Shown one piece after another: positions 1 to 64,000 of a stretch of DNA of 64,000 bases. Source of the stretch: Panorpa germanica (taxonomy: Eukaryota > Arthropoda > Insecta > Mecoptera > Panorpidae); contig OY783207.1 of assembly GCA_963678705.1 (NCBI GenBank), positions 1,426,001 through 1,490,000 of the forward strand, written 5' to 3'. Within the stretch, counting starts at the first letter, position 1. Every line of letters begins with the position of its first letter. The notes beneath the pieces are model-generated. The model was not told the origin of the DNA and did not search any database. It saw nothing but the letters and a program-made list of their open reading frames with translations. Made by a program: the position numbers and the translations under genes.

Positions 1-614
1 ATCCAGATGCGCTTTTATTTGATTTTAACAAAATTAAGCAAGAATTACGCCTGCGTATGTGTGTACTCGCATAACTCATATTACACAAGTCACAATCACA
101 AGTTTCTCATATTTCTAATAACATGTATTAAAATCTCTTTCATGTAAAAACAATATTGACTTTTGTGTTATACAATATCATTTTAAAATAACAGATCTTT
201 AACAATATTGCCAACAAGTGGTGTACGAAATTCAATTCATTCAATACGCCTACAAATATTAATCAAAATTGTTGTGATTAAATATTGGTTTATTATTAAT
301 ATGGAAACCCAATTGCTTTGTAAATATTTTATCTCCAGTCTTACTCATAATTATATTCCATAAATATTTGTGCTGAAATCATAAATTCTTTATATGTAAA
401 ACATAATACAAAGGTTTGAATTTGTTACCATTCCATTCTCGTCCCATATCAAAACATGCTAGAAACATCTGTTATTGAATTTCATTCCAATTAAATTGCT
501 TTGGTTTGGGTTTGTTTGTACTTGTATATTGAATTTCAAAAGTTCAAAGTTCATTGAACATTTTTGTAATTGTTAAAACAATATTCATAAGCACGTGCAG
601 GGTTCACCAGCGTA
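1..614. other. AT-rich intergenic DNA, no gene seen
   Basis: No reading frame with recognisable protein character and no RNA gene is visible. The only open frame is a 60-codon one that runs into the MITE starting at 615. Confidence 0.6.
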
Positions 615-1262
615 ATGGGTTTGTGTCCTATGTCTTAATTTCTATAAAAGTGTACTATATATTGATATTGTTGGTTACTAGAACCTCAAATGTCCAATTA
701 TTTTTTAATAACTCCTTATTTGTTAGAAGATATTAACAATTAAAAAAGTCATTTTGTCTCTTTAATTATTAAAGGGATTCAACGTTGTACACATTCCAAG
801 TGCATGTGACATCACAATCCTTGTGTAAGGTTACCAACCTTACAGCTCATAAATCTCTGCTATATGTATCTATATATTAAAATATCAAATATTATTTACA
901 GCTATTTCAAGGAACAATCAAATTTCAATACTATTATGACTGCCTTAGCAGGGTTAAATAAAATAAAAACTTATTATTCTTATTGAGTATTATTTGACTT
1001 GAGTATTTGACTACCAACAGCTACAGAACATTACCACAGCACTGACCTACTCAACAAATAACTGACGTTAAAATGCATTTCACGTCATACAAATATGGCC
1101 GACCATTTCTAGCGCTAAACCTATAATTTAAACTTTTAATTGCTATATCTCCGTCAATATTTAGATATTTAATAAAATAGACACGGCAATACACATTTAT
1201 TAACATCAATTTCAATCAACAATTGAAAAATCGACCACTAAAAAATGAGGACACAAGCCCAT
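615..1262 (+). mobile_element. Family A MITE, copy 1 (complete)
   Basis: Non-coding element of about 650 bp. The left end reads ATGGGTTTGTGTCCT and the right end AGGACACAAGCCCAT, a 15-bp terminal inverted repeat with one mismatch. Each end abuts TA, as expected for a TA target duplication of the Tc1/mariner type. The interior matches the other A copies throughout (for example 'gtgtactatatattgata' near the left end and 'tgaaaaatcgaccactaaaa' near the right). No transposase is encoded. Confidence 0.85.
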
Positions 1263-1280
1263 TAACTTAACTTAAAATTT

Positions 1281-1408
1281 AACCGCAGATTGTTTGTTGC
1301 TTCAAGAGAGTTATCAGAGGATGATTCAGTATTTCAATCAGTTTTAAAAGAATATTACGTCTATGCATTGTGCACTACAAGAAAGTGTACAATAAGCGGT
1401 AAATGACG
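1281..1408 (+). pseudogene. PIF/Harbinger transposase scrap
   Basis: Begins 18 bp after MITE A1. Translation gives residues like NRRLFVASRELSEDDSVFQSV, then KEYYVYA. This is the segment just after the 'WLHPY' motif in the better copy at 11.6-11.9 kb. The two copies share most bases but differ by small indels, and neither is intact. Assignment to the HARBI1-like family is by recognition of the N-terminal pattern (basic tract, Y/W-HP, RLFxxARELxxD). Confidence 0.55.
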
Positions 1409-1420
1409 AAACTTTATTTA

Positions 1421-1752
1421 TTTAAGAAGATGCTTACGTTTTCAATAAAGACCTTACGTAATAGCTTTATGGTGTATAGGTTCGTTGTCAAATTATTTCA
1501 TTTAGTTGTGTATAGGTATTGTCACAACATTAATCGTGCGTCACGTCATTGACACCGACTAAAACCACAAGGTCTCTGACCAAGTTCAAGGCTACAGATA
1601 TTCTAATATTTGTAACAATTATTTGCATTATACGTGTTTAAAATATTCTGCGTTAAAAAGAGGCCAACCGTGCCATTTTGGGTAAGCATGAATTGTTTTG
1701 TTTCATCAATTTCGGGTTCGTAGGAGAATGGGACGCCTTCTGTAAAAAAAGA
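1421..1752. other. Intergenic, no gene seen
   Basis: About 330 bp between the transposase scrap and repeat B1. I see no coding or RNA signal in it. Confidence 0.5.
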
Positions 1753-2055
1753 AAGACAGCGTTATCTGCAGGAACTTATCAACTAGTGAAATCATTTTGG
1801 TTTTTCGATTTCAGAAAATCCAGTGATGAGTTATGAGTGGCACCGCAATGTTACTTTTTTTTGTGACGTCTGCGGAGATTCGCTGTCAATGCCTCATTTC
1901 TTGATATTTATTTATGAAAATTTCACAAAGTATTCTTCAAATGTTATTTTATCATGTAGTAATTATAGAAATAATTATATATTAACCGTGTCGTCAAAAA
2001 ACATTATCGAAAATATGCTTCTTTTTTATCGTTTTGGCCTTACCCCCTCTTAAAC
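1753..2055 (+). repeat. Family B repeat, copy 1 (right half only)
   Basis: Matches the right half of family B: 'ggcaccgcaatgttac', 'gtgacgtctgcggagatt' and 'catttcttgatattta' occur in the same order in B2-B5. It ends in the C-rich run 'cttaccccctcttaaac'. The left part found in B3 and B4 is missing. The open frame across it exists only because the repeat is open in that frame. Confidence 0.75.
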
Positions 2056-2640
2056 TGTGTTTTATAAACAATGTTTATATTACAATATAGCGTCGTTATT
2101 TTACTTTCTGACCTCCTAATATAGATCGGAAGTTGAAAAAGTAATTTGTTACCAACATTATTATAAATAATTTAAAAAGTAATTTAATTCCATACTACAA
2201 TTCACGTATTATTCCGTCATTTAATACAAAACAATGAAATAAATGAATATATTATCATATAAATGAAGCAAATACAAGAATTTCGTTACATGGTTCCTAT
2301 CTATTCATATGATGAAAATTCCTTGTATTTATAAAAGTGTGTATGTATTATGTTTATCTTTCTGAATAATACAAAGCGTAACATATATTTGTGACGTCAC
2401 AGTTGTCAACCGTCGGCATTCAACCGAATGAATAGTGTTCATTACTTGAATGAATCAAATCGGGAAATGTCAATGTCATTAGTACCCGATACCCGGACCT
2501 TTACAACCGGGAATCGAATCGTTTGAGATTCTAACTATATTCATCTCTTTTCATCAACTGACAATCATTAGGCAGTCTAGAATGTCTCAAGCTCGTCTTT
2601 AACTGTAACACACCCACCGACATAACCCTAACATTAAATT
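2056..2640. other. Intergenic, no gene seen
   Basis: Mostly AT-rich. It contains a palindromic CRE-like octamer TGACGTCA near 2393-2400. At 2490-2530, the minus strand reads GATTCGATTCCCGG, which resembles a tRNA B box. Neither is tied to a gene. Confidence 0.45.
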
Positions 2641-3078
2641 CAATTGTTTACTTTATAAATATTTTTCGAATAATATTGCTGTCTCTTTCTTTTATGTATG
2701 AAATTTTAAAATAAAACTATGCACTGCTCTAACACATTACAATAATTTTTCTTTAAAATGAAACATTTCAAAATAATTAATAGAATTTGATCTCGCACGT
2801 GTTTAAACAAAAACAAAACACTGATGCGTTGCCATAGTTACATAAATTATTTATTTAATAAATATTTTTGTTATAATATTGCTGTCTCTTACTTTTACAT
2901 ATACATTTTTTAAATAAAACTATGCACTGCTCTAACACATTACAATAATTTTTCTCTAAAATGAAACATTGCAAAATAATTATACATCGAACTTGAGATT
3001 GTTTATAGTTGGTGTGGTACGCAGGTGTCCAAACATAAACAAAACACCAATGCGTTGTTGCCATGGTTACATAATTAA
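2641..3078. repeat. Tandem duplication of a ~210-bp unit
   Basis: Two direct copies, about 2641-2848 and 2851-3078. Both carry 'actatgcactgctctaacac', 'attacaataatttttct' and an end with 'tgcgttg' followed by 'gccat(g/a)gttacata'. They differ by substitutions and short indels. The end of the second unit (GTTGCCATGGTTAC) resembles an RFX X-box. No protein is encoded. Confidence 0.75.
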
Positions 3079-3913
3079 AATTGTAGTAATGTTTAAATAA
3101 ATTTACAATGTTGCACGATCAAAATATTTAAAGATGAATAATTGCAATAAATTTAATTATCAATAATTTTGACTCAAAGTAAATAAATAAAATAATTGTT
3201 TAGTATCTATATACAATTTATAGTTCCACTAAAATTGAGAGCAATTTGTGTAGGTCGATATGCTTATACTTAATAGATGTTATATGTTCCGAAATGAGTT
3301 GATCTTATCACAGAAAGAAATTAAACTAAAAGGATTCGTAGAAAATAAGCTGTAGTTCCAAGAAATGGTAGATATTGGCGTAAGTAATAAAACCTCTTAT
3401 ATAAATGGCCTGGAATCAAGGGATAAAACTACTTTTGGGAATCTAAAAACTCCTGGATAGTTAATTAAGAAATAAATACAATTTCCATTGTTTGTTTTTG
3501 CAATTAATGTTTAAAACTACAATACTTAAAATAAATAACAAATTTAGAATGTTTAAATAAGAAAAATAAACAACTAAGACATATTTTTAATGTGATTTCT
3601 TCACTTTGTTTTAATTCGTCAGCTATTGTTCAAAATTCCACATACTTTATCACTTTCACCATTGTTATTAATATACTTCTATAAAATAGTCATTTTCATT
3701 TACAATTGTTTTTATAAATCTTCACATAGATTAATTTTTCTACGTTCAAAAAGTGTTGAATATTTACTAGATTATGTTTATTGAATCAACTAAACGCTGA
3801 GTCACTTTAGAGCTGTGCTAAAAGGTTAACAATGACGTATAATTTATTACAATTCAAACGACAAGTGACGTCACTATGAACCGGATATTGACGATGATCA
3901 TTTACATCTTCAA
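3079..3913. other. Intergenic, no gene seen
   Basis: AT-rich with no recognisable coding or RNA sequence. A CRE-like TGACGTCA lies near 3866. Confidence 0.5.
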
Positions 3914-4499
3914 AGTGTACTATATATTGATAAAGTGGGTTACTAGAATTTCAAATGTTCAATTACTTTTTAGTTACTCCTTATATGTTAAGAGATATTA
4001 ACAATTAAAAAAGTCATTTTGTCTCTTTAATTATTAAAGGGATTCAACGTTGTACACATTCCAAGTGCATGTGACATCACAATCGTTACCAGCTTATAAA
4101 TCTCTGCTATATGTATTTATATAACAAAATATCAAATATTATTTACAGCTATTTCAAGGAACAATAAAATTCCAATATTATGTCTGCCGTAACAGGGTTA
4201 AATAAAATAAAAACTTATTATTATTTGATTTGACTTGATTATTTTACTACCAACAGCTACAGAATATTACCACAGCACTGACCTACTCAACAAATAACTG
4301 ACGTTAAAATGCATTTCACGTCATACAAATATGGCGGACCATTTCTAGCGCTAAAACTACAATTCAATTTTTTAATTGCTATATCTCCGTTAACATTTAG
4401 ATATTTCATAAAATAGACACGCCAATACACATTTATTAACATCAATTTCAATCAACAATTGAAAAATCGATCAGTAAATAATGAGGACACAAGCCCATT
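3914..4499 (+). mobile_element. Family A MITE, copy 2 (left-truncated)
   Basis: Begins inside the element at 'agtgtactatatattgata'; the first ~30 bp with the left inverted end are missing. It continues to an intact right end, AGGACACAAGCCCAT. The sequence 'ttaccaaccttac', present in other copies, is deleted here. Confidence 0.85.
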
Positions 4500-6136
4500 G
4501 TATTTAAAAATATAGAGAAGAAATAGGACAAATAGAACAAATATATATATGTGCTTTAAGATTATGATTTTAAAATATATTTTTTATACTTTAAAAATGC
4601 AATCCGGATAATAAATAAAAGTCTTCATATTCCTCTAAAGCAATACCAAACAAAGACTTACACACAAAATATGCATAACTATATTTTTCAAGACCATTTA
4701 TTGATATCATCAGATACACATTCTTAAAAACGAGATAAGTGATGAGACAGCTCAACTGGCAGTACAGGCTTCTAGCTGGATATCACCCAATATGATTTAC
4801 GATCTCTTTTTAATCATTCCTTAGACGTTATTCATGCGCCAATAATAACAGATTACTGTTTAATTAATCAATAAATTATGCCTTTCATCAAATTTTTTAT
4901 AAACATAAATTCAGCGTTGTGAAATATGAACTAACTACATGAAGTATAATACAAATCTAAAAATATAAGTACATCTGTGTGTACCGTTCAAGGTCATCAG
5001 CCTACGCGTTGTTTAACCGGGTTTAAAGTTTAGTCTTATTGTGACTTTATATTCAAGAAATTGCAAGGAATCTACTTAATCTCTATGCCGAATTAATTCG
5101 CTCGAAGAAATATTCACCGTGCGTTCCCACCACAACGCACGTAGCTGCTCAATATAACTGCTATGGAATATGCGACTAGTGCGTGAGGCAGAAGATACTC
5201 AGTGCAAACTATATGACGAATCTGGCGTTGACCGTACGGCGCACGAGACTGAAGATTTCCGGGGCTTGCTGATATAACATGACATGACCATTTGACCATT
5301 TCGCCGCGAATATAAGCTAGTAAAAGGCTCGATCATCAAATCAGATAGAATGGCTCTTAAAAAGTATTGACTATAAGTAATAATAAATAAATATTCCATG
5401 TCTTTGAACCATAATATTCTTGGGTATATGAACAAGATATTATAAGATAATGAACTCATTAAAAAAAGAAGTAAACAAAGTGTTCACATTCTATAAGATT
5501 GTGAATTTAATTATCGTTATATGACTTACATCAACCAACGCTTGTTAAACGACATAAAAAGTCGATCCATGTGAATTTACTGCGTGTTAAACAAGCCCGG
5601 TACACAATGCTAAATATATTTTATACCACTCGTAAAAATACTACTGTAGAAAATAAATTTGAATAGTTAATTTTAAACTAATATTGTTTTCTTTTTCTTT
5701 TAGGTAAGTGAATTAGATTAAACTTCTACAGGACAAGCTTGCTTTCGTTCAGTACGTATGCATTTTTAATTTATTATCTACTTGCATTTAGCTTAGGTTG
5801 TATTATGGAAAAAACCACACGGTATTTTTACCACAATTCTGTAACACATGGAATTATATAAATGTAAACGCACTAGCGATTTAGAATTCGCGCGGAAAGA
5901 TGCGGATTTATTTCCGCTACAGTTGTCACAAGTGTTAGTTAATTTGTGTAGTTAAATTTAAGTATAAAACTACATCATTCTATCGACTCTCATTACCTTT
6001 AACTAAGAATGTTAACTAACCTTTGCGAAAACTATGGTTACAATTTCAGTATGAAATGATTCTAAGCGATGGTTAGTAATTTCCTTGATCATACGACGTC
6101 TCTAAATGCAAGACAGTCAATAGACTAGATTTAAAA
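4500..6136. other. Intergenic, no gene seen
   Basis: Overlapping minus-strand frames at 5114-5459 carry no recognisable motif and are not supported by splice-linked neighbours. The more GC-balanced stretch 5100-5300 could be a diverged transposon relic, but I cannot assign it. Confidence 0.4.
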
Positions 6137-6897
6137 TTGGCAGAGAATGTAATAAATACACTTTTACGACCAATTTGGGTCTCAGATTCCGAATATTTTA
6201 TTTGCCAGCTTCAATTAGGTCTCCATCTAAAAAAAATGACATGTAATGAAATCAATCTGATAGAGACTTCAATTTGTGTTGGTAAATCATTGCTTTTACA
6301 CCTAGATAGGAGGCTTACTTAGAAGAAGCACATATTTACTAAAAGAAAGCAACTAGGTCTACAACTGCGGAAGATGTACTGGCTGATAGGACGGAAGTCA
6401 CAACTTAGCACAGAAAACAAACTCCCACTCTACAAAACCATACTTAAACCGGTATGGTCATATGGTATACAACTATGGGGTACTGCATCTACCTCAAATA
6501 TTGAGATAATCCAAAAATTTCAGTCCAAAATGCTAAGGATTGTCACGAATGCACCATGGTTTATAAGTAATCACATAATACATCGGGACCTGGATATACC
6601 CACAGTAAAAGAAGAAATAGTGCTTAGAACCAATGTGTACAAGGAGAGAATAATAGAACATCCAAACAATTTGGCCAGGTGTCTAATGTCCAATATTTCC
6701 ACAATACGCAGACTGAAAAAGAAGGTACCTCAGGGCCTACTAGCCAAATAAACAGAATCTAGGATCTATTAAAATTGAGGGATGAGTCGATGGGCACATC
6801 CCGCGCAAGACATTTTATTTTATTTTGACATACCTATCACTGAATGTCCTATAAGCGGGACAGATTGTAATAATCTTTAGTAATCAAAAAAAAAATC
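6137..6897 (+). pseudogene. Jockey-like LINE, 5'-truncated 3' end with poly(A)
   Basis: The C-terminal part of a non-LTR reverse transcriptase. An in-frame stop and frame damage separate 'LHLDRRLT' (6137-6322) from a 125-codon frame at 6374-6751, which carries YWLIGRKSQLS, YKTILKPVWSYGIQLWG and HRDLDIPTVKEEI. These are the typical segments just after the RT thumb in jockey-clade elements. A ~120-bp 3' UTR follows the stop, then an A-rich tail at about 6887-6897. The 3' part recurs at 58.08-58.35 kb. It is a dead copy: no catalytic YADD region and no endonuclease. Confidence 0.85.
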
Positions 6898-7747
6898 ATT
6901 GCTTTTAATGGGAAAAATACTTCACTTAAACAGTTTTATCAACACACAAAATTCAGATTTTTCCATTGTTTTGAACATTACAAAAGTATAGTCACTAAAA
7001 CCTCTGTTATTTTTAAACCAACAGTCGGAATGTCATGAAATTTTGACACATATCCTTTGAGGGTTGCTACTATCATATGGATTTGTCCATCTATACATTG
7101 GGCGTGAAGTTGTAAACGAGTTAATAAGCTAGTAAGAATTTGTATCGTGTAAATCTAACTTAGATTATTGACATTACCATCGTCTCTGCCCTCTGCAGTA
7201 TAACGATCCCATTTAGTACAGTATCTCCTTGCAAGTTGCAATGCATCATTCAGCTCTTCATCTGGGACATTACAAAACCATCTGGGATAGCTTTATAGCA
7301 TCCCAGCATGAGTTCTAACAGCGCAGACACTACTAGAATAAAGCAAAAGATTTTTCATTTAAAATTTAAATTACTTATGCATATTTAAATATATCCTTTT
7401 TAATATTTGCAGCTCGGTTTTTAATTGAATGTTGCTCTAGCAAATAACACGACGGCATTAAGTTTTACTTCCCTTTTATTTATGTTCCCGAATGATACTT
7501 TGTGAACCTGCTATATCATACGAGTATATCGAATTTCCAAGTTGATAGATAATAAATTATTAAATGCCTTTTGCCCCTAGCTGCTCGTATTTCTTCATTA
7601 TTTGTCTTTGTTTTATGGTTTTATTTCTATATCCTACGGAAACAAAACTTTTATTATTTAATACATTATTTCTGAGGTATAACAAAGAAAGTTCGAAAAG
7701 TTATAGCGAGATATATGTAAGTCTACACTGTTAAAACTGTGTGTTAA
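6898..7747. other. Intergenic, no gene seen
   Basis: No coding signal recognised. The region 7180-7300 ('gtctctgccctctgcag', 'gggatagctttatagcatcc') has more even base composition and may be a diverged repeat. Confidence 0.45.
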
Positions 7748-8276
7748 GGTGAAACGATACTTGGCCATTTGTGATCGCGAAATATATCTATATTTCCGGC
7801 GATACTATACAGCAAGTTAAATATTATCAAAAAAAACATGTTTCTTTATGTTTAAATCGTTTTATGTAAGTAACTATAAACGCGAATCAAAATCAAAAGC
7901 TGCAATTAGTTAGATAAATAACATTTTGGTACTGTTGGTAAGTCATATAAAAATCATAATAAAGGTTATAGATTTTATGACAAACCATTAGAAATGTTAC
8001 CAGTCATATAAAAATTGGAATTTAATTAGAAAATGTAGCAATATTCATTTTCAAAACTTATTTTTGCGGTTCCAACTCATTAAAAGTCAGTGGAAGAAAG
8101 CTTAAAATGTTTAGATTTTAAGCTTTAGATTTTGATTAGCGTTTGATTAGCGACTTACATAATTTTTAATAAAATGATTTAAACTTAAAAACATGTTTTT
8201 TTTGATAACATTTAAACTGAAGTATAGTATCGTCATCTATATTTCGCGAGAAAAAATGGCCAAGTATCGTTTCACC
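7748..8276. mobile_element. TTAA-flanked element with ~160-bp inverted ends, copy 1
   Basis: Both ends begin GGTGAAACGATACTTGGCCA (read inward), and each is preceded by TTAA (7744-7747 and 8277-8280). The inverted ends stay similar for about 160 bp: both contain GCGAAATATA, ACTATAC and TATCAAAAAAAACATG. Between them a short region resembles coding sequence. Its conserved tail reads YKNWN, SNIHFQ, LFLRFQLIK and SQWKKA-stop in both copies. A TTAA duplication is the hallmark of piggyBac-type insertion, but the end sequence is not a canonical piggyBac end. Confidence 0.75.
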
Positions 8277-8280
8277 TTAA

Positions 8281-10120
8281 TAGTGTCAAATTTTTTTTAA
8301 GAGTGTTGTTATTTATTTCACTATTGTGGGGTTCATTTTGAGTCCACTTGCCATCTGTCAAATTACAAAACACGATGAATTCAACATTATATCTATATTA
8401 TATAAATGCTACGTTTCTATTTAGAAGATTATAAACTCATAGTGACGTCATCCTCATAAACTGTTGCACTAACACATATGTAGAAATAATGAAACGAGTT
8501 GTTGTGTATAAATCGTATAGCGTGTGAAAAATATGAAGATACAAATCTAATATGGTTACTTGAGAGGCATTCCAAATTTATGCCTCATGCCTCATTCAAA
8601 AACTAACAAAAAATATCGCACCAACCTTGCGTGCATGCAGTGGCGGATTTTGCAAACTACTTGCGCAACGAAAACGAAAAACGAGCCGTGTTTCGTGACT
8701 CTGTAGAATTTTTAACAATAACATAATAGGGGATTTTATTGTGTCGTATTATGAGGTATTTGTATGTATGTCATCATCAAAAGCATGCCCTGCGACCAAG
8801 AAACATAGTCGCCCAAAACCATTATCAAATCAGTTTAGTTTCGTTCGTGCCGTATTTGTTGTCTCACTTGTATACACGTGCGTTCTCTCACTAACAACAC
8901 AGTTGCATTCTCATCCAATTCGGGCAAATTCGGTTTTAAGGTTTGCAATCAGTCGACCCATGTGTGGACGGCCAAAAGTTAAGCTCTCAAAATAAAAGAA
9001 AAAAATTAGCATCTGTCTTGGGGGCACTACATTATAATTCTTGACACAGTGTAATATTAGAATATATTTCTATAAAAACTTAAGTTTTAAAAGAAAGTTC
9101 ATAATATTCAAATTCATTCACAAAAATTGTGCCAGTAAGTATCGCGTTAAGATAATCCCAATACTTTCTGTGTACACACATCGTAAACCCATAAATAATA
9201 AAGTCGTGCAGCGGAAACGCAACGACCTTGCAGTACGACAGAAAAAATACGGGTGTATTTGGGTTTATAATTTTCGCAGTAAGAATATTGCATAAAATAT
9301 AACCAACTGACGCTAATGCAACCCTGATGTATACCGTATGTTCAAAATAATACGACTGCAAAAAAGGGTTTTTAAATCTATAAATAGAGGAAGTACAGGC
9401 ACCAATTTATTTATAGCTTATAAATGTAAACAAGTATTGAATAAGGGTATTTAATTTTAAGTTTTATGCTTAGATGTAAACAAAGTGATTTTAGTAGGTG
9501 TTCGTTGGATTTTAAGACCTGTTGTTGTTTGGAACGTATGTTACATTACAAGTATATGTATGTCCAATGACTCCAACATGCGACATTCATTTAATAAACT
9601 CATAAAACTATAAGTCGCTAGTAGTAATAAAGGGAACGCCTTTTTACTATTACTACATGTAATAAAATGTATATTACCATATACTACATGCAATTTATAT
9701 TAAAAAAAGTATCATTAAGGACACACCTTGTGTGACGTAATACCTTCATCCGTAAAGTTATGACGTGCTGTCAACCGTCGCAATTTAAAACAAAATATAA
9801 ATAGAAAAATGTCACATCACAGAATCTATCTAACTAACTCATGGTCGCATCACCATGTCACGTGACGTCACGCCACGCACGTCACGGTAATGTTCTGCCT
9901 GTCTGGAGATTGTGGAATAATAAAGATAAAGATAAGGTCGAATAATTTGGAGGAGGATAGGATATATAATAGAAGTTCACTTCCGGAAACATTGGAAAAA
10001 ACAATAAAGAATATCAACTAGAAATTAAAGTGGTTGCTACTATAATAATAATTTAACTACCAGTTTATTTAAAAAAAATGTTTACCTCAGAAATGATGGG
10101 ACCCTGTACCTTGAAGAAAT
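8281..10120. other. Intergenic, no gene established
   Basis: Open frames at 8741-8995 (+) and 9041-9361 (both strands) show no domain, no codon bias I can see and no splice partners. A cluster of ACGT-core palindromes (TCACGTGACGTCACG, near 9857-9875) stands out. Otherwise nothing. Confidence 0.45.
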
Positions 10121-10705
10121 GGGGGGGGGAGGTGTAATTACTACATGATAAAATGACATTTGAAGAATACTTTGTAAAATATATATAAATAAATATCAAG
10201 AAATGAGGCATTGACAGAGAATCTCCGTAGACGTCACAAAAAAGTAACATTGCGGTGCCACTTATAACTCATTTCTGGATTTTCTGAAATCGAAAAACCA
10301 AAAAGATTTCATTAGTTGATAAGTTTCTGCAGGTAACGCTGTCGAGTTTTTCTTTTTTTTATTGATTTTTCAATATTTTACAGCACTTACGATTTTTCAT
10401 GAAAAAAATCAGAAACTTTGTTATTTTAAAATTCGTTAAAATAAAAAAACTCTACAGCGTTACCTCGGCGTTTATGTAAAGAAAGAGTGTGTAAAATTTC
10501 AGAAGAATCGGTTCAGAACATTTTGAGCTAGAGAGGGCACCGACTCTGAAAAAGCTATGTGTGAGAAAACGCATTTAAAAGTTTCAAAGTAAGATGAAAC
10601 CAGACCAGAGCGGTGAAGACTTAAAACTCTATCTCTCCGACAGTTTTACGCCAATCGACTTCAAATTTTTACACAATAAACTTAATATGTTGTACAAAAC
10701 CTTAC
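10121..10705 (-). repeat. Family B repeat, copy 2
   Basis: Full-length or nearly so, in reverse orientation. It starts at a run of nine G (the C-run end on the other strand) and ends with 'cacaataaacttaatatg' near 10.70 kb. It shares 'aacattgcggtgccac', 'aaatcgaaaaaccaaaa' and 'ctctccgacagttttac' with B3-B5. Confidence 0.8.
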
Positions 10706-11615
10706 CACGTAAGACTCACTTAATTCCCATCTCTAATCTTGATATATCATATAAATAACCGCTTTGTTTTAATGGAGCTTTTTAAAATGTAATGTCTTTT
10801 ATAACAACACATTTACTGCAATCTTGTGCGCAAGATCTCTTTTGCTTTGTTGTGAAATTAGCTCCGTAAAATTGTTCCTTGTATATGATGTTTAACATAA
10901 CCTCAAAACTAATACATGATTTAACAAGCGGTGTTATAACAAGTATAACCGGAATATCAAAATGTTATTTCATTGACTGATCATTCGTACATTTCAATGG
11001 CACTTGAAAGAAAGTAATGCATACATTTCCTGTATGCTATGTTTTGAGTCATGCATTCTATACCGATTAACAAGCATTCAATAAATGCTAACATGAAATT
11101 AGTCACCAATAAGGAAAATTTATAAATCAAGTCAATATGCAATAACATAGACACTGCAGGTATTTCTATAATTCTAACAAGTTCATAAATATTTATAAAT
11201 TAGCTAGATTATTCCTTATTAATGGCAAGCAACTAGAAGTATATATAGATAAATTTTGTGAAACAATTTATGCGTCGGACTAGGAGTTCTAAGAAACTTT
11301 GTAACTATTTATAAAGTTGAATGAATCGACACTGTATTGTATTCTGTTTTATCAATAACTAATTTATTGAAATACACTTTAATTAGGTAATACAGTCTTA
11401 CAAAGAGCGCCACGCCGTAGGGTTTTCAACATATATAGGTTTAATGGTTTAAAATATATATTTCCTTAATATAAGACTTATCTTATATGTAGTGTTATTG
11501 TTATTGACGGCGTCGTTTTAATAGTGATGTCTGGTGGATTGTATTATCACTTGCCGAAAGGTCTTGTCCACGTAACGTTATACAAGCTATAGGGTCATTT
11601 CTCTGAAGTTTAGCA
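10706..11615. other. Intergenic, no gene seen
   Basis: AT-rich with no recognisable coding sequence. Confidence 0.5.
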
Positions 11616-11633
11616 TTGAGAAAGCCAGGGAAA

Positions 11634-11910
11634 ATGTCAAGTGATAAAGAAGATGTGATTATATCATACGCTTTTATTAGAAGACGACGAATCAGACGTA
11701 GAATGTATTGGCTTCATCCATACATCGAAACGAACATTAACCGGAGATTGTTTGTTGCTGCAAGAGAGTTATCAAAGGATGATTCAGTATTCCAATCAGT
11801 ATACGAACAAAATTGACTATCGTTTTTAAAAGAATATTACGTCTATGCAACGTTGCAGCTCCGTTTAAATGCAAGCTACAAGAAACCGTACAACAAGCGG
11901 TAAATGACGC
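11634..11910 (+). pseudogene. PIF/Harbinger (HARBI1-like) transposase N-terminal remnant
   Basis: A 61-codon frame from an ATG at 11634. It begins MSSDKEDVI, has a basic tract RRRRIRRRMYW, then LHPYIETNINRRLFVAAREL and SKDDSVFQSV, ending at a stop at 11816. After a frame disturbance, homology to the copy at 1281-1408 continues (KEYYVYA) to about 11910. The layout (acidic N-terminus, arginine/lysine run, WxHP, RLFxxAREL) fits the start of PIF/Harbinger DDE transposases of insects. The DDE catalytic region is absent, so this is a fragment, not a domesticated gene as far as the sequence shows. Confidence 0.65.
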
Positions 11911-12389
11911 AAATTCATACGTATGTATCTTATAAAATCAGAAGTTTACAGTTTTTAGAAAAAGTACAAAAGTTACATTTACTGTTCATAATTAAAAGAA
12001 GTGTCTGGCGAACAAAAGGCACAAGAAATCTTTTCTTTCTGTTTATACAAATGCAGAATGCACAATGTCAAACGCATTGTTAAAATAGCAGTGTATTGTT
12101 ATGTAGGATTGTAGCAACATGCAGTTCTCAGGCTGGAATACGAGAATACTAGAAAAAATGTGTCATTGTTTATTTTTGCATTAAATCTCTGTGCATATGA
12201 GTATTATGTTACATTGCTTTATCACATTTCTCGGTTGTTATTACAAACAACTCTACATGCTTTGTGCTTTGTTTGTATATATTCCGGACATGCAACTGCA
12301 TATTTATAAAAGTACATTTCTTGTTTGTAACAGGTGCCATCTATGAGAACGTAGCACGAACTTAAGTGACATCTGTCAGTGGGCTCATT
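11911..12389. other. Intergenic, no gene seen
   Basis: Nothing recognisable between the transposase remnant and MITE A3. Confidence 0.5.
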
Positions 12390-12929
12390 TGATGTTAATA
12401 AATATGTATTAGCGTGTCTATTTTATTAAATATCTAAATGTTGACGGAGATATAGCAATTAAAAGTTTGAATTGTAGTTTTAGCGCTAGAAATGGTCGGC
12501 CATATTTGTATGACGTGAAATGCATTTTAACGTCAGTTATTTGTTGAGTAGGTCAGTGCTGTGGTAAAGTTTTGTAGCTGTTGGTAGTCAAAATAATCAA
12601 GTCAAGTCAAAGAAAAATAAGTTTTTATTTTCTTTAACCCTGTTACGGCAGACATAATATTAGAATTTGATTGTTCCTTGAAATAGCTGTAAATAACATT
12701 TGATATTTCGATATACAAATACATATAGCAGAGATTTATGAGCTGTAAGGTTGGCAGCGGTTGTGATCCCTTTAATAATTAAAGAGACAAAATGACTTTT
12801 TTAATTGTTAATATCTCTTAACATATAAGGAGTTATTGAACAATAATTGAACATTTGAGGTTCTAGTAACCCACTTTATCAATATATAGTACACTTTTAT
12901 AGAAATTAAGACATAGGACACAAGCCCAT
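12390..12929 (-). mobile_element. Family A MITE, copy 3 (one end lost)
   Basis: Reverse orientation. The inverted end nearest 12390 is missing and homology begins at 'gatgttaataaa'. The other end, AGGACACAAGCCCAT, is intact at 12915-12929. Confidence 0.85.
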
Positions 12930-13513
12930 TGTCGAAAAAAACGATTGTCTGCAAAAAAAACGTGTGTGTTGTAAAAGTCAAGAGTTGTACAATCAAATAA
13001 ACTATAAATATATCTATTTAAATTATAATACGTTTTATCTATTATAATTTACTTATCTTAACATCATATCTAAATATGATATGTTAATATTGTATAGCGT
13101 TTCGGCTGCTGGAACAAGAGTGCGTGGTACGATGATGTATATTTTAAGACATAGACATATCTCTTATTTTAGCTCTTAAATTAAGTAGCTAACTGGCATA
13201 AATCACTCCCACAATCGAAACCGGATGTTATAGAATATAGACTTATGAATATTAGATTACTAAGCATTGCTATGTGGTACTTCGTGTGCCGGATATTCGT
13301 TTTTCTGTCACTTGAGATGTTTTAATTCTTCCACTACTTTTAGAAGCTAGTTTAGGAGCTGACATGTGTTTACTTCATTTATAATATAATCTGGAGAAAC
13401 AGCTCATTATTTATAAGTATGAAAGATCACAATATTGCTGATTTATAAGTCCTTCTTTGAGTTTTTTCTTTTTATGTAAAAAGTTCTTAAAAGCTAATAT
13501 AATTGTTTATCTA
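12930..13513. other. Intergenic, no gene seen
   Basis: AT-rich spacer between two same-orientation A copies, with no recognisable gene. Confidence 0.5.
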
Positions 13514-14125
13514 ATAGGCTTGTGTCCTCATTTTTTAATGGTCGAGATTTCAATTGTTGATTGAAATTAATGTTAATAAATGTGTATTGGCATGTCTATT
13601 TTATTAAATATCTAAATGTTGACGGAGATATAGCAATTAAAAGTTTGAATTGTAGTTTTTGTATGGCGTGAAATGCATTTTAACGTCAGTTATTTGTTGA
13701 GTAGGTCAGTGCTGTGGTAATGTTCTGTAGCTGTTTTTAGTCAAATAATCAAGTCAAGTCAAAGAATAATAAGTTTTTATTTAATTTAACCCTGCTAAGG
13801 CAGACATAGTATTGAAATTTGATTGTTCCTTGAAATAGCTGTAAATAATATTTGATATTTTGATATATAAATACATATAGCAGAGATTTATGAGCTGTAT
13901 GGTTGGTAACCTTACACAAGGATTGTGATGTCACATGAACTTGGAATGTGTACAACGTTGAATCCCTTTAATAATTAAAGAGACAAAATGACTTTTTTAA
14001 TTGTTAATATCTCTTAACATATAAGGAGTTATTAAAAAATAATTGAACATTTGACGTTCTAGTAACCCACTTTATTAATATATAGTACACTTTTATAGAA
14101 ATTAAGACATAGGACACTAGCCTAT
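13514..14125 (-). mobile_element. Family A MITE, copy 4 (complete ends)
   Basis: Ends ATAGGCTTGTGTCCT and AGGACACTAGCCTAT. The matched G-to-A change is present at both ends. An internal deletion removed the 'agcgctagaaatggtcg' segment found in other copies. Confidence 0.85.
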
Positions 14126-14664
14126 TCATAACAAGAAAACTACATATTTTACTGAATAGAAGCTTCAAGAACTTATAAAGAAACTGCGAAACGAAACAAC
14201 GTTAGTCTGTTCCCCTACTACATTCTCGTGTCCCTGACTCAATAGCGTGGGTGGTAGATCCGAGAATTCTAACCTAGAAATTTTATCGTCCTATAGATTT
14301 CATATTTCAAATCAGCGTTTCTTTTTTATCTGGGAGTATGGCGCCTTAATGTCTGCGGACAGCATAGGACAGTCTATTTTGAATAAAGTCAACATATGTA
14401 ACTCGTTTTTAGGTTTTCTATTCGTAGTTTACATATATATTACATAATTTATTGTAACATTTTACTACCAAATGAAAAACACCACGAAATAACATTTGGA
14501 CCATTCTAATATTATTTTAAGTACATGTTTTAGTAATATAAATATTCTCATTCGCTTAATAAAATAATCATAATATTTATTCAAAGAGGTCTTAATACAT
14601 AAACATCAATTAACTAAATGAAATTAGTAATTAAAATGTCATGGAAGCGTTAAATATTTTTTTA
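14126..14664. other. Intergenic, no gene seen
   Basis: A 66-codon frame starting at 14247 has no recognisable character. Otherwise AT-rich. Confidence 0.45.
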
Positions 14665-15350
14665 GGGTTTCAACTTTTTTTTTTATTTATTTATATTATT
14701 GTACCACATATTAAGTTTATTGTGTAAAAATTTGAAGCCGATTGGAGTAAAACTGTCGGAGATATAGAGTTTTAAGTCTTCAACTCTCTGGTCTGCTTTC
14801 GTGTTACTTTGAAACTTTTAAAAGCGGTTTCTCACACATAGCCTTTTCAGAGTCGGTGCCCTCTGTAGCTCAAAATCTACTGCAGCGATCTTTTTGAAAT
14901 TTTGCACACTCTTTCTTTACATAAATTCCGAGGTAACACTGTCGAGTTTCTTTTAATTTTAACGTATTTTAAATTTGTTTTTGAAATCGGTATTTTGACT
15001 TTGAAGTGCTGTAAAAAATAGAAAAATCAATAAAAAAAAGAAAAACTCGATTGCGTTACCTGCAGAAACTTATCGACTAATGAAATCATTTTGGTTTTTG
15101 GATTTCAGTAAATCCAGTGATGAGTTATGAGTGGCACCGCAATGTTACTTTTTTTGTGACGTCTGCGGAGATTCGCTGTCAATGCTTCATTTCTTGATAT
15201 TTAATTATGAAAATTTCGCAAAGTATTCTTCAAATGTCATTTTATCACGTAGTAATTATAGAAATAATGATATATTAACAGTGTCGTCAAAAAACATCAT
15301 CGAAAATATGCTTCTTTTTTATCGTTTTGACCTTAAAAACTCCCCCCTTA
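14665..15350 (+). repeat. Family B repeat, copy 3 (most complete)
   Basis: Runs from 'gtttcaacttttttt' to the C-run 'aactccccccttaaa' (~15.35 kb). The left half carries 'aaactgtcggagatatagag' and 'gtgttactttgaaac'. The centre has an A/T-rich hairpin region. The right half carries 'gtggcaccgcaatgttac'. No inverted termini or target duplication can be defined. Confidence 0.8.
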
Positions 15351-16492
15351 AATATTTGTTTAGTTTGTTTTCTAATCTTTTCACGCATGTGTAATGATAA
15401 AAGATAAATCACAATTAGTGCTACTGTTGTTTTGCAAGTTATCCTATCTACTATTTGTGTTCGTTATCTAATATCTAGTTGTTTAAATGATGAACTTAAA
15501 TTACGTCAAGAATATAAACTTGTCTGTGTGAAGTTTGCCTGAAGCCAGACACAAAGATTTTGGTCATGATTCACTCACCGACTTAACTGTCACCTTTTGA
15601 CCTATCTTGTTGAATCATGTTAATTGCTTCCTGGGATTTGCGTTCTGGTGAACTGACAATTGAAGAGAGAGAGCAACCACCCGTATGACAAAATACTGAA
15701 GTCTTTGTCTTGTTCTGGGGACACAAAGTTTCATGACCTTTTCGTTTGCTACATGATGCGTGCAACTCTCTACAATTACTTGCAGTTGTACTTTTGAATA
15801 CGACACAAATCTGACGTCATGTCAGTAAATTAGGTTAGATATTTTACAGACAGTGTCAGCTTTCTAGGGTTGATTACATTTCTATATAACGAAATTTTAA
15901 AACGTATTTTAAATTTTAACCTATTTTTCACCATGCAATTATTATCGCTAATTAGCTACTGTAAAAGTACGCAGAGATAATTTATAAATTACGAAAAACA
16001 TCTTGTTGTAATTTCTTACAAAACAGTTCATTTTCTTTTAGAAATTACTATTTATTATGAAAGCTGTACAGTATATATTTATTTAAAAAATAATTCCAAC
16101 AAACTGTGCAATTTCACTATACACAAAAGTCAATATTTCGAAAACATTCCCTAAGGAAATAAGACAAAAGCTTTTCTTTGACTTTCCCACTCTCCAAGTA
16201 GCAGTAGCAGTTATATAGTAATCCATTCTGATTCAAACCCCCAACACGTCCTGATTCTATTTTTCCTCTTTTTTTGTCAAAATGAAATGGGGGAATGGAA
16301 CGAGGAGTGAACTTAAAGGAAGATTTATGTAAAGTTAGCCATATATTGGCGCTATTTATTTTTCATTTGGAACGTGTGAAAGATATCCTTATCAGCTATA
16401 AATATTATAGCAACAATGTAACGCAATTACCTACTTTCAGAGGCGCATTTTTACTCTATACGTATTTTAAGAAAGAGTAGTGCATGCGTCCC
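15351..16492. other. Intergenic; one unplaced coding-like stretch
   Basis: At 15583-15806 the minus strand is open in two frames and has more balanced base composition. One frame is Cys-rich (HASCSKRKGHETLCPQ, then CHTGGC). I do not recognise it; it might be a transposon relic or an exon of an unseen gene. The rest shows nothing. Confidence 0.35.
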
Positions 16493-16736
16493 GAAAAGAC
16501 AAATCTTAGCAGCGAAAAACAAATTTTAGCGACGAAGAAACAAATTTTAGTGGCGGAAACAAATTTTTGCAGAGAAACACAAATTTTCGCCGCGAAAGAA
16601 TAAATTTTACCGGCGAAAAAACATATTTTCGCAGAGAAAAACAAATCTTCACTGCGAAAAAACATATTTTGGTACTGAAAATCAAAATTTCGCTGCGAAT
16701 AAGCAAATTTTTGCAGAGAAAAACAAATTTTAACAA
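16493..16736. repeat. ~20-bp minisatellite
   Basis: About a dozen diverged copies of a unit like 'acaaattttagcgacgaaga', varying between 18 and 22 bp. The G/C core 'gcggcgaa' varies most. The minus strand stays open through it and yields repeating FF-S-KIC-like residues. I take this as a by-product of the repeat, not a protein. Confidence 0.85.
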
Positions 16737-17290
16737 CAGTTTATAAAAGTTTACAAACTCTCAATAAATTTATGATCTCGACTTCGATACCGCCAGCGTC
16801 TATGATTCATAAATCAGTTTCAAAATTAATAAAACTCTCTGTGTATAGAAAGTATAAACTCGAATCACATCTGTTCCATTATCGCAGTAAGTGAAATACA
16901 AGTCGAGATATGCATTTTCAATCTGCTAATTAATCCTTTTACAAAACACCGATTTATCAATATTTATATTTTTTACTATAAATTTATATTGATAGGAAAA
17001 TTATCTTATCTCTAATTTTGCACTAAACAAACTTGGATATCTCTATAAATATATACGTAGTTATTTTTTAATAACAATACATTTTTCTTTGATACTAGAT
17101 ACCGCAGTACTTGTCAAACTGTTTTTAATTACACCGTAAAAAATATAGTAAATAATATAGAGAAAAATCCCGAACTTGAACAGACTTAGTTTCAGCATCG
17201 GCCACACGATGCGTCCAACGTTGAAAAGTGTTCGTAGCATCGAACTCCTTTATGCTCTTAGCATAACCTTTAAAATTTTCTTAAAATGAA
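16737..17290. other. Intergenic, no gene seen
   Basis: AT-rich with no recognisable sequence. It could hold a 5' non-coding exon of the downstream PPP1R14-like gene, which I cannot locate. Confidence 0.4.
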
Positions 17291-17722
17291 ATTTGAATAT
17301 TAACAAGATGCGATCATGCAATCATGATCATGCAATTTTCTATACCCCGACTTATGAAATTTTAATATTAACAAGAGTATAACCTTTGTAATTTTCAATA
17401 AGATCATACAATTTTCTGTACCCCGACTTATGAAATTTTAATATTAACAAGAGTATAACCTTTGTAATTTTCAAAAAATCATGCAATTTTCTATACCCCG
17501 ACTTATGAAATTTTAATATTAACAAGAGTATAACCTTTGTAATTTTCAATAAAATCATGCACTTTTCTATTCCCCGATTTATGAAATTTTAATATTAACA
17601 AGAGTATAACCTTTGTAATTTTCAATACGATCATACAATTTTCTGTACCCCGACTTATGAAATTTTAATTTTAACAAGAGTATAACCTTTGTAATTTTCA
17701 ATAAAATCATGCAATTTTTTTG
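17291..17722. repeat. ~76-bp satellite, five units
   Basis: The phrase '(c/t)ttatgaaattttaat' recurs at 17351, 17427, 17502, 17578 and 17654, a spacing of 75-76 bp. Each unit also has 'aagagtataacctttgtaat' and 'taccccga'. The right edge continues into 'atatgttttctaacgta'. The whole block is the reverse complement of sequence at about 32.34-32.94 kb. Confidence 0.9.
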
Positions 17723-17945
17723 ACAATTTAGATATGTTTTCTAACGTAAGTCCAAGTCACTCTTTGACAAGTACTGCCCAAATTTACCAGCGCTTAGATA
17801 ATAAATCTAGTTTGAACTACAAACTGGTGTATCGCAGCATGAGCTGCACTAATGTTAATGTTTATCTCATGCTACAACATTATTACTTGTATTTTCCAGG
17901 TGATCGTCTATAATCTTTCCTGTGACAGTTTTCACTCGACGACCC

Positions 17946-20900
17946 ATGCATTGTAGTGTGGAAAGCCATTCGAGCGGCGCCATGACAGAGCGCTCTCCGG
18001 CTAGAGCTGGGCTCAGAGTCAATTTCAGTGATAAAGGAGAAGTCAAGGAACGGAGAGAAAAATTTCTGACGGCTAAATATGGATCACATCAAATGCAGCT
18101 CATCAGAAAACGACTTGCCGTTGAAATGTGGCTGTACGATGAATTGCAGAAATTGTACGAACCGGTAAGTAACGACGTAACGCACTTCAATTACTGTAAC
18201 GGTTTTATTAATGAAAGTGAGGGAAAGTTCTATTGTTGAAATGACAACAATGACTTTACAGATCTTGTGAGAATAGTTTTCTATTATTGTCGCAAATTGG
18301 ATCATTATAAAGACATCAGTTTTGATATAGTTCAAATTACGAGAGTTCATGCTTAAAATAGGTTATTGGAGACGACGATAAAATTGTGATCTTTATCTTA
18401 TTATTGTTATTATTATTTATTTTAATGTTTCCATCATTAGGCACTACATCCTTCCGCCTTAATCCGCTGTGATCCTTATTCTATCTACTCATTCTCACTC
18501 CTTCAAAAAATGTAATAATAATAATAAAGTTAAGGGAGGTGGGGGAGGGGGATAAGGTTTCAACTTTTTTTAAATTATTTATATTAACATATTAAGTTTA
18601 TTGTGTAAAAATTTGAAGTCGATTGTAGTAAAACTGTCGGAGATATAGAGTTTTAAGTCTTCACCTCTCTAGTCTGCTTTCGTGTTACTTTGAAACTTTT
18701 AAATTCGGTTTCTCACACTTAGCTTTTTGAGAGTTGGTGCCCTCTCGAGCTCAAAATCAATAAAAAACAAAAATTTCGACAGCGTTGTCTGCAGAAACTT
18801 ATCAACTAATGAAATCATTTTGGTTTTTCGATTTCAGAAAATCCAGTGATGAGTTATGAGTGGCACCGCAATGTTACTTTTTTTTGTGACGTCTGCGGAG
18901 TTTCGCTGTCAATGCCTCATTTCTTGATATTTATTTATTAAAATTTCAAAAAGTATTCTTCAAATGTCATTTTATCATGTAGTAATTATAGAAATAATTA
19001 TATATGGACTGTGTCGTCAAAAAACATTATCGAAAATGTGCTTATTTTTATTGTTTTGACCACCATTTAAACCCCTACTGCTTCTCTCTCTTGTCATTTC
19101 CTCTCTCTTTCCTCGCTCCTTCTCTCCCGATAATAACTGCACAATCTTCTTTTCATATGAATACTTAATGTGCTCCAGCGTTTCTATCTCTCTCCAGCAC
19201 ACAATGCACATCCATCTCTCTCTATTTTCCCAGTATCTACTGCCTTTCTCTTCGTTTCCCAATCTAAATCTAGCAATTCTTGTTATGTTTTTTGTCTCTT
19301 CTTATGTCACTCTCAAATACTCTTGTATCTTTCATAATATTTGCTGTTATCCATCTTTTCCTGCTACTGTATCTCCTTGTCTCTTCTTCTTCTTACTAGT
19401 TTTTGTCAAAGACCCCTTTAAAATACAAAAATACTCTAATTATGAAGTCTTATTTTCGCATCGTGTTGCAAAGAAATGTTAAAAAGATTGTTTTTATAAG
19501 AAATATGAATTCTTTGAAAAACTAACCTCAAATGACAACAATACATCTTTGATTTTATACGCGATACATTATATATTGAACTTTTTAATTGATTCTGATG
19601 AATATCTTTAGAAATATACTTCTGCTAAATGTTAGAAGCATTTTGGTTGTTCTTTGTAATAACATTTTATATTGCTTTGTACTTTAAAGTATATATAAAA
19701 ATATAAGCAAAAAGTGAGGTTAGAAAAAGCATCTTATCTTCATTATTTTTACATTGAATTTTAGTTTGATTTATAAAACCAAAAGTTAAAATAATGAATT
19801 ATGGATATGGATTTATGTTGTAGACCTTTTTTATTACATCTTTTTCATAATATAAACTTATTTGTTTCTATTTCTTAGGCAGAGGCCGTCGATGTAAACA
19901 TAGACGAGTTTCTTGACATGGCCAGTGACGAAGTACGCCGGACGTTTCTCATTGTAAGTTACATCAAGCTACTAAAACTATATCCGCCCGAAAAATATTT
20001 TCATTGCGTTTGCAAATATTTAATACTAAAAAAAATAATTACAAGATTGTTCAAAAAGTAACGGGAGTTTGTAGTAGTTATAAAAAAAATGTTTGCTATA
20101 AGTTGGTAGTTCTGTACTCAATTACTATGCTAAATATGAGCAAGATCGGTTAAGCTGTTAATTTAGAGCGGCTATTTTTGTCGCATATATACATAATGCT
20201 TATTTATAATTATATATTTATTAAAATACATTATTTTTATTTTAGGATCTTCTAGCTGAATCTAAAAAACCACAAAAAGACATAAATGTAAGTAAAAAAA
20301 ATTTTCACTACCCAGTTGTTCTATTTCTCACTCAATATTGTTTCTCATTAGCACACTTTATCACGAGAGCAAGCTTTTACTTTAATATTTATCAATACAC
20401 CACTGTATCGAAGGTAATGAAATTAGGACCATAAAAGGAAAGCATAAAAAAGAAAGCATAAAAGGACCGCACACGTTATGTACGAAGTTGTATGTTTCCC
20501 TGTAAAATTGGACGCGTGCAACAACCGTGGAAACCGAGGGCGGTACTTCGATCTAGGTCTTGTGAACCATATAATGAACACGGACGTATGAACATACAAA
20601 GTTTTTTATTACGGTGATGATTTGATAAACATTAAAGTAGAGAACAACTCTAAAACACCCTACTGAAAAGTCGGCGATGGTGAGTAGTCTATCCCAGTGT
20701 GAGAGCAGCGTTGCGCAAATTTAAACCCCATTCCCACTCACTGAGTTTTAGTGTTAATTTAAGGTTTTAACCTAAAATGTTAGTTTCAGCTTTTGAAATA
20801 CAAAGAAATAAAATTAATTATATTAAATACAATAATTTAGAGTAAATAAAGATAGTAATTATTACAAAATATTGTATATTACTGACTCATGATGCATGAT

Positions 20901-22823
20901 TTCACAAGTTCAAAATTACATTTAAGGTTAAAACCTTAAATTAAAACAAAAACAGTGAGTGGGGCTGTAAGATCAATATAAAATAAATTAAAAACGCAGT
21001 AGCATCTTAACCCATATTAATAAAAACCTTGAAAATTTTATTTCACATTTAAATATTAAATTTAAATGAAGATTTATTTTAAAATCATTTCTACAGACCC
21101 GTTTGCATTGAACTCATTCAATTTGAAATATGATGATGACATTTATTAATAATTAATAAAATTCATTAAAATTATTACATATTTGTTTTATAATTAAAAT
21201 AAATAAATCATATTTTAATTAATAATTACATAAAAACAAATAACTTATAAATAATAATCCGTAACTTGTTACGATATCGGTTACTTCCTCGTGGAAATAT
21301 TTTGCAAGTCAGAATTTGAATAACTTTCTAATTATTTAACTTTATTCTCATATCGCACCTAACGTTAATTAATTCACGCTCTAGCGGCTGATATGTGTAC
21401 TAAGTATTTGTTGATTGCCACACATCGTACTCTATTCACCGGCCCATTCATAAGTACACTTAAGGTACGCGTCCACTTATCGTATCGCATCGAATGTGTG
21501 GTATAGCACATTTGTTTCACTGACAAATCTTCTTCTGTGAACACACACGTAAGCACAACAAGATATTCGCCTTTAATTTTTATTTCAATGTTTCAATACA
21601 AACCGCCCGATGACGATACCGAACAGTGAACGCACGTGATACGTGCATGCGTACTTCACAGCCGCATTGATGTAACATGAAAAAAGAGAAAATTCAATTC
21701 ATTTACTAAGCTGTTTACTTCAGACACAAGATTATTACACTTGTAGTAATCTAGCTGTTTTCTATGTGTGTTACTCATTCTACAATTATGAGTTAATTAA
21801 AGATTTGATTTAGAACTGTCAAAAGCGATGCACACATGATAAAACTACTTGATTGATGATTTTATTTTAATGCTGTGTTGTACACAATGGTGTAGGACTT
21901 GTTGCGTGAAGAAGGGGTCAAGATATTTGTGTACTCTTTACAAAATGTGATATACAAGGAACAAATTTATCTACGCATAAAGCTAAGATTTACGCCTCTG
22001 CTTATATTATTATTTTTATTTATTATTTTAATTGTGTGCCTTCGGCTTTACAATCTACATTATTATATTTCTTAATGCATTTCATATAAATTCAAAGTTA
22101 AAACTCAACTTAAACTATTCTAGACTATTACTACTTTGAATAGTACTTTCTGTTTCTTTTTTTCTTGATCCTCTCTCTTCATGTCCCCTACTCCTCCTTT
22201 ATTCACACCGTTTCCTGCTTCTCCTTCTTTATTGCTTGTATCTTCATCTATCACCTCTTGCCTTCCTTGTCTCCTCTCGACAAACCCTCTATTATCCTTT
22301 CACTATCCTTCCTGCCTTCTCTCTTCGTTTTCACTTCTCCACTTATGTCTATTACAGGCATAGACGCTCTTACTTTACTATTTCCTCTTGACTCTCTTAC
22401 TTTAATATTTCTTCTTGACTCTCTTCCTTTACTATTTTATTATTGTCTCTATCTCCGTCATCCACCTCTTGTCCTTATCTCCTTTCCGAAAATCCTCTAT
22501 TTTTCTGGACTGAAGTTTAACTGTTTCCTCGCTCTTTCTTTCTTTCTCCTGCTTCCCTTCACTTCCTCTTTTAGTACTTCCTCTCTCTTCATGTTCCTTA
22601 TGCAACCCAGTTACGAACTTATATAAATTTATTTAAATGTGTTTATGTATTTATAATTTGTGAATGGAGTTGTAGCACTCATTTTTTTAGGGGTAGGCTC
22701 CAAATTGAGTCGCTTATGATTTTAATAAATGTAGTTTCTGCTGTGAGAACTAAGTCGTTAATATTTATTTTTATTTTACAGAAATTCATCGGTGATTTCA
22801 TGGACAGAGCAAAGACTCTTTAA
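17946..22823 (+). CDS. PPP1R14-like: PPP1R14/CPI-17-type protein phosphatase 1 inhibitor
   Basis: Four coding exons: 17946-18164, 19879-19953, 20246-20287 and 22782-22823, with all introns GT-AG in phase 0, giving 125 aa. Residues 37-73 (from REKFLTAKYG to WLYDELQKLYEP), then VNIDEFLDMASDE, DLLAESKKP and FIGDFMDRAKTL, follow the PHIN domain of vertebrate PPP1R14/CPI-17 from end to end. Thr42 in FLTAKY lies where CPI-17 has Thr38, whose phosphorylation by PKC or ROCK makes the protein a potent inhibitor of the PP1 catalytic subunit of myosin phosphatase. A stop at 17901-17903 follows a likely acceptor (ttccag, ending 17899), so a 5' non-coding exon is expected upstream. ATG at 17946 is the first in frame; ATG 17982 (gccATGa) has better context and is a real alternative. 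The long last intron holds LINE debris. A possible poly(A) signal is AATAAA at 23314. Confidence 0.9.
18555..19072 (+). repeat. Family B repeat, copy 4, in intron 1 of the PPP1R14-like gene
   Basis: Starts 'gtttcaacttttttt' and ends 'ttttgaccaccatttaaacccc'. It shares both halves of the family but has lost the central A/T hairpin. It is flanked on the left by a G-rich stretch (18536-18551). Confidence 0.8.
19073..19262 (-). pseudogene. LINE C-terminal fragment, in intron 1
   Basis: The minus-strand frame reads EKGSRYWENRERWMCIVCWREIETLEH and continues with charged residues. Pattern SRYW...C-x2-C...E-x-LEH is the zinc-binding C-terminus of an insect non-LTR retrotransposon ORF2. Only about 80 codons remain, and no 3' tail can be seen because repeat B4 abuts it. 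Confidence 0.6.
20726..20967. mobile_element. Short MITE with ~50-bp inverted ends
   Basis: The left end (CCCACTCACTG, then TTAATTTAAGGTTTTAACCT) and the right end mirror each other for about 50 bp: the right end, read inward, is CAGCCCCACTCACTG followed by TTAATTTAAGGTTTTAACCT. The total is ~240 bp with an AT-rich centre and no coding. TAA lies just outside the right end and within the left flank, so a 3-bp duplication is possible. It sits in intron 3 of the PPP1R14-like gene. Confidence 0.75.
22003..22640 (-). pseudogene. Non-LTR retrotransposon 3' end, in intron 3
   Basis: On the minus strand the sequence is strikingly purine-rich (KREEVLKEEVKGSRRKKERARK-like translation), then a short 3' UTR ending 'gtaaagccgaaggcacac' and an A-rich tail at about 22.00-22.03 kb. 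A shorter copy of the same 3' region is at 61.9-62.2 kb. Several frame breaks and internal duplications (for example 'cttcttgactctctt' twice) show that it is dead. Confidence 0.6.
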
Positions 22824-25156
22824 ATAAATACAATCATCTGCAAAAGAAGTATTTCTAAGATGATGATCCAGGCGTTCCTCTCATTTCCATTTCTTGCCTA
22901 CCACGGTCCACGTGGTCGTACCCGTGGACATAACACTCTGCAGCTGTTCCATCCTCGGCTCATCCATCGTCAAGACCTGGAAGAGTGTTTGACTTGAATT
23001 TATAATTAGACTTTTTTGCAAATTATTAATCTTAATTAATTAACAGTTAAATTAGTCTTAAGTTGTATTAGTGAATGGCTCTCGTACTTGTCATTGTATT
23101 AGTTTTATAACGAGATAACTCTTATTGTAAGATTTTTGTATGATTTTTATAAAAATAAGTGGCCAGCTATGCAACGTTTTAAAAAATCGAATTTTTTCAA
23201 GTATCAATACATATTTGTGAAAATGCTACAATAATTTTAATTAATTTTAAGGTAAATTACAAGGAAAGGAATCCGATCTTGTTATTAAACAAAAGAAATT
23301 AACCTAGTTGTGCAATAAAAGGAAAAATATCATTTTAGACACTAATTTTAGCGAAAATGAATTTAATTTGACAAAATATGATGTCCCACATGTTAAATTT
23401 ATAGCATTTTTGTTTTCTATTATATATTGATTTATATTATATTGCATGTTTGTTGAGTTTAGATTTTTAAAATTTAGAAAATGTTTTTTTCTCTTGAACA
23501 AGATATATAACTCTGCTAAATACTTAAATAAGTATGAAGCTGCTCATCTCGACCTCAACAGGGTTGAATTTAGATAATATAGAAAATAAAAACCAAATAA
23601 ATCGAAGTAGAAGACCTAAAATTAGAAATAAATCTGTATACAGCAGGTCGAACAAATTTAAATCACTAATTGGAACTATCATTTGATAGTGATTAAATTA
23701 AAAATATTTAAAATGTTCGATTTGCTAAACAAGTAGATAAAAATAAAGTGAAAATAAATGCTTATGTTGATTGATACTGTAACAAGTATCTGTCCATCTA
23801 TCTTGAAGAAACTAGCTAGAAGACTACTGTCTATTAATAAGCATTTGGTTTTCGAATATACAGACAATTTTAAAACATGACCATTCATTAGTAGATTTTC
23901 AAGTATCATCGTATAAACAATCACTTCAATTGTTACTGCACAGTTCTTGTTAGTTTGTTGTGTACTTTTAATATGTAGGTGTTTCTAAAAATATAAATAC
24001 GTGAATATATGTACCGGGTAAAATATAAATAACTCAACAGTATGTTACTTTTATGTTATATTGTTTGATGAAGTTGAATTAAGATGCATTTTAACATTTA
24101 CTAAAAAAGATATTGAAAATGCAAACAGTTTATAATATTCAAGTATATCATACAACGAAATTAGATACCATTGGGTTATATTTAACGAATACTAACTAAT
24201 TAATGACGCAAAGTATAATGAGTCGTTCTAGGAATTCTATGCAGAATCAGCTAAATTACATTTTGTATTAGATGCATTCTACATTAAATATAATTGATAT
24301 AAAAATAGAACTGATTGAAATGCTGGTATGAAAATATATAGGTCTTTGGTTTGTTAAATCAATTATTGTGAAAGTAATTTGTTTTTCTTTAGAAGTGTGT
24401 TCAGCTAACATATATGATAAACCGGTACATCAATTCATTATCTGTAATCGAAAATAATAAAGTAACATAGTGTTAACGTCCAATGAAACAGATCTCAGCC
24501 GAATCGTTTCTTGACAACAGATTGTATTACACGTTGCCAAATTCGTTCACTTCCATAAATCATAATTAAAATGCATATACATAATAATATTAACACTGTA
24601 TGTTGTCTACGTCCAAAATATTCTTAATAAATGAACAATGAAGATTATACAGTTTGATTTCCTTTTGTAATCCTTTAATATTATAACTTTAAGTAGAAAA
24701 CATATTGCGAAATAATTAACTAACATTTTCTTTTAATTTGCAAATAAATTAAATAGTAGAGATACTGTAATTTAAAAATTAATTGATATACATTCATTGC
24801 ATGTTGAAAGAACTGTGTAATCTTCTTCAGTTTTAATGTAAATGTACAACCTAATACAATAGAGTTACATTTCATAATTTTATATGTTTTTAACGCAATA
24901 TTTTTACTAAGGAAGAGTAATATAAAAGTTTTATGAAATTTGTCTCATACCCCACCTCTGGTTTATAATGTAAAATCGAATTATTACAATTCGCATATCA
25001 TACATTTATTTTAATTTTAAATGATTATTGTAATAATAATTATGATTCTAGTTTACTATGTAAGCATTTATTATTTATATTATGACATTGAATAAAATAG
25101 TTTATTTGTACGTATGTGTTTTAAATTTAAATGTAATTCAGGAAACATTGAAACTA
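22824..25156. other. 3' UTR of the PPP1R14-like gene, then intergenic AT-rich DNA
   Basis: The first few hundred bases are probably 3' UTR (candidate AATAAA at 23314-23319). Beyond that I see only AT-rich sequence without gene or repeat structure. Confidence 0.4.
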
Positions 25157-25745
25157 TATTTAATTATTATTATTATTATTTAAAATTATTAATTAACCAT
25201 ATTTAATAAATAGTTAGCTTAAATCTAAACTAAGACGCCATCTGCTAAGCAATAGCTACACCAGGATAGTTCTGAATTTCTTTAAAAGAATGCGCTGCAT
25301 CAGTCGTGTAATAAACCGCCTGATCGTTATACTACTATAAATACACAAAGGTAGTTGCATTCTAAAATTAATTCTTTGCTAGAATTTAAAAGACATAGGT
25401 TTTATCAATTTCAACAAGAGTTTAATCTTCTTTAATTCAGAAAACGTTGATTCATAAAACTATATTTAATTATTACTATTATTTTTTAAAATTATTAATT
25501 AACACTATTTAATAATTATTTACCTCAAATTCAAACCAAGCTGCCATCTACTAAGCAATAGCTATAACAAGGACAGTTATGGATTTCTTTAAAAGAATGC
25601 GCTGCAGCAGTCGTATAAACCGCCTGATCGTTACACTACTATAAATACACAATTAGGTTTGCATTCTAAAATTAATACCTTGCTAGAATTAAAAATACAA
25701 AGGTTTTATCAATTTCAGCAAGAGTATAAACCTTCTTTCATTTCA
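25157..25745. repeat. Two direct copies of a ~285-bp unit
   Basis: Copy one at about 25157-25440 and copy two at about 25457-25745 share 'tttctttaaaagaatgcgct', 'ccgcctgatcgtta' and 'actactataaatacacaa'. They form the left shoulder of the palindromic element that follows. Confidence 0.85.
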
Positions 25746-25779
25746 AGGAAAAGCAGAAAATATCATGGACACTTTCTAT

Positions 25780-26870
25780 AAAAACAAAAAAAATTACATT
25801 TCTTTAAAATTCTTGATGCAGTTATGTTCGCTATGAGTTAAAAGAAAGAACTGCTTCATTACTTTTTAAATAACTCGCGTGTCTGGCTATTACGCGACTT
25901 TTTTAAAATTCATGGACTTTTTTTTCTAATTTTTTTTAAAGATACCTTGAAATATTTTGATGCAGTTATGTTCGTTAGGCTTTAAAATAAAGAACTGCTT
26001 CATTACTTTTTAAATATCTACGCGTGCCTGAGTTTTATGCAACTTTTTTGAAATCCATGGACTTTTTTTTCTAATTTTTTTTTCTTGATTCCTTGAAATA
26101 TTTTGATGCAGTTATGTTCGTTAGTCTTTAAAATAAAGAACTGCTTCATTACTTTTTAAATAACTAAGCGTGTCTGGCTTTTATGCAACTTTTTCAAAAT
26201 TCATGGACATTTTTTTTCTAAATTTTTTTTTTATTTCTTGAAATATTTTGATGCAGTTATGTTCCTTAGACTTTAAAATAAAGAACTGCTTCATTACTTT
26301 TTAAATAACTAAGTGTGTTTGGCTTTTGTGCGACTTTTTTAAAATTCATGGACTTTTTCTTCTAAATTTTTTTTTTATTTCTTGAAATATTTTGATGTAG
26401 TTACGTTCCTTAGGCTTTAAAATAAAGAACTGCTTCATTACTTTTTAAATAACTAAGTGTGTTTGGCTTTTATGCAACTTTTTCAAAATTCATGGACATT
26501 TTTTTTCTAAATTCTTTTTTTGATTTCTTGAAATATTTTGATGCAGTTATGTTCCTTAGATTTTAAAATAAAGAACTGCTTCATTACTTTTTAAATAACT
26601 AAGTGTGTTTGGCTTTTATGCGACTTTTTTTAAATTCATGGACTTTTTCTTCTAAATTTTTTTTTTATTTCTTGAAATATTTTGATGTAGTTACGTTCCT
26701 TAGGCTTTAAAATAAAGAACTGCTTCATTACTTTTTAAATAACTACGCGTGTCTGGCTTTTATGCGACTTTTTCAAAATTCATGGATATTTTTTTCTAAT
26801 TTTTTTTCTTGATTTCTTGAAATATTTTTATGCAGTTATGTTCGTTAGGCTTTAAAATAAAGAACTGTTC
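25780..26870 (+). repeat. Left arm: eight tandem ~146-bp units
   Basis: The phrase 'gatg(c/t)agtta(t/c)gttc' recurs near 25813, 25958, 26104, 26249, 26393, 26540, 26688 and 26828. Each unit also holds 'aagaactgcttcattacttt', 'cgtgtctggcttttatgc' and 'attcatggactttttt'. Units are well conserved, with homopolymer-length differences. No open frame spans them. Confidence 0.95.
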
Positions 26871-26929
26871 AATTTAAATTGAAATATTTGTCCTTTACTG
26901 GCTTTAGAGTAAACAATAAAAAAGTAAAA

Positions 26930-27350
26930 ATAAATATTTTAAAACGCTGTTTATTCGAAAACTGTAAGAGATAATTAAAAATGGTTTTCAATTTTGGAAT
27001 CAGCATAAAAAACTACGTTAGAAAACATATATCATGTGCCAATATAGAAAAAGTCTTTTTTGAGAAAAGTAAGAAGAGTTATAGTCTTCTTACTTTTCTT
27101 AAAAATTGATGAAAAAAATTTGTTGATTTTTTAATGGTTTTTAATGTAGTTTTGAATGCTGATTTCAAATCTGGAATTCATTTTGATGTAAGTCTTTTGG
27201 TTTGAGAGATATAAGCATTTTAAATTAAAAAATAGTCAAAAACTTTACACACAGATTATTCGAAAACTATAACAGATAATTAAAAATGGTTTTCAATTTT
27301 GGAATCAGCATAAAAAACTACGTTAGAAAACACAAATCATTTTTCAAAAA
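26930..27350. repeat. Dyad-rich centre of the palindromic element
   Basis: Holds two direct copies of 'ggttttcaattttggaatca' followed by 'aaactacgttagaaaaca' (26981-27028 and 27287-27334). Between them is an oppositely oriented relative ('gctgatttcaaatctg', near 27160). A short hairpin 'aaaagtaagaagagttatag' / 'tcttcttacttttc' lies at 27064-27100. Confidence 0.8.
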
Positions 27351-27384
27351 TATAAATATTTTAGTTTTAGGAAAAAAGGTCCAT

Positions 27385-28170
27385 GAATTTAAAAAAGGTC
27401 GCTTAAAAGCCAGATACGCGTAGATATTTAAAAAGTAATGAAGCAGTTCTTTATCTTAAAGCCTAAGGAACATAACTGCATCAAAATATTTCAAAGAATC
27501 AAGAAAAAAAAATTTAGAAAAAAAAGTCCATGAATTTTAAAGAAGTTGCATAAAAGCCAGACACGCTTAGTTATTTAAAAAGTAATGAAGCAGTTCTTTA
27601 TTTTAAAGCCTAACGAACGTGACTGCATCAAAATATTTCAAGAAATCAAGAAAAAAATTTAGAAAAAGAAGTCCATGAATTTTAAAAAAGTCGCGTAAAA
27701 GTCAGACACGCTTAGTTATTTAAAAAGTAATGAAGCAGTTCTTTATTTTAAAGCCTAACGAACGTAACTGCATCAAAATATTTCAAGAAATCAAGAAAAA
27801 AAATTTAGAAAATGAAGTCCATGAATTTTAAAAAAGTCGCGTAAAAGTCAGACACGCTTAGGTATTTAAAAAGTAATGAAGCAGTTATTTATTTTAAAAC
27901 CTAACGAACATAACTGCATCAAAATATTTCAAGAAATCGAAAATAAAAAATTATAAAAAAAGTCCATGAATTTTAAAAAAATTGCATAAAAGCCAGACAC
28001 GCGTAAGTATTTAAAAAGTAATGAAGCAGTTCTTTATTTTAAAGCCTAACGACCATAACTGCATCAAAATATTTCATGGAATCAAAAAAAAGTTTTTAGA
28101 AAAAAAGTCCATGAACTTTAAAAAAGTTGCATAAAAGCCAGATGCGCGTAGATATTTTAAATTTAATGAA
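27385..28170 (-). repeat. Right arm: five inverted ~146-bp units
   Basis: The reverse complement of the left-arm unit. 'aac(a/g)taactgcatcaaaat' recurs near 27470, 27617, 27764, 27910 and 28054. Together with the left arm it forms an inverted repeat of several hundred bp around the centre. Confidence 0.95.
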
Positions 28171-28272
28171 ACAGTTTATCAATTTAATCTGCAGCGTATA
28201 TATCTCAATTAAAAAAGTACCCCATCTAAATTAAATATATATTATTAGAAAAAATCAAGCATATAACTCACG

Positions 28273-28304
28273 CTCGTTGTCTTGCAACGAGTCGAACAGC
28301 TAGT
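28273..28304 (+). mobile_element. Helitron-like 3' terminus
   Basis: A perfect 7-bp hairpin, CTCGTTG-TCTTG-CAACGAG (28273-28291), then an 8-nt spacer TCGAACAG and CTAG followed by T (28300-28304). Helitrons end in a GC-rich hairpin a few nucleotides before CTRR and insert between A and T. The motif '(A)ACAGCTAGT' is familiar from lepidopteran non-autonomous Helitrons. It gives the palindromic array to its left a plausible right boundary. Confidence 0.7.
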
Positions 28305-28838
28305 AAATATATAAAGAATGAATATAATAGTATTTTAAATGAAGTAGGCGATTGAATTCCATTCAAAAATGAAACCTCTGTATCCCTTTAAACGAATGCT
28401 TCCTCTACTTCCTTGTGAATGGCGTAAATTTTACTACAGCCCTTTAAATAACATTTTGACAGGTTGAATTTATTGTCGTCGTGACTTCACTGACCTCAAG
28501 GACGCCCATGAAGTGTTGGATTTATTTTTATTGAATACTTTCTTGTCACTCTTTATTTGTTTATGAATGAATTTAAAATTATTTTGCTGGTTGGTTTCAC
28601 TGCTATTGTTATTGGCATTGCAATAAATATTTTAAAATAGGAATTACTTTTATCGCACATCCATACCCCTACACGCACCGCAATCGCAACCGCGAGTTTA
28701 ACTTTTGTCGCAAACTGTATCCCGTCCACAGCTCTTAGCTCGGGAATATCGATCCCCCGTGGCTCCAGCAAACTGCCTGATCATAAACACGAGCACTTCA
28801 TTTTCTAAATCAAACAAAAATAAACTAAATCATACGCA
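28305..28838. other. Intergenic, upstream of the LRP11-like gene
   Basis: Probably contains the promoter and 5' UTR of the gene starting at 28839, but no TATA or initiator can be singled out. The stretch 28640-28760 is distinctly GC-richer than its surroundings. Confidence 0.4.
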
Positions 28839-31483
28839 ATGTCGTTAACTAATTTATTTCACAATCTAAAACTAAGTGTTTCGATGTATTTTTATTTAAT
28901 ATATTTTGGTGTCTGTTTTGTTTTTGTTTCGAGTAGTGCAGTAGATCTTGACACATGTCTTAGTGCATTTGACATACACCAGGACAAGATAATACGCACG
29001 GACGATTCCACGGCCCTTGGAGCACAGTATTTAGATGAATCGGACCTTCCAACGAGGGCTGACTGTCTAAAATTGTGTTGTGAGACTTTAAAGTGCGACG
29101 TTTTTGTTTATGAGGAAAAGGTACATGTATTTCCTAGATAAAAATATTTACTAGTTCTAATCGATTTCCGGATTTGTTCACTTTAAAGACGCAGTATGAA
29201 ATATATTTAACGTACCAAGCTAATTGTCTTTGGCTAAAGAAGTTTCACATCAAAGTAATGTATGCAAATTGAATCCACAGAGTCCAGGATCGTGTTATAT
29301 GTTTCACTGCGGGCCTCCAGAAGACTTTCGGTGTAAATTCACAGGCCACGCAAATTACAGCAGCGCTGTTCTAGCTGTCACAAGAAATGCAGTTGCAGTA
29401 GCTTCGTCTATCGGTATTCAACCTTCAGTGCAAAGTTTTAACCGGCTGTCACAGCATGAGATGCAGCTTGCTAACTTACGAGGAAGACCTGTCCCTGTGT
29501 ATGTTTGTCTCCCCTATTACTCGACCTTCTCTCTTCCCTGTTAAATTATAACTAGATTCAATGTTACAGAGACAATTCTCCAGTAACTATAAAGCCTGCA
29601 GTCGCTACTAAAGTACCAGCGGCACCGACAACATCCCAGTATAGTAAGTGTCAAAATATATATAAAAATATGAACCTAAATTTCACAATTTCATAATTTT
29701 GTACATTTCAGAAGTGGGTACTTCAGTTCCTCATTGCAGCAGGTTTCAATTCTCCTGCCATTCGGGGGAGTGCATCGCTGTGTACAATGCTTGTGATGGA
29801 ATTCCGCAATGTGTGGACGGAAGTGATGAAGCTCCTGAGTTGGGGTGTCCGGCGTCCGCCAACCCCACGACGCAGCCTCCACCTCCGCAACCACCTGTGA
29901 TTCCTGCAGAAAGACCTATTCTGATAGCCCCACAAACAGATACGATTATCCAACAAAGTTCTTTAAGGGATATGCTTCCAATGACCAATCAGAAGGTCGA
30001 ACACCGTTAAAAATAATACCCCATCTATCATTCTGTATCTTAATTCAATTCTGTGTTGTTGTAGACTGTTCCACTGACCCGTGGATACGGCCAACTTGAA
30101 GGGGCCGTTATTGCTGACTCCAAACAAATGGCAGACTCTCTGAGGATGAGACAAAACTGGGTTCCCCACCAATCCAATGAACAATATGGTAAATACACCT
30201 ATACTACTGTCACAAACCTAGTAACTTGTCTCTCCTAGCAAGATAATAATATCTAGCATAAATTCATTATGTGTACCATTATGTGCCATGTATTTCACAG
30301 AATCCGATAGTCACATATTCAGTCATAAAGGAGGTCTGCAATTAGCAAGTTCCCCCTATGTAGACGCTCCTGTAGATTTAGATCGAACAGGTGATTATTA
30401 TAGAGTTCGACAACCTCCAAATTGGCAGCCAGGTATGAAGTAGTGCCACATCATCACGCTGTTAAATCACAATCATCAATAGTCACTTTAAGTATCACCA
30501 CATCGCAAAACATTCGCACTTGCATACGAGTTATATGTGTTGCCGTTAAATCAGGCGTCGTGTACTTCTATAAAACATCTATACCCAGAGTAGTGTCACT
30601 AATAGGTTCTCAACCATGTTCATTCACACCTCACAATCATAACAGAGCTTATAACAAGTAGCACGTATTGTAATTTAGCTATTGTAAAATATCACCACCT
30701 TAAATTTCAGACCGCGTTTTGTCCAAGCAAGTAATGCCCGAGACGCAGGATTGGGTGAACAGGCAATCGCCTCTGTTAATGCCTCAAATGCGACAATTCC
30801 CTCAACAAGATCCACCTGCTTTACAATGGCACCCCGATTGGCCTGTAGCATCTATGAACCAATGGCCCCCACAAATACAGGGCCGAATAATTCAAGAAAA
30901 CCCCAGCGTTGTCCAACGGACTCCGATACAACCACCAGTGCAACAACAAGCAGTTGTAAAACCTAAAGAACAAATTGTAAAGGCACAGCCGACTGTGAAA
31001 TCCGAATCTGAGGAATACGTTGATGATACGGAAGAAGAAACGTCAACGCCGCCTACTAAATCAAGCGCGAATACGAAGAAAGGGAAACACAAACATCATA
31101 AGGGGGAACAACACCATGAACACGACGGACACGATCACGATCACGATGACCATCTTGAAAGTGCCAAAAAAATGAATGACACCCCTAAACTTTTGCATTT
31201 AGGCAGCGATGTAATAGCTACGGAAATTGATGGGCCAGCTGAACGACCTGGCGGCGCTGTATTGTCCTTAACATTAGGTAAAATTAAAAAGTAAATAACG
31301 TTTATATATATAGAACTGTTTCACAAGTGTAATGTTTGCATCGTTTCAGGCGTTTGCATTACAGCGGCACTTGCCGTTTTGGCGGGCTGCAGATTGAGAG
31401 CTGTCAGACGCAGGGTCCGCAGAACTGGTAAATCCTCTGGAGCCCACGCTGCAGATTACTTGGTTAACGGAATGTACCTATAA
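28839..31483 (+). CDS. LRP11: LRP11-like MANSC/LDLa single-pass membrane protein
   Basis: Eight exons: 28839-29120, 29281-29498, 29570-29643, 29712-29995, 30065-30188, 30301-30432, 30711-31277 and 31350-31483; 604 aa with no frame break. Residues 1-34 look like a signal peptide. A MANSC domain spans about Cys40 to Cys104 (CLKLCCETLKCDVFVYEEK joined by splicing to SPGSCYMFHC). One LDLa repeat has six Cys (200, 207, 212, 219, 225, 237) and the acidic DGSDE calcium motif. A long Pro/Gln-rich linker follows, with a His/Asp-rich run at 497-519 (HKHHKGEQHHEH). The transmembrane helix is about 554-574, then a 30-residue basic tail. This matches LRP11, though I do not see a PKD domain. The ligand is unknown. 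The exon 4 donor (AAG|gtcgaa) is weak; read-through would add VEHR and stop. Candidate AATAAA at 31671. Confidence 0.88.
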
Positions 31484-32160
31484 ATAAGTTATTTCAGTTA
31501 GTTACGTGAAAGGGCTACCAATTCTCGTATGCAAATCTTCAATACATTGAAAAATTAAACTAAATTGAGACTGTATTAACGATAGAAAATGAAACCCCAA
31601 TAAGTAATACATGTGATATTTGTAATTTCAGTGTAGTGGTTCTTGTTACATTATATGTTCGCTCATATATAATAAAACTAGATAGCTGGTTCAATGTTTC
31701 AAGTAGCCCTTTTATGTAAAAATAGGTATGAAATTGTAAATCCTTAAACAAGAACGCACATTTTATATGTAAATATTCTCTTTAACTTATTCTCTTCGCT
31801 GTTGCCATCCAGATTCTCGTCTGTCTTATGATTTTTCTTCTCTAGTCTAAAGTGTGTGTTCTTGGTGGTGTTTACACGTTGTTGTATATTATTTTGAAAT
31901 GATAGTTTTTGTGTTAACAACTGTAATATAGTATAGCGTTTTATATAGTCTATGGTATGTATTTTGTCTATTAGCCGACTAGGCAGGTGTAAACGATAAT
32001 TGTACGAATATAAGTTCAAGGTTCTTGTTTATTATTGAATATGTAATATATTAACAATCGATTTTCGAATATTTACATAATAATAAAACCATATTTAAAG
32101 CAGCATCTGTTTTTTCTTTTTTATGTTCGACCTTTTACTAATTTCATAAAATGAGTTATT
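31484..32160. other. 3' UTR of the LRP11-like gene and spacer
   Basis: Candidate poly(A) signals at 31671-31676 and near 32081. Minus-strand open frames here show no protein character. Confidence 0.5.
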
Positions 32161-32965
32161 AAACATTTTAAAGGTTATACTCTTGTTAATTTTACAAAAA
32201 TTGAAAATTCTTTTTCGATTATTTTTTGATTGAAATTGATGTACTTTTTTATGCTGATTTCAAATATGCAATTTGGTTTTAGGTAGGCCTCACGGTTTTC
32301 GAGATATTGACCTGTAATTGCTGGGTTTTTAATTTTGAAATCAGCGTTAAAAATTACGTTAGAAAACATATCTAAATCGTCAAAAAAAATTGCATGATTT
32401 TATTGAAAATTACAAAGGTTATACTCTTGTTAAAATTCAAATTTCATAAGTCGGGGTATAGAAAATTATTAAAGGTTATACTCTTGTTAATTTTATAATA
32501 ATTGAAATTACTCCATTTTAAATTCGTTTTCAGATTTGGGATCAGCGGGAAAAAGTACGTTTAAAAACATATTTAAAAGTTGAAAATAAACAATTTTAAT
32601 TTTTTAATTTCTTTCTAAATTTCACAAGTTTAACCTTTAAAATTTGATAAAAAATTGATGGTCTCCGATTGTTAAATTTATAACGGTTCTTAACGTAAAA
32701 ATTTATGCTGATTTCAAATCTGCAATTTATATTTTAATGGCACTTCCGGTTTTCGAGATATTGGCCTGTCAAGGCCTTAATAATGAAGATATTTAAAAAT
32801 GGTTTTTAATTTTGAAATCAGCGTTAAAAATTACGTTAGAAAATATATCTAAATCGTCAAGAAAATTGCATGATTTTATTGAAAATTACAAAGGTTAATA
32901 TTCAAATTTCATAAGTCGGGGTATAGAAAATTTAAAGGTTATACCCTTGTTAATATTATAAAAAT
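32160..32965. repeat. Dyad modules plus reverse-oriented 76-bp satellite units
   Basis: Two modules of the form 'gctgatttcaaat(a/c)tgcaat', then 'ggttttcgagatattg', then 'ttgaaatcagcgttaaaaat' and 'cgttagaaaa', near 32250-32380 and 32700-32850. Each is a near-palindrome around the 'tttcgagatat' centre. Each is followed by the 76-bp satellite sequence of 17.3-17.7 kb in reverse complement ('aaggttatactcttgtta', 'cataagtcggggtataga'). Confidence 0.85.
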
Positions 32966-33335
32966 CGCTTCCGTACACTCACTGTTCGACCGGTAATGCG
33001 GACTATGATCTGATAAAATATCGCCAAACGTTTTGTAGTATAAACGCCGTGTGAAGTCAGTCTAAGCCACGTGTAAGTTCGTATCGCTGGCACAAGTCAC
33101 TGTATCAGTACTCTGAGAATAGATACCTCTGGTTCCCTGCGTGAAGTCATAATCAGATCCACATTGCAGTCACAGTGATGCACTGAGAGAATTCATAGGG
33201 CTATCAAAAGACAGTTTTGTCTTCATGGCTAATGTCTAAGAAATTAGAGACTTCTTTTCAAATTACTGAAGCAAGTTCTAAGATACATAAATTCTGTTAA
33301 CGGTAAGACGCAGAATAAAAGAGCAAACAATATCT

Positions 33336-33409
33336 GGCCCATTAGCTCAGTTGGTTAGAGCGTCGTGCTAATAACGCGAAGGTCGCGGGTTCGATCCCCT
33401 CATGGGCCA
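33336..33409 (+). tRNA. tRNA-Ile (anticodon AAU)
   Basis: 74 nt, no intron. The acceptor stem GGCCCAT/ATGGGCC is perfect and the discriminator is A. The D arm is GCTC/GAGC and the anticodon stem TCGTG/CGCGA carries loop CTAATAA with anticodon AAT. The T loop is TTCGATC. A box (TTAGCTCAGTTGG) and B box (GGTTCGATCC) are intact. The one blemish is a C-U mismatch at the second T-stem pair (GCGGG/CCCTC). A T-run follows within 10 nt. It lies between the converging LRP11-like and HSPA5 genes. Confidence 0.97.
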
Positions 33410-33415
33410 AATTAC

Positions 33416-33420
33416 TTTTT
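33416..33420 (+). terminator. Pol III terminator of tRNA-Ile
   Basis: Five T residues on the sense strand, 7 nt after the tRNA 3' end: the standard RNA polymerase III stop signal. Confidence 0.85.
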
Positions 33421-34013
33421 GCTATTTGTTTTATACAGTAGATATCTATTAATTAACTATAAAGTAATATTTTAATAATTATTTTCTTCTAAATTTACAT
33501 TAGCAAATTCATATTCATCAATGGCAGATTACAATGCCAACTTAACTCTTACACTAAATTGTATCTTGTCACAATTGACTCTCTCGGAAATTAAGCCTCT
33601 TCAATAGGCGAAGCCTTTGCCCTCTACTACTTCATTAATTATTTATGGTTCCATGGTCTATTAATTTTTTTATAAATACTATTAAGATCTATTCCCACCT
33701 ACAAAGGTTTAGTTTAAATTTGATGTTTTAAACTTAAATATAAGTTTCAGCTTGTAGAATAAATATAATTATACAAGTACATTCAAAATATAAATTAACA
33801 GTAGATAGGAATAGGCTTTAATAAATTGTTCGCAAATTATGCGAGGGTTACTTATGTTGCCATATATTCAGGCGCAGTGTGCCTCATGCCATTAAAATTA
33901 ATTAAATCTAAATATATTAATCAATGCATAGCCGATTATTATGTATATAATTAAGAACTAAGTTATAAAATATAATAATTAAGTAAAGAGGTAGTATATC
34001 TTATAAAAACTTA
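33421..34013. other. Intergenic spacer
   Basis: AT-rich with no gene or repeat recognised. The HSPA5 3' UTR probably ends near 34.0 kb: on the minus strand AATAAA is at 34019-34014. Confidence 0.5.
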
Positions 34014-34321
34014 TTTATTCATTAAATATATTCACACATTCATACAGGCGTTTTAACTCAAGAACCAGTCTTAACAGGAAGGTGAATTATTTGCATTTAA
34101 TACAAAAATTACATATGCAAAGCTTGCTCAAATTAAGACAGTTAAATTTGGTGCTAACTTATTTCCTAGGTTACAATCCGTCATTAGGATTCAAGCAACC
34201 TTTGCATACTGCGAAAATAATCAAATGAGATGAGATAGAATGGAATGATGATAAAAATGAAATCTCGATCATTAATTTTAAATATTCAACAATAAATTAA
34301 TTTGCGTTAATTGACAAGTTG

Positions 34322-36399
34322 TTACAATTCATCTTTCTTAAGATCTTCTTCATCTTCTCCTCCTGCTGGTGGTGGGGCACCCCCTGTACCTTGGTATAGT
34401 TTGGCGATGATAGGTTGTACAACATCTTCCAGTTCTTTCTTCTGTTTTTTGTATTCTTCAGCATCAGTATCTTGATTTTCTTCTAACCATTTGATCTTGG
34501 CATCGATGGCTTCTTCCATCTTTGCTTTGTCATCATCAGTAACCTTGGCACCAAGTTTCTCCTTATCTCCTAATTGATTCTTTAGCGAGTACGCGTAAGA
34601 TTCTAGCTCGTTACGTGATTCAACGCGTTCCTTCAATTTCTTGTCGTCATCTGCGAATTTCTCAGCGTCCTTAATCATACGTTCGATATCATCAGGAGTA
34701 AGGCGATTCTGGTCATTGGTAATAACAATCTTTTCACGGTTTCCGGTTCCTTTATCTTCAGCAGATACTTGTAAGATACCATTAGCATCGATTTCGAATG
34801 TAACTTCAATTTGTGGCATTCCGCGAGGTGCTGGTGGGATTCCGGTGAGGTCGAATTTGCCCAGCATGTGATTGTCTTTGGTCATGGGGCGTTCTCCTTC
34901 GTAAACCTGAATGGTGACAGTTTGTTGGTTGTCTGATGCTGTAGAGAAGATCTGTGACTTCTTGGTTGGGATGACGGTGTTACGTGGAATCAACTTAGTC
35001 ATAACTCCTCCAACTGTTTCAATTCCCATGGTCAAAGGATTCACATCAAGTAAGACAATGGCATCAGTATCTTGTTCGCCTGAGAGAACACCAGCTTGAA
35101 CAGCTGCTCCGTATGCCACAGCTTCATCGGGGTTGATGCCACGGGATGGTTCCTTGCCGTTGAAGAATTCCTTAACGAGTTGTTGTACCTTGGGGATACG
35201 TGTGGATCCTCCAACAAGAACGATTTCATCAACGTCTTTCTTATTCATATCAGCATCCTCGAGTACCTTCTGTACGGGCTTCATGGTGGACCTGAACAAA
35301 TCCATGTTCAATTCCTCGAATTTGGCTCTGGTTAAAGTCTCTGAGAAGTCATCTCCCTCGAAGAAAGATTCGATTTCAATACGGACTTGATGAGAAGCGG
35401 ACAAGGCTCTCTTTGCTTTCTCGACTTCACGACGTAGTTTCTGTACAGCACGGTTGTCTTTGCGGATGTCCTTGCCCTTCTTCTTCTTGTACAGTTTAAT
35501 GAAATGATCCATAACCCTCTGATCGAAATCTTCACCTCCCAAATGAGTGTCTCCGTTTGTTGCAACAACTTCAAAGACTCCATTGTCGATTGTAAGGAGA
35601 GATACATCGAAAGTACCGCCACCAAGATCGAAAACTAACACGTTCTTTTCGCCGTCCTTCTTGTCTAATCCATAAGCAATAGCTGCGGCAGTAGGTTCGT
35701 TAATAATGCGCATGACATTCAAACCGGAAATAACTCCAGCATCCTTAGTAGCTTGACGTTGGGCGTCGTTGAAGTAGGCAGGAACTGTAACTACAGCATG
35801 TGTGACCTTCTTTCCCAAGTAAGCTTCAGCTGTTTCCTTCATTTTTCCTAGAACCATGGCGGAGATTTCTTCTGGAGCAAATACCTTATCACCTTGACCG
35901 GTAGCGACCTTGATGTGGGGTTTGGTGTTCTTTTCAATAACTTTGAAAGGGAAGAATTTAATATCATGTTGAACAGCGCTATCGGTCCATTCTCTGCCAA
36001 TAAGACGCTTGGCATCGAATACTGTGTTTTCTGGATTTGTGGTCAATTGATTCTTGGCGGCATCACCGATCAGACGCTCTCCTTCTGCGGTGAATGCAAC
36101 ATAGGATGGAGTTATGCGGTTACCTTGGTCGTTGGCGATGATTTCCACTCTTCCATTCTTGTAAACACCAACACTGTAAATAAAATGAACGTTAAATATA
36201 TATAGTCTGGACAATTAAATTATTTAAAACTGACGACCTTAGAAAACGTGAAATAATGTTATATTACTTACCATGAATATGTCGTTCCCAAATCAATTCC
36301 TACAACGGTTCCTATGTCCTTATCTTTTTCTTTTTTGTCTTCAGATGCTGAAGACAGCGCTAAAAGCGCTACAGCTGCTAACCAAACACAGAGCCGCAT
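34322..36399 (-). CDS. HSPA5: Endoplasmic reticulum chaperone BiP/GRP78
   Basis: Two coding exons: 36399-36272 and 36173-34322 (donor ATG|gtaagt, acceptor ttacag), 659 aa. An ER-lumen Hsp70 that binds unfolded secretory proteins, using ATP hydrolysis to drive binding and release. Signal peptide residues 1-18 ([18 protein letters not shown]), then an acidic/lysine stretch, the ATPase start [17 protein letters not shown] (the intron splits codon Cys43), phosphate loop [14 protein letters not shown], adenosine motif [11 protein letters not shown], the conserved linker [16 protein letters not shown], the substrate-binding domain and helical lid, and C-terminal retention signal KDEL. Length and sequence are those of insect BiP (Drosophila Hsc70-3). 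Start: the ATG directly follows an acceptor (tttcag-A-ATG), so a non-coding first exon lies upstream. Codon use is GC-richer than in neighbouring genes, as expected for a highly expressed gene. Confidence 0.98.
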
Positions 36400-37490
36400 T
36401 CTGAAAAAAATAAAACACAATGAAATACTTGGACAGGAATTACCTATTACCTAATTATCTAATTTTTTTAATTAAAAACAAATTTATCTTAAGTCTTATG
36501 GGAATAGTATAGGTCCTTGCAACGAAATGATGAACATTCTAGATTGTATATAAATAGAACTACAAAATAAAATATAAATAAATTAAAATAAAAAATCAAC
36601 CTTATATTCATATTGGAAAGTAACAAAGCTTTAATCCATTTAAACAAAACTATTGTAATTATAGTTCAAATGATATTATCTTAATCACACGTATGCTGTT
36701 ACAGCAAATTCAATGGAGATTATTAACGTGGCGTTCAATTGATTGACACCCACCAATTGTCCAAATTAAAAAAAAAAACTAACCTGTACAAACGAAATAA
36801 ATACCGCTATATAAAGATTACAGCTACAGCAAAGGAATAATTCGATCTAATTAAATATTTAACGGTACTGTAAAAAATCAATGTAATAGGTTTTATGTTA
36901 ACAGTTACTTTTAGGCAATGTCTATTGTACGTAAGCGGCCGGCGATTCTTTCAATGACGTAGTCAATAACTTGTATAGATAGTAATTGTAATATCTAGAG
37001 ATATTTTAATTAAAAATATATATTTAACACTGATTCTGAGTAATTAGTTATATTGAAATTGAAAAATGATGTTAATGATCATCAATTTGGCGTTAATGCG
37101 TGGGGTAATGTAGGTTAGACTAAATTTTCATAAATATAAAAAAGCCATATGCCACGAACTCAATCTTTATATTGATTTTTAAAAAATAATATGCACTGAA
37201 AGATAACGTAAAATATTAGGAAATATCACTAAAATTTATATTTATAAACAGGCTATTCAAATTATTGATTTTCACCATAATCTTACTGATACCACAAAAT
37301 ATCGAACACACTCTTTATAAACTTACACAATTTTATGAAAATATATTTAACATATTAAAACAAACATACCTTTATAATAAATAATTTGTCACTGAAATTG
37401 ATTATTATTTTAATTTATAAACGTTTTATAAATTATTATTACTGGACTAATTCACAGTGATGTTACTTGTTCAATTTTTAGTAGTATACT
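36400..37490 (-). other. HSPA5 5' UTR exon (37490-37370) and first intron
   Basis: Inferred from splice signals: a good donor AAAG|gtatgt ends the putative non-coding exon at 37370. The acceptor (g at 36401) lies one base before the HSPA5 ATG. The intron would be 969 nt. The start at about 37490 is a TCAGT initiator. No transcript evidence is available to me. Confidence 0.6.
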
Positions 37491-37517
37491 GACTTAAAGG
37501 AGTCTCCGCTTTTAATA
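37488..37517 (-). promoter_or_regulatory. HSPA5 core promoter (TATA-like and initiator)
   Basis: On the minus strand TATTAAAAG (37517-37509) is followed 27 nt later by the A of a TCAGT initiator (37492-37488), the arthropod consensus. It lies just downstream of the ERSE. The TATA match is imperfect. Confidence 0.6.
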
Positions 37518-37536
37518 TTACGGCGCTAGTGTAATG

Positions 37537-37555
37537 CGTGGAGTCATTTGATTGG
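37537..37555 (-). promoter_or_regulatory. ER stress response element (ERSE)
   Basis: The minus strand reads CCAAT-CAAATGACT-CCACG: exactly CCAAT, nine bases, CCACG. This is the bipartite site for NF-Y plus ATF6/XBP1 in BiP promoters of animals. It lies ~47-65 bp upstream of the predicted start, in the right orientation to switch on HSPA5 in the unfolded protein response. Only one perfect copy is seen. Confidence 0.9.
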
Positions 37556-39494
37556 TCCAACTCAAACCAGTTGGCCAGCTGTGATAGGCCCACGTTCGGA
37601 CACAGATATATTTCAAATATAAAACCACGCTTTTGACAATACGAGAGAAAGGGATGACATATATTAGTATTCAACATTACGAAAGATGTAATATAAGAAC
37701 GAAATAGATATAAAAAACCCTAGAGTATTCTCGAAATATCTAGATATTATTTAAAAAATAACATTCTTTTTGAAAATTTCCTATTTTGTTTTAAAATATT
37801 AGAAATGCTTTCATGCTTACTCATGTTAAAAATGTAATTCTTTCATCACTTGCATACTTTTTAAAACACATTGTCTAAGCAATAATCTAATTCTTATTAA
37901 CACACTAAATTCAACAAGTGTCGAATGAATACCTAATTAGAATTAGAAACAGAATGAGCTTGTTCAATTTATACTGTTTATTTTGCATCTATATATATCC
38001 TTATGGCTAATCACTAACGCCAGGATGTGAGCTCCAATATCCGGAAATAGTGCTTTAACATTTTATGAGCATTTACTATCTAAAGAGTAACACTAACCAC
38101 TACGCTATCTAAGCTGAACTACTAGCGGTTCAGCTTCGATATTTCCGGCCCCAGAGTAAGCCCAAACTCTTTCAAAATTTGCACTGGAAATAATTGAATC
38201 TGAGGTTCTAACTCTTATAAAATTAACTTAACAAAACATTTTTAAAGTTATTATTAGAGGTACTATCAGTGCAGTTTGCCTTGCCCTATTTTTAAAAGGT
38301 TGCAGTTTTTTTATATTTTTTTATGTTTTTAATGTAATATCTATATAATTACACAGTTATCATATTTTCAACAATCGTAATAAAAGAATAATTATCGCTA
38401 TTTTATTTACTTAGGTTTGACTTTTTCCCATGCAGAAAACTATAAATGTAATTTTGGTAAAGACGAATCATATTATGTTCTTAAAGAAAAGATTAAACTA
38501 TTTTGTGACATCATTCATAATCGTGGTGTATTGCCATTAAATAACATTTAAATTATTGATTTGCAAATCATTTCTTTATTAAGTAGTTGCATGAACTTCG
38601 TGCAGTTTTCTTTTTAGAAGCGTATACACGAAATTTACAAAATGTAGTCAAATTTTAATGTAAATATTTAAAATACATAAAAAAATGCTGTAAATTTGAT
38701 AACTGGTGGTTATCATTTTTATTCCAGAACTACAAGTACCTATAAGAAGATTACACGTCATTCAAAATACATCCACGTTAATCTCATCTTATAAAAATTG
38801 TTGTCTCTATGTGCTCAGTTTCGCTGTGACAACTGTTCAACCATATGTATAAATACTATTGTATAATAGATATTTAATTATTATAATTACTACAACTCCA
38901 ATTGATTTTATTTAACATAGATCTATATCCAACTACTTTTGGCAGTATTTAGGGTGCTACCGGTACTGCCTTCATCTAGAGAATATATTAATCCAGCCTG
39001 TCGCAACACAATAACACCTAATTGGGGTTGTTAATTAAGGTTGTTAACACCTTAGCCAAAGTGTCTCTTCTATAATGGATTCAATTAAAATTTATTCCAA
39101 TAAATGTATATGTTCCAAATTTTCTAGATAATAATTCCATGTAGGACCATTTTATTACAATATTAAATTTTTAATATTACATTTTCTTTTTGTTGTTTTA
39201 ATTCTTGCACAATTACTTTCTTCAACTTTTCTTAATTTTGTAATTTCTCGAAAATTCTACATATCACTATCTTATCATGGCGCTATTACTGTTCTTATAG
39301 AGCCTTGGCCCCCTTGTCTCCATTCTTTCCTATTGTTTCTACAGAGAACATTTAACTCTGCGCAGAACCCCTAACCTGAGGGATCGAGGTGTTATCTTTA
39401 GTCTAGTGCTTCAGAGTCTTTAAAAAGAAAATCTAAATAATTTAGAATACCCCTAATGTCAAGCAACCATTTCTACGTTATTATAGTTGTGATA
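37556..39494. other. Intergenic between HSPA5 promoter and ALAD side
   Basis: No gene seen. At 37990-38150 is a stretch with a 9-bp hairpin (AAGCTGAAC/GTTCAGCTT). On the minus strand it has a Pol III A-box-like string (TAGCGTAGTGGTTAGTG), possibly a decayed tRNA-derived SINE. The rest is AT-rich. Confidence 0.4.
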
Positions 39495-39744
39495 ATGGGC
39501 TTGTGTCCTATGTCTTAATTTCTATAAAAGTGTACTATATATTGATAAAGTGGGTTACTAGAACCTCGAATGTTCAATTATTTTTTAATAACTCCTTATA
39601 TGTTCAGAGATATTAACAATTAAAAAAGTTATTTTGTCTCTTTAATTATTAAAGGGATTCAACGTTGAACACATTCCAAGGGCATGTGACATCACAATCC
39701 TTGTGTAAGGTTACCACCCTTACAGCTCATAAATCTCTGCTATA

Positions 39745-39785
<41 letters not shown>

Positions 39786-40158
39786 AAATATCAAATATTA
39801 TTTACAGCTATTTCAAGTAACACTCAAATTTCAATATTATGTCTGCATTAGCAGGGTTAAATAAAATAAAAACTTATTATTCTTTGATTTGACTTGATTA
39901 TTCGACTACCAACAGCTACAGAACATTACCACAGCACTGACCTACTCAACAAATAACTGACGTTAAAATGCATTTCACGTCATAAAAATATGGCCGACCG
40001 ATTTTTAGCGCTGAAACTACAATTGAAACTCTTAATTGCTATATCTCCGTCAACATTTAGATATTTAATAAAATAAACATGCCAATACACATTTATTAAC
40101 ATCAATTTCAATCAAAAGTTGAAAAATCGACCACTAAAAAATGAGGACACAAGCCCAT
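39495..40158 (+). mobile_element. Family A MITE, copy 5 (complete, with TA duplication)
   Basis: Perfect 15-bp ends ATGGGCTTGTGTCCT and AGGACACAAGCCCAT, each bordered by TA. The internal 'tatatatcaaaata' has expanded into a (TA)n run at about 39749-39782. Otherwise collinear with A1. Confidence 0.9.
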
Positions 40159-40715
40159 TATAACTGGTTCGACTCCTGAGCACTATTCCTGACTTTCACT
40201 TTCAAGTTAATGGCAAAATTTCTTCTCTTAAAAAAATATACAGAATTTGGAGAAAAGAAGAAGGAAGAGGGTATGACTACGTTGCACTAAAATCATAAAC
40301 GAATGAAATTAGTATCAATAATATTAAATGAAACAATTCCATTTTATTGAATTCATTCTGTTTATTTGATTATATCATTATAACCGGTATGATCTATCTA
40401 GTTTAATGAATACGTAATTTTCGGATTAGGTATACCCTCCATCCAATGTTTTAAAATTTTCTATAGATGGATATAATCTGCATTAAAGCTCAAAGACAAT
40501 AAGACCACTTCAACCATATAGCTGTGTACGATAGTCCATATTAAAATATAGGTTTGATTCACATTTTTTAAATATTCTTAACAATTTTCCTAATCAAAAT
40601 ATATTCTACTCTAAAGTATGCGTACCGTATCACTGATTTCTTTTAACGATATATTGGTAAATTACCTACACAAAAATAAATAATATAAAAACTTAACAAT
40701 ACAATTGTTTTAAGA
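40159..40715. other. Intergenic, ALAD 3' side
   Basis: No gene seen. It probably includes the short ALAD 3' UTR near 40.7 kb. Confidence 0.5.
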
Positions 40716-42617
<1,902 letters not shown>

Positions 42618-43030
42618 TTTAAATTAAAGCCAATCAGTTATGACACAATCACAATAGTCAAAACGACAATTAAAGAATTCAAAATCGGAAACGGAATATA
42701 TAATATTAATATTTTAATTTGTTTTATTTAAAATATAGATACTATATTTTTGAATGCGAGATTAATTCTGAAGATTCTATTTTGTTTTCTTTTTATATTG
42801 CTTCAGCCTTCTACGCGTATAAATCACAAAATAGATTTCTTTTTAATATATATGGTACGGATGATCTGATATTATTTTATCTCTTTTACGGTCCGGTTCT
42901 CACGATTTTGATTATCATGTTGACTTGAAACTATGTATTTCTTTTTCAATGTAAATTCGCGATGTACCGTTATCAATCAATTTTGAAATATCATCGTGCG
43001 TCATTATATAATAGCCAAAGACTAGTCGTA
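42618..43030. other. ALAD upstream region
   Basis: Presumably contains the ALAD promoter; no clear TATA or initiator is seen. An open + strand frame 42719-42928 begins at TTG, not ATG, and shows no protein character. Confidence 0.4.
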
Positions 43031-43034
43031 ATAA

Positions 43035-43570
43035 CTATAGCGTTTACCCGTCGCAAAGCAACGTGTGTTTTGTAATTAAGATATATTCAATTTTGTAATT
43101 TTATTTCCATTTTGCAATTAAAATATTAGGCATAAGTGTTTAATTAATATTAGGAAATACACAATACGTTTTTTATGAATGAATTTAAAAAAAACGCAGT
43201 GCTTTTAATATATTCTTTAGGTTTCCCTATCGGTAATTTTCGGGTAAATCACGATTGTCTTTTATGAATGAATTATTTTATTAATGAATTTAAAAAAAAC
43301 ACAATGTCCTAATATATTCTTTACGTTTCTGGTACCCTAATACAAAATCGGGAATTTTCGGTAACCACGATTCTATTCGTGTTTATGAATGAATTTAGAA
43401 AAGCACAATGTCCTAATATATTCTTTACGTTTATGCTACCCTAATACAAAATCGGTATTTTCCGGTGAACACAATTGCTTCGTGTTTTATGAATGAAACA
43501 CAGTGGCTTTTTTTAATTTCTTTTTACGTTTATGCTACCCTGATACAAAATTTATAGTTTTATAAAAAAT
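43035..43570 (-). mobile_element. Degenerate Helitron-like end plus ~100-bp direct repeats
   Basis: Read on the minus strand, CGTTGC-TTT-GCGACG (43063-43049, one mismatched pair) is followed by an 8-nt spacer and CTATAG, close to a Helitron hairpin plus CTAG. To its right (5' on the minus strand) are about four diverged direct units, each with 'ttatgaatgaa', 'cacaatgtcctaatatattc' and 'ctaatacaaaatcgg', spaced ~90-120 bp. The tandem array beside a hairpin/CTAG-like end resembles the layout at 25-28 kb. Confidence 0.45.
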
Positions 43571-45151
43571 AAATCTACTATTGCTTAAAATAGTCAAACG
43601 CTAATAATTCTCCGTTTGAACAGCACAAGACTTTGTTTCGTTTATTAGTTAGTTTATTTTATATTTTTTATCATTTTTAAGAAGGCGAATACTTTTAAAT
43701 AGAAGTTTGATTAATATATACAAAAATTAACAAACCCGAGGACGCTAAGACACAAATTTATTTTCATTATGCTTTTTAATGCGCGCTGATAACTAATCTC
43801 AACTTCAATTATATCCTGTGAAAATTTTCGTGATAATAAAACAACATATTCACTGAAATATATAATATATTGTACTCATTTTTTGATATGTAAAAAATAT
43901 TTATTTACGAGATAAAATTGCTTTTCATAATTTATAAAAAAAATCTTCTGTACAAATAATTTCTATTATTTAAAATTGTAAAAATTAAGTGTAATCATTA
44001 ATAATTAATTCATATATTATAAATTCTAATGATTCAGTGCATGAACAATAAAACTAAATAATCAAGTATTGCTATTTGACCAGGTAGAAACATTTAAACA
44101 GTTGAGCCATTGATATTTACTGATCTGATTGAATTAATAACCAAGACACTGAGAATAAGTCTTTACATACACACTAGGTTACTGGGAATCTTTATACAAT
44201 TATATTTAGGACACGACTGACTCCTTAACTGTGAAATGCTTTAAGAAACAAATATATAATACTTGACTAAATAAAGATAATTGTTCGGTTACATTTTTTC
44301 CTATAACAAAGAAATAAGTTACATTTATAAATGCTTTTTACATGTACTATTACTAACTAATTTCTAATTTCAGGATTTCGTTTATAAGCAATATTAAATA
44401 CAGGTTAAGCCAGCGTACTTTATATGTATATGTTATGTTTAGTTTACTTATTAACAATAACATGTTATGTTATTGTTACATTATACAAGCGCGCTAAATT
44501 AACATTGCTTTAAAACGGTCATACACATTATTTTTTGGTTTTGTAGACATATTGTCTCGCAGCCAGCTATCTTAAAACTCGTGCGATAATATTATCACTC
44601 ACTAAGTGTATACTAATATATTTTTTCATTGAGATTAACAATTTTGTTACATATCATAATTTGTTCTGACAATTTTGTTTTTTAATTATTGACTTCATCA
44701 GTTACACATCATAATATACAAGCTATTTTTATTTTTAATAAAAATTGAGCTTAAAAAATTAAAAATATACAAAGTAGCTCTTATAATAGAGCCCTAAATT
44801 TTGCAATATAATAATTAAGTTCACAATTTTGGTGTTACCGTTTTTGTTTATTCCTATAAACCTTGGAAAGATAATTTAATAATTTACTTAAAATTAAATT
44901 ATTTGTATATTTTAAGAAATAAAACTATCTTTATACAAATTTTTAAATTATTATAAAAATATAATTAGCTATGAAATTAATGTTAAATAATATATTATAA
45001 ATTCATTTAAACAATTAAAAATAAAACAATATAAACATAATCTAAAAATGTTTGGTGATTAAATATGGACAAACTATATCACCGGCTTAAAATACTGGTT
45101 TAGTCCAAGTTGTTTCTTTTTTAAATAAATATTGCCGTAACTACCTTCATT
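43571..45151. other. Intergenic, DCLK 3' side
   Basis: Very AT-rich with no gene recognised. The DCLK 3' UTR is expected in the right-hand part. Confidence 0.5.
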
Positions 45152-48100
45152 TTATATTTGATAATCCAAACTCAGCCAGTCGTGATCAAGAACATCTTCG
45201 CTGTTGAATCGAACTTCTGGATCACTTTGCAGCATGTGTCCAATTAAATCGCGGGCTTGTTCTCCAACGCCATTCCAATATGGCTCTGGAAAATCAAACT
45301 GGCCCGATAAGATTGCGTCGAATAATTGCTCTTGATCGTTATCTGGACTAACAAATGGTGGGAATCCGCAAAGAAGTATATATAAAATAACACCAGCAGC
45401 CCAAACATCAATCTGAAACAAGAAAACCACTCATTTTTAGCAATTTTCTTTTACTTAGAAGTGTAATTCAATTCAATCATTTCACATAGCCATGCCTTCA
45501 ATCCATATCCAGATTCCATAAGTATCTCAGGTGCCACGTATGTAGGAGTTCCGCAGACTGTATACAATGGACCAGTCACTTCACATGCCAATCCGAAATC
45601 TCCCAGCTTTAAGACGCATACTTCTTCGTCTTTAACGTTAACCTATATATATATATAAATAAATTGATATTATTTCTGATATGAATCTTTTTTAACTTTT
45701 ATCTCACAAATCACGTACTAGTAAATTTTCTGGTTTTATATCTCTATGGACGATTTGCAAGGAATGTAAGTAAGCCATCGCAGAACCTAGATGTCTTAAC
45801 ATAATTCGAGATTGATTTTCGGAGAATTTTGTTGCTCGTGCAATAGCGTCAAATAAATCTCCTCCTATAAATTTTAATTATGTATTATTAAACTAGTAAC
45901 AAGTAGTAAAGTAGTGTAGTAAATAAAACAAGTGACATACCTCTTACAAGTTCAAGTACTAAGAACATTCTGTCAGTTGTATCTTGTTCTGCAATTAATC
46001 CTACAGTATTTGAATGATTTAATTGTCGCATCACTCTTATCTCTGCCTCTATGTAGTGTTCTTTTCCACGGCACATAGCTTTATCAATTACCTAATGATT
46101 TGATTAATTAAAACAATGGTCTTTAACAAATAATAAATATATACCAACTAAATACCTTTAACGCAAATTCTTCTCCTGTGGTTTTATCTTTGCATAATCG
46201 AACTACCGCAAAATTACCATCGCCAATAACTTTTCCAACAGAGTATTTTTGAGCTAATATTTGAGGTAAGAGACCAAGTGTTTCCTAATATAATACAAAA
46301 GAAATCTTATAAGTGCCTATAACAGAATATCATTTGTTATACATAAGTAGAAAAGTAATTTACATCGTTATCACCCTGGCCTATGTTTCCCATATCTTGA
46401 CAAACATAAGTTTCATTATGACTTTTAACAGGCATTTTTGGTGTCGGTCCACTTCTTGGTAATCTCTGAGGTTTTCTTGTTCCTTGCATAGCTTTATTTT
46501 CTTCAGGTTCCAAATCAAAATCATTATCATTAACTCTTTCAGATCCATAACAAATAAATATTTCATCTTCAGCAAAAAAACCTGCTAAGTTTTGTATCTG
46601 TAAAAGTGTAAAATATTATGCAAGAAATTTAATGAATGTAGACAATTTAGAACAGATCGTAGTATATTACCTGTGTTCCAGTTAGTGTGTAAACTTTTCT
46701 TACGCATCCACTATCAAGTCTTACTTTCTGTGTAAGAGCTTGTAGAACGTGCTCGTAAGTTGGACTGTTTCTTTTGTTGAGAAGGAGACGATATACCTAT
46801 AAATATTAAATTATTATTAAAAAATATTTGTGAAGTAGTTTTTCTACTCTAATAATTATTTAATAACAAAAATATTCGGCAAAGTGATGGGCTTGTGTCC
46901 TCATTTTTTAGTAGTCGATTTTTTAATTGTTGATTGAAATTGATGTTAATAAATGTGTATTGGTGTGTCTATTTTATTAAATATCTAAATATTGACGGAG
47001 ATATAGCAATTAAAAGTTTGAATTGTAGTTTTAGCGCTAGAAATGGTCGACCATATTTGTATGACGTGAAATGCATTTTAACGTTAGTTATTTGTTGTGG
47101 TAATGTTCTGTAGCTGTTGGTAGTCAAATAATCAAGTAACATCAAAGAATAATAAGTTATTATTTTATTTAACCCTGCTAGGGCAGCCATAATATTGAAA
47201 TTGTATTGTTCCTTGAAATAGCTGTAAATAATATTTGATACTTTGATATATAAATACATATAGCAGAGATTTATGATCTATGAGGTTGGTAACCTTACAC
47301 AAGGATTGTAATGTCACATGCACTTGGAATGTGTACAACGTTGAATCCTTTTAATAATTAAAGAGACAAAATAACTTTTTTAATTGTTAATATCTCTTAA
47401 CATATACGGAGTTATTAAAAAATAATTGAACATTTGAGATTCTAGTAACCCACTTTATCAATATATAGTACACTTTTATAGAAATTAAGACATAGAACAC
47501 AAGCCCATTATATTTAAGAAATGAGGCTTTGCCAGTTATATTCTTGCATCGTCATAATAAATGCTAAACAGTAAATCTCACCTTTCTTGGTTTAACACCG
47601 TGTCTAATTAGCGTTACAATACGCGGTCGCACTACAGTGGCCGCTTCGGTTGGTGAACGTCCATTTGTAGTTACTGAAGCACCATTTTTAAACGGGCTAC
47701 TAGGTCTGATAAGTCTGTAAAAAATGTACGATGGCTTTGTTGTACTCCTTCAATTATATTATACAGAAAATTATTATTAAGATTAAATATCAATTTACCG
47801 TGATAATCTATTATTAACTTTAGCTTGATTGGGAGGTTGTTGTGAATATTCCACTCTTTTGAAGGGTTCATTATTACATGAACAAACATAAGAACCGCCA
47901 TCTTCAAGATCATCTAGTCCAGTAACCTGAACATAATTTTTTTTCATAGTTTACGTATTAATAATTACTCTATACGCATTGTTACAATATAAATTTATGG
48001 AAAAATGAAGTATTTGATGCTTTATTATTTACCTTTTTGCCTTGCAATGTAAATATACTTCTTACAGCACCGGGTAACGTAACATTATCTTCTAGAATCC

Positions 48101-49125
48101 GGGTAAGATCTCCAGTTAGGCTCTCAAAGCAACTAAAAGAAACAACAACTACAGTTATTTCGTATGAAAGTTATTCGTAATAAAATAAAATGAATATCGT
48201 ATTGGATCAGGGACAGAAAACGTTCCGAAAACGATACATAAATAACATTATTTTCTGAATTGTTATCGTTATTATTACGAGTAAAATTAACGGTGGTTTA
48301 AATTAAACCACTATTGGAGAAATCATTACGATTAAGTTCAAGGTTAAATATATTACTATTAGCTAATATGAGTAGTATGTAAAAAATGTTATTATTAGTT
48401 TGTAATGTAAGTATTGTAACAGATTTGAATGGCCTTGTTATTCTTATAACAGAACTCAGTAGCTATGGAATATAAACTGTTTATGTTAGAGATTATTTTA
48501 CCAAATTCTTCAGCTTTCAATCTAGATATAACACGCAAGTATTATAGATCGATATTGTGTATATAAATGTTACAGTTTCAATACTATACAGATATATAGT
48601 AGGGATACGGTAAAACAAAAGAATTTAGATTGAAAACATTGAAAAGACTCATTATAGGTTTTTTGTATGAATATCTAACACAAACAAATGATAAATAGTG
48701 CTCTTTATTGACTGTGTTTCAATAGATTGCTTATTCATCCGAAACAGCAGATACATAAATACATTTTATAGATATTAGTAACAAATGAAATTCATTATTA
48801 TAAGAAATAGCACTATTGGTGTCTTAATATATAATTTCAAAGGGGGGAAATGTTACAGTCATAACTGTAATTGTAGTTCTATTAATAATAATTGTAATTA
48901 AGATAATGCTTACCGGTATCTTTCAGAAGAAACAGGAATTGTAATTCCTGCATAAAACCTGTCTCCATTTCGAAAAAAGCGAACCCGGCGAGCTTTCCTG
49001 GTAGGTGTTCTAAATGTCGATTGACGTTTTTTCGACTTATTTATATCTATTTCAGATAACTCCTTTTCAAGTTCTGAATTTGAACTTGTTCGGCTTTCAC
49101 TTGGACTAACACTACTTTCCTCCAT
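45152..49125 (-). CDS. DCLK: Doublecortin-like kinase (two DCX domains + CaMK-type kinase)
   Basis: Eleven exons, 588 aa: 49125-48914, 48132-48033, 47926-47799, 47714-47582, 46796-46671, 46597-46364, 46284-46156, 46091-45941, 45864-45719, 45642-45496 and 45412-45152. Tandem doublecortin domains (from [16 protein letters not shown], and from [16 protein letters not shown]) bind microtubules. A short linker leads to a Ser/Thr kinase of the CaMK group: glycine loop [16 protein letters not shown]-type lysine in [35 protein letters not shown] and [17 protein letters not shown]. All catalytic residues are present, so it should be active. It has the architecture of DCLK1/2 and nematode ZYG-8, with roles in microtubule organisation. 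The last intron uses a GC donor, and the intron before exon 5 carries MITE A6. The start ATG opens a Ser/Glu-rich leader. Confidence 0.96.
46887..47508 (-). mobile_element. Family A MITE, copy 6, inside a DCLK intron
   Basis: Near-intact ends ATGGGCTTGTGTCCT and AGAACACAAGCCCAT; TA is present on one side only. It fills most of the intron between DCLK exons 4 and 5, about 70 bp from the exon 4 donor, in the same orientation as the gene's minus strand. Confidence 0.9.
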
Positions 49126-50986
49126 TCTATAATTTGAATTTTTATATTTATTAAAATGTTTAAAGGGATAATAGATAGAAAAACAAAATAAAACAAAATA
49201 TTCAACAAGAACATCAATATTAACGTTTGAATGTTATTAATCGCCAGTGATATATCAGGAATTAATTAAAGTTAATTTGGAACATATTGTAACGGTATTG
49301 CAAATTAAAGTAATATTATATTATTTGCAAATTTGAGATTTATTAAATAATAACAAAAATATTTTTGAAGGAAAGTATTTAATGAGCACCTAAGATTTTA
49401 TTACTGTAACATAATAGTATTTACATTAAATATTTCATTTGATTGATTAGCTGGCGTCCTGTCATATTAAACAGATTGTCAAAATTTAAAAAAATCTAAT
49501 TCCCTGTGTGAGATTCTTACTTACATCAATTTTATTATTAAGATCACAATCGAAACACTATTAATAATATGTATTGAGCTTTATTAATATTAAACATTTA
49601 TATTGATATTTAATTAAAACATATTTACACTAAATAAAATTGTTAAATACTAAAATATAATTTAATATATAGATACACGGAACGCCCAGTCCACCGTGAC
49701 CAAAGCGTACATAACCTCAAAATTCATCTACATTATATTTTAGATTATCTACATTTGTAGCCATTAAAGTGTTTGAGTCTTATCTTTGATTTGATTTAGA
49801 TAAGACTGCAACCAAACTTTTATAGATATTATTATGATTAATATAATCTGTAAAGTACTAATTATATATTTATAACAAATACTAATAATTATATATTATT
49901 TATCTAATCGAAATAAAACTATTACAGATAGGTTGTTTGTTTTATCAAAGTGAATGTTTCTTAAGAAAGTAAATAGTTGCTCCTCCTCGTATGAGATGGC
50001 GCCACCACAGGGGTTGCTTTCTTTACTCAAAGACACTACAAGCACTGGTTAGAATCTCGGTCTTTGGATATAAATTTGTGTGACCCATGTTGAATAGGAG
50101 GCCTGCCGCGTGGTGTATTGATAAACATTAAAGTAGAAGCTTCATCCATGAAATATCTCTCTTGCTCACCGTTTGATATTCACCTCTTTTTGGATTACTG
50201 ACTGCGCTGTATCTATAACTGAAAATGAACGTAGATATAGTTCAAATTACGAGAGATCAGATTACTCTTTTTTAAAACAAGTTGAGCCGTATAAACCTAC
50301 GATACAATGAAAAAGCTCTGATCACTAATTTTTTTATAATGTCTATAGGAACGAATGCGATAAAATTCACCATCGTATCGCAGATTTATACGGCCCTTAT
50401 AACATCTTTTAAGTATGAGTCATTGCCAACCTCTCGTAATTTGAATTATACAAAATGTTACAACACTGCTGTTTGGAATAGATTCATAAAAAATAATTAA
50501 ATTTCTAATAAATGACCGTCCAAATTCTTTAAGAAAAAAAGATTTATTTTTGGAAAACTTTTCTTTTGTTTCTTTATAGTTAATTTGTGTAATTAACTAA
50601 AAATATATCTTAATGAAACTTTTTCTTTCATTAAAACTAATGAGGTTAACGAATTCCAGTTCCAGTTCCAGTTTTAATATAATTTATAATTTAATCCACA
50701 AAACTTTTTAAGCTAATCTATTTTAATCTATTTTAAATTTGATCACATTACTACATTTAATTATATTCGAAGGCGTCTCTTTAATCACATCAAATGAGAC
50801 AATTAGTGGTTGATTATTTTAAGTAACGAAATGAATACTTCTGCTACTACTTCTTCTTCTTCTTATTTTATTTTATTCTCCTCTTACAGGAAATCTTCAT
50901 TTTGCTTCTCATTTTCTTTAGTAGCAGTTAGTTTTACGGCTAACGCTTTTTTTATAAGGTGTTTGAAAAATATTTTAAAAAAATAA
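49126..50986. other. DCLK upstream region and intergenic DNA
   Basis: Should contain the DCLK 5' UTR and promoter, which I cannot place. 'gatatagttcaaattacgag' at 50234 also occurs at 18323, and 'gataaacattaaagtaga' at 50120 also occurs at 20624. These are short scraps of dispersed repeats. No other gene is seen. Confidence 0.45.
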
Positions 50987-51546
50987 ATGGCTTGTGTCCT
51001 CATTTTTTAGTGGTCGATTTTTCAATTGTTGATTGAAATTGATGTTAATAAATGTGTACTGGCGTGTCTATTCTATTAAATATCTAAATATTAATGGAGA
51101 TATAGCAATTAAAAATTTGAATTGTAGTTTTAGCGCTAGAAATGGTCGGCCATATTTGTATGACGTGAAATGCATTTAACGTCAGTTATTTGTTGAGTAG
51201 GTCAATGCTGTGGTAATGTTCTGTAGCTATTGGTAGTCAAATAATCAAGTCAAGTCAAAGAATAATACATTTTTATTTTATTTAACTAAATTAAAAAGGC
51301 AGACATAATATTGAAATTTGATTGTTCCTTGAAATAGCTGTAAATAATATTTGATATTTTGATATATAAATACATATAGCAGAGATTTATGAGCTGTAAG
51401 GTTGGTAACGGTTGTGATGTCACATGCATTTGGAATGTTGTACAACGTTGAATCCCTTAATAATTAAAGAGACAAAATGACTTTTTTAATTGTTAATATC
51501 TCTTAACATTTAAACCAACAAATTAACACATAGGACACAAGTCCAT
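50987..51546 (-). mobile_element. Family A MITE, copy 7 (internal deletions)
   Basis: Ends ATGGCTTGTGTCCTC and AGGACACAAGTCCAT, each with one change. The 'agttattgaacaat'-type segment near the right end is deleted. Confidence 0.85.
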
Positions 51547-52441
51547 TAGAAAATTGGTTGACATACCTGCTTCAAAGAAATGCGGTGCCATCTTTCGGAC
51601 CGAATGGACATTCCCGAATAATATAGCTGAAATAATGAAACTAACAAATCTGTACAGAGGCGTGTTTATAAATAAAAATTGAAAAACGCCTGACTAATAT
51701 TAGACTTGCAACTAATTATACACCAAACCTCAAGCTATATAGTTCCACAGCAAAAAAGATATTCAAATTTTGAATAGCTATATCTCCGTCAACTTTTGCT
51801 TATTTAATAAAATTTAAAAACCACTAGGTATATAGGAGCATATATTTAAATAAAAATTCAAAAGATACGTCTGAAATATACAAAAACAATAAAAATTTGG
51901 TGTTTTCGTACAAGTCCGCGCAAACACCCAGTCGCAGTCATAGCTCGGGTTCATTCAATTAGCACGCGGCGTGTGGTCGTCCTTTTTAATTTCGGCTACG
52001 GACTCATTTCGCGGGGGTGTAATTTCATCTACCATAATATGTTTACATCTGAAACAATATATGAACCCATTTTGTGTAAGGTAAATGAGAACCGCAGCGT
52101 TGGTGGTGTAGAACCGATGCGGATTAGTTCGGAACAATTCTCATATTTTATTCGGCAGCCCTACGCTCTTTCGGCACTCACTCACTGCGACATTTATGCC
52201 CAGTACAATCCTAGCAACGATTTTTTATAACTTTTGTAAAAGTATTTACTTTGTTAGTGAAATATACTAACCCTCGTATACTACGGTACTTATTCAATGG
52301 GGTTAATATACTTATAGACTCCATAGATGACGTTGTGAGGAATAACGGCCAACACAGTTGATATTTGAAGTTGTCACAACTCACTATAAAATTAGATAAA
52401 AATGTCGTTTCTTTGTTTTCAGGTAGTATAGTATGATTAAA
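51547..52441. other. Intergenic with a GC-richer island at 51.9-52.2 kb
   Basis: At 51773-51822 'gctatatctccgtcaac' is a family A scrap. At 51.90-52.23 kb base composition is less AT-rich and both strands are open. On the minus strand a possible acceptor (tgtttcag) is followed by an ATG frame reading MVDEITPPRNESVAEIKKDD. I do not recognise it and cannot show it is a gene. Confidence 0.4.
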
Positions 52442-53060
52442 GGAGGGGGGGGGGGGTTTAAGATCAAAACAATAAAAAGAAGCAAGATTTTCGATAATGT
52501 TTTTTGACGACATTTGAAGAATACTTTGTGAAATTTTCATAAATAAATATCAAGACAGCAAATCTCCGCTGAAGTCACAAAAAAAAGTTTCATTGCGATG
52601 CCACTCATAACTCATCACTGGATTTTCTGAAATCGAAAAACCAAAATGATTTCATTAGTTGATAAGTTTCTGCAGGTAATGCTGGCGCTGGAGTTTTTAA
52701 TTTTTTATTGATTTTTCTATTTTTTACAGCAATTAAAAATCAAAATACCGATTTTTCATGAAAGAAATCAGAAATTTTGTTATTTTAAAATACGTTAAAA
52801 TTAAAAAATACTAAAAAACTCGACAGCGTTACCTCGGCATTTATGTAAAGCAAAAGTGTGCAAAATTTCAAAAGAATCGGTCCAGTATATTTTGAGCTAG
52901 AGAGGGGCACCGACTCTGAAAAAGCTAAGTGTGAGAAACCACATTTAAAAGTTTCAAAGTAACACGAAAGTAGACCAGAGAGGTGAAGACTCTATATCTC
53001 CGACAGTTTTACTCCATTCGACTTCAAATTTTTACACAATAAACTTAATATGTTGTATAA
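52442..53060 (-). repeat. Family B repeat, copy 5
   Basis: Begins at a run of twelve G (the C-run end on the minus strand) and continues to 'cacaataaacttaatatg' near 53.06 kb. It has both halves and the central A/T hairpin. It lacks 'aatgaggcattga' through a small deletion. Confidence 0.85.
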
Positions 53061-53660
53061 AAATGTGTACTAAATAAAAGTCTTTGATTTCAGAGCAACA
53101 CATAAGCTTGATTAAAAATTTACAATTGCTAATTGGAAATATTGTTTTTTATATATATTTAAAAAAAAACAAATGTGTCAAATATTTAACCATTTATTTA
53201 AAGCACATTATATAATTAAAAGCTGTAAAAATATCCTCTGCTGGTTAGGAATGTACTTTACTTTGTTTACAGCTACAGCAGTGCATTGCGCCTGGAATGA
53301 GGTTTAATGTATTACATTTTACGAGTAAAATATCCAGCCAGTTTAAATTAAAAAACATTATGTGACATAATATAGGTATACGTATATTTATCCTAATTAT
53401 TTACTACCATTAATTCGGTACGTACTTAAGTTAATTAAAAGTAAAAAAATATGAGAGTATAATCCTGCTATTTTAATATCACATATTAAAAATAATGTTT
53501 CAGATAGACGTTTATTAATTGTTTTCATTTTTAAGACGATTTTTCTATCTTATATTTAAAGGACAAGATTAAGGGCATATTGTGGTATAGGTAAACACAT
53601 TATAAGTAAACTACGAAGCTCCCACAACTGAAATGTATTTAGTGGCAATATTGACTTGCA
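53061..53660. other. Intergenic, no gene seen
   Basis: AT-rich with no coding or RNA signal. Confidence 0.5.
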
Positions 53661-53669
53661 ATATTTTTT

Positions 53670-54255
53670 TACCAATTCCTTTGACTAATTTTGCGAAAAA
53701 GAAATCGAATAAGCAAATATGAAAAATATAAACGGGTCCTATAGTAAAATTCAACGCTGATTCCAAATTTGCAATCCAATTTTATACCCTCTACCGTTTT
53801 TTTGGAATTAAAATTTTTTGAAAATATAATATATATAATATAATATAATACCCTATAGTAAAACAACGCTGATTCCAAATCCGCAATTAATTTTTTTTTT
53901 GGACTGTCGGTCTTTGAGTTATCGATATTTGATAGGTCAAATTATGGACCGATTTCAAAATAATTGTCACTAATGGAATCAGTAGAAAATTCTACGTCCG
54001 AATACGTCATAAATTTTTTTTGAAAAAAGTAAACAGTGGGGGCTGTTCACTTTTGCCAAAAAATTTTTGGTCTCAGATTTGAAAAATTTAAACGTATCCT
54101 ATAGTAAAAATCAACGCTAATTCCAAATTTGTAACTCATTTTTTGGACTGCCGGTTTTCGAGTTATCGGCATTTCAAGTGCGAAATAATGGTCCGATTTG
54201 AAAATGGATTGGAATCAGAAGGAAATTTTACGTCCAAATACGTCATAAAAGAATT
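53670..54255. repeat. Diverged direct repeats with 'cgctgattccaaat' modules
   Basis: Three units near 53736, 53850 and 54094 share 'cctatagtaaaa', 'caacgct(g/a)attccaaat' and, in two of them, 'ttttcgagttatcg'-like and 'acgtc(c/a)aatacgtcataaa' sequence. The order (gctgatt-caaat, then ttcgag-tatcg, then a mirrored part ending in 'tacgt') parallels the modules at 26.9 and 32.2 kb at a distance. Confidence 0.75.
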
Positions 54256-57200
54256 TTCAAAAAAAAATTAATTAATGTTAATAAATGTATACTCGTATTT
54301 TGGCGTTTCTATTTTAATAAATATCTAAATGTTGACGGAGATGTCGGCCATATTTATGACGTAACATGTCTGTACTATTAAGGGTAGGTCAGTTATAATT
54401 TCTATGGATAAGTGGTTCATATTTAGTAATCCCAACATTCAACTTTACAGAAAAAACGGCGCGAAATTTAAATCGGAGTATTGTAGTCTATACCGCAGGT
54501 CTTCAAACTCCAAAACTTGAAACCCAAGTGACCTCTTGGAAACAAGTCTTTGTAGTTTGTACATTTTAAGACTTTAGTAAGATATAAACCTAATTACCAA
54601 AGTCGTGGGCTAGGGCTAATCCAGACCGTACTAAGTTCTGGTTTCAGAGCCAAAATTCGATACTAAGTTAAAAGTTCTTGTGAATGTCTAACGAGGTATT
54701 ATTCCTCACCATTTAGTTTGATCATCGTATCACATTGTAATCCACAAGGAGCTTTTGAGCTTTCTGGTTTCTAACTTTCGAGAAAGCTTTTAGAAACGTC
54801 TGCCTTTTATAGAAGTTTAGTAATCACTAGATTTTAAATTTACATATAATATTTATTAGATGTCGTTATGTCAAATTGAAAAAAAGTAAAGCTTTTGATT
54901 ATATTTTACGAAGACAGTTGTTGTTAATAAATGCATGCAATATTCATATTTGTATATCAATATTTTGCTTTTATTTTTAATTAATGTTAGAATTAAGATT
55001 TCTTTGTCTTAATTCATTTATATTTTGTACCTAGTTGTTTTTATATACACTGCTCTCTGTGGGCAAACTAAAATATTTCTTATGTAAACATCCTTTGTTT
55101 TACGATTCACTTCTCTAGGGTTCGACACTACGCATTTGGTCCTAATTCGTTCTTATTGCTTCAACACTCAAACCTACAGCACGCCTAACCTTTTGGTGCA
55201 TAAACATAAAATAATAATTACACATATTTTTATTTATAACTTAAACCGCGAGTTACATTTACTTAGTGTCGTAACTAATATTCTTATTAACTAAAGTATT
55301 TAATCAATTTATATGTAATTCAATAGAGTAGTTTAGAATAAATGTAATCTAAAAAAGTTCTGATGTTTTGCTGTATCTTTTGATATAAATAAAAAATTGC
55401 TATTAATTAGTTAATAACAAAAAGGTCCTTCATAACAAAATTGTGCGCCCACTAAGCTATTGAAAGGAACTGAGCGACATTTGCCGTTCGAGAATTTGGA
55501 TACCGCCGACAGATCGCAGATACGCCTTAGCAGCTTATAGATCTCTATAAGGTCCAAACTCCACAAACAGTTGTCATAGAAAAATAATGCTTAATAAATT
55601 ACGCAATACTGTAATATTTAGAAACCAGAGCCTTAATCCAACTCTGTTTTTACCTCTACGTTATAAACTTTTTCAAAACTATTTCATGGTAAATTAAACT
55701 TTTATAAATATTCTCAAAAATAAGTAATATTTTGTAACAATTGATGTCATGACCCTAACCTATAAAATGTTTGTAATGCAGAGACTTACAAAAAAAGAGC
55801 AAAATAAAGGAATGAACACTTTTCGGCTCCGAGTCTTATTTATTGTGAACATAATGGACCGAGAATGATTTGGAGCTATACTTTGAGAGTTTCTAAAGAG
55901 AGGTCACAATAGTTTGTAGCTTTGTTGTTAAGAAATATTCACCTAAATATTCCCTTTGTGATGTTGAAGAAACAACTTTAAATGGGACGAAAGTATATGT
56001 TTTTTCTGAGATAATATTTCATAATATTGAACCTCAAAACTAGTACTAATTATTTTAATTACTAAAATAAAACTGGAACAACTTATTTATCAAAATAAAA
56101 AATATTTTCAATTTATGCGTTTTAATTTGACCAACTTTTTTTTTCAAAATTTGAGATTTTTTCTTTGATTCGTAAATAAGTTACTAAGCTTAGCCTATAT
56201 ACAAAATTTCCACGTTCTAGCACAATTTTTACTCTCGGAAAATACTGCCTTCGTGCCCCCAAATTAATAAATAAATTAATAATATACTTAATTATTCTAG
56301 AATTCAGAACATGAACTATCTCCAAAGTTCCCTACCGAGCCCCCGAATTTCTTCAACTCAGTTTTTGAGAAATGTCAGCATTGAATATCTTAATACACAT
56401 GCAAAATTTCAACTTTCTTTCTTCTACGAATTAAAAGTAATACAGCAAAAAAGGGCTCACTTTCTTTTCCAGTTTTTCCAAAATTACGGGTTTCCAGGAA
56501 ATTCAGAGAAAAATCCGAGGACGCCAAAAGTCTTTTTTATATGGCGGGTTTAAAAGTTTAGGATTTAGGTAATAATAAATAAAATGTAGATATGTAAAAT
56601 GTAAATGAAATATATTAACAAGAGCGAAAAAATGACCGTGGTCTTAGGAAGCCCGGTAAATTATTAATAAAAAAAACCAATGATATGTAATTTAATGATT
56701 TAGGGCGGAAGAATGTAGAGCCTAATGGGAAAAACATTAAATTAAAATAGTAGTAATATTTATTTAAGCCCTATCCTGTTAAAGTATTATTAAGGGGGTA
56801 GGATTAAAATAAGACCCACTTGCCAAAGCTTTTAAATATATCCAGTACGCTACTGTGTATACATCTATACTTTCCATATTGTTACAAGAAGCGAATCCTT
56901 GCACAGAACAGTTAGCATCCGCTATTTAAAGTATGTTTGGGAGAAAATAAGAGTAGCGTGGAGCAGGGGGTTCATTTCCTCATCCCTTGGACCGCTATAA
57001 ACATTCAGCAATGGCGCAATTGTCATCACAAATCCGCACAGATTAAAACACTGGTACTGGTGATACTCGTTTAAAGTATGCAAGTGTAGCGCCTCTGCCA
57101 CACAAAAAAGAACACACAAATTAAAAGAGATAAGAACCCGGTCGAGAAATTACAACTACTGTAAACCAACTGTACGGTGAACAAAAATGAAAAAAATACA

Positions 57201-58077
57201 TTTTCAGTTTTAAGAGTTATTATATCCTGGGATTCGCGAGTTTTGGAGTTTAGAGGGCGGTGAATTTCCTGTTAGTGAGGGTTTGTTTAATCTCTTGATG
57301 TGACGTCATGAAACTTAATGAAACTAATTTATGGATATTAGTAAAAAACTGTGAAAAACACTCAGTTATTATCAATGAATTTAAAATAAAGATATGATGG
57401 ATATTACCGCGAAAATATATGTAAAACATTTTACTTTTGAGCTCGAAAATTTAAGGTATTTTGAGGATTGTTTTTTTTATAATAAAAATAATGAAAAATA
57501 ATATTTTAACTTTTTAGGTTTATTAATACACTTCTTCTACATACAAAAAAATATTCTTTGAAATTTAAAAATATTGTTACATATGTTAAAAATGACGTTG
57601 AAGTTGACCCTGTTAAAAAATTGGACCTGGACGGTGTTGCCGATTTTGGCTCTTCTCCCTATCTGATAAATAAAAATCAAGAAAATTATTAATTAGAATG
57701 AGTACTGTTATGGTCGGAACTAGAGAAAATTGACAAAAATTTAAAATTGAGAAAATGGCGCGCTTTTGAAATTGAAATTCTAAAAACTCTTTTTTTTTGC
57801 CAGTTATTAAATGAAAAAAGTACGAAATTATTGAAATAAGAAAATGGTTCTAGCTTCAACGATAGCTTTTGATGTTGTGAATAACATATTAAAATTTCAG
57901 ACGATTCGGTTGAATAGTTTCTTTTTTTTCTACATCACCATGCCGAAAAAGGTAGTTTTGAAATAAATGAGATTAAAGTTTTAAGTATGTTATGGCTATT
58001 GATATGTGCTATAGATACGGCTGTAGAAACGAAACTATTGGCAATATCCTTACAAAAATGTAACATTATATTCTTAA
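54256..58077. other. Long gene-free stretch
   Basis: At 54272-54391 is a deleted scrap of MITE family A ('aaatatctaaatgttgacgg', then 'gtcggccatatttatgacgt'). Beyond that I see only AT-rich sequence with short, motif-free frames. Confidence 0.45.
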
Positions 58078-58352
58078 GACCTGGATATACCTACAGTAAA
58101 AGAAGAAATAGAGCTTAGAACCAAAGTATACAAGGAGAGAATAATGGAACATCCAAACAATTTGGCCAGCTGTCTAATGTCCAATATTTCAGGACCTACT
58201 AGCCAAATAAACAGAATCTAGGATCTATTAAAATTGAGGGATGAGTCGATGGGCATATCCCGCGCAAGACATTTTTATTTTGACATACCTATCACTGAAT
58301 GTCCTATAAACAGGACAGATTGTAATAATCTTTAGTAATAAAAAAAAAAAAA
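58078..58352 (+). pseudogene. Jockey-like LINE 3' end, second copy
   Basis: Begins at the 'agacctggatatacctacag' segment of the copy at 6.6 kb, loses ~40 bp of the coding end, and keeps the 3' UTR ('gaatctaggatctattaaaa', 'cctatcactgaatgtcctat') and a pure A tail at about 58338-58352. It is a 5'-truncated insertion, typical of failed reverse transcription. Confidence 0.9.
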
Positions 58353-59323
58353 AAATATTCTTAAAAGACTATATTTTTGAAATATAAAAAAAACAAAAAT
58401 CGATTTTTTGAAAATTCTAGATAAAATAATTAATGTGTGCGTAATTAACATGCAGGATGCCTGTAAAGTATAAAATAGTTATCGCGTTGACGGATATCTC
58501 GAGAATGGTTCTACAGATTTAAGAAAAATTTGATATTTGATACTGGAAAATTTGGAATTTCGCACACAGACCTCAAGGATCTGACTAGCAGTTTGTTCTG
58601 CATTGATTTCAAATGAATAACGTAGCTTGCTATGCATACCTCACATGCAAAAGGGAAGTGGAAGACGTAATACTTAATCGAAAATTTGGTTTCAAAAAAG
58701 CAAGAACGACAACAAAATAACATTTTTTGAAGGCTCTTTTTTCAAATGTGCGGCGTTATAACAGAGAGAATTGAGCGGGTGTGACAAGATGTGACATATC
58801 ATTAACAAACCTTTTATTATAGATTAATTGTTTTTCGATTTGTGATTTAAATCCGTTACATACATACATATGTTTATATATGCACCTACATCTATTTATC
58901 TCCTATATCTTTTATGAAATATTACCAACATAAAATTTAAAACTAATGAATAATAAAATGGTAGTTTAATTTTATGTTAGGATTCGGTACTTTGCTTTGG
59001 AATCCGAGTATGTAAGGCACGTCACGGGTGTCTGGATTCAAATCTCGTGGGGTGTACAGGGTGGAGAAGAATTATGTAATAAGGGATGAGAAAGTATATA
59101 CTATAAGAATATATGGGTGGTAATTCTTAAAAGGGATGGGGTGCAATAGTTATTGAGGATAGTAAAAGAGTTTAATACGAAAAATAGCTTCAGAGATGTA
59201 TTAGGCGTAAAGTTTAGGTAGTACAGTTATAGCCAGAGTCCAGGTTTTAGCGGGTGCAGAATTTTGCATACTTATCTCATATAATCAAATAGAATTTAAA
59301 AGACATCTATTTTATAAAATTAT
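58353..59323. other. Intergenic, no gene seen
   Basis: At 58980-59100 is a possible tRNA-like relic: 'ggattcaaatctcgtgggg' resembles a B box. Otherwise AT-rich. Confidence 0.4.
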
Positions 59324-59564
59324 CCCAGTAAACAATTTGGTGAAGTGTCCTGTTTTGTGCCGTTTCTATTACTATCGTACTTCAATTATAGTTCGCATCA
59401 ACTTTATCTTCATTTGTATTTCGACAAGTGGAGTTGTTTCGCCATTGTTGCCGATAAAATAGACAAATCATATGAACGACTGTGAGAAACTGAACTCTTT
59501 CATGACAAAAAAATCATACGCATCATCAATATGATGGCAAAGTGACTCCAAAATGTTTACTGGG
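59324..59564. mobile_element. MITE with CCCAGTAAACA ends, copy 1
   Basis: The left end CCCAGTAAACAATTTGG and the right end (inward) CCCAGTAAACATTTTGGAG face each other over ~240 bp. TTAT lies immediately outside both ends, a likely 4-bp target duplication. No coding sequence. Confidence 0.75.
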
Positions 59565-59848
59565 TTATTTATACTAAAATATTTTCATATTATGTGTACT
59601 TGCAGGTTTAGGCTGCTTTCACATTGGAACAGACTACATCGAAGGCTATTTCACCTAGATGCGATATTTGTGATTGTAGCGTATATAGGATCGTGAGCAG
59701 AGGTTTGGCCAGAGTGGAAAACAAACAGATTTATAATATTTACTTTCATCTCTTTCATTATAGTGGTGCATTGATAAATATTACAGTATAGATTACCTCT
59801 CATAATAAGGTGTGCAAATGCGACTACTCCCTACAGAAGAAGTCACAG

Positions 59849-60144
59849 CCCAGTAAACATTTTGGAGTAAATTCTATTTCATTTCTATTACTTTTGATGA
59901 GTTTTTGTCATGAACGCGTTTGTTTTCTATTCAGTCGTTTATAGAGAATGTCTCTTTTATGAGCTACAGACGGCGCAACGACTGCTAACTGTTGAATAAA
60001 AACGACTCATGTGACAGGTAGGGAATCAATTTGAACTAAAATTAATTTTTTGTGTGTTGCACCAACTTGTAAAACGTTAGAATTGAATTGTACGAGTGAC
60101 TAGAACTTCACCTAGCCATTCTATTTCACTAAATGTTTACTGGG
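59849..60144. mobile_element. MITE with CCCAGTAAACA ends, copy 2
   Basis: The left end CCCAGTAAACATTTTGGAG and the right end (inward) CCCAGTAAACATTTAGTG face each other over ~300 bp. Target duplication is unclear. The inside differs from copy 1, so the two may be separate subfamilies. Confidence 0.7.
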
Positions 60145-60890
60145 AGGTCGCAAGAAGTTGGTTCCAGTGTCAGAGAGCCATTAAATCAGCATTCCTGATG
60201 GCTTGTGCCTTGTCAGTCTCCAAGCAGCTCAACGTCACTTTCTCCTTATAGGTTCATTCCTCCGCAAATCCCTGAACTTGGGATTTGTATTTAATAAGAC
60301 AAGTAGAAAAGATAATAGTATCTAAATGAGAAAACAAATGCTTTCCAAGCTTTGATAAATTACATAAAAAAAAACAAAAGACAATTCCAATTTAATTTTC
60401 AATTATATTTGATTTCTGTATTTCCATCTTTAACCATCTGGCTTCACCAGCCTTAAGGGTTGCTATTATTGAAAAAGACTTAGTAGAACCGTTCTTTGAA
60501 GATTTAAAAAAAAAAACTACTGTGATTTAAAAAAATCCTAGAAAATGAGAGTTCCTTCGAAAGGACGATAGATCACACGTCTTTTACCAACTCTTCTTCT
60601 TCGTGGGTATTGACCTCCCAGTTTACCACCCATAGATGGTGAAACCACTTCGAATTTCCATCCCATTCAAATCCCCTTCTCGCTCATTGTACATTGTAAA
60701 TGCTGTGCCACCAAAATCCTTCAAATCAAGGCAAGATTTGCAAAATGTGGCTTCGGATCAAACACCCCTACGAGTTATATTGTTGTAGAGTAGGCCGATG
60801 GTGAACGGAGGGGGAGGGGTAGGGGAATCGTGGAATGGACACAGATACCGGAATAAAGAAAGATCTATAGAGACATCTGAAGCGAATGGA
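60145..60890. other. Intergenic, no gene seen
   Basis: Relatively balanced base composition at 60580-60850 but no recognisable frame or RNA. Confidence 0.4.
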
Positions 60891-60892
60891 AA

Positions 60893-60911
60893 ATGGAAAA
60901 AAGATTGTTGC

Positions 60912-60946
<35 letters not shown>

Positions 60947-61346
60947 TGTGAGAAAAAGGTAATAAGTGAAAAGAATATTGAGCAGTCATTAAAGGGAGGC
61001 AGTGATACAACAACAGGAAAGATTGGAAAAAAATTTATAACCTTTATTTATGACAAACCTTTAGAAATGTACCAGTCATATAAAAATTGGAATATAACTA
61101 AAAAATATAGCAATATTCATTTTCAAAGGTTATTTTTGCGGTTCCAACTCATTAAAAGTCAGTGGAAGAAAGCTTAAAATGTAGATACGTTATTCATCTA
61201 ACTAATTGCAGCTTTAGATTTTGATTCGCGTTTATAGTTACTTATATAAAACGATTTAAACATAAAAAAACACGGTTTTTTTGATAATATTTAACCTGCT
61301 GTATAGTATCGCCATCTATATTTCGCGAATCAAGTATCGTTTCACC
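60893..61346 (+). mobile_element. TTAA element, copy 2 (right part, with a longer open frame)
   Basis: The right end matches copy 1 (7748-8276): TATTTCGCGAA, then a deletion of the 'aaatggcc' part, CAAGTATCGTTTCACC and TTAA at 61347-61350. Inside, a frame runs to 61177, with a shared tail YKNWN, SNIHFQ, LFLRFQLIK, SQWKKA and stop. Upstream it crosses a (TA)n run (60914-60944), so its start is not credible. The left inverted end is not found. It is likely the remnant of an element that once carried a transposase-like gene, but I recognise no catalytic motif. Confidence 0.6.
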
Positions 61347-61350
61347 TTAA

Positions 61351-61889
61351 ACGTTACTGAAAATCTTTGCCTTCATTTTCAAAAGGTTCAAAGAATACCA
61401 TCTATAATAAATACTTATCCCCTACTCTATTTCTTCAACATCGGAGATGAATGATTGTGAATATATCAGAGAGTCGTTTAAATAAGATGGTTTCTTATTT
61501 TCAACCATCAGAAGATCCAAGATGCCTTCTTAACTTGAATTCTTCTTTTCTTGAGAGACAACACAAGGCAAGACACAGACATTCGATTTGTCTTTTTCTC
61601 TTTCCCTTTTTGTGATATTATAAAGCTTTTTGTATTTTAAAACAATATGCTTCATCTCGTTATTGTTTGCTATTTATTTATTTTGATCCGGTTTACGTAG
61701 AGGATAAAGGATTTGTTTCTGTCATACATTTGTGTGACATCCAATTCGTTTTTAAACGAAAGGAAATGTAGAAGTTTTAAATAAGTGATCTGCGAGGATT
61801 GTGAAATAATAGTTTGCAGGCCCGGATCAGTCGTCGGATTCTTAGGTCTCCAGTTATCAATTTCTAACAAAATGAGATAATAATGTTTA
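61351..61889. other. Intergenic, no gene seen
   Basis: No credible coding or RNA sequence. Confidence 0.45.
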
Positions 61890-62300
61890 TATTATTAATT
61901 AATTGTTGTACATTACACATTCTACACATTTACTACATTCTTAATACATTTCATATACTTCAACTTACAATTAAATTTAAACTATTCTAGTACTAAACTA
62001 TACCCTTTTATTTCCAAAAGTACTTTCTGCTTCTTCTTCTCTTGACCCTCTTCCTTCATTTTTCCCTAGTCTTCCTTCTGGACTGGTCTATTCCCTAGTC
62101 TATTTTTCTGGACTGAAGTTTAACTGTTTCCTCGCTACTTCTTTCTTTCTCCTGCTTCCCTTCACTGCCTCTTTTAGTACTTCCTCTCTCTTCCTGTTCC
62201 TTGTGCAACCCAGTCATCAGCTTATTTAATGTCCTGTTTTTCCTTTCCTTTTTACTATTTCCGCCATCCACCTCTTTCCTTCACTGCCTCCCTTTAATAG
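61890..62300 (-). pseudogene. Non-LTR retrotransposon 3' end, second copy
   Basis: Shares 'aatacatttcatata', 'aaactattctag', 'ttctggactgaagtttaact' and 'cttcccttcact' with 22.0-22.6 kb, again purine-rich on the minus strand. It is shorter by internal deletions. The terminal 'gccgaaggcaca' segment is missing. Confidence 0.6.
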
Positions 62301-62861
62301 CTGGCCAATATTCCTTTCGCTCGCTACGAAATAATAATGTTTATATAACAATTCACCCTTCAGCGCTGCCTGATAAGTTTATGAATATGTTTGTATATAT
62401 TTAATTTAATTTGAAAACAACCAAACGCAGGAAATATAACTCTTATTCGAGGATCGAACCTGACAATGCAGCAGTTCATCGTCAAGATTTAATTCAAAAT
62501 CATTTTTATTATAAAATTATTGATGCATGTTTTTACGTCAGTTCACTCTTCACCCTTCACCCTTTATCCTCAGCTTTCCTCCATCCTCCTTACAATCTTA
62601 ACACAGATGTTGACCCAGTCAATACGTGTCAAGGTAATTGAGCGAGAAGTGGGAAGTCCGTATCCGGATCCGTGTAGAGGCGAATATAAATGACCGCAGT
62701 TGACCGTTCTCTGGAGTCCATGAGTCCAGGGGAGGAAATAGTTAGGGGATGTTATCCCACAGAATAGCGGAGCACAACCTTTTTATAAGTCCTGTACCCC
62801 TTTTGTCATACTACTAAAATAATAACAATTAGGGAATAATGAATTGATTCAAAATTTGAGT
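62301..62861. other. Intergenic, no gene seen
   Basis: A 76-codon + frame at 62411-62641 begins at a TTG-type start and has no recognisable character. Confidence 0.4.
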
Positions 62862-63290
62862 CAATTTTTTTATTTTAGAGTTTGTGGCGATGCCAGAAGT
62901 TAATTTATTTTAATTAAATTTGGTTTATTATATTTATATCATTAAGGAATTCCAGCACTTTTTGAATTTTTTCTGTATTGTCTGAAAGTATGTTCTTAAG
63001 TTCACCACTGATGTTGTGTTTTGTTCTTTGCGTTTGATATTGTGGGCAGGTTACTAGTAGATGATGGACTGTTATTTGCGTCTGACAGTTGCTGCACTGC
63101 GGAGCTGATGTTGACCCAATTTTACTGATTAGATGTTGATGCGTCAATGTCGTATGTCCTGTTCTTAGTCTGAAGATGATTTTTTTGAATTGTCTATTGC
63201 TTTGATAAGAAGTTTCCCACTTGTTTGTATTTTCCTTAACTAATCTCAATTTGTTGTTACTCATTTGCGTCCAGCACTGGTTTTAAATTT
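62862..63290 (-). pseudogene. I-clade-like LINE C-terminal fragment
   Basis: The frame 63264-62914 continues upstream in frame (…WTQMSNNKLRLVKENTNKW). It has FRLRTGHTTLTHQHLISK, then C-x2-C...H-x4-C (CSNCQTQITVHHLLVTC): the post-RNase H zinc motif of I-type and related non-LTR elements. A short 3' UTR ('ctggcatcgccacaaactct') and an A-rich end near 62862 follow. It is 5'-truncated and lacks the RT and RNase H cores. Confidence 0.75.
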
Positions 63291-63563
63291 GCCTCATACC
63301 CTCTCTATACCATTCTATTAAATCTAAGTGTAATATGTCAGATAAGAAAAACGTCGAATTTTATATATAGTGTAAATTTATTTAAGGTTAATTTATAGTC
63401 CCAGTAAAAATTTACCACGCATTTCATAATATGTGTTTTAGTATAAATTTACTATAGTCCAGAATAAATTTGTTAGGGCCCGTTGAAGTGGGCCCTACAC
63501 AATCGCTTCTTAGTATACCAAACTTTAATTTGGGTTGTTCAAAATATTTCCAGAAATATGTTA

Positions 63564-64000
63564 ATGGGCTTGTGTCCTATGTCTTAATTTCTATAAAAGT
63601 GTACTATATATTGATAAAGTGGGTTACTAGAACCTCAAATGTTCAATTATTTTTTAATAACTCCTTATATGTTAAGAGATATTAACAATTAAAAAAGTCA
63701 TTTTGTCTCTTTAATTATTAAAGGGATTCAACGTTGTACACATTCCAAATGCATTTGACATCACAATCCTTAATCTCTGCTATATGTATTTATATATCAA
63801 AATATCAAATATTATTTACAGCTATTTCAAGGAACAATCAAATTTCAATATTATGTCTGCCTTAGCAGGGTTAAATAAAATAAAAACTTATTATTCTTTG
63901 ACTTGACTTGATTATTTCGACTACCAACGGCTACAAAACATTACCACAGCACTACCTACTCAACAAATAATTGACATTAAAATGCATTTCAGGTCATACA
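63564..64000 (+). mobile_element. Family A MITE, copy 8 (runs off the window)
   Basis: Perfect left end ATGGGCTTGTGTCCT preceded by TA. Collinear with A1 and A5 to the window edge. It has lost the 'gtgtaaggttacc' segment. Confidence 0.9.

Follow-up and report, generated by a model that had tools for sequence, protein, structure and literature searches.

A palindromic tandem array in Panorpa germanica probably sits at the donor site of a family of non-autonomous Helitrons with a foldback design

What kind of sequence is a tandem array that runs in two opposite directions around a hairpin-bearing centre and closes on a Helitron-like terminus, and how did it come to be where it is? The array considered here lies in a stretch of 64,000 nucleotides from Panorpa germanica, the whole of which we call the window (C4:1426001-1490000), and searches were run on the 464-Mb genome, in 249 contigs, to which the window belongs. 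We conclude that this copy probably occupies the donor site of a family of non-autonomous Helitrons with foldback architecture. The array stands between a shoulder (SH) and a genuine Helitron 3' end (RE), and its close relatives are dispersed, some of them as complete elements of the form A|TC...CTAG|T. The features are listed in Table 1.

Table 1 Features of the array and of its left side, in positions of the window
Feature	Position	Strand	Basis
Left flank, single copy; its last base is the A before the empty A|T step	23700..24290		1 match from 1 candidate genome-wide
LF segment, carried along in composites	24291..25133	+	Matches in other copies
Shoulder SH, 304-bp tandem duplication	25134..25757	+	Present in 13/20 fetched loci, short satellite-like fragments excluded
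Left arm, about 8 units of 145 bp	25758..26905	+	TRF, 25798-26871, 7.4 units
Centre, 305-bp unit and part of a second; degenerate palindrome	26906..27365 (approx.)		Direct repeat, self-complementarity
Central hairpin, 15-bp perfect stem (longer in the fold), axis 27081	27063..27099		Folding
Right arm, 5.6 inverted units	27366..28176	-	Repeat and inverted-pair analysis, fetched copies
Helitron-type 3' region RE, terminal CTAG	28177..28303	+	22/22 scored ends, genome pattern
Terminal hairpin CTCGTTG-TCTTG-CAACGAG	28273..28291	+	Stem pattern, folding
T of the A|T target	28304	+	22/22 right ends

The left array (25798-26871) repeats with a period of 144-146 bp and also with a dimer period of 290 bp. 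The longest inverted pair in the array measures 500 nt at 90% complementarity, and the longest exact inverted match within 25157-28304 is 66 nt, compared with at most 24 nt (mean 15.2) in 100 dinucleotide shuffles. The opposed arms described in the original prediction are real, with 7.4 units of about 145 bp facing 5.6 inverted ones across a centre that bears a hairpin. The duplicated left shoulder is also present, at 304 bp and not the 285 bp first given, and a centre does lie between the arms, with a length nearer 460 than 420 bp. The left limit of 25157 was too short, as the segment common to other copies begins at 24291, whereas the right end had been placed correctly, as a hairpin with CTAG and then T at 28273-28304. 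Elsewhere in the window, at 17327-17718, a 76-bp unit (motif AACAAGAGTATAACCTTTGTAATTTTCAATAAA) is repeated 5.2 times at 93% matches, and this array resembles the end of the shoulder when compared by eye. The neighbourhood also includes a minus-strand gene (34322-36214) for an HSP70 that ends in KDEL, a chaperone of the BiP kind, and a reverse-transcriptase zinc-finger fragment on the same strand (62914-63282) that scores under the Pfam cut-off.

Within the centre, a 117-bp direct repeat has copies 305 bp apart at 85% identity. The centre is complementary to itself at 73% over 392 columns, with a score of 224 against a maximum of 196 among 100 random sequences of similar dinucleotide composition, and none of 200 shuffles folds as well as the central hairpin (z -5.8). 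The centre unit is repeated in L023-L028, and its orientation is the usual one in 14 of the 15 copies that could be oriented, the flipped one being L020. The mirror-image arms would stem from fold-back copying about the centre hairpin, which would then be a relic of that event. A satellite-like repeat with the motif GAAGACTATAATCTTGTTAAAAA holds or adjoins five of the copies (L019, L023, L025, L027 and L028), and the centre hairpin, GAAGAGTTATAGTCTTC, resembles the core of this repeat by eye.

A genome search with two units returned at least 304 matches (40 scored of 1213 candidates), and a search with the centre at least 148 (40 scored of 1158 candidates), among them older relatives whose centres are less similar. 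We fetched 20 loci of 10 kb, those heading the centre match list. All 20, not all of them independent, have units in both senses around a centre, and the number of units per arm ranges from 4 to 16 (21 copies). The order SH-arm-centre-inverted arm-RE is as in the window in 12 of the fetched loci. Departures from it are of several kinds. L022 and L023 read arm-centre-arm-RE without SH, and in L022 the left part may lie beyond the fetched stretch, an LF piece sitting further upstream. L026 and L027 are without RE, and the array of L009 is not joined to one. RE stands on both sides in L011, L012 and L018, and SH on both sides in L026.

Long inverted repeats are error-prone in assemblies, and the two-way structure might therefore be an assembly artefact. 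We reject this as scarcely credible, given that the 21 loci differ in unit number and, for the most part, in their flanks, and that the arms of the palindromic L026 are 98.4% alike and not identical. The recurrence of the inverted array in every fetched locus, with unit numbers that differ, indicates that it is genuine, as originally predicted. One of the fetched loci, L009 (C4:1335001-1345000), lies about 113 kb from the window and has a centre 99% alike, with arms but neither shoulder nor attached end; close by is a relative of the window RE and right flank (78%) with no units before it.

At the right end of the window copy, the hairpin (28273-28291) is followed by TCGAACAG and by CTAG at 28300-28303, with 8 nt from hairpin to CTAG. 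Taken alone, this hairpin is unremarkable: 8 of 200 shuffles fold equally well (z -1.8), and its stem pattern, when up to 3 mismatches are allowed, has 2 matches in the window against 0.8 expected. The reality of the right end rests on the other copies. Scoring was confined to RE matches that reach the end with more than 60 bits, which left 22 ends from 18 loci, counting that of the window. All 22 read CTAG and then T, in at least 15 different flanks; six ends on C19 (L011, L012 twice, L018 twice and L024) have one common flank and are not independent, and the flanks at the RE ends of L023 and L025 are similar. A weaker RE match in L009, below the 60-bit filter, likewise reads CTAG then T, and a related RE type accounts for one end each in L011 and L017. 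Genome-wide, the 32-base end pattern has 61 matches and its reversed control 0. The Helitron-type terminus proposed from the window is thus upheld by the same hairpin and CTAG before T across copies, and copies that end at differing points, named in advance as the refuting observation, were not seen in the scored set.

These results also bear on the idea that the array is an ordinary dispersed satellite or a segmental palindrome that carries a CTAG end by chance. Several copies do sit within satellite or duplicated segments, on C15 and C19. Against it, the scored ends all stop at the same base before T in many different flanks, the end pattern is absent from the control, and complete A|TC...CTAG|T copies exist; we reject this explanation as extremely improbable.

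The complete copies are defined by exact TC[CT]TATATTATAATG starts with A before them, which open the element in 4 of the 20 fetched loci. The resulting A|TC...CTAG|T elements measure 6599 bp (L010), 4105 bp (L014), 7134 bp (L020) and 4132 bp (L028), and a 5' TC end shared between copies, as foreseen, is present in these four. None of the four has a target-site duplication (no flank repeat of 2-10 bases). Empty sites split A|T had been named as a further check: compared with the fetched sequence, the four joined flanks gave no clean one, apart from a related repeat copy (89.5%) next to L028 that likewise has A|T at the corresponding place.

In the other 16 fetched loci no exact 5' end opens the element within the fetched stretch, so their status as Helitrons rests on the right end. 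Their left edges vary and are without TC, and may stem from 5' loss on insertion or from subsequent deletion. The edges of L019, L025 and L026, together with an internal junction of L014, all fall within 25296-25306, L025 and L026 having the same flank. For the window copy, no 5' TC end was recognised by pattern or by local alignment of three 5' ends, the best alignment scores being matched by 171, 150 and 115 of 300 random sequences with similar dinucleotide composition. L017 also holds a small relative, some 464 bp long, which begins with TCCTATATTATAATG, has unit-like sequence inside and ends in the related RE type. In L013, L016 and L017 a further Helitron 5' end, whole or in part, abuts or nearly abuts the right end of the composite (in L017 as CTAG|TCCTATATTATAATG), as if the 5' ends of older Helitrons were favoured as targets.

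We compared the units of the two arms in 21 copies. Unit identity between arms (0.88-0.94) is about the same as that within arms, and an identical unit occurs in both arms in 10 of the 21. The right-arm unit that adjoins the centre is distinct, with 0.98 identity to its counterparts and 0.88 to other units (12 loci; nine copies excluded). The arms would gain and lose units and trade sequence through unequal exchange and conversion, both inside one arm and from one arm to the other, and the same processes would also flip the centre and make inverted chromosomal duplications. In L026 and L012 the mirror symmetry extends into the flanking DNA (98.4% and 97.6%, respectively), and these loci are therefore inverted duplications of chromosome segments and not element ends. 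L011 seems to consist of two joined elements of different age: divergence is greater in its left half (units 74-84%), which has the related RE type at its end. The inverted arms provide a natural system in which a mobile element can be followed as its arms exchange sequence, its centre inverts and palindromes form.

Inverted arms are also what a cut-and-paste foldback element of the FB, Galileo or Tetris kind would have as its terminal repeats. Arms built of tandem subunits in variable number are described for Tetris in the available text of PMC4079207, and the loci with RE or SH on both sides (L011, L012, L018 and L026) would suit such an element. In the complete copies, however, the arms stop short of the ends, the ends are unlike each other (TC and hairpin with CTAG), and the absence of target-site duplications is uniform, while the palindromes of L012 and L026 run on into the flanks, as segment duplications do. 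A foldback transposon of this type is very improbable, and we reject it. A different role for the arms is that the centre hairpin folds back while the rolling circle is being replicated, and that the element is thereby copied both ways and is partly a foldback amplifier. We consider this quite unlikely. If it were true, the process could also give rise to elements that bear one and the same end left and right, and could start palindromes in the chromosomes, and the arms would not be passive cargo.

The case for a donor site comes from the left side of the array. LF (24291-25133) was found at 14 places (14 of 14 candidates scored). Apart from the window, it starts exactly at 24291 in seven of these and later in six. 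Between the window and six copies LF is 98.0-99.4% identical, and among those six 98.6-99.7% (gaps excluded). The DNA to the left of LF in the window (23700-24290) is single copy in a search that skips very common words. At 24290/24291 the window reads ...ATTAAATA|TAATTGAT, and five fetched copies at 24291 read ...GGGGGTAAAAGCTAG|TAATTGAT. The sequence that precedes LF in those five, H0, is another Helitron 3' end, GTCGCTTGCGACGGGGGTAAAAGCTAG, whose last G directly precedes 24291 in L010, L013, L014, L015 and L020; the junction was read in 5 of 5 fetched copies, of the seven known to begin at 24291, the other two being at C15:7573725 and C21:46254360. In these five copies the H0 end sits exactly at an A|T step that H0 does not occupy in the window. 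Since L013 has a second H0 end before different DNA, H0 seems to be an independent terminus. Dispersed copies with a preserved left part are composites with a second Helitron, which the original prediction did not foresee, and neither did it foresee the variable left edges or a window copy without a recognisable 5' TC.

Bypass of the 3' end is a leading model of flanking-DNA capture by Helitrons in the text available from PMC4778049 and PMC6544945, and for Helraiser the former documents both an essential 5' end and bypass of the 3' end. On the donor-site reading, H0 would have inserted at 24290/24291 in the window locus, or in one of its alleles or close copies. A rolling-circle event begun at the 5' TC of H0 would have ignored the H0 hairpin, passed through LF, the shoulder and the arms, and stopped at the hairpin and CTAG of the array itself. 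The composite would then have multiplied by means of autonomous Helitrons, with many copies losing their 5' part. The H0 end retains its hairpin, unlike the natural bypass exemplar of Helraiser, which had lost its 3' palindrome according to the available part of PMC4778049, and this counts against read-through.

A competing account is that an H0 element and an array element were united by recombination or repair with no read-through, the window being an H0-free relative. The H0 parts of L010 and L014 diverge from the others, at 92% and 84-85% identity to L020, and H0 pieces have therefore been exchanged or are of mixed origin; the difference between L010 and L020 in particular indicates that exchange between Helitrons happens, as this account needs. 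It would also agree with the comparison of centres (305-bp unit), in which the window and L009 have a mean identity of 96.6% to the other 19, those 19 are 98.7% identical to one another, and the window and L009 group together at 99.0%. Judged by this centre identity, the mobile copies have nearer relatives than the window, and the direct donor may therefore be an allele or a lost sister copy. On the other side stands the position of the junction, exactly at the CTAG of H0, with an intact A|T step in the window beside single-copy DNA. Random joining does not predict so exact a junction, which for this reason favours insertion followed by read-through, and we judge the recombination account unlikely. 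We therefore retain the window copy as the probable donor-site copy, in the sense of the locus or a close counterpart of it. Because the window combines an unoccupied A|T site and LF beside single-copy DNA with composites that start at that point, the bypass model becomes testable in one genome.

As for the enzyme source, Rep domains (PF14214) are abundant in the genome, with 893 candidates, of which 150 were scored and all 150 exceeded the cut-off. The open frames reach 1489 aa. This abundance, with many of the Rep domains in 1119-aa frames of equal score, looks like a recent Helitron burst; the domains lie on C1, C2, C5 and other contigs. None of the 150 scored Rep matches (of 893) lies near any of the 61 ends, with positions compared by eye, and accordingly no autonomous element with an RE-type 3' end was found among them. 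A comparison of 20 fetched Rep loci with the blocks of the elements yielded only two H0-like fragments (in L032 and L039).

The literature searched for comparable elements includes PMC4778049, PMC6544945, PMC4079207, PMC7492417, PMC5139131 and PMC4067079, each represented by part of its text, with few subscription journals. A palindromic or foldback Helitron is absent from it, which is weak evidence of absence. The suggestion of an undescribed element holds, within that body of partial texts, for the architecture; the kind of element, a repeat-carrying non-autonomous Helitron, is known. The parts are likewise known, and their combination is new to the same literature, with the same weakness of an argument from absence.

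Of the known systems, Tetris has terminal inverted repeats and its complete copies have target-site duplications (available text of PMC4079207), neither of which is found here. HINE/DINE-1 elements, which are Helentron-derived, are closer in composition: they are non-coding, with central tandem repeats, a 3' hairpin and satellite-like arrays (parts of PMC4067079 and PMC7492417). According to the same portions of those papers they bear subterminal inverted repeats and favour TT or T-rich sites. Here the site is A|T in all four complete copies, the end is CTAG and the array runs two ways; a two-way array is not mentioned in those portions. With the non-autonomous Helitrons of HLE1, the Helibat/Helraiser kind, the elements described here have in common the 5' TC, the short 3' hairpin ahead of a CTRR end, here CTAG, the A|T target, the lack of a target-site duplication and probably capture by 3'-end bypass, as far as the available text of PMC4778049 describes them. 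In contrast to those Helitrons, the internal tandem array here lies in two opposed arms about a hairpin centre, and the bypass would end at a second genuine Helitron terminus.
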